A program made the translations under genes and the position numbers. Below, one piece after another: positions 1 to 32,324 of a stretch of 32,324 bases of DNA (position 1 is the first letter of the stretch; each line of letters opens with the position of its first letter). A model generated the notes under the pieces. The model worked only from the letters and a program-made list of their open reading frames with translations, had not been told where the DNA came from and searched no databases. The DNA is taken from positions 1-32,324 of the forward strand of contig CALHLW010000255.1 in assembly GCA_938034615.1 (NCBI GenBank), given 5' to 3'. This DNA is from an uncultured Neomegalonema sp. (GTDB taxonomy: Bacteria; Pseudomonadota; Alphaproteobacteria; Rhodobacterales; Rhodobacteraceae).

Positions 1-504
1 GGCATTCCTCTCGGCCTCTTCTGTGCCCGCCGCCCTAGGGTCTATGCAGTGATCCGCCCGATCATGGATTTCATGCAGACAATGCCGTCCTTCGTTTTCA
101 TGATCCCGGTGATCGCGTTCTTCAGCGTCGGCAAGCCCGCCGCCGTTATCACGACGATGATCTTCGGTGGCACCCCGGTCGTGCGCCTTACGGTGCTGGG
201 GATGCGGGGGGTGCCGGAATCCATCCGCGAAGCCGCCATCGCCTATGGTGCTTCAAAATGGTATCTGCTCACGAAGGTCGATCTTCCCCTCGCCGCGCCC
301 TCGATCCTTGCAGGGGTGAACCAGACCATCATGCTCAGCCTTGCTATGGTCGTCGTCGCCTCCCTTATCGGTGCAAAAGGATTAGGTGAGGACGTGCTTG
401 AAGCCCTGCAATATTCCTCGGTAGGGCAGGGCATCCTCGCAGGCTTCGCGATCCTCTTCTGTGCGATGATTCTGAACCGGGTGATACAGGGCAAGCGGGA
501 CTGA
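1..504 (+). CDS. Glycine betaine/proline/choline-type ABC transporter permease, 3' part
   Basis: This is the C-terminal part of an inner-membrane permease of the ProW/OpuAB/ChoW family, which forms the channel for ATP-driven uptake of quaternary-amine osmolytes. The reading frame is open to the left edge, so the start lies outside the window; 167 residues are visible. Family marks include the stretch MDFMQTMPSFVF, several hydrophobic segments, and an EAA-type ATPase-contact loop beginning EAAIAYGASKW and running into LPLAAPSILAGVNQ. The protein ends with a short basic tail (NRVIQGKRD). The substrate cannot be fixed from a permease alone; the ATPase and binding protein would lie upstream. The frame ends normally with TGA. 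Family assignment is firm, substrate is not. Confidence 0.9.
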   Translation, partial: GIPLGLFCARRPRVYAVIRPIMDFMQTMPSFVFMIPVIAFFSVGKPAAVITTMIFGGTPVVRLTVLGMRGVPESIREAAIAYGASKWYLLTKVDLPLAAPSILAGVNQTIMLSLAMVVVASLIGAKGLGEDVLEALQYSSVGQGILAGFAILFCAMILNRVIQGKRD

Positions 505-508
505 TCTT

Positions 509-1031
509 TTGGAGGCCCCCGAACTCCGTACCGACCGGCTCACCTTGCGCGCGCAGGGGGTCGCGGATTTCGATGCGGTCGCGCGTTTATGGGGCGATCC
601 GCAGGTCGTGCGATATATCGATGGGAAACCCCACACCCCAGCGGCCTCATGGGCACGTCTGCTCCGCCAGATCGGCCATTGGGCAGCGTTGAATTACGGA
701 TACTGGGCCGTGACCGAGCGGGAGACTGGTGCTTATCTCGGACAGGCCGGTTTTGCTGACCACAAACGCGGTATCGACCCGGCTCTGGATGGCTGGCCTG
801 CCGGAGGCAGGGTGGGTGCTGACACCCGAGGCGCAGGGACGGGGGCTTGCGACGGAAGCAATGGCGGTAGCTTTGGCTTGGGCCGATAGCGAGAGAGATT
901 GGCTTCGCACCTTCTGCATCCTCGATCCGCAACATCGTGCATCGGAGCGTGTGGCCGAGAAACTCGGCTACAAGCGCGTTGGAGTCGTCCAGTGGAACAA
1001 CACCGAAACACTCGTCATGGACAGGATCTGA
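509..1031 (+). pseudogene. GNAT acetyltransferase (RimJ/RimL-like) with a frameshift
   Basis: The N-terminal part starts at a TTG four bases after the permease stop (MEAPELRTDRLTLR, the usual opening of RimJ/RimL-type N-acetyltransferases) and reads well to GIDPALDG near 793. The expected continuation, LPEAGWVLTPEAQGRGLATEA with the acetyl-CoA-binding Q/R-x-x-G-x-A loop, lies in the next forward frame and runs to TGA at 1029-1031. Joining the two frames gives a protein of about 173 residues, normal for the family. An extra base, or four extra bases, between about 790 and 803 explains the break. No slippery heptamer is visible, so programmed frameshifting is unlikely. It could be a real pseudogene or a sequencing error. 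The acceptor substrate is unknown. Confidence 0.8.
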
Positions 1032-1036
1032 ACCGT

Positions 1037-2158
1037 TCAGGAACCGGGCGTGGTTGAGCCTGGCGTACCGATGCGGTCGATCAGGCTCGGGTCGCGCAGC
1101 AGATCGTCCACGCTGTAATTCTCGATGCTAGCCGAGGCGGCGGGAGGGCTGACAGGGGCTGGAGTTACAGGAACCATCATGCCGAACTGCGGCTGGGGCG
1201 CGATCGTACCCGTATCGAAGACGGTCGGAGCGATGGAGCCGCTGTCGAAAACCGTGATCGTTCCGATATCAGAGGTGCCGTATACGTCATTCGTCGTGGG
1301 CGTGACGATAAGCGGATCCAGCGTCGTCGTATCCGGGAAGGCCATTGTGTCATATGTGACTGACTGCGACGGGAACAGGCTTTCGCTCGAACTGCTGAGA
1401 ATCGGATCGGCGGCGAGTGGATTCGACGAGAAGGCATCGTCGCCTTCGATCACCGTTTCTGTGCGCCGGTTCTGCGCCCATGATGCTTCGTCCGACCCTA
1501 GGGCGACGGGGCGTTCCTTGCCGTAGGATGTCTTGTCGAGACGGCTCTCGTCCACACCGACGGCGATCAGATAGCCGCGCGTGGCGCTGGCGCGGCGGTC
1601 GCCGAGGGCGAGGTTGTATTCACGGGTACCGCGCTCATCCGCGTGGCCTTCGATCGTCACGCGAACCGCAGAGTTGACGTTCAGCCAAGCCGCCTGTCGG
1701 CGAAGTGTCTCGCGCGAGCGCTCGTTCAGTTCGGAGCTGTTGGTATCGAAATAGACGCTCTGGCCGATATTTGAGCTGAAATACTCGGCGGAGTTCTCGT
1801 CTGCCGGAATGACGCCCGACGCAGTGATATCCGAGATGTATCGCTGTTCCGCTCCGAAATCGATGTCCTGCAGCTCTGGCAGAGCGGCATCGTTGCTGGG
1901 CAGTCCGGCAAGTTCTTCGACGGCGAATGGTTCGCCTACGGCAGGTTCGAAACTGTTACCTGTGGGCGCGGCGGTGGAAGCGAAGCCGGAATCGACCGTT
2001 CCACGAGCGCCGCGAGACGGGCCGCGTGTAACCTGCGTACCATTCACGATGGATTCGGTCTTGTTCAGGGGGTCGGGATTGAGCAAGCGCGTGCATCCCG
2101 GCGCTGCAAGGGCAACGAGAAGTGTAGCCATGGCAAGCTTGAGCGGGGTCGGGGTCAT
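1037..2158 (-). CDS. Pal/OmpA-like outer-membrane lipoprotein with long C-terminal extension
   Basis: A predicted 373-residue lipoprotein. I chose ATG at 2158 because GAGGA lies just upstream and the next residues form a lipoprotein signal peptide ending LAAPGC, with Cys22 as the lipidated residue; the open frame reaches to 2473 but has no signal sequence further up. Residues 130-236 are an OmpA/Pal peptidoglycan-binding domain: SVYFDTNSSEL, then IEGHADERGTREYNLALGDRRA, then the terminal NRRTE. This should anchor the outer membrane to peptidoglycan. True Pal proteins end soon after this domain; here about 135 further Ser/Thr/Asp/Pro-rich residues follow, including two copies of a 10-residue repeat. 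It is probably a Pal paralogue, since no tolB, tolA or cpoB lies beside it. Its 3' end faces the GNAT gene with a 5-base gap. Confidence 0.85.
   Translation of the reverse strand: MTPTPLKLAMATLLVALAAPGCTRLLNPDPLNKTESIVNGTQVTRGPSRGARGTVDSGFASTAAPTGNSFEPAVGEPFAVEELAGLPSNDAALPELQDIDFGAEQRYISDITASGVIPADENSAEYFSSNIGQSVYFDTNSSELNERSRETLRRQAAWLNVNSAVRVTIEGHADERGTREYNLALGDRRASATRGYLIAVGVDESRLDKTSYGKERPVALGSDEASWAQNRRTETVIEGDDAFSSNPLAADPILSSSSESLFPSQSVTYDTMAFPDTTTLDPLIVTPTTNDVYGTSDIGTITVFDSGSIAPTVFDTGTIAPQPQFGMMVPVTPAPVSPPAASASIENYSVDDLLRDPSLIDRIGTPGSTTPGS
1196..1255 (-). repeat. Two tandem copies of a 10-residue coding repeat in the Pal-like gene
   Basis: Residues 302-321 of the lipoprotein read TVFDSGSIAP followed by TVFDTGTIAP. 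The two 30-base units differ at several positions but encode almost the same peptide. The repeat lies in the low-complexity tail, outside the peptidoglycan-binding domain. Its function is unknown. Confidence 0.8.
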
Positions 2159-2369
2159 CACGGTCCTCATGTCACGCATACGAAGCAATACTCCAGACCC
2201 GGATATAGTGCAGTCCGGGAAACGGCAAAGGGGCCGCAGCAATATTCGCGCCCGATATACACCGCATACCGGACCGGAACAAGTTGTCGCGGGAAAGTTG
2301 ATAACTCGTTCAATCAGGGAGTATGAAAGGTGTAAATGGCTTGTTTGCCGTATATTTATCCTGAGCCGC

Positions 2370-3035
2370 CTAGCTATCGTCTGCGCTGCGCAGGCCGTAT
2401 GTCGCGAATCCGGCTGCGGCTTCGGCAACCTCGGCCTCCGATAACAGGACCGGACTGCCGAGCGCGAGGGCATGGTGGTATTGACGGGCCAGAGTTTCGA
2501 GCTCGACTGCCCGCCACAGAGCCTTTGCCAGCGTTTCGCCCAGCGTGATCATGCCGTGATTGGCGAGGAGGCAGGCGGTGCGCCCTTCCAGCGCGTCGAG
2601 TGCCGTGGCCGACAGTGCCGCCGTCCCGAAGGTTTCATACTCCGAACACCGCACATCATTCCCACCGAAGGCCGCGATCATGTAATGCGCCGCCGGTATC
2701 CCCCGCCGTGTCATCGCGAAGGCCGTGCAATAGGGCGGATGGGCATGAACGACCGCCTCGATCTCTGGCCTTTCGCGCAGGATATCGCGATGGAAGCGCC
2801 ATTCGGTCGAGGGCGGAAGAGGGCCATGCCATTCAGGCTCGTCACCGTCCAGGCCACAGCTTGCGAGCGATGCGGGGGTCATTTGATCGTAGGGCGTTGC
2901 CGAGGGTGTGACGATCATCCGATCCCCGAACCGGGTGGCGATATTGCCAGATGTCCCCTGATTGATCCCGGCGGCGTTCATCGACAGGCATCCGTCAATG
3001 ATCGCGCGCCGCATGGCTTCTTCGTCGGGGGTCAC
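2370..3035 (-). CDS. Class II aldolase/adducin-domain protein (FucA-like)
   Basis: A 221-residue soluble class II aldolase, related to L-fuculose-phosphate aldolase. Such enzymes use a divalent metal, usually zinc, to cleave or form sugar-phosphate C-C bonds. Visible marks are the phosphate-binding GTSGN (residues 27-31), a Glu78 in STEWRFH matching the FucA catalytic glutamate, the metal pair His97/His99 in HAHPP, and His160 in ANHGM. Translation starts at GTG (3035), whose bases overlap the stop of the upstream quinone oxidoreductase gene (GTGA), so the two genes are probably translationally coupled. Relatives in this family also act as decarboxylases or epimerases, so the exact sugar substrate is open. 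Confidence 0.85.
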   Translation of the reverse strand: MTPDEEAMRRAIIDGCLSMNAAGINQGTSGNIATRFGDRMIVTPSATPYDQMTPASLASCGLDGDEPEWHGPLPPSTEWRFHRDILRERPEIEAVVHAHPPYCTAFAMTRRGIPAAHYMIAAFGGNDVRCSEYETFGTAALSATALDALEGRTACLLANHGMITLGETLAKALWRAVELETLARQYHHALALGSPVLLSEAEVAEAAAGFATYGLRSADDS

Positions 3036-4012
3036 ACCGTCAGGACCGTCGCGCCGGTGGTCTTGCGCGCTTCGAGCGCCCGGTGCGCCGCGGCCACATC
3101 GTCGAGGGCAAAACGCTGGTCAATGCGGATCGATACGTCGCCGCTTGTGACCTTCTCGAACAGGTTATCGGCCATCTCCTGCGTTTTCTCGCGGGTGTTG
3201 ATGTGGCCGAAGAGGGTCGGGCGTGTGACGTAGAGACAGCCTTTCGGGCCTAGAATACCGGGGTCGAAGGGAGGCACCTTGCCCGACGCATTCCCGAACG
3301 TGACCATCAGGCCGAAGGGTTCGAGGCAATCGAGCGAACCCTCCCACGTGTCCTTGCCAACCGAATCGAGGACTGCACGGACGCCGTTGCCGCCGGTCAT
3401 CTCTTTGACGCGGGCGGCGAAATCTTCGGTGCGGTAGTTAATGGTGAAGGCCGCGCCGTGCTCCTTGGCCAGCGCACATTTCTCGTCGGTTCCTGCGGTG
3501 CCGATCAGCGTGACACCCTGCGAGCGCGCCCATTGGCAGGCGATCAGGCCCACGCCTCCCGCCGCCGCATGAAACAGGATCGTATCGCCCGCTTTCAGTT
3601 GCGCCGTGCGGTTGAAAAGATATTCGACCGTCAGCCCTTTCAGCATCATCGCCGCGCCGGTTTCGAAACTGATGTCGTCAGGCAGCTTGCAGACATGCAT
3701 TGCCTTCATCACTCGCGCCTCGGAGTAGGAACCGGGAGGACCGGAGGCATAGGCGACCCGGTCGCCTTCCTTCAGATGCGAGACGCCGGAGCCGACCGCC
3801 TCGACGACGCCCGCCGCCTCCATTCCAAGGGTTGCGGGCATGGGTAGGGGATAGAGGCCCTCGCGCTGATAGACATCGATGAAGTTCAGGCCGCAGGCAT
3901 GGTGCCGGACCCGGATTTCCCCGTCTCCCGGCTCGCCGAGCGCGATCTGGACGATCTTCATGGCGTCCGGTCCACCCGGCGTCTCGATCTGCACGCATTT
4001 CACGTCGGCCAT
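3032..4012 (-). CDS. qor: NADPH:quinone oxidoreductase, MDR family
   Basis: A 326-residue zinc-independent medium-chain dehydrogenase/reductase of the QorA type, which reduces quinones with NADPH in the cytoplasm. Evidence: an N-terminal GroES-like domain with GLNFIDVYQREGLYPLP and LGMEAAGVVEAVG, then a Rossmann domain with the nucleotide-binding AAAGGVGLIACQWA. The zinc-binding cysteines of alcohol dehydrogenases are absent, as expected. The start is ATG at 4012, preceded by AGGGAG at good spacing; an upstream in-frame ATG at 4039 has no such site. Length matches the family. The aldolase gene follows with a 4-base overlap. A strong promoter lies at 4048-4076. Acryloyl-CoA reductase (AcuI) is a distant relative, but the sequence reads as QorA-like. 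Confidence 0.9.
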   Translation of the reverse strand: MADVKCVQIETPGGPDAMKIVQIALGEPGDGEIRVRHHACGLNFIDVYQREGLYPLPMPATLGMEAAGVVEAVGSGVSHLKEGDRVAYASGPPGSYSEARVMKAMHVCKLPDDISFETGAAMMLKGLTVEYLFNRTAQLKAGDTILFHAAAGGVGLIACQWARSQGVTLIGTAGTDEKCALAKEHGAAFTINYRTEDFAARVKEMTGGNGVRAVLDSVGKDTWEGSLDCLEPFGLMVTFGNASGKVPPFDPGILGPKGCLYVTRPTLFGHINTREKTQEMADNLFEKVTSGDVSIRIDQRFALDDVAAAHRALEARKTTGATVLTV

Positions 4013-4047
4013 GGTCTGCTCCCTGTGTCGAAAAATCATTCCTTGAA

Positions 4048-4076
4048 GGGTTAGGCATCGCTAGGCTCGCTGTCAA
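4048..4076 (-). promoter_or_regulatory. Predicted sigma-70-type promoter of the qor-aldolase operon
   Basis: On the minus strand a perfect -35 box TTGACA (4071-4076) is followed by 17 bases and TAACCC (4048-4053), about 36 bases upstream of the qor start. The same short region must hold the promoter of the divergent phosphoesterase operon, for which I see no clear boxes. Confidence 0.6.
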
Positions 4077-4096
4077 AACGTAAACCTTTTCGGATC

Positions 4097-4894
4097 ATGG
4101 CCATGGCGAAATCACCCCGGTTTCTTGTCGTCACCGACCTGCACATGACCGCGCAGCCTCGTGACGGATGCCCGGACCCGGAATCGCGCCTGCGCGCCGG
4201 GCTGGCTCATGCTATGGCGGGCGTGCCTAATGCGGAACTGATCCTGCTCTGCGGTGACCTGACCCATTGGGGCGACGAGGCGTCCTATCGCAAGCTGAAG
4301 CCGTTTCTGGATGCATTGCCGATCCCGGTGGTCTTGATGCTCGGAAATCATGATGATCGAACGGCTTTTCGGACGGTCTTTTCAGATGTGCCGGTCGATC
4401 CCGATGGTTTCGTGCAGCAGGTCGTTTCTCTGGGTGATCATCGCCTCATCACCCTCGATACGCTGATCGTGCGGGGTGAGGGGGAACCGCTCGTCCATGC
4501 TGGCGAGTTATGCGCGCGGCGGATGGAATGGCTCGATAACGCGCTGACGGAGGCGAGCGACGCACCCTGTATCGTTGCCATGCACCATCCGCCCCATGCG
4601 ACGGGGTTCGAGGCCATGGATGCGCTTATGCTGCGCGAGGGCGAGGCGTTTCATGACCTGATCGAGCGGCATGGCAATGTCCGGTACCTGCTCAGCGGTC
4701 ATGTTCACCGCACGATCTCGGGTGTCCATCGCGGCACGCCCTGGGCCGTGTTCAAGAGCACGGTCGGTCAGATGCCGCTGATGTTCGAGGGAACCGACAG
4801 CAAAGTCGAGAACCTCGATCCTCCGGCGTTCGGCATCGTATTCCTGCACGATGATGGTGTCCTTGTGCATACGGAAGATTTTCCGGCGGCGTGA
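4097..4894 (+). CDS. Metallophosphoesterase, CpdA/GpdQ-like (class III cyclic nucleotide phosphodiesterase family)
   Basis: A 265-residue calcineurin-like phosphoesterase. The full dinuclear-metal set is visible: DLH (Asp14, His16), GDLTHWG (Asp54), GNHDD (Asn84, His85), HHPP (His163, His164) and GHVH (201-204). This arrangement fits enzymes that hydrolyse 3',5'-cAMP (CpdA) or glycerophosphodiesters (GpdQ); the sequence does not separate the two. There is no signal peptide, so it acts in the cytoplasm. The ribosome-binding site is weak; a second in-frame ATG at 4103 is an alternative start. moaC follows after 57 bases on the same strand, suggesting one transcript, but a functional link with molybdopterin synthesis is not evident. 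Confidence 0.85.
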   Translation: MAMAKSPRFLVVTDLHMTAQPRDGCPDPESRLRAGLAHAMAGVPNAELILLCGDLTHWGDEASYRKLKPFLDALPIPVVLMLGNHDDRTAFRTVFSDVPVDPDGFVQQVVSLGDHRLITLDTLIVRGEGEPLVHAGELCARRMEWLDNALTEASDAPCIVAMHHPPHATGFEAMDALMLREGEAFHDLIERHGNVRYLLSGHVHRTISGVHRGTPWAVFKSTVGQMPLMFEGTDSKVENLDPPAFGIVFLHDDGVLVHTEDFPAA

Positions 4895-4951
4895 GGCGAC
4901 TTGCTCCGCATAGCGGTTTCGCCTTATCTCGCCTGCTAGGGAGGAGAGCGC

Positions 4952-5428
4952 ATGGCTGGATTCACGCATTTCGACGAGACAGGGGCGGCGGCGATGGTCG
5001 ATGTCTCCACGAAGGAGGTGACATCGCGCACGGCCACGGCGCGGGGGCGTATCGTCATGAAGGGCGAGACGCTCGCGATGATCCTCGAAGGCGGGCACAA
5101 GAAGGGCGATGTTCTTGGTGTGGCGCGGCTCGCAGGGATCATGGGCGCGAAGAAGACCAGCGATCTTATCCCGCTGTGTCATCCGCTCGGCCTGTCGAAA
5201 GTCTCGGTCGATTTCCACCCGAACGGCGAGGCCAGTGCCATCGATATCGAGGCCACCGCCAAGGTCACGGGCCAGACGGGCGTGGAGATGGAGGCGCTGA
5301 CGGCGGTGAGCGTTGCGGCCCTGACGATCTACGATATGTGCAAGGCGGTGGATAAGGGGATGCGAATCGAGGCGGTGCGCCTGACTCATAAGGATGGCGG
5401 CGCGTCCGGGCCTTTTGAGGCCACATGA
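4952..5428 (+). CDS. moaC: Cyclic pyranopterin monophosphate synthase MoaC
   Basis: A 158-residue MoaC, which converts the MoaA product (3',8-cyclo-GTP) into cyclic pyranopterin monophosphate, an early step of molybdenum cofactor synthesis. Family marks are the opening [18 protein letters not shown], the active-site stretch [34 protein letters not shown], and the C-terminal TGQTGVEME region containing conserved acidic residues. Length is normal. The start has a strong GGGAGGAG site. The stop overlaps the moeA start (ATGA), so the two are translationally coupled. MoaA, MoaB, MoaD and MoaE are not in this window. Confidence 0.97.
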
Positions 5429-6621
5429 TTTCCGTCCAAGACGCACGCGCGCGCATCCTTTCGCTCATGGCTCCGGTTGGGCGCGAAACGGTGGCGATCA
5501 CGGCCGCGGTCGGTCGCGTGCTGGCGCAAACTGTGGTGGCGCGACGGACGCAGCCGCCTTTCGATGCCTCCGCGATGGATGGCTATGCGGTGCGTGGCGA
5601 CGAAGTTCATCCGGGTGCTGCCTTCACGGTCGTCGGCGAGGCGGCGGCGGGGCATCCATTCTCCGGCCCGGTCGGCCCCGGCGAGACGATCCGCATCTTT
5701 ACGGGTGCGCCCGTTCCGCATGGGCTAGATCGGATCGTCATTCAGGAGGATGCGACCCGTGAGGGGGCACGGATTACCCTGCATGACGATCTCGATCCTT
5801 CGCCGTATTTGCGGCGTGCAGGTCTGGATTTCTCCGAAGGTGATGTGTTGCTGGATGCGGGGATACGGCTGTCGCCTGAGAATATCGCGTTGCTCGCGGC
5901 GGCAGGTCATGCCTTTATCACAGTCCATCGCAAGCCGCGCGTGACCTTGCTGGCCACGGGCGACGAATTGGCGCTTCCCGGTGATCCGGTTGGGGAAGGG
6001 GGCATCGTCTCGTCGAATAATTTTGGGTTGGCGGCGTTGGTCGAGATGCTAGGCGGGGTTGCGGATATCTTGCCCATCGCACCGGATGAGCCGCAGGCAT
6101 TGCGGCGATTGGCGCTGGAGGGGGCGGAGGCGGATCTGTTCGTCACGCTCGGAGGGGCGTCTGTTGGCGATCACGATCTGATCCGCCCCGCGTTGACAGG
6201 CCATGGCCTTGAACTTGATCTCTACAAAGTGGCAATGCGGCCCGGAAAGCCGCTGATGGCTGGGCGGTTGAACGGGACGCCAATGCTGGGCCTGCCGGGA
6301 AATCCGGTATCGGCCATGGTCTGTGGGCGGATTTTTCTCGCTCCGGCCCTCGCGGTCCTATCGGGAATGCAGGCGAGCGACCCCGTCACTCGCGAAGCGC
6401 GGCTGGAAATCGACATGCCGAAAAACGGCCCGCGTGAACACTACATGCGTGCTCGGTGCGAGACGAAGGAAGGAGTCGTCGCCGTGACCCCTTTCGATAG
6501 TCAGGACAGTGCCCGTCTGGCGTTACTGTCGCAGGCAAACGCTCTCATGATGCGCCCGATCAATGATCCCCCCCGCAAGTCGGGGGAGCGGGTCGTCATC
6601 GTTCCACTCGATTCAGTCTAG
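5425..6621 (+). CDS. moeA: Molybdopterin molybdenumtransferase MoeA
   Basis: A 398-residue MoeA, which inserts molybdate into adenylylated molybdopterin to form the molybdenum cofactor. Visible are the N-terminal [13 protein letters not shown], the mid-region TGDELALPG, the MPT-binding [21 protein letters not shown], and [11 protein letters not shown]. Domain order and length match the family. Its ATG overlaps the moaC stop by four bases, so moaC-moeA is a coupled pair that would supply cofactor to molybdoenzymes elsewhere in the genome. Its last bases overlap the stop of the opposing 65-residue gene. In many Rhodobacterales lexA follows moeA; here it does not. Confidence 0.97.
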
Positions 6622-6815
6622 GCAGCGACCAATTTCAGCGGCATCTCGCTGCGCTTGACAGAAGACCCGGTCGAGAACGTCTTGATATTATTGACCGGGG
6701 TTTTTGCGGCTGCGATATCTGCCACGGCCTGCTCATACGTTCTGAGGGGGCGAAGCAGGTAGGGGCTAACCGATGTCATCAGTGTTTCAGGGGCGCGACG
6801 CACGAAACTGGACAT
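6618..6815 (-). CDS. Small hypothetical protein, 65 residues
   Basis: I do not recognise this protein. I chose ATG at 6815 (MSSFVRRAPETLM) because AAAGGA lies nine bases before it; the upstream in-frame ATG at 6824 directly abuts that site and is too close to use it. The protein is basic and contains YLLRPLRTYEQAVADIAAAK. It has no signal peptide or membrane segment and no cysteine. A good promoter (6898-6926) and a leader of roughly 75 bases precede it, which supports it being a real gene. It converges on moeA with overlapping stop codons. Confidence 0.65.
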   Translation of the reverse strand: MSSFVRRAPETLMTSVSPYLLRPLRTYEQAVADIAAAKTPVNNIKTFSTGSSVKRSEMPLKLVAA

Positions 6816-6897
6816 GGCTTCCATTCCTTTGATCGTCAATCTACAGCGTATGTTGATCCTTAAACCGAGCCGAAGTAACAAAGTTCCATTCGAAGGT

Positions 6898-6926
6898 AGA
6901 TTAAATCGATTCTATTTTTTTCACAA
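6898..6926 (-). promoter_or_regulatory. Predicted promoter of the 65-residue gene in an AT-rich spacer
   Basis: On the minus strand TTGTGA (6921-6926), 17 bases, then TAATCT (6898-6903). The surrounding stretch 6885-7005 is far richer in A/T than any other part of the window, as expected for an easily melted, strong promoter region. Confidence 0.5.
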
Positions 6927-6996
6927 TTTTTAATTAATTAATATTAATGAATGGTAAATTTCTTGAATGGATATTTTCATTGGTTGTTAATTTTTG

Positions 6997-7674
6997 TTAA
7001 CGCGTTGAAAAGCAGACGTCCGCAATGCGGGCATTGCTTGATCCGCCCGTATCGTCACTGTCGGCTGTCAAAGCAATACGGGTAGCAGGCGGTGGTGCAC
7101 TGCCCCATATTTCAGTATAGAGTGTGGCGAGGTCTACCCGTTCGGTCATCCACTGTCCGGTTGGTGTATTGGCGGCCCGAAGCGTGACGAGTTGACCGGC
7201 GCTCCCGGAATACGGGCTTTGCGCGCGACTGCCGACAGGCTGCATCCCGCCCCAGACGAATTCGATCACCCGCCCCGGCGCATCGGCTCCGGCGACAGCC
7301 TCGACGACCACACGCTTCATCCGCTCGCCCATACTCGCGCTGGAGGGATCATAGGCAAAGCCGACCGTCAGCGCGATGGAGCGGTCATCGCCGCCCTTGC
7401 GGGTGAGATCCGTGGCCGGGACGCCTTTGTCCACGCGCCATTTCCACGTCAGCACGGGCAGCGATCCACCCGGAGCACTGGCATAGAGCAGAGACGCGCT
7501 GCCATTGGAGGATGCCACGACCGCGCCGCCCTCCTCGGACCAGACATTCGGAGGAATGTCATCGAAGTTCAATCGCTCCCATCCAGGCAGGCCGGGAGCG
7601 ATGGCAACGCAAGCGGCATGGGCAGGCAAGGAGGCGAGGGTCGCGGCAACCGCGAGGGGGACAAGTTTTCTCAT
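6997..7674 (-). CDS. Exported DUF3047 family protein
   Basis: A 225-residue protein with a clear Sec signal peptide (MRKLVPLAVAATLASLPAHA, cleavage likely after A20 or A21), so it acts in the periplasm. The mature part matches the DUF3047 pattern: a Trp/Lys strand (LTWKWRVDKGVPATDL), then RKGGDDRSIALTVGFAYD, and a C-terminal beta-rich half ending IALTADSDDTGGSSNARIADV. No catalytic function is established for this family. ATG at 7674 is chosen for the signal peptide and an AGGAA site eight bases upstream. It begins 47 bases after the end of the FAD/Fe-S dehydrogenase gene and could share its transcript. Confidence 0.8.
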   Translation of the reverse strand: MRKLVPLAVAATLASLPAHAACVAIAPGLPGWERLNFDDIPPNVWSEEGGAVVASSNGSASLLYASAPGGSLPVLTWKWRVDKGVPATDLTRKGGDDRSIALTVGFAYDPSSASMGERMKRVVVEAVAGADAPGRVIEFVWGGMQPVGSRAQSPYSGSAGQLVTLRAANTPTGQWMTERVDLATLYTEIWGSAPPPATRIALTADSDDTGGSSNARIADVCFSTR

Positions 7675-7721
7675 GCTGCATTTCCTGACAGAAGAATGTG
7701 CCCACTTCGAGCCGAAATTCG

Positions 7722-10592
7722 TCATTTTTGTGTGACCGCCTCCGCCAGGACATGTGCGACATGGCGGGCTTTTCTGGTCGTCGTATCGGCGATCTGGTGA
7801 CGGCAGGACGTGCCGCTGGCAATGACGATGGTGTCTGCATCTGCGGCACGGATCGTCGGGGCGAGGGACAGTTCGGCCATGGCGAGGGAGACGTCGCGGG
7901 TTTCGGCTTGGTAGCCGAAGGCGCCCGCCATGCCGCAGCATGAGCTGTCGATCATCTCGACTTCCAGTCCCGGAATGCGCGCCAGAGTCCGTTGGACCGG
8001 TCCCATGATATCGGCGGCTTTCTGATGGCAATGGCCGTGCAGCAGGGCCTTTGATGCGGCGACGGGGCCAAGGGGCAGGTCGGGGACGTGGGCGTCGATG
8101 AATTCTTCGAAGGTCAGGATCATCTCGCCCATCTCCTCGGTCCAGCCGTCGATCAGACGCGGGGCTTCGTCGCGGAAGGTGAGGACGCAGGAGGGTTCCA
8201 GCCCGACGATGGGCGTTCCCGCCTCTATAGCTGTGCGGAAGGCCGCGACGCTGCGCGTCATTTCTAGACGAGCTTCCTCGACCATTCCCGCCGAGAGATA
8301 AGTGCGTCCGCAACAGAGGGGGCGCTCGCCATCGGGGTCGATCTCTCCGACTCGCAGACCCGCAGCCTCCAGCACCGTTCGCGCGGCAGTGACATTTTCC
8401 GGCTCGAAATAGCGATTGAAGGTGTCGGCGAAGAGCAGCACATCGGCATCCGCCGCACGCGCTGTCTGGGCCGGTTTCCGCCACTTGGGCAGTTTGCGCA
8501 CCGCCGAAAATCCTGTCATGCGCTCGGAGAGGGCGGCGAGGCCGGGGATCGTGTCGCGCATATTCGCCAGCCATGGCATTCGCGACAGGGTCGGCGCGTA
8601 GCGGGGGAGGTGGCCGATCAGGCGGTCGCGCATCGAATGGCCGTGCTTTGCGGCGCGGGCGGCCTGCACTTCGATCTTCATCTTGGCCATGTCCACGGAC
8701 ATCGGACATTCGCGCTTGCAGGCCTTGCAGGACACGCAAAGGCTCATCGTCTCGGCCATGGCGTCAGAGGTGAAAGCGTCATCGCCAAGCTGGCCGGTCA
8801 GGGCGAGGCGCAGGGTGTTGGCCCGTCCGCGCGTCAGATCGCGTTCATTGCGGGTGGCGCGGTAGGAGGGGCACATCGCTCCGCCGGACAGCTTGCGGCA
8901 GGCCCCGTTATTGTTGCACATCTCCGCTGCGCCGGTCAGGCCGCCGGGCCATGCCGTCCAATCGAAGACGGTCTCCCGATCCGACCGTGTATAACCGGGG
9001 GCCGTGCGGAAGAGGCTGCGGTCGTCCATCCTTGGTGCGCGCACGATCTTGCCGGGGTTGAGCACACCTTCTGGGTCGAAGCGGTCTTTCACCGTCTCGA
9101 AGGCCTGCACGATGCGAGGGCCGAACATCTTCTCGTGGAACTCAGACCGGACGATCCCGTCACCATGCTCGCCGGAATGGCTGCCTTTGTACTCGGCGAC
9201 GATATCGAAGGCTTCCTCGGCGATAGCGCGCAGTTGCTTTGCGCCGACATCCTCCTTGAGGTTCAGGACTGGGCGCACGTGCAGCAGGCCGACGGAGGCA
9301 TGGGCGTACCATGTGCCATCCGTGCCGTTCTTGCGGAATACGCCCGTCAGGCGGTCGGTGAACGCGGCCAGATCGGGCAGGGCGACGGCGCAATCCTCGA
9401 CGAAGGAGACGGGTTTGCCCTCCGAGCGCATCGACATCATGATGTTGAGGCCCTGAGTCCGTACTCCCCAGATGCGCGCCTGAAAGGCGGGGTCTTCGGC
9501 CTCCACCACGCCGCCTTCGCGGGGGCCGGTCCATGCGAAACCAAGCTCGCCCATCAGATCGCCCAATGTGGTCAGCCGCCGCCGGTTCTCTGCTGGCTCA
9601 TCCTCGGCAAATTCGACCAGTAGCAAGGCGGCGGGATTGCCGCGCACGAACTCGTCGACGATGGGGCGGAACTGCGGGATATCGCGACCCAGTGCGATCA
9701 TGTTGTGATCGACCAACTCCACGGCTACGGGGCCGAGCGGTACGATATGCTGTGCGGCATCCATGGCTTCGTGAAAGGTCGGGAAATGGCAGACGCCCAG
9801 CGTTTTGCGCGTTAGCGTGGGCGAGAGACGGATGCTAACATCTCGTGTGATCGCCAGCGTGCCCTCGGACCCGACGAGCAGGTGGCCCATATTATTGGTC
9901 GGCCCGTTCGGAACGAGGGAGTCGATATTGTACCCACCAACCCGTCGCTGCACGGCAGGGAAGCGCGCGGCGATCTCGTCGGCCTCCCGCGCCCCCAACG
10001 CCAGCATATCGGCATCGAGCGAATCGTTGGAGTCGCGTGCCACTGGTCCGAAGGCGCGCAGGGTTCCGTCCGCCGTCATGGCGTTCAGTGCCAGCGTATT
10101 ATCGCGCATCGTCCCGTAGCGCAGCGAGCGCGAACCGCAGCTATTATTTGCCGCCATCCCTCCGATGGTCGCGCGGGATGCAGTCGAGACATCGACCGGG
10201 AACCAGACGCTATCCTTCTTAGCCATCGCGTTGAACTGTTCCAGCACGATGCCCGGCTCGACCGTGGCGGTACGGGACATAGGGTCGTAGTCGATCACAT
10301 TGTTGAGGTGTTGCGAGAAATCCACGACCAGAGCGTCGTTGATCGTCTGACCTGCCTGTGATGTTCCGCCACCTCTAGGCAGGACGGAAATCCCCTGTTC
10401 GCGCGCGAAAGCCAGCGTGGCCTCCACATCCTCCCACCGTTTTGGCACGACGATGGCTTTGGGAAATATCTGGTAGATCGAGGCGTCCGTCGCATAGCGG
10501 CCCCGGTCGAAGACATTGCTCAGGACATCCCCTTCGATCCGCGAAGCGAGGCGGGTATAGTCGGGGCGATCCGGCAAGGGGGCGTCGGGCAT
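7722..10592 (-). CDS. FAD/Fe-S dehydrogenase (YdiJ/D-2-hydroxyacid type)
   Basis: A 956-residue three-part flavoenzyme. Residues about 40-250 are an FAD-binding-4 (PCMH) domain with PRGGGTSQAGQ (72-82) and ANNSCGSRSLRYG. Residues about 260-520 are an FAD-oxidase C-terminal domain with SGEHGDGIVRSEF (Gly479 region). Residues about 559-640 carry iron-sulphur cysteines: Cys559, Cys565, Cys574, and CVSCKACKRECP (Cys619, 622, 625, 629). The end is a CCG domain pair (CCGRTY at 760, CCGMAG at 885) as in GlcF/HdrB. This is the layout of E. coli YdiJ, a D-2-hydroxyglutarate dehydrogenase, and of related D-lactate dehydrogenases; the exact hydroxyacid is not decided by sequence. Electrons probably pass from FAD through the Fe-S centres to an acceptor. 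The ribosome-binding site is weak. Confidence 0.88.
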   Translation of the reverse strand: MPDAPLPDRPDYTRLASRIEGDVLSNVFDRGRYATDASIYQIFPKAIVVPKRWEDVEATLAFAREQGISVLPRGGGTSQAGQTINDALVVDFSQHLNNVIDYDPMSRTATVEPGIVLEQFNAMAKKDSVWFPVDVSTASRATIGGMAANNSCGSRSLRYGTMRDNTLALNAMTADGTLRAFGPVARDSNDSLDADMLALGAREADEIAARFPAVQRRVGGYNIDSLVPNGPTNNMGHLLVGSEGTLAITRDVSIRLSPTLTRKTLGVCHFPTFHEAMDAAQHIVPLGPVAVELVDHNMIALGRDIPQFRPIVDEFVRGNPAALLLVEFAEDEPAENRRRLTTLGDLMGELGFAWTGPREGGVVEAEDPAFQARIWGVRTQGLNIMMSMRSEGKPVSFVEDCAVALPDLAAFTDRLTGVFRKNGTDGTWYAHASVGLLHVRPVLNLKEDVGAKQLRAIAEEAFDIVAEYKGSHSGEHGDGIVRSEFHEKMFGPRIVQAFETVKDRFDPEGVLNPGKIVRAPRMDDRSLFRTAPGYTRSDRETVFDWTAWPGGLTGAAEMCNNNGACRKLSGGAMCPSYRATRNERDLTRGRANTLRLALTGQLGDDAFTSDAMAETMSLCVSCKACKRECPMSVDMAKMKIEVQAARAAKHGHSMRDRLIGHLPRYAPTLSRMPWLANMRDTIPGLAALSERMTGFSAVRKLPKWRKPAQTARAADADVLLFADTFNRYFEPENVTAARTVLEAAGLRVGEIDPDGERPLCCGRTYLSAGMVEEARLEMTRSVAAFRTAIEAGTPIVGLEPSCVLTFRDEAPRLIDGWTEEMGEMILTFEEFIDAHVPDLPLGPVAASKALLHGHCHQKAADIMGPVQRTLARIPGLEVEMIDSSCCGMAGAFGYQAETRDVSLAMAELSLAPTIRAADADTIVIASGTSCRHQIADTTTRKARHVAHVLAEAVTQK

Positions 10593-10675
10593 TTTAGGAG
10601 ATCCGCTCGATGGATGGATGTCTCCATCTTTTCGGCAAACCTTTCACACTGCAAGCACCGACGCGCGAAATGAAA

Positions 10676-10701
10676 GAGGCGGCTGCCGGTGCAGCCGCCT
10701 C
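10676..10701 (-). terminator. Intrinsic terminator after the PilZ gene
   Basis: A perfect 11-bp stem (GAGGCGGCTGC and its complement) with a 4-base loop lies 24 bases past the PilZ stop. On the minus strand it is followed by TTTCATTTC, a weak T tract. It would separate the PilZ transcript from the downstream dehydrogenase gene. Confidence 0.75.
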
Positions 10702-10724
10702 CAGATCTTCGCCAGCGAAAACGA

Positions 10725-11105
10725 TTACATCTTGAGCCTTGCGCGCAGGGCATTGCCCCGGACGGCACCCGTGTCGTTCTTGAGCTTCTCCTCGGGGATC
10801 GGCTTGCGGTGATATTGCTCGGCACCTGCGACTTCGCAGATCTTGAGATTGCTGCGGAAGGCGTAACCCGCCTGCGATTCGCGGCGCCACGCGGTGATAG
10901 CGGGAGATTTGCGGATGCACTTCCCGTTCTTGTACACTTCGATCAGGGCAACGCGGCGGGTCTGTCCACGCGCAGAGATACGCACGCCACCATCGGAATA
11001 GTCGTGCAGGGTGCATTCCACGCCGTCGATGACGACGCTCATGTTCTCGGCGCTGTGGCGCTCGTGAATGCGGTAATCCGCCGGATTGATCTTCTTGCCG
11101 AACAT
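10725..11105 (-). CDS. Single-domain PilZ protein, probable c-di-GMP receptor
   Basis: A 126-residue protein. The two c-di-GMP-binding motifs of PilZ domains are present in the right order and spacing: RxxxR (Arg12 to Arg16 in RIHERHS) and DxSxxG (Asp35-Tyr-Ser37-Asp-Gly-Gly40). The remaining strands (VALIEVYKNGKC, AGYAFRSNL) fit the PilZ barrel, and the C-terminus is basic. Known single-domain PilZ proteins bind partners to control motility, polysaccharide export or other processes; the partner here is unknown. ATG at 11105 has a GGAG site eight bases upstream; the longer frame to 11132 lacks one. A terminator follows at 10676-10701, so it is probably a single-gene transcript. Confidence 0.75.
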   Translation of the reverse strand: MFGKKINPADYRIHERHSAENMSVVIDGVECTLHDYSDGGVRISARGQTRRVALIEVYKNGKCIRKSPAITAWRRESQAGYAFRSNLKICEVAGAEQYHRKPIPEEKLKNDTGAVRGNALRARLKM

Positions 11106-11185
11106 CGCTTTTCTCCAGGCACGGGGGTGCAAAGCACGATGCGAGTGGTCCCCGATGCCGACTCGAGGCTCATCTTACGCAACCT

Positions 11186-11218
11186 GGATTGATCAAATGC
11201 TAATTTTAAGGATTGATC
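11186..11218. repeat. Direct repeat pair GGATTGATC in a divergent intergenic region
   Basis: GGATTGATC occurs at 11186-11194 and again at 11210-11218, a 24-base period, with an AT-rich spacer between. It lies between the divergent PilZ and DUF4345 genes and may be a paired regulator site. Confidence 0.5.
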
Positions 11219-11230
11219 CCTGAACTCGCG

Positions 11231-11252
11231 TGCCATTTTCGTGAAGATGGCA
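11231..11252. promoter_or_regulatory. 22-base near-perfect palindrome, possible operator
   Basis: TGCCATTTTC (11231-11240), a GT centre, then GAAGATGGCA (11243-11252). Nine of ten positions pair exactly and the tenth is a G-T wobble. It sits between the divergent PilZ and DUF4345 genes, 68 bases before the latter, with no T tract after it. An operator for a dimeric regulator is more likely than a terminator. Confidence 0.45.
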
Positions 11253-11320
11253 TTCCAAATCCGTGCAATAAGAGTGCTCGATAGCGTTCAATGCAGATCG
11301 TCCCTTTGTCCGGAGATATC

Positions 11321-11710
11321 ATGCTTGCCTTTCACAAGGGCCTGATCTCGCTTGTCTCTGTGCTCTTCGTCGGGTTGGGCATATGGCTCATGCTCGACCC
11401 TCTTGCGGTCGAAGAACTCTATCCGATGCGGCTGGTCGGCCCGATGGCTGTGTCCGAAATCCGGGCCGTCTTTGGCGGATTGATGGGGGGTATTGGCGCC
11501 GGGGTGCTGTGGTTGATCTGGCGCAAGCGTCGGGCGATGGATGGTGGGGCCGTTATGCTGTTCGTCTTTGGCGGATTGCTCGTCGCGCGGGTCGTGGGCT
11601 TCGCGGAGGAGGGGATGCCGAACGGGCCGGTTCTCAACGAGACGATTTTCGAGTCGGTCGTTTTCGTGCTCGTCCTCGTGACGACGCTGGTGGTGCGGAA
11701 TCGGGAATAA
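11321..11710 (+). CDS. DUF4345 family membrane protein
   Basis: A 129-residue integral membrane protein with about four hydrophobic segments: residues near 5-28 ([18 protein letters not shown]), a Gly-rich segment ([18 protein letters not shown]), a third ([18 protein letters not shown]) and a C-terminal one ([14 protein letters not shown]). The pattern, including [22 protein letters not shown] between the first two, matches DUF4345. No function is established for the family. ATG at 11321 is chosen for its GGAG site; the frame opens at 11291 with an ATG lacking a good site. It precedes rpsB by 166 bases, but rpsB has its own predicted promoter. Confidence 0.75.
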
Positions 11711-11722
11711 CCCCGAATCTGC

Positions 11723-11751
11723 TTGCGCCACTTCCCTCCATCGGTTATCCG
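11723..11751 (+). promoter_or_regulatory. Predicted rpsB promoter
   Basis: TTGCGC (11723-11728), 17 bases, TATCCG (11746-11751). It would start transcription near 11758 and give a leader of about 120 bases before the rpsB ATG. The boxes are moderate matches to the sigma-70 consensus. Confidence 0.45.
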
Positions 11752-11767
11752 CGCCTTACTTCACAGG

Positions 11768-11835
11768 CGTGCTTCGGGTGCACGGGGGAGACATCCCTGC
11801 TGCATCCACCCGGTGTCCAGCCGTACGGTTGGATG
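11768..11835 (+). promoter_or_regulatory. Structured rpsB mRNA leader (three small hairpins)
   Basis: Three short inverted repeats follow the predicted start site: CGTGC/GCACG (11768-11772 with 11780-11784), GGGA/TCCC (11786-11789 with 11794-11797), and a longer one centred on CCGTACGG (arms about 11816-11823 and 11826-11833, one G-U pair). Ribosomal protein S2 represses its own operon through the leader in E. coli; a comparable role here is inference. Confidence 0.4.
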
Positions 11836-11876
11836 ACAGGCGCGCCGAGGATCAACCGGAAAAAATCGGAGACGAC

Positions 11877-12710
11877 ATGGCTCTGCCAGAGTTCACCATG
11901 CGTCAGCTTCTGGAAGCTGGCGTTCACTTCGGGCACCAGACCCACCGCTGGAACCCGCGTATGGACACCTACATCTACGGCTCGCGTAACGGCGTGCATA
12001 TCGTGGACCTCACCCAAACAGTTCCGATGCTGCACACGGCGCTCGTTGCCGTGCGCGACATGGTTGCCAAGGGCGGCCGCGTTCTCTTCGTCGGCACCAA
12101 GCGTCAGGCGCAAGACCCTATCGCGCAGGCCGCCGAACGCAGCGCGCAATATTACATCAATCACCGCTGGCTCGGCGGCATGCTGACGAACTGGAACACC
12201 GTTTCCAAGTCGATCAATCAGCTCAAGTCGCTGGAGAGCGAGCTGGAAGACGGCGGCACGGGCTATACCAAGCGCGAGTTGCTGAGCCGTCAGCGCAAGA
12301 AGGACAAGCTGTCCCTTGCTCTGGGCGGGATCAAGGAGATGGGGTCGGTTCCCGATATGATCTTCGTGGTCGACACGAACAAGGAAGAACTGGCGATCAA
12401 GGAAGCCAACCGGTTGAACATCCCGGTCGTCGCGATCCTGGATACCAACTGCAATCCGGCTGGCATCGACTATCCGATCCCCGGCAACGACGACGCGAGC
12501 CGTGCGATTTCGCTCTATGTCGATCTCATCGCCGCCGCTGCCCTCGATGGTATCAGCGTTGCAGCCGGTGCGTCGGGTATGGATCTGGGCGAGATGGACG
12601 AGCCGATGATGGAAGAGCTTCCCACTGAGGAAGCCGCTCCTGCCGAAGCTGCGCCCGCAGAAGCCGAGGCCGCGCCGACCGAAGAAGCGACGGCAGCCGC
12701 TCCTTCCTGA
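11877..12710 (+). CDS. rpsB: 30S ribosomal protein S2
   Basis: A 277-residue S2, a small-subunit protein needed late in 30S assembly. The opening [20 protein letters not shown] and the following [13 protein letters not shown], plus [10 protein letters not shown] and [14 protein letters not shown], are diagnostic. The start is ATG at 11877 with a GGAGACG site; the frame runs further upstream but without conservation. After the core, residues about 240-277 form an acidic Ala/Glu/Pro-rich tail, common in alphaproteobacterial S2. tsf follows on the same strand, the usual S2/EF-Ts pairing. Confidence 0.98.
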
Positions 12711-12727
12711 GCGTCGGCGACCCGCTC

Positions 12728-12766
12728 TTGAAACCTGTGATCGCGCGTCTGATATAAGGCGCGCGA
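12728..12766 (+). promoter_or_regulatory. Hairpin and possible promoter in the rpsB-tsf spacer
   Basis: A perfect 7-bp inverted repeat, TCGCGCG (12741-12747) with CGCGCGA (12760-12766), encloses a 12-base loop. It overlaps a possible promoter, TTGAAA (12728-12733) with GATATA or TATAAG near 12751-12758. It could be a partial attenuator tuning tsf against rpsB, or an internal tsf promoter. No T tract follows. Confidence 0.4.
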
Positions 12767-12833
12767 CTTTCCGTAAATTTTCCGTGCTGCGCTCCACCGG
12801 GGGCGACGGGCACCAATGTGAGGAGGACTCACC

Positions 12834-13769
12834 ATGGCGATTACGGCTGCAATGGTGAAGGAACTGCGCGACAAGACCGGCGCAGGCATGATGGACAGCA
12901 AGAAAGCGCTGACCGAGAATAACGGCGATATGGAAGCTGCCGTCGATTGGCTGCGCTCGAAAGGCATTGCGAAGGCCGACAAGAAGGCCGGACGCACTGC
13001 TGCCGAGGGCCTCGTTGGCGTCGCGGCGTCGGCGGGTGTCGGCGCGGCTGTCGAAGTGAACTCCGAGACCGATTTCGTCGCGCGCAACGCCGAGTTCCAG
13101 CAGATGGTCGGCGAGATTGCCGGTGTCGCAAAGGATATCGACGTCGCCGGGCATGACACGATCGCCTCCGTTCAGGCTGCAACCGTGCCGTCTTCGGGCA
13201 AGTCGGTTGAGGAGCACATCAAGGACAAGGTCGCGACGGTCGGCGAGAACATGAACGCCCGCCGCGCCGCGCGCCTGACCGTGAATGAGGGCGTCGTCGC
13301 GTCCTACGTCCACAACGCCGCCGCGCCCGGCATGGGCAAGATCGGCGTCTTGGTCGCGATGGAATCCGCCGGGGACGCCGCCAAGCTGGAAGACCTGGGC
13401 CGCAAGATCGCGATGCATATCGCGGCGACCAGCCCTGCCTCGCTGGATGTCGATGATCTCGATGCGACGCTGGTCGAACGCGAGAAGAGCGTTCTGACCG
13501 AGCAGGCCCGTGAATCCGGCAAGCCCGACGCGGTGATCGAAAAGATGATCGTGGGCCGGATGAACAAGTTCTATCAGGAAGTCTGCCTGATGAAGCAGGA
13601 CTTCGTGATGAACCCGGATCTGAGCGTCGAGAAAGCCGTGGCAGAAGCCGAGGGTGGTATCGGTGCGCCCGTCAAGATTACGGCCTTCACGCGCCTCGCC
13701 GTCGGTGAGGGGATCGAGAAGGAAGAAGAAGACTTCGCCGCTGAAGTCGCCAAAACGATGGGCGGCTGA
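12834..13769 (+). CDS. tsf: Translation elongation factor Ts
   Basis: A 311-residue EF-Ts, the guanine nucleotide exchange factor for EF-Tu. The N-terminal UBA-like segment [20 protein letters not shown], the TDFVARN contact motif in [14 protein letters not shown], and [17 protein letters not shown] are all present. The start has a strong GAGGAGGA site. Length fits alphaproteobacterial members. An intrinsic terminator follows 38 bases after the stop, closing the rpsB-tsf operon. Confidence 0.98.
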
Positions 13770-13807
13770 CCGCGCGTCAGGTTGCACCACGAACCGCGTT
13801 CTTTCCG

Positions 13808-13842
13808 CGCCCGCCTGTCCCTCTGGTCAGGCGGGCGTTTTT
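13808..13842 (+). terminator. Intrinsic terminator of the rpsB-tsf operon
   Basis: A perfect 10-bp stem, CGCCCGCCTG (13808-13817) with CAGGCGGGCG (13828-13837), a 10-base loop and then TTTTT. It is the clearest rho-independent terminator in the window. Confidence 0.92.
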
Positions 13843-13876
13843 GCGAGTATTCGGCGCTCGTCGCTCCAGTTTTCGA

Positions 13877-13911
13877 TTGACGGACGCCCGCGACGTTGGC
13901 TTATCGCGGGC
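13877..13911 (+). promoter_or_regulatory. argG promoter region with an inverted repeat
   Basis: TTGACG (13877-13882) is a good -35 box; a weak -10 (TTATCG or TATCGC, 13901-13907) lies at slightly long spacing. A perfect 8-bp inverted repeat, GCCCGCGA (13886-13893) with TCGCGGGC (13904-13911), spans the spacer and -10, so a bound repressor could block transcription. The regulator is unknown; the repeat does not look like an E. coli ARG box. Confidence 0.45.
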
Positions 13912-13937
13912 AGCCCCTAACATACACGAGAAGCTCC

Positions 13938-15218
13938 ATGTCCCTCAAAGCCGTGCCGAAGAAAGTCGTCCTCGCCTATTCCGGCGGTCTCGATACCTCG
14001 ATCATCCTGAAATGGTTGCAGAAGGAATATGGCTGCGAGGTCGTCACGTTCACTGCCGATCTGGGACAGGGCGAGGAACTGGGGCCTGCGCGCGAGAAGG
14101 CCAAGCTGATGGGGCTGGCCGACGAGAACATCTTCATCGAGGATATCCGCGAGGAGTTCGTGCGGGACTTCGTGTTTCCGATGTTCCGGGCCAATGCGGT
14201 GTATGAGGGGCTGTATCTGCTCGGTACGTCTATCGCGCGGCCTCTGATTTCGAAGCGGTTGGTCGAGATTGCCGCAGAAACCGGGGCCGATGCCATCGCC
14301 CATGGGGCGACGGGCAAAGGGAACGATCAGGTGCGGTTTGAATTGGCCGCCTATGCACTGAACCCGGACATCAAGGTCATCGCGCCGTGGCGAGATTGGG
14401 ATCTGACCTCGCGCACCAAGCTGATCGAATGGGCCGAGGCGCATCAGGTGCCGGTGCCCAAAGACAAGCGTGGGGAAGCGCCGTTCTCGGTGGATGCGAA
14501 CCTGCTGCACACCTCATCCGAGGGCAAGGTGCTGGAAGACCCGGCGGAGGAAGCGCCGGATTATGTCTATCAGCGCACGGTCGCGCCAGAAGATGCGCCC
14601 GATACGCCGGAGCATATCGAGGTGACGTTCGAGAAAGGCGATGCGGTGGCGATCAATGGCGAAGCGATGTCGCCCGCGACGATCCTGACGGCGCTCAACG
14701 AGTATGGCGGCAAGCACGGCATCGGGCGGCTCGATCTGGTAGAGGGGCGCTATGTCGGCATGAAATCGCGGGGCATCTATGAGACGCCCGGAGGGACGAT
14801 CCTGCTGGCGGCGCATCGAGGGATCGAGCAGATCACGCTGGATCGCGGCGCGGCGCATCTGAAGGATCAACTCATGCCGCAATATGCGGAGCTGATCTAT
14901 AACGGCTATTGGTTCTCCCCCGAGCGTGAGATGCTGCAAGCGGCCATCGACAAGTCGCAAGAGAATGCGAACGGCACGGTGCGGGTCAAGCTCTACAAGG
15001 GCAGCGCGGATATCGTGGGCCGGTGGTCGGAGCATGACAGCCTGTATTCGGAGCAGCACGTCACGTTCGAGGACGATCAGGGTGCCTACGACCAGAAGGA
15101 CGCGGCGGGCTTCATCAAGATCAACGCCCTGCGCCTGCGCCTGCTGGCCATGCGTGACCGGCGTTTGGGCAAGGGGCGCGACGAGGTGCCGGACAAGGGT
15201 TTGACGCGCTTCGATTGA
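13938..15218 (+). CDS. argG: Argininosuccinate synthase
   Basis: A 426-residue enzyme that joins citrulline and aspartate with ATP in arginine synthesis. The PP-loop [15 protein letters not shown] (from residue 12), [20 protein letters not shown], and [15 protein letters not shown] are typical. ATG at 13938 is chosen because conserved sequence starts there ([17 protein letters not shown]), with a modest GAGAAG site; the frame opens earlier without conservation. It stands behind its own promoter region and after the tsf terminator. The FrcK-like kinase follows 21 bases later. Confidence 0.97.
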
Positions 15219-15239
15219 GGAAAGCCGGGGATTTGCAGC

Positions 15240-15875
15240 TTGGATCATCAATCCCTGAATGAGCAGGCTGATGCGCTGTGTGCGCTGGTTTTGCGGACAC
15301 CGCAGCGAGGAGCGCGGTTCCTGCTGGCGATTGCCGGTCCTCCGGCTTCGGGGAAATCCTCGCTGGCGGAGCGCGTGGTCGAAACTCTCAATCGGGACGC
15401 ACTGCACCGGGCGGCGCTCGTTCCCATGGACGGGTTTCATCTCGATAACCCGATTCTGGATGAACGAGGTTTGCGGTGGCGCAAGGGGGCGCCGGAAACT
15501 TTCAATAGCCGGGGATATTGTCGCCTTCTCTCGGAACTGGTTTCCGAGCGGGAGGAGGTGTTCGCGCCAAGGTTTGACCGTGATCTCGATGCCGCCGTCG
15601 CCAATGCGATCCGTATTGGCCCCGAAACCGACATCCTTGTGGCTGAGGGAAATTACCTGCTGCTCGACGAAGAGCCATGGACGCTCATGCGTGAGCATTT
15701 TTCAGCATCCGTGTTGCTTGCACCGTCGAGAGAGACCTTGCGCCAGAGGCTTGAAGCACGCTGGTACACCTACGGATTAAAAGGGGCGAAACTCGCGGCG
15801 CAACTCGAGAGCGACATGGCGAATATCGATACCGTACTGGAGCGCAGCACGAAAGCGGACGTGACGTTGCGGTGA
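15240..15875 (+). CDS. P-loop kinase of the uridine kinase/pantothenate kinase-like (FrcK) group
   Basis: A 211-residue nucleoside triphosphate hydrolase with Walker A GPPASGKSS (33-41), then VPMDGFHLDN and a WRKGAPETFNSRGY stretch, and ILVAEGNYLLL as the Walker B-like strand. This pattern matches the small kinases annotated FrcK, or nucleoside/nucleotide kinase family protein, related to uridine kinase and PanK. The substrate is not determined by sequence; fructose-transport kinase is a name from context in rhizobia and need not apply here. The start is a TTG at 15240 with GGGGA nine bases upstream; no in-frame ATG precedes the P-loop. It may be co-transcribed with argG. Confidence 0.75.
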   Translation: MDHQSLNEQADALCALVLRTPQRGARFLLAIAGPPASGKSSLAERVVETLNRDALHRAALVPMDGFHLDNPILDERGLRWRKGAPETFNSRGYCRLLSELVSEREEVFAPRFDRDLDAAVANAIRIGPETDILVAEGNYLLLDEEPWTLMREHFSASVLLAPSRETLRQRLEARWYTYGLKGAKLAAQLESDMANIDTVLERSTKADVTLR

Positions 15876-15957
15876 AAGCGTCCGCTCCCGAGGTTGACAT
15901 CCCGTCCATCCCATGGCCTTTCCCCGAGGATATTCCCTGTACGCCCGGATGATCGCC

Positions 15958-17724
15958 ATGCACGCTTATCGCACCCATACCTGCAACGACCTCCGCAAGA
16001 GTGAAGAGGGCAATACCGTGCGCCTCTCCGGCTGGGTCCATCGTGTGCGCGACCATGGCGGGGTGCTGTTTATTGACCTGCGCGACCATTATGGGATGAC
16101 GCAGGTATTGGCGGACAGCGACAGCCCGGTGTTTGCGGAGATCGAGAAGGTGCGCTCGGAATGGGTGATCCGGATCGATGGAAATGTAAAAGCGCGGGAT
16201 GCGAGCCTCGTGAACGAGAATATCGCGACGGGTGAGGTCGAGGTCTATATCCGCGACATGGAAGTGCTGGGCAAGGCGGATGAATTGCCGCTGCCGGTCT
16301 TCGGCGATCAGGAATATCCTGAGGAAACGCGGCTGAAATACCGCTTTCTCGACCTGCGCCGCGAGGGCCTGCACGAGAACATGAAGCTGCGGTCGCGCGT
16401 CTTTACTCATACGCGGCAGGCAATGGACGGGATCGGGTTCACGGAATACCAGACACCGATCCTGACGGCTTCCTCGCCCGAGGGGGCGCGGGACTTTCTG
16501 GTGCCGTCGCGGCTGCATCCGGGAACGTTCTATGCGCTTCCGCAGGCTCCGCAGCAGTTCAAGCAGCTCATCATGGTCGCCGGGTTCGACCGCTATTTCC
16601 AGATCGCGCCATGTTTCCGCGATGAAGACCCGCGCGCCGACCGCTCGCCGGGGGAGTTCTATCAGCTCGACCTCGAAATGAGTTTTGTGGAGCAGGACGA
16701 GGTTCTGGCGACGTTGGAGCCGGTGATTCGGGGCATCTTCGAGGCGTTTGCAGATGGCAAGCCGGTGACGCAGGAATTCCGGCGTATTCCCTATGCGGAA
16801 TCGCTGTTGAAATACGGCTCGGACAAGCCCGACCTGCGCAATCCCATCGAGATGCAGGTGGTGAGTGAGCATTTCCGGGGATCGGGGTTCAAGATTTTTG
16901 CGTCGATGCTGGAGAAGCCGGAGAACGAAATCCGGGCTATTCCTGCGCCGAAGGGGGGTAGCCGTGCGTTCTGTGACCGCATGAACTCATGGGCGCAGAA
17001 AGAGGGCCTGCCGGGGATGGGGTACATCTTCTGGAAGGATGGAGGCGGAAGCGGGCCGCTGGCCAAGAATATCGGGCCGGAGCGGACGGAAGCCGTGCGC
17101 GAACAGCTTGGCCTGAGCGATGGCGATGCGGCGTTCTTCCTTGCGGGCAAGCCCTCGCAATTCGAGGCCGTGGCGGGGCGGGCGCGGGATGTGATCGCGG
17201 ATGAGCTGGAGCTGTCAGACAAGGATCGGTTCGAGCTGTGCTGGATCGTCGATTACCCGATGTACGAATACGACGAGGAAAACAAGAAGGTAGATTTCTC
17301 GCACAACCCGTTCTCGATGCCGATGGGCGGGCTGGAGGCACTGGAGAGCGGCGATCCGCTCGATCTGCTGGCCTATCAGTATGATGTGGTGTGCAACGGG
17401 TATGAGCTCGGGTCCGGTGCGATCCGGAATCACAAGCCGGAGATCATGCTGAAAGCGTTCGAGATTGCCGGGTATCCGGCGTCGGAAGTCGAGGCCCGGT
17501 TCGGCGGGATGCTCAACGCCTTCAAATACGGTGCCCCACCCCATGGCGGCATGGCGCTGGGGATGGAGCGTATCGTGATGCTGCTGGCCGGGGAGAATGC
17601 CATCCGCGAAGTGGTCATGTTCCCCATGAACCAGCGTGCCGAAGACCTGATGATGGGCGCACCCGCTGCCGTGGACCAGACCCAGCTCCGCGAATTGGGC
17701 ATCCGCCTCGCGCCGAAGGATTAA
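15958..17724 (+). CDS. aspS: Aspartyl-tRNA synthetase, probably relaxed-specificity (Asp/Asn)
   Basis: A 588-residue class II synthetase with an N-terminal OB-fold anticodon-binding domain, catalytic motifs including [22 protein letters not shown] read in two adjoining parts, the bacterial GAD insertion, and [13 protein letters not shown] (motif 3). ATG at 15958 matches the usual alphaproteobacterial opening MHAYRTHTC; the frame opens earlier at 15913. The OB-fold carries RDHGG (His33), where discriminating enzymes such as E. coli have Leu; this histidine marks enzymes that also charge tRNA-Asn, followed by GatCAB amidation. That reading rests on published work on related synthetases and was not tested here. 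Confidence 0.95.
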
Positions 17725-17798
17725 ATCTGCAAATTCACTTTGGTGAAAACTTGTGCGAGCGCTAGAAGCGATTGTGTAAGATTGTGGGGAGTTGCGCG

Positions 17799-18653
17799 AT
17801 GAGCCGGGTCGTTTATGTCAACGGTGAGTACGTCCACGAAGAGGACGCGAAGATCTCGGTCTTTGATCGGGGGTTCCTGTTCGCGGATGGCGTGTACGAG
17901 GTCGCGGCGGTCATCGGTGGGAAGCTGGTGGATAACGAGGCGCATCTGAAGCGGCTGGAGCGCTCGCTTACGGAACTGAAGATGCGGTGTCCGGTGCCTT
18001 TCGAGGACATTCCCGCCATCCAGCGTGAACTCGTCGAGGTAAACGATATTGACGAGGGGATGGTCTATCTTCAGGTCAGCCGGGGTGTTGCGGACCGGGA
18101 CTTCACTTTTCCGAAGAAAGAACAGCCGAGCCTCGTGTTGTTCACTCAGGACCGACCCGTTTCCAACAGCCCGAAGGCCGTGCGCGGTATCCGCGTCAGC
18201 ACGCAGCCCGATATTCGCTGGAAGCGGCGGGATATCAAGACGGTGCAGCTACTCGCGCAATCGCTGGTCAAGGAAGCGGCGCTTTCCGCCGGGGCGGATG
18301 ATGCGTGGATGGTGGAAGACGGGTTCGTGACCGAGGGGTCGTCGAACAATGCTTTTATCGTCACCACAGATGGGACGCTGGTTACGCGCCAGCTCGGCAA
18401 TAATATTCTCCACGGCATCACGCGTCGGGCGGTGCTGGAGATTGCGGCGGAGGAGGGGCTGACCGTCGAGGAACGGCCCTTCACCGTGGAAGAAGCACAG
18501 GGCGCGGCGGAGGCGTTCTCGACCAGCGCCTCGGCGCTCGTCATGCCGGTCATCAGTATCGACAACAAGACGATCTCGCAGGGCGTACCGGGGCCGGTCA
18601 CCCAGAAACTGCGCGAACGGTATATCGAGATCGCACGGGAGACAGCGGTTTGA
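17799..18653 (+). CDS. dat: D-amino-acid (D-alanine) aminotransferase
   Basis: A 284-residue class IV PLP enzyme (fold type IV). It interconverts D-amino acids and 2-oxo acids in the cytoplasm, for example supplying D-glutamate or recycling cell-wall D-alanine. Evidence: NGEYVHEEDAKISVFDRGFLFADGVYE, the PLP lysine Lys147 in RRDIKTVQLLAQS, and VTEGSSNNAFIV with Glu179. These resemble Bacillus D-alanine aminotransferase more than the branched-chain enzymes. ATG at 17799 has a GGGGAG site eight bases upstream. The stop overlaps the methyltransferase start (TGATG). Confidence 0.88.
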   Translation: MSRVVYVNGEYVHEEDAKISVFDRGFLFADGVYEVAAVIGGKLVDNEAHLKRLERSLTELKMRCPVPFEDIPAIQRELVEVNDIDEGMVYLQVSRGVADRDFTFPKKEQPSLVLFTQDRPVSNSPKAVRGIRVSTQPDIRWKRRDIKTVQLLAQSLVKEAALSAGADDAWMVEDGFVTEGSSNNAFIVTTDGTLVTRQLGNNILHGITRRAVLEIAAEEGLTVEERPFTVEEAQGAAEAFSTSASALVMPVISIDNKTISQGVPGPVTQKLRERYIEIARETAV

Positions 18654-19891
18654 TGGACCCCGTCGCGCGACAATACGAAGCCTACCCCTATCCCGAGCGT
18701 GACCCCGCCGAAGAGGCGATGCGCCTGATTACCGGATCGCCGAGCCATCCCGTCGAACTTGATCATTTCCTCTTTGGTGGAGCGAGGGACTGGTCGCGGC
18801 CTTTCCGGGCGCTGGTAGCGGGGGGGGGCACGGGCGATGGGCTGATCATGCTCGCGCAGATCCTTGCGGATAACGGGGTCGATGCCGAGATCGTCTATCT
18901 CGATATGTCGGTGGCCAGCCGCCATGTTGCGGAGGGACGAGCGGCGGCGCGCGGGTTGACGAATATCCGGTTCGAGACCGGCGATCTGCTTCGGGCATCG
19001 GAATACGGGTCGTTCGATTACATCGATTGCTGCGGGGTGCTGCATCATCTGTCCGATCCCGATGCGGGCTTTGCCGCTCTGCGGGGTGCGCTGGTCGAGG
19101 GGGGCGGGATCGGGGCGATGGTCTACGCGCCATATGGCCGTGCCGGGGTCTATGAGATGCAGGATGCGCTGCGGGCGCTGGTCGGAGACGATCCGCCGGA
19201 AGTGCAGGTGGCTCATACCAAGGCGTTAATCCAGTCGCTCGTGCCGACGAATGGCCTCAAGCGCAATCCTTTCCTGAACGATCATGCCCATGGTGGAGAT
19301 GCAGGGCTTTACGATCTGCTGCTGCACAGCAGGGACCGACCCTATGATGTGGATGCATTGTTCGATGCTCTGGAGCGCGCAGACCTCGCGTTCGTTTCGT
19401 TTGCGACGCCGGGGCGGTATGACCCAAGGCTGATGCTATCCGATCCGGTGCTGCGAGAGCGGGCGGGGGCGCTGACCTATCGCCAGTGCGCGGCGCTTGC
19501 GGAACGGCTCGTCGGGAATATCAAGGTGCACTGCTTCTATGCGGCGGCGAAGGGCGCGCTGTCCCGGATCGCGGAGCCGTCACCTGCCTCGGTGCCCTCG
19601 TTGATAGGAGTGTCGGGCGCTGCGCTCGCCGAGTCGATCTTCAAGAACGGTGTGATTCGGGGCGAGGTTGACGGGGTCGGTTTTCAGCGCGCTTTGCCCA
19701 AGGATGCGGCGGGGATATTGACGGCGGTGGACGGGCGGCGCAGCCTCGAAGACATCCGGCGCATGATCGGATGGGAGCCGGGGCGGTTTAATGATCTTTT
19801 CGCGACTCTCTATCAGCCGTTGAACAATTTTGGCCTGATGCGGTTCAGTCGTCTGAAGCGTGCGGCGGCGAAGCCTTCGTCTCGATTGTGA
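18653..19891 (+). CDS. Class I SAM-dependent methyltransferase
   Basis: A 412-residue protein with a Rossmann methyltransferase core: motif I ALVAGGGTGDG near residue 53, an acidic end of strand 2 (IVYLDMS), and DYIDCCGVLHHLSDPDAGF as the post-I/motif IV region. The N-terminus PVARQYEAYPYPERDP is characteristic of a subgroup of bacterial methyltransferases. The C-terminal ~60 residues (GILTAVDGRRSLEDIRRMIG and on) resemble a small winged-helix or PqqD-like module; that is a guess from pattern. The substrate is unknown. Its start overlaps the aminotransferase stop, so both are probably made together. The last 47 bases overlap the opposing hydrolase-OsmC gene. Confidence 0.8.
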   Translation: MDPVARQYEAYPYPERDPAEEAMRLITGSPSHPVELDHFLFGGARDWSRPFRALVAGGGTGDGLIMLAQILADNGVDAEIVYLDMSVASRHVAEGRAAARGLTNIRFETGDLLRASEYGSFDYIDCCGVLHHLSDPDAGFAALRGALVEGGGIGAMVYAPYGRAGVYEMQDALRALVGDDPPEVQVAHTKALIQSLVPTNGLKRNPFLNDHAHGGDAGLYDLLLHSRDRPYDVDALFDALERADLAFVSFATPGRYDPRLMLSDPVLRERAGALTYRQCAALAERLVGNIKVHCFYAAAKGALSRIAEPSPASVPSLIGVSGAALAESIFKNGVIRGEVDGVGFQRALPKDAAGILTAVDGRRSLEDIRRMIGWEPGRFNDLFATLYQPLNNFGLMRFSRLKRAAAKPSSRL

Positions 19892-21041
19892 CGGTGCCTT
19901 CCAGCATCCGGTGAACGGGGCAGCGGTCGGCGATTTCGATCAGTCGCGTGCGTTGTTCTTCGGTCAGGTCGCCGCTCAGATGGATCATGCGCTGGAAAGT
20001 GCTGTTGTGCCGGTCGGTCTGTTCCCATGTTACATCGACCTGTGCCGCGCCCGCATCCCAGCCCTTGCGGTTCGCGTACATCCGCATCGTCATCGAGGTA
20101 CAGGCACCTAGGCCCGCCCCGACGAATTCGAAGGGTGACAGGCCGCGATCCGTGCCGCCAACTTTGACCGGCTCATCCGCCCATGCGCGGCGGTCGCGGG
20201 TGGCGTCGATGGCGGTGAAGAAGCCGGCGGTATCCATCTCGCGGATACGCACGCCTGCTTTCGGTGCGGGGATTTCGGCGACGGCAGGCAGGTATCGACT
20301 GGCCCAGACGGCGATGGTATCGGCGGCGTAATCGGCATCGGCGGGTTTGGTGAGCAGGTGGTCGGCGTCGTCGAGGCTGACGAAGCTCTTGGGGTGTTTG
20401 GCGGCTACAAATATCTGACTCGCGTTCTCGACTCCGACGGTGGCGTCGCGAGGCCCGTGCATAACGAGGAGCGCGCGGCCAAGTTTGGCGAGGCGGTCGT
20501 CCAGTGTGGTGGCGTCGATATCGTCCAGAAACGCTTTGCGGATGGTGAAGGGGCGACCGGCGAGGCTGACTTCGGCTTCGCCATCGCGCTCGATCTCTTC
20601 GCGGCGATCTTCGAACTGGTGGACGACATGGGCCGGGTCGGCGGGCGCGCCGATTGTGGCGACGGCACTGACCTCGGGGATGCGGGACGCGGCGGCGATG
20701 ACGGCGGCTCCGCCTAGCGAATGGCCGACGAGGAGGGCAGGGGGCATCCCATGCTCGCGAAGGGCCTTTGCCGCCGCGACGAGGTCGTCGGTGTTGGAGG
20801 TAAACGTCTCGTTCGCGAATTCGCCTTGGGAATGACCGAGACCCGTGAAGTCGAAGCGCAGGACGGCAATGCCGTTTTCCGCCAGCCGCCGCGCAATGCG
20901 GCGGGAGGCGACGAAATCCTTCGAGCAGGTGAAGCAATGGGCGAAGAGGGCGGTGGCGCGGGGTTCGCCCGCCGGGAGGTCGAGACGCCCGGACAGGTGT
21001 ATGCCGTCATGGCCCTCGAACGTGAATTCCTCGCTGCGCAT
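19845..21041 (-). CDS. Bifunctional alpha/beta hydrolase-OsmC fusion
   Basis: A 398-residue two-domain protein. Residues 1-255 are an alpha/beta hydrolase with the nucleophile elbow GHSLGG (Ser108), acid Asp199 in HGPRDATV, and His228 in DADHLL. Residues about 262-390 are an OsmC/Ohr domain with the redox cysteines Cys314 (GLGACTSMTMR) and Cys374 (DRCPVHRML). OsmC proteins reduce organic hydroperoxides by thiol chemistry; the hydrolase may release a substrate from an ester. This fusion is a known but little-studied family. I chose ATG at 21041 because AGGAGG is seven bases before it, while the ATG at 21047 lies only one base from it. It follows dddP by 51 bases. Confidence 0.88.
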   Translation of the reverse strand: MRSEEFTFEGHDGIHLSGRLDLPAGEPRATALFAHCFTCSKDFVASRRIARRLAENGIAVLRFDFTGLGHSQGEFANETFTSNTDDLVAAAKALREHGMPPALLVGHSLGGAAVIAAASRIPEVSAVATIGAPADPAHVVHQFEDRREEIERDGEAEVSLAGRPFTIRKAFLDDIDATTLDDRLAKLGRALLVMHGPRDATVGVENASQIFVAAKHPKSFVSLDDADHLLTKPADADYAADTIAVWASRYLPAVAEIPAPKAGVRIREMDTAGFFTAIDATRDRRAWADEPVKVGGTDRGLSPFEFVGAGLGACTSMTMRMYANRKGWDAGAAQVDVTWEQTDRHNSTFQRMIHLSGDLTEEQRTRLIEIADRCPVHRMLEGTVTIETKASPPHASDD

Positions 21042-21092
21042 TGCCATCCCTCCTGATTCGTTGAACCGACCATACGCGAGAGAGCGATCACG

Positions 21093-22427
21093 TCAGGTCA
21101 GGAAACGGTCATCGAAGGGGTAGCGGGTCAGGTTCTCAAAGCCGTCTTCGGTGATGAGTACCTGATCCTCCAGTTTGATGCCGCAGGGGCCGCCGACCTC
21201 GCCGTAATAGACTTCGACGCAGAGGGTCATGCCCGGTTCCAGCGTGGTGTCATGCATCCCAGCTTCCCAATCCTGCGGATAGCGAACGGAGGGGTATTCG
21301 TCGCACAGGCCGACGCCGTGATAGACGACGCCGTAGCGTTGTTCGGCGTATTTCGCGGGCAGAGGCTGGGCCATGCGCGTGAGGTCGTCGATGGTGAGGC
21401 CGGGGCGGAGCAGGGCCATGTTGGTCATGATGTGATCGTGGGCGTCGCGATAGATTTGCTTTTCGTAGGCGGTCGGTTCGACGTCACCGACGATCCATGT
21501 GCGGCTGAGGTCCGAGCAGTAGCCGTAGGGGCCGATGAGGTCGGTATCGAAGGCGAAGATTTCGCCCTCCGCGATGACGCGCGGTCCGGCCTCCTGAAAC
21601 CAGGGGTTCGTGCGGGGGCCGGAGGAGAGGATGCGGGTTTCGATCCACTCGCCGCCCCGGATATGGTTTCCGTGTTGCAGGATCGCCCAGGCATCGACTT
21701 CGGTGATGCCGGGGCGGATCATGGCCTCCATCTCGTGCATGGCGGCTTCGCAGGCGGCGATGGCGCAGCGCATGGCGTTGATTTCGTTGTCGTTCTTGAT
21801 GACGCGGGCAAATTCGGTGACTTCCTGACCGTTGGTGATTTCGATGCCGAGATTTTCGAGGGCGAGGTGGCCTGCGCGTTCCATCCGGTCCACGGCGAGG
21901 CGGCGGTTGGCGCCGCAATGGACGCGCATGAGGCCATCGATTTCGGCGGCGAAATGGGCGGCGTGCTGGTCCACCAGTCCGGCGCTTTCGAAATAGAAGA
22001 AGCTCGCGCCGTGGCGGACCTCTCGGATGAGTGGCAAGTGGGCGGTCAGGTGTTCGGAGCCGTGGAAATCCCACAGGACAACGTAGCCATCCGCCGAGAC
22101 GAAGCAGGCGCGCGCAGGGTTATGCGTCGTCCAGAGCTGCATATTCGTGGAATCGGTGATGTAGCGGATATTCAGCGGGTCGAAGGTCAGGACGCCCGCG
22201 AGATCGCGTTTCTGTAGCTGATCGACGATTCGCGACAGGCGGTATTCGCGCAGGCGCGGCATGTCGGGGGGCGTGATGCCGAGGGCGGCCCATTCGGTGA
22301 AGGCGAGGTCGGTCGGGCCGGTTTCGACCCGGTCATTGTCTCTGGGGGTGCCGTCGGGTTTGAACAGGGTCGTTGCGCGGCGACGGCTGGGGTCGATCTT
22401 GCGGTTCGATCCGGTCTGGATATTCAT
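21093..22427 (-). CDS. dddP: DMSP lyase DddP (M24 metallopeptidase fold)
   Basis: A 444-residue M24-fold protein that matches roseobacter DddP along its length, as I recall those sequences: RKIDPSR near the start, FDPLNIRYITDSTNMQLW, GGEWIETRILSSGPRTNPWF, HGVGLCDE. DddP splits dimethylsulfoniopropionate into dimethyl sulfide and acrylate at a dinuclear metal site. The metal and catalytic positions known from the Ruegeria lacuscaerulensis structure all fall here with an offset of one: Asp294, Asp296, Asp306, His370, catalytic Asp376, Glu405 and Glu420. Prolidases of the same fold lack the LCDE arrangement. A strong GGAGGA site precedes ATG. It lies 87 bases after ssb with no visible terminator between. 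No other ddd or acu gene is in the window. Confidence 0.87.
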   Translation of the reverse strand: MNIQTGSNRKIDPSRRRATTLFKPDGTPRDNDRVETGPTDLAFTEWAALGITPPDMPRLREYRLSRIVDQLQKRDLAGVLTFDPLNIRYITDSTNMQLWTTHNPARACFVSADGYVVLWDFHGSEHLTAHLPLIREVRHGASFFYFESAGLVDQHAAHFAAEIDGLMRVHCGANRRLAVDRMERAGHLALENLGIEITNGQEVTEFARVIKNDNEINAMRCAIAACEAAMHEMEAMIRPGITEVDAWAILQHGNHIRGGEWIETRILSSGPRTNPWFQEAGPRVIAEGEIFAFDTDLIGPYGYCSDLSRTWIVGDVEPTAYEKQIYRDAHDHIMTNMALLRPGLTIDDLTRMAQPLPAKYAEQRYGVVYHGVGLCDEYPSVRYPQDWEAGMHDTTLEPGMTLCVEVYYGEVGGPCGIKLEDQVLITEDGFENLTRYPFDDRFLT

Positions 22428-22466
22428 GCTGAGTCCTCCCTCGGTTGAAGGGTGACGCAGTGTAGT

Positions 22467-22488
22467 GGAACCGCACCCGCCGGTTTCC
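22467..22488. promoter_or_regulatory. Inverted repeat between ssb and dddP
   Basis: GGAACCG (22467-22473) pairs with CGGTTTCC (22481-22488) with one bulged base. It lies about 40 bases upstream of dddP. It is not followed by a T tract on either strand, so an operator or an mRNA hairpin is more likely than a terminator. Confidence 0.35.
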
Positions 22489-22514
22489 GACGTGCGCGGG
22501 GTCGTTTTCGGGCA

Positions 22515-23006
22515 TCAGAACGGGATTTCATCGTCCAGATCGGGGGCATAGCTTTCGCGGGGAGGCTCGTTGCCGCTGGAATAGCCGCCGCCACTGCCTT
22601 GCGAGTAGCCGCCACCCCCTTGCTCGTATCCGCCGCCACCACCGCCACCATCACGGCGACCGTCGAGCATCGTCAGTTCAGAGCGATAAGGGCGCAGGAC
22701 CACCTCGGTCGAGTATTTGTCCTGTCCGCTCTGGTCTTGCCACTTGCGGGTTTCCAACTGGCCCTCGATGTATATTTTCGAGCCTTTTTTCAGGTATTGC
22801 TCGGCTACGCGAACGAGTGGTTCGGAAAAGATCGCAACGCGGTGCCATTCGGTGCGCTCCTTGCGCTCGCCGGATTGCTTGTCCTTCCAGGTTTCGGAGG
22901 TCGCGATGGAAAGGTTGCAGACCTTTCCTCCGTTCTGGAACGTGCGGACCTCCGGGTCATTGCCCAGATTGCCGATCAGAATGACTTTGTTGACGCTGCC
23001 AGCCAT
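22515..23006 (-). CDS. ssb: Single-stranded DNA-binding protein
   Basis: A 163-residue SSB. Residues 1 to about 110 are the OB fold ([55 protein letters not shown]), followed by a Gly/Tyr/Ser-rich flexible linker and the acidic tip DLDDEIPF that recruits repair and replication partners. ATG at 23006 begins the conserved sequence; the frame extends to 23072 without it. The gene has a promoter at 23044-23072 with a perfect LexA operator across its -10 edge, so it should be induced by DNA damage. Confidence 0.97.
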
Positions 23007-23030
23007 GCGCTGAACCCTCCCAGAAGATAA

Positions 23031-23045
23031 GAACTTTTGCAGAAC
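23031..23045. promoter_or_regulatory. LexA operator of ssb (GAAC-N7-GAAC)
   Basis: GAAC (23031-23034), seven bases, GAAC (23042-23045); on the ssb strand this reads GTTC-N7-GTTC, the alphaproteobacterial SOS box. It overlaps the last two bases of the ssb -10 box, ideal for repression. Confidence 0.85.
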
Positions 23046-23072
23046 ACTATTGCATTCGATGTCTCTTGCCAA
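23044..23072 (-). promoter_or_regulatory. Predicted ssb promoter
   Basis: On the minus strand TTGGCA (23067-23072), 17 bases, TAGTGT (23044-23049), about 38 bases upstream of the ssb start. The LexA operator overlaps its downstream edge. Confidence 0.65.
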
Positions 23073-23178
23073 TCATGGAATCCGATTTCCCGCAAGAATT
23101 TGTTCACCCTGTTTCATGCAGTGTACGCGGTATGGAAGTCATGGTCGGGATGTGATCGTGGCGACAGGAGAATGAACG

Positions 23179-23829
23179 ATGAAGCTCGATACCCTCACCC
23201 CCCGCGTCTTTCTGGCCATCGGTCTTGCCGGAGCGCTTTCCGCCTGTGCCTCGTCCGGGCCGCAACGGCAGGTCTATGCACCGCCTCCACCACCACAGAG
23301 CGCTCAGCCGCCCGCGGCCCGGCCCTATGCTGTTCAACCACCGGCAGCACGGCCTTATGCGGCGCAACCGCCCGCGGCCCGGCCTCCTGCTGCACGTCCA
23401 CCGGTTGCACAGGTGCAAGCGCCACCTCAGCCGGCGCCTCAGCAACAGACAGAGCGTCAGGTTGCCATCGGAGGCACCGCGTTCCCGGTCGATGGGTCGG
23501 AGGGCCGCGTTCCGTCGGGGTCGCGCCTCGTTGTGCGTGTCTATGATGCGGCTGGCGGTGATGTGAATGTTCGCGCTGCGGAAGGGGCCTTCAGGGTCTC
23601 CGAGGGGCTGCCCGTTCGGTACAAGGTGCCGGTCGCCGCGCGGGCGATGAACGAGATGGAGCTTCCTGCCGTCGCGGCCCGCGTCGAAGGACCGCGTGGC
23701 GGGGTGATCTATCGCAACGAGACGGCGGTTTTGCTCAAATCGGGTGCAGCGGGTGATATTCCGATGACGCTTCAGCGCAAGCAGGCGGCCAGCTCGGTGA
23801 CGACGGCATGGGACGCGCTGGCGGAGTGA
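23179..23829 (+). CDS. Lipoprotein with Pro/Ala repeats and a YbaY-like domain
   Basis: A 216-residue predicted lipoprotein. The signal sequence ends LSAC with Cys23 as the lipidated residue. Residues 31-92 are Pro/Ala/Gln-rich, with a 10-residue unit repeated three times, probably an extended spacer. Residues about 95-205 resemble the YbaY (PF09619) beta-sandwich: GGTAFPVDGSEGRVPSGSRLVVRVYD, then the VPVAARAMNEM region, and VIYRNETAVLL. YbaY-like proteins are envelope lipoproteins of unclear function. The start has an AGGAG site nine bases upstream. It is transcribed away from ssb and ends at a terminator. Confidence 0.78.
   Translation: MKLDTLTPRVFLAIGLAGALSACASSGPQRQVYAPPPPPQSAQPPAARPYAVQPPAARPYAAQPPAARPPAARPPVAQVQAPPQPAPQQQTERQVAIGGTAFPVDGSEGRVPSGSRLVVRVYDAAGGDVNVRAAEGAFRVSEGLPVRYKVPVAARAMNEMELPAVAARVEGPRGGVIYRNETAVLLKSGAAGDIPMTLQRKQAASSVTTAWDALAE
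23305..23394 (+). repeat. Three tandem 30-base coding repeats (QPPAARPYAx)
   Basis: Residues 43-72 of the lipoprotein are three copies of a 10-residue unit: QPPAARPYAV, QPPAARPYAA, QPPAARPPAA. A degenerate fourth unit starts RPPVAQ. The copy number may vary between strains. Confidence 0.8.
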
Positions 23830-23857
23830 TCTGCTTTTTCGTGCGGCCCAAGATTTG

Positions 23858-23890
23858 CGCCATCCTCGTCTCTGGCGAGGGTGGCGTTTT
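23858..23890 (+). terminator. Intrinsic terminator after the YbaY-like lipoprotein gene
   Basis: An 11-bp stem with one G-U pair, CGCCATCCTCG (23858-23868) with CGAGGGTGGCG (23876-23886), a 7-base loop, then TTTT. It lies 28 bases past the lipoprotein stop. Confidence 0.85.
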
Positions 23891-23975
23891 GCCTTCTGGC
23901 GCATCATTTAGTTTCAGGTCTATATCGACTTCCGTCTATGGTGAGTTCCCATGCGGAATATCTCGAAGAATAAAG

Positions 23976-24578
23976 ATGTCTGTCCTGCTCCTCTATGTCT
24001 TCTCCGCGCCGGTCCTTCTGAGCGCGCTGCTGCGCTTGCACCATGTCTGGTTCGGTGATGGGGGCGATCTGCGGTATTTCGACAATCCGGTTCTGACGAC
24101 TCTTCATCTGATGCCCGGACTGGTGTTCTTCGTGCTCGGGCCGTTGCAGTTCAGCGCGAAGAAGGGGAGATGGCACCGGGTGCGCGGCTATGCCTTCATC
24201 GTTTCCGGTGTGGTCACATCAATCGGGATGGGGATGCTGGTTTTCGCGTTGCCGGCGCATGGCGGGGTGCTGACGCAGGTATCGACGGTTGCCATCGGGA
24301 TTGCGGTGGTCGGTTGCTTCGGGTTGGCTATCCGGGCCATTCGCCGATGGGATATCGAGACGCACCGGGCGATGATGATGCGGGCATGGGGGCTTGGGCT
24401 GACCGTGGCGTCTGCGCGCTGGATCATCCATGGCGGCGAGTTGTTCGGGATCACGCTGGAGGAAAGCTTTCTTGCAGCGTCGATCATCGGCACGGCGCTG
24501 ACCATATTGGCCGTCGAATGGTGGCTCTTCCGGACCAGAAACGGTATGGGGGCATCTGTCCGGCCACGGGCCTGGTAG
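23976..24578 (+). CDS. DUF2306 family membrane protein
   Basis: A 200-residue integral membrane protein with about six hydrophobic segments. Family marks are [30 protein letters not shown], and [15 protein letters not shown] with conserved His and Arg. Function is not established. ATG at 23976 is chosen because the hydrophobic N-terminus begins there; the open frame extends upstream over the lipoprotein stop and terminator, which rules out the longer form. The ribosome-binding site is weak. Its stop lies one base from the opposing uvrA stop. Confidence 0.75.
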
Positions 24579-24579
24579 A

Positions 24580-27486
<2,907 letters not shown>

Positions 27487-27555
27487 TTGGCGCGCCTCAT
27501 TCTCTGAATCAGAATGGACATAGAGCAAAGCGGCGGGAGCGCAAAAGGGAAACTG

Positions 27556-27570
27556 GAACAAAACCGGAAA
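27556..27570. promoter_or_regulatory. Near-consensus LexA operator of uvrA
   Basis: GAAC (27556-27559), seven bases, GAAA (27567-27570); on the uvrA strand TTTC-N7-GTTC, one mismatch from GTTC-N7-GTTC. It shares one base with the -10 box, almost the same geometry as at ssb, which supports it despite the mismatch. Confidence 0.65.
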
Positions 27571-27598
27571 TTTTACACTATCGCCCGGTGCGTGACAA
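27570..27598 (-). promoter_or_regulatory. Predicted strong uvrA promoter
   Basis: On the minus strand TTGTCA (27593-27598), exactly 17 bases, TAAAAT (27570-27575). Predicted transcription would start inside the LexA operator, about 75-80 bases before the uvrA ATG. Confidence 0.72.
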
Positions 27599-27766
27599 CA
27601 TTGGATTTTCCGCCCCTCACCCTATCGCGCATCGTTGAGGAAGGAGTGTTTTGCAGATTTTTGGCATTGCGCGGGGCGGGCGAGGAGACGACTGTAACAC
27701 GTGGAAACATCGCGCATTCGTCGCTTTGTGCATTGCATTACCGACTTGAAAATCGGACGATGTTAT

Positions 27767-28351
27767 ATGCCACGTTCGATTCTTGTCCTCTATGCTCATC
27801 CGGGGGCCTCGCGCTCGGTCGTGAACCGGCGACTCAAGCGTGTGGCGGAGGGACTTTCCGGGGTCACGATCGTCGATCTCTATGCTGAATACCCCACGCT
27901 TTACATCGATGTCCTGCGGGAACAGGCGCGGGTAGAGGCGGCAGATGTGGTGATCTTTCAGCATCCTGTCTATTGGTTTTCCGCTCCCGCAATCGTCAAG
28001 GAATGGGTCGATCGGGTCGTGACCTATGGCTGGGCGCTGGGTGATCGAGAGGCGCTGAAGGGCAAGATCTATCTCCATGCGGTGACGACGGCAGCATCGC
28101 ACGGCGTCTTTGCCCAAGAAGTGACGGGCAGGTCGGCCTTGCGCGCGCAGTTCCATTCTTTCGAGGCGATGGCGGGGCTGTGCGGGATGCGCTATCTGCC
28201 ACCCTTCTCGCTGTTCCGTGAGGAAGCGGATGAAAGCCGGGCCGAGCGCCTCGAACACCACGCGGCGGCCTATGCGCGATTCCTGCGTGACCTGCGCGAC
28301 GAAAAGCTCGATCTCGCTCAACCGTATCGGCAGCAGATGGCGGCAAGCTGA
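27767..28351 (+). CDS. kefF: KefF-type NAD(P)H oxidoreductase, Kef ancillary subunit
   Basis: A 194-residue flavodoxin-fold protein (Flavodoxin_2), like KefF/KefG and NQO1-type quinone reductases. It carries SILVLYAHPGASRSVVNRRL, the strand VVIFQHPVYWFSAPAIVKEWVDRV, and LKGKIYLHAVTTAA. In E. coli KefF binds and activates the potassium exporter KefC and reduces quinones. The kefC start overlaps this stop (TGATG), strong context support. ATG at 27767 begins the conserved sequence and has GGACGA upstream; the longer frame to 27701 does not. Flavin binding is inferred from the family. Confidence 0.88.
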   Translation: MPRSILVLYAHPGASRSVVNRRLKRVAEGLSGVTIVDLYAEYPTLYIDVLREQARVEAADVVIFQHPVYWFSAPAIVKEWVDRVVTYGWALGDREALKGKIYLHAVTTAASHGVFAQEVTGRSALRAQFHSFEAMAGLCGMRYLPPFSLFREEADESRAERLEHHAAAYARFLRDLRDEKLDLAQPYRQQMAAS

Positions 28352-30282
28352 TGGAAGTGCTGATCTATATCCTTCCGTATCTGGTGGGGGCGGTCATTCT
28401 TGTCCCTATTGCGAACCGGATCGGCCTCGGGTCGGTGCTGGGGTATCTGATCGCGGGGGTGGCGCTCGGTCCGGCGCTTGGTCTGGTGACCGAACATGCG
28501 GTCGATCTTCAGCATTTCTCGGAATTCGGCGTCGTGATGATGCTGTTCCTTATCGGGCTGGAACTCAAGCCGCGCGAATTGTGGAAGATGCGGGCGCAAC
28601 TCGTCGGGTTGGGGGGGCTTCAGGTCTTCGGTACGATGGCGCTGATCATTGGAGGGGTCTGGCTGCTGGGCGGTAGCCTGAGCATGGGCGTGACTCTCGG
28701 GATGGTGCTGGCCCTGTCATCGACCGCCATCGTGCTGCAAACCTTGCAGGAGCGCAATCTGGAGCGGCGTACGGGCGGGCGAGCCGCTTTTGCCGTGCTG
28801 CTGTTCCAGGATATCGCCGTCATCCCGATGCTCGCGCTGCTGCCGCTGCTGTCGCAATCCCATGGTGATGAGGATGAGGTTCTCGGTACCCCGGACCATG
28901 GGGAGGCGGTGCATCATACGACGAACCTGCTCGCGGATTTGCCCGCATGGGCTCAGGGGATCAGCATTCTAGCCGTAATCGCAGGGATTATTCTGGCGGG
29001 GCGGTTTCTCGCCTATCCGGTTTTCCGCTTCATCGCATCGGGCCGGTCGGGAGAGGTCTTCACCGCCGCCGCACTGGCGTTGGTGATCGGCACGTCGATG
29101 TTGATGACGCTCGTCGGTCTTTCCCCGGCGTTGGGGGCGTTTCTGGCGGGGGTGGTTCTGTCGGGCAGTGAATATCGACATCAGCTCGAAAGCGACATCG
29201 AACCGTTCAAGGGATTGTTGCTCGGCATCTTTTTCGTCACGGTCGGGGCGGGCGTCGATTTTGCATTGCTGTTGAGCAAGCCGCTGTTGATACTCGGGGC
29301 TGCGTTGCTGGTAATTGCAATCAAGGCGGGTGTTTTGACCGCGCTTGCCATCGGATCGCGGTTCCCATCGCGCGATGCATGGCTGTTTTCCCTGTCGTTG
29401 CCACAGGGGGGTGAATTCGGGTTCGTTCTGTTGGCACTGGCGGTATCCACGGGTGCATTGGCGACCGATATTGCACAACTCACGACGCTCGTGATTGCCT
29501 TGACCATGTTCCTGACGCCGATCCTCTTCACGCTGTATGAAAAGGTCATTGATCCGCGTCTCGGCCCCGGAAAAGCGGTGAAAAAAGAAGCGGATACGAT
29601 TGACCATGAAGGTGTGGTCATCATCGCCGGGGTCGGGCGCTTCGGCCAGATTGTCAACCGGTTGCTGCGTTCCGACGGCATCGAAACGGTTGTGCTGGAT
29701 GAAGATGCGCGCCAGATCGACACCCTGCGCCGCTTCGGTGTGCGGGCCTATTACGGCGATGCCTCGCGCATGACCCTGCTCGAAGCGGCGGGAATCGAGC
29801 GGTCGAAAGTCTTCGTCGCCTCCCTGCGCGATACGAAGCGGCAGGTGCGGATGATCGAGGATATCCGCCGCCGCTGGCCCCATGTGCACATCATCGCTCG
29901 CGCCACGGACCGTACTTCAGCGTACAAGATTTCGGCAGCGGGGGCGCAGACGGTGGTGCGTGAGATGCTGGCCGGGTCTATCGAAGCGGGGCGCGAGGTG
30001 CTCGAACAACTCGGCACGCACCCCTATCGCGCGGAGGGCATTGCCCGCGCATTCCGTAAGCATGATGACGAAACCTTCGACGTCCTGCGCGATATGTGGA
30101 CCGAAGATTTCCTGAATGATCCTGATTACATGAACCGTTCGCGTGAGAGATCGGAAGAACTCAGCGACATTCTGCGTTCCGATTTCTCCCAAGCCCCGGA
30201 ATCGGACGAATGGGCCTTGCAGGCCGCGGAACGCTTCGACCGGGACGAGGACGACGAGGAGAAGCCCGTCGCGGCGCAATAA
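28351..30282 (+). CDS. kefC: Glutathione-gated potassium/proton antiporter KefC/KefB-type
   Basis: A 643-residue transporter. Residues 1-400 are a CPA2 antiporter domain of about 12 membrane segments, with LALSSTAIVLQTLQE, LLFQDIAVIPML, and the KefC loop HQLESDIEPFKGLLLGIFF (277-295). Residues about 420-540 are an RCK_N Rossmann domain (IIAGVGRFGQIVNRLL, with Asp450 ending strand 2) that binds nucleotide and, in KefC, glutathione. The last ~70 residues are acidic. It exports potassium and acidifies the cytoplasm during electrophile stress. A His/acid-rich loop (residues 170-191) lies between membrane segments. The stop is followed after 12 bases by the MlrC-type gene with its own strong ribosome-binding site. 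Confidence 0.92.
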   Translation: MEVLIYILPYLVGAVILVPIANRIGLGSVLGYLIAGVALGPALGLVTEHAVDLQHFSEFGVVMMLFLIGLELKPRELWKMRAQLVGLGGLQVFGTMALIIGGVWLLGGSLSMGVTLGMVLALSSTAIVLQTLQERNLERRTGGRAAFAVLLFQDIAVIPMLALLPLLSQSHGDEDEVLGTPDHGEAVHHTTNLLADLPAWAQGISILAVIAGIILAGRFLAYPVFRFIASGRSGEVFTAAALALVIGTSMLMTLVGLSPALGAFLAGVVLSGSEYRHQLESDIEPFKGLLLGIFFVTVGAGVDFALLLSKPLLILGAALLVIAIKAGVLTALAIGSRFPSRDAWLFSLSLPQGGEFGFVLLALAVSTGALATDIAQLTTLVIALTMFLTPILFTLYEKVIDPRLGPGKAVKKEADTIDHEGVVIIAGVGRFGQIVNRLLRSDGIETVVLDEDARQIDTLRRFGVRAYYGDASRMTLLEAAGIERSKVFVASLRDTKRQVRMIEDIRRRWPHVHIIARATDRTSAYKISAAGAQTVVREMLAGSIEAGREVLEQLGTHPYRAEGIARAFRKHDDETFDVLRDMWTEDFLNDPDYMNRSRERSEELSDILRSDFSQAPESDEWALQAAERFDRDEDDEEKPVAAQ

Positions 30283-30294
30283 GGAGAGAGAGCA

Positions 30295-31815
30295 ATGAGT
30301 GGACCGCGCGTGGCCCTACTGGGGATGATCCTCGAGTCGAACCGGTTTGCGAAACCCGCAGGGCGGGCCGATTTCGAAAGCCTGACATGGCTGGAAAGTG
30401 ATGCGCTGATGACCGAAGCACGGGGGTCCACCCCATCACTTGCGACCGAGTTTGCGGCGTTCGTTGCGGCGATGGACGCAACCGGACCATGGCAAGCCGT
30501 GCCCTGCCTGTTGGCCGCGAGCCATCCTGCGGGGCCTGTGGAGCGAGAGGTTTTTGAGGCGGTGATCGCGCGCAATACGGAGCTCCTGCGCGATGCCGGA
30601 CCGCTCAATGCTGTCTATATCTGCAATCATGGCGCCATGGTCGCTGAGCATGAGGACGATCCCGATGGAGCGCTCATCGCACGGGTGCGCGAGATAGTTG
30701 GGCCGGATACGCGTATCGTGGTGACGCTTGATCTGCACGGTAATATCTCGCCGCGCATGGTGTCGGAGAGTGATCTGATCGTCGGCTATCGCACTAATCC
30801 CCATGTCGATATGCGCGAAAGAGGGGAGGAAGCCGCCTTTTCTCTGCGTTGTATGCTGGCGGGGATGGCTCGACCTCAGGCCGTCCTCATCAAACCTCCA
30901 ATTGCGCCAGCCTCTGTTACCCTGCTTACGGCGGAAAATCCCTATGGCACGCTGATCGATCTGGGTCAGCGACTGCAGGCGGAGGCGCGCGGCGCGATCC
31001 TCAATGTCTCCATCTTCGGCAATTTCATCTTCGCCGACGTCCCCGATAACACCCTTTCGATCATCGTGACCGCGCGCGATGATCCAGCGGCAGCGGAAGA
31101 GGTTGCGAGCCGAATTGCACGGGCAGCATGGGATATGCGCGACGGCTTCCACCGTGACCTGACATCGGTGGAGCAGGCGGTTCGGCTGGCACAAAGCGCC
31201 GATCCCGTGATCTTTTCTGATGCCGGGGATAATCCGGGCGGAGGAGGATCGGGACGCACGACTGAATTGCTCGCTGCTCTGTGTGAAGCCGGATGTGACG
31301 ACGTGCTGTATGGTAGCTTTGCGGATCCTGAACTGGCGGCGGAAGCCCATGTAATGGGTGTCGGCACGACTTTCACCGCCCGATTCAATCGTGCGCGCAG
31401 TACAGAGCCATGGGAGAAATGGGACGCGCCATTCGAGGCCGAAGCTGAAGTGATGGCCTTGCATGACGGCGAGGTTGTTGGAGAGCGTGGCATGACTGCC
31501 GGACGCAAATTGCATCTCGGCCCAAGTGCGGCCCTACGGATAGGGGGCATCACCGCCATCGTCATTACCGACCGGACCCAGACTGCCGATCCGATTTTCT
31601 TCACGATGATGGGGCTCGATCCGGGAGCAGCACAGGCAATTGCAGTGAAGTCGCGTGGGCATTTTCGTGCCGGATTTGATCGCTGGTTCTCGCCGGAGCA
31701 AGTCTACGAGATCGACACCGGCGGTCTTACTTCGCCCGTCCTTTCTCGCTGGCCTCTCACACGCGTTCCCCGACCGAGTTACCCGCTAGACCTCGATATG
31801 GTTTGGAATGCGTGA
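30295..31815 (+). CDS. M81 family metallopeptidase (MlrC-like)
   Basis: A 506-residue zinc peptidase of the M81 family, named for MlrC, which helps degrade microcystin. Evidence: VALLGMILESNRFA, VYICNHGAMVAEHEDDPDG, VTLDLHGNISPRMV, NPHVDMRERG, and the C-terminal-domain SDAGDNPGGGGSGRTTELL. Metal ligands probably come from the NHGAM, DLHGN and HVD segments. There is no signal peptide, so it is cytoplasmic. Most M81 members are in bacteria with no link to microcystin; the substrate is unknown. A strong AAGGAGAG site precedes ATG, 12 bases after kefC, so it may share the kef transcript. Confidence 0.87.
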   Translation: MSGPRVALLGMILESNRFAKPAGRADFESLTWLESDALMTEARGSTPSLATEFAAFVAAMDATGPWQAVPCLLAASHPAGPVEREVFEAVIARNTELLRDAGPLNAVYICNHGAMVAEHEDDPDGALIARVREIVGPDTRIVVTLDLHGNISPRMVSESDLIVGYRTNPHVDMRERGEEAAFSLRCMLAGMARPQAVLIKPPIAPASVTLLTAENPYGTLIDLGQRLQAEARGAILNVSIFGNFIFADVPDNTLSIIVTARDDPAAAEEVASRIARAAWDMRDGFHRDLTSVEQAVRLAQSADPVIFSDAGDNPGGGGSGRTTELLAALCEAGCDDVLYGSFADPELAAEAHVMGVGTTFTARFNRARSTEPWEKWDAPFEAEAEVMALHDGEVVGERGMTAGRKLHLGPSAALRIGGITAIVITDRTQTADPIFFTMMGLDPGAAQAIAVKSRGHFRAGFDRWFSPEQVYEIDTGGLTSPVLSRWPLTRVPRPSYPLDLDMVWNA

Positions 31816-31825
31816 TGCTTGTGGC

Positions 31826-32324
31826 TCAACTATCAGCCTGTTCCAAGCCCATTGCCTGCATCACGGCGCTGCGAATGGTTCCGCTGGAAAATGGCTTCAC
31901 CACGACCGGTGCGGCGAAATCGCGGGTAAGTTCTTCCGAGCGATTATAGCCGCTTGCAAAGACGAGAGGCACACCCTGTTCCATGAGCTTGTGTGCAAAG
32001 GCGAGACTGGGTAGGCGACGCAGCAGCCCCCGCAGCGGCCCTCGTCCGAGATCGACGATATCGAGGCGCGGCACGCCGGGGCCGAGTTCCAGATAGCGGC
32101 TGATCTGTCCCGAGGTGTAGCAGAGGGTGCGATTGCGGTCGACCACGGCAAAGGCCGGGGCGTGATGCTTGATGAGAACCTGTCGGTAGTATTCCTCCGG
32201 TGCCGGTTCGTTTCCCCGCATCTTGCTGGTCGAGCGCGGGGTTGGCAATGGATGCGAACGTTGCCCCGACAGCATCGGCAGGGGCCGCGCGGGCAGGCGG
32301 TCCCGTCGAAAGATCTTGCGTGGC
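31826..32324 (-). CDS. C-terminal end of a CheB/CheR-type protein with PAS and partial receiver
   Basis: The frame is open to the right edge, so this is a 3' part of about 165 residues. The first visible residues (PRKIFRRDRLPARPLP) fit the end of a CheR methyltransferase domain. Next comes a PAS domain of the CheB/CheR-fusion type: YYRQVLIKHHAPAFAVVDRN, TSGQISRYLELGPGVP. It then passes directly into AHKLMEQGVPLVFASGYN and VVVKPFSSGTIRSAV, the last third of a response-regulator receiver with its conserved Lys-Pro. The first two thirds of the receiver, including the phospho-acceptor Asp, and any kinase domain are missing. It ends ten bases from the opposing M81 stop. The fusion reading is pattern-based. 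Confidence 0.65.
   Translation of the reverse strand, partial: PRKIFRRDRLPARPLPMLSGQRSHPLPTPRSTSKMRGNEPAPEEYYRQVLIKHHAPAFAVVDRNRTLCYTSGQISRYLELGPGVPRLDIVDLGRGPLRGLLRRLPSLAFAHKLMEQGVPLVFASGYNRSEELTRDFAAPVVVKPFSSGTIRSAVMQAMGLEQADS

Follow-up and report, generated by a model that had tools for sequence, protein, structure and literature searches.

A dddP gene, most likely encoding an active DMSP lyase, outside the Roseobacter clade in an uncultured Neomegalonema

The window, by which we mean the whole analysed stretch of 32,324 nucleotides, belongs to contig C255 of a genome of an uncultured Neomegalonema sp. (3.75 Mb in 263 contigs, 98% complete). The gene under study and its neighbours are arranged as follows.

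18650..19891, plus strand: methyltransferase gene, convergent with the hydrolase-OsmC gene
19845..21047, minus strand: fusion gene for an alpha/beta-hydrolase and an OsmC domain (Pfam), on the strand of dddP and 45 bp downstream of it
21093..22427, minus strand: dddP, predicted DMSP lyase of the DddP family with an M24 metallopeptidase fold, 444 amino acids, ATG start at 22427 and stop ending at 21093
22515..23072, minus strand: ssb (Pfam, NCBIfam), upstream neighbour of dddP across a gap of 87 bp

A purine-rich stretch resembling a ribosome-binding site (GGGAGGA) lies just 5' of the dddP ATG. A search for sigma-70-like promoters between 19700 and 23300, which is a weak guide for this organism, found none. 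Both the GC content and the codon use of dddP are native, its codon fit being the best among the 16 window genes, and composition thus gives no support to a recent foreign origin. We treat ssb as context without a DMSP role; it also lies upstream of dddP in L218 and L080, and no ssb match was found in L081, L082 and L216. A homologue of the methyltransferase gene flanks dddP in L144, L150, L153, L230, L231 and L237. Between ssb and uvrA, the window encodes a 267-residue protein (23104-23907, minus strand) that has no Pfam or NCBIfam match and is 42-46% identical to its counterparts in the two genus loci where these were found (L080, L218). The sole Rfam match of the window, to the rpsB sRNA (11762-11875, plus strand; 42.8 bits, gathering score 40), lies away from dddP.

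The best PDB matches of the dddP product are the DMSP lyase of Ruegeria lacuscaerulensis, RlDddP (4rzy, 4s00, 4s01; 521 bits, E 1.9e-155; 56.2% identity over 432 aligned pairs), and that of Roseobacter denitrificans, RdDddP (4b28; 496 bits; 53.4% identity), and the prolidases come next with at most 76 bits. The NCBIfam equivalog for DddP (NF043017) matched the full length of the protein with a marginal score of 604.6 bits against a cut-off of 600. An AlphaFold2 model built with 31 sequences as input (mean pLDDT 86, with low confidence in the first 10 residues and in residues 96-102, the loop that holds W99) superimposed on 4b28, 4s00, 4rzy and 4s01 with Z of about 52 and an rmsd of 1.6 over 426 residues. 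The two characterised enzymes share with the window protein the fold, the length, the N-terminal extension, the metal ligands and the tryptophan, tyrosine and aspartate residues discussed below. The Peptidase_M24 domain (Pfam, 121 bits) and a set of metal ligands mostly shared with M24 peptidases, as stated in the available portion of PMC4108388, would also suit an ordinary peptidase (prolidase or aminopeptidase P) with no more than a resemblance to DddP, and the M24B enzymes do share the pita-bread fold and the metal ligands with the window protein. We nevertheless regard this reading as hardly credible and rejected it on the NCBIfam scores, the tree and the structure comparison. The second-best NCBIfam model, a peptidase equivalog, reached 57.1 bits of the required 630, and another peptidase equivalog 55 of 393. 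The best prolidase fitted the model with a Z of 33.4 and an rmsd of 2.9 over 357 residues, and M24B prolidases and aminopeptidase P are about 16-25% identical to the window protein in the structural rows. Moreover, the N-terminal loop-helix extension is present here, its alignment with RdDddP starting at model residue 18 (residue 9 of RdDddP), whereas most peptidase rows lack it and align only from model residue 39-62. RlDddP itself was inactive on Val-Pro in the assay recorded in the consulted part of PMC5395565.

An earlier note on this DNA had stated that seven residues known from the RlDddP structure are each present one position earlier here, and the alignment bears this out exactly. With the two further residues that would contact the substrate, the codons are placed by alignment as follows.

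22131..22133, minus strand: W99 (RlDddP W95)
21546..21548, minus strand: D294 (RlDddP D295, metal ligand)
21540-21542, minus strand: D296 (RlDddP D297, metal ligand)
21510-21512, minus strand: D306 (RlDddP D307, metal ligand)
21333..21335, minus strand: Y365 (RlDddP Y366, mutated to Ala in 4s00)
21318..21320, minus strand: H370 (RlDddP H371, metal ligand)
21300..21302, minus strand: D376 (RlDddP D377, candidate catalytic base; D377N in 4s01)
21213..21215, minus strand: E405 (RlDddP E406, metal ligand)
21168-21170, minus strand: E420 (RlDddP E421, metal ligand)

All six metal ligands, together with W99, Y365 and D376, are therefore in place. We take W95 of RlDddP to be the tryptophan that binds the sulfur of DMSP. 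That a tryptophan of RlDddP does so, along with the mechanism on which we draw, comes from the portion of PMC5395565 available to us, and the roles of the metal ligands come from that of PMC4108388. Judged by its homology to RlDddP, the protein would have a two-metal centre in its C-terminal pita-bread domain, formed by D294, D296, D306, H370, E405 and E420, in which one metal would anchor the carboxylate of DMSP while W99 and Y365 would hold its sulfonium end. D376 would take the alpha proton, and beta-elimination would release DMS and leave acrylate, which might be passed by a candidate acyl-CoA synthetase to AcuI; demethylation of DMSP by DmdA would be a further route. The activity, the metal, the substrate and the flow of acrylate are what we infer for the window DddP, whereas its sequence, site residues, predicted fold and tree position and the presence of dmdA and acuI are results of the analysis.

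The earlier note had also relied on the completeness of this active site. It is indeed complete, but it is weaker evidence than was implied, as the 12 key residues tested are common to 157 of 177 aligned rows, including uncharacterised M24 relatives (L001, a duplicate, and the fragments L043, L044, L049 and L050 had been dropped beforehand). Seven M24 relatives with 46-49% identity (L073-L079) keep the whole DddP residue set, even though four of them align only from residue 53-55 and have no N-terminal extension; these seven are of interest for DMSP activity. Among 20 more distant relatives, translated by tblastn, W99 and/or D376 are lost in 15 (28-42% identity); of the other five, three deviate at E260 alone and one at W261 alone, and one (46% identity) keeps all 12. 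Thus, an intact site is necessary and not diagnostic for DddP, and we rejected it as proof of family membership. In addition, 14 sites that are at least 96% conserved in the canonical rows differ in the window protein, and we know of no catalytic role for any of them.

Family membership, which the NCBIfam score and the PDB matches also indicate, was examined by phylogeny with characterised DddP enzymes. For the trees, 91 of the 177 rows were kept, rows being removed if they were more than 80% identical to a kept row (with a few named exceptions) or shorter than 380 residues; leaving out 18 distant rows, L143 and L071 gave a tree of 71 rows, which was rooted on six rows. In this tree the window protein lies inside a clade of 65 rows (100/99) that contains RlDddP and RdDddP, and in a quick tree of all 91 rows, distant ones included, it lies in a clade of 67 rows (support 99). 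Placement with the prolidases was not seen. Its immediate clade has six rows (100/94), namely the window protein, the Neomegalonema rows L080 and L081, and three alphaproteobacterial rows beyond the genus, L052 and L053 (coded family f105) and L060; we found no report of an assayed member of this clade. RlDddP and RdDddP fall in a canonical clade of 25 rows (100/100), which also holds second copies from the genus (L045, L047) and from which the window protein is excluded. A tree constrained to put the window protein and its genus within the canonical clade was rejected (p-AU 0.000541, for a group taken from the tree under test). As it was worded, the claim that the protein follows roseobacter DddP throughout therefore finds no support, whereas membership of the DddP family does. 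Its identity to the two characterised enzymes compares with 60-66% to relatives outside the genus, those with a group name belonging to other orders, so that it is not especially Roseobacter-like.

In a sample of 196 genomes whose order and family we take to be Rhodobacterales and Rhodobacteraceae, 116 carry a DddP over the cut-off, and the window protein scores lowest of them, the next reaching 679.6 bits and others up to 925. Of the other low scorers in the same family, twelve (680-840 bits) were placed in a quick tree, and every one of them went to the canonical clade (30 rows, SH-aLRT 100), while most of the higher-scoring DddPs of the order were left unplaced. Because this branch scores at the edge of a curated cut-off in a largely Roseobacter-like order, such cut-offs may miss or misplace dddP genes. 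In the part of PMC10686828 that we consulted, dddP ranks first in abundance among bacterial DMSP lyase genes, with about 65% of ddd genes in the Tara data.

The closest named records are MAGs of uncultured Neomegalonema sp. with 83-93% identity, several of which may be the same assemblies as the sampled genus genomes. An orthologue of dddP is present in 14 of 14 genus genomes, in two of them as a fragment, and the MAG orthologues L080-L082 likewise have the hydrolase-OsmC gene next downstream; we came across no assay of these orthologues. The window genome holds a single DddP (protein search, E 1e-5), unlike some genomes of the genus. A second copy, 53-57% identical to the window protein, occurs in five of the 14 (one as a fragment; second-copy rows L045-L048, L050 and L129) and falls in the canonical clade where it was placed; in L217 it lies between a gene for an AMP-binding synthetase and chromate transporter genes.

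We regard the window gene as very probably that of a functional DMSP lyase of the DddP family, on a branch outside the canonical Roseobacter clade. This is the best reading because the tree brackets the protein between assayed canonical enzymes and the branch of the SAR116 strain IMCC1322. On the first side, RlDddP and RnDddP are assayed lyases according to the section of PMC5395565 that we used, and that of PMC4108388 likewise covers assayed canonical enzymes. On the second side, the consulted portion of PMC4304780 gives strain-level evidence, as IMCC1322 (Candidatus Puniceispirillum marinum) released DMS from added DMSP and its dddP transcription was raised. L058/L213 from genome G419 is presumed to be the DddP of this strain; G419, in which acuI lies directly upstream of dddP, fits the description of IMCC1322 in the accessible text of PMC3338564. 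This presumed IMCC1322 DddP is 59% identical to the window protein, has all key residues and is likewise outside the canonical clade, although it forms a separate clade (100/100) and the window dddP has no acuI upstream. Another SAR116-type protein, L069, from the same coded family as L058/G419, falls in the canonical clade of the 71-row tree, and the SAR116 MAG L143 does so in the quick tree. The SAR116 support for activity is thus thin. The Oceanimonas/Psychrobacter-type DddPs (L086, L089), of which L086 may correspond to DddP1 or DddP2 of Oceanimonas doudoroffii, belong to a different clade, although L086 is 64% identical to the window protein and has the same key residues. Activity has also been recorded at low identity, since a scallop-symbiont DddP showed activity in E. 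coli although it shares only 55% identity with the closest reference, DddP2 of O. doudoroffii (PMC10989825, in the part available), and Hehemann et al. described two active fungal DddPs that are 50% and 32% identical to RdDddP.

A DddP-fold enzyme whose main substrate is another small compound (sulfonium- or betaine-like, or an amide of small size) and which has little or no DMSP lyase activity seems to us improbable. The branch outside the canonical clade and a DddP equivalog score just 5 bits over the cut-off would agree with such an enzyme, as would the relatives at 63-65% identity held by Pseudomonas species. If these are soil or plant bacteria, DMSP is no obvious substrate for them. The Km values of DddP for DMSP, which are in the millimolar range in a table within the portion of PMC5395565 seen, would also fit. 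Against this, W99, Y365, D376 and all metal ligands are intact, the canonical lyases and the SAR116 branch bracket the protein in the tree, and the genome is rich in DMSP genes, all of which argues for the DMSP lyase reading.

These other genes lie on other contigs. The dmdA gene (577.6 bits, cut-off 410; best PDB match 3tfh) adjoins acuI (446.3 bits, cut-off 440) on contig C61 (L179), and three cupins exceed the Pfam cut-off for DMSP_lyase, on contigs C213 (L181), C110 (L182) and C33 (L180). The best PDB matches of all three cupins are DMSP lyases (E 5e-19, 7e-57 and 6e-33, respectively); the C33 cupin gene comes immediately after one for a protein of the zinc-type dehydrogenase/quinone reductase type. 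The genome further encodes one BCCT transporter and two near full-length matches to the PrpE model (675 and 553 bits, both under the cut-off of 827). It was therefore correctly expected that acrylate handling, as far as AcuI is concerned, would be encoded outside the window. The alcohol dehydrogenase at 3032-4039, considered as a candidate AcuI, was rejected with 24 bits against the cut-off of 440, and it fits a quinone reductase (389 bits, cut-off 348). Likewise, among the own-genome matches listed, the dddP contig has none to the GCV_T (DmdA), cupin DMSP_lyase or PrpE models, in line with the absences asserted before as far as these models cover them. At the end of the contig, a choline/glycine-betaine-type ABC permease (49-504; 174 bits over part of the ChoW model, cut-off 363) could be an importer of compatible solutes or of DMSP. 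From the DMSP gene set, the suggestion of a marine organism is plausible. A link of the Neomegalonema MAGs to a macroalgal survey (PMC10233909) was considered and found no support, as the name Neomegalonema does not occur in the accessible portion of its text.

With such a gene set, DddP may be active and yet play a minor part while the cupin lyases and DmdA carry out most of the turnover of DMSP. This reading is compatible with the one preferred here, and we consider it less likely than not. The three cupins over the cut-off (64.7-78.8 bits), their structural matches and the presence of DmdA point in this direction. On the other hand, the retention of dddP in all 14 genus genomes with well-adapted codons indicates a maintained role, and the lyase activity of the cupins is putative, none of the three having a match among the NCBIfam models at 1e-20.

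An unexpected feature of the locus is the hydrolase-OsmC gene. It is present in 146 of the 196 order genomes (E 1e-40), and 101 have both it and a dddP over the cut-off, a co-occurrence with a hypergeometric probability of 1.4e-6 when kinship among the genomes is ignored. In 93 of these 101 the hydrolase-OsmC gene lies within 6 kb downstream of dddP, every time on the same strand (93/93), and in the remaining eight it was not found within 6 kb, two being at 12 and 21 kb. This downstream, same-strand position is frequent in the canonical clade and is shared by the window locus; as a criterion it comes from this analysis and is unpublished. Two MAGs that group with SAR116 or lie near it by identity (L104, L110) carry acuI, the hydrolase-OsmC gene and dddP consecutively, and a related gene of shorter length adjoins dddP in L124. 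Beyond the order, a general linkage is not supported: in seven alphaproteobacterial genomes of the class sample (G417, G382, G477, G286, G303, G546 and G474), several of them fragmented assemblies, comparison by eye put the hydrolase-OsmC gene and a dddP of 55% identity or more on different contigs. A literature search on OsmC with dddP, or, among the matches listed, with DMSP or acrylate, yielded no published report of the linkage, the one paper that names both dddP and OsmC being taken as unrelated from its title.

In a tree of the hydrolase-OsmC protein, from which L124 (290 residues) was excluded and whose intended outgroup was not recovered as a single side of any branch, Neomegalonema is sister to the rows of its coded family together with a single row from a different family (27 rows, 99/93). 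This is close to the published species placement, in which Neomegalonema is the sister of Rhodobacteraceae (PMC7179689, as far as its text was available), whereas the adjacent Neomegalonema dddP departs from that pattern. This discordance between dddP and a neighbour that roughly keeps to the species tree points to exchange or parallel insertion. Accordingly, the dddP slot in Neomegalonema may reflect exchange, repeated insertion beside the neighbour, or differential loss from two ancient copies. Because dddP is codon-adapted and present throughout the genus, the event was probably an old one. We tentatively propose, as a less than even prospect, that dddP and the hydrolase-OsmC gene are a functional pair, in which the second might deal with damage or products arising from the cleavage of DMSP (acrylate or peroxide stress). 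Such a pair would have formed repeatedly with different dddP lineages, the canonical one in Rhodobacteraceae, the present branch in Neomegalonema and the SAR116-type in two MAGs, and the Neomegalonema slot would have been taken by a dddP of another lineage where the sister group holds the canonical one. The recurrent neighbour is a concrete candidate, and one easy to test, for an accessory role in the cleavage of DMSP. The window gene is a real and most likely active DddP from outside the Roseobacter clade, an ordinary enzyme at a locus with a curious history.

A plasmid origin was considered and rejected, as 179 PLSDB plasmids carry relatives of the window protein, one with 62.5% identity (Oceanisphaera, annotated as DddP) and 178 below 60%. 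Rhizobium and Sinorhizobium account for 152 of these 179 plasmid records, and a DddP with 53-54% identity is annotated on Paracoccus yeei plasmids from human samples.
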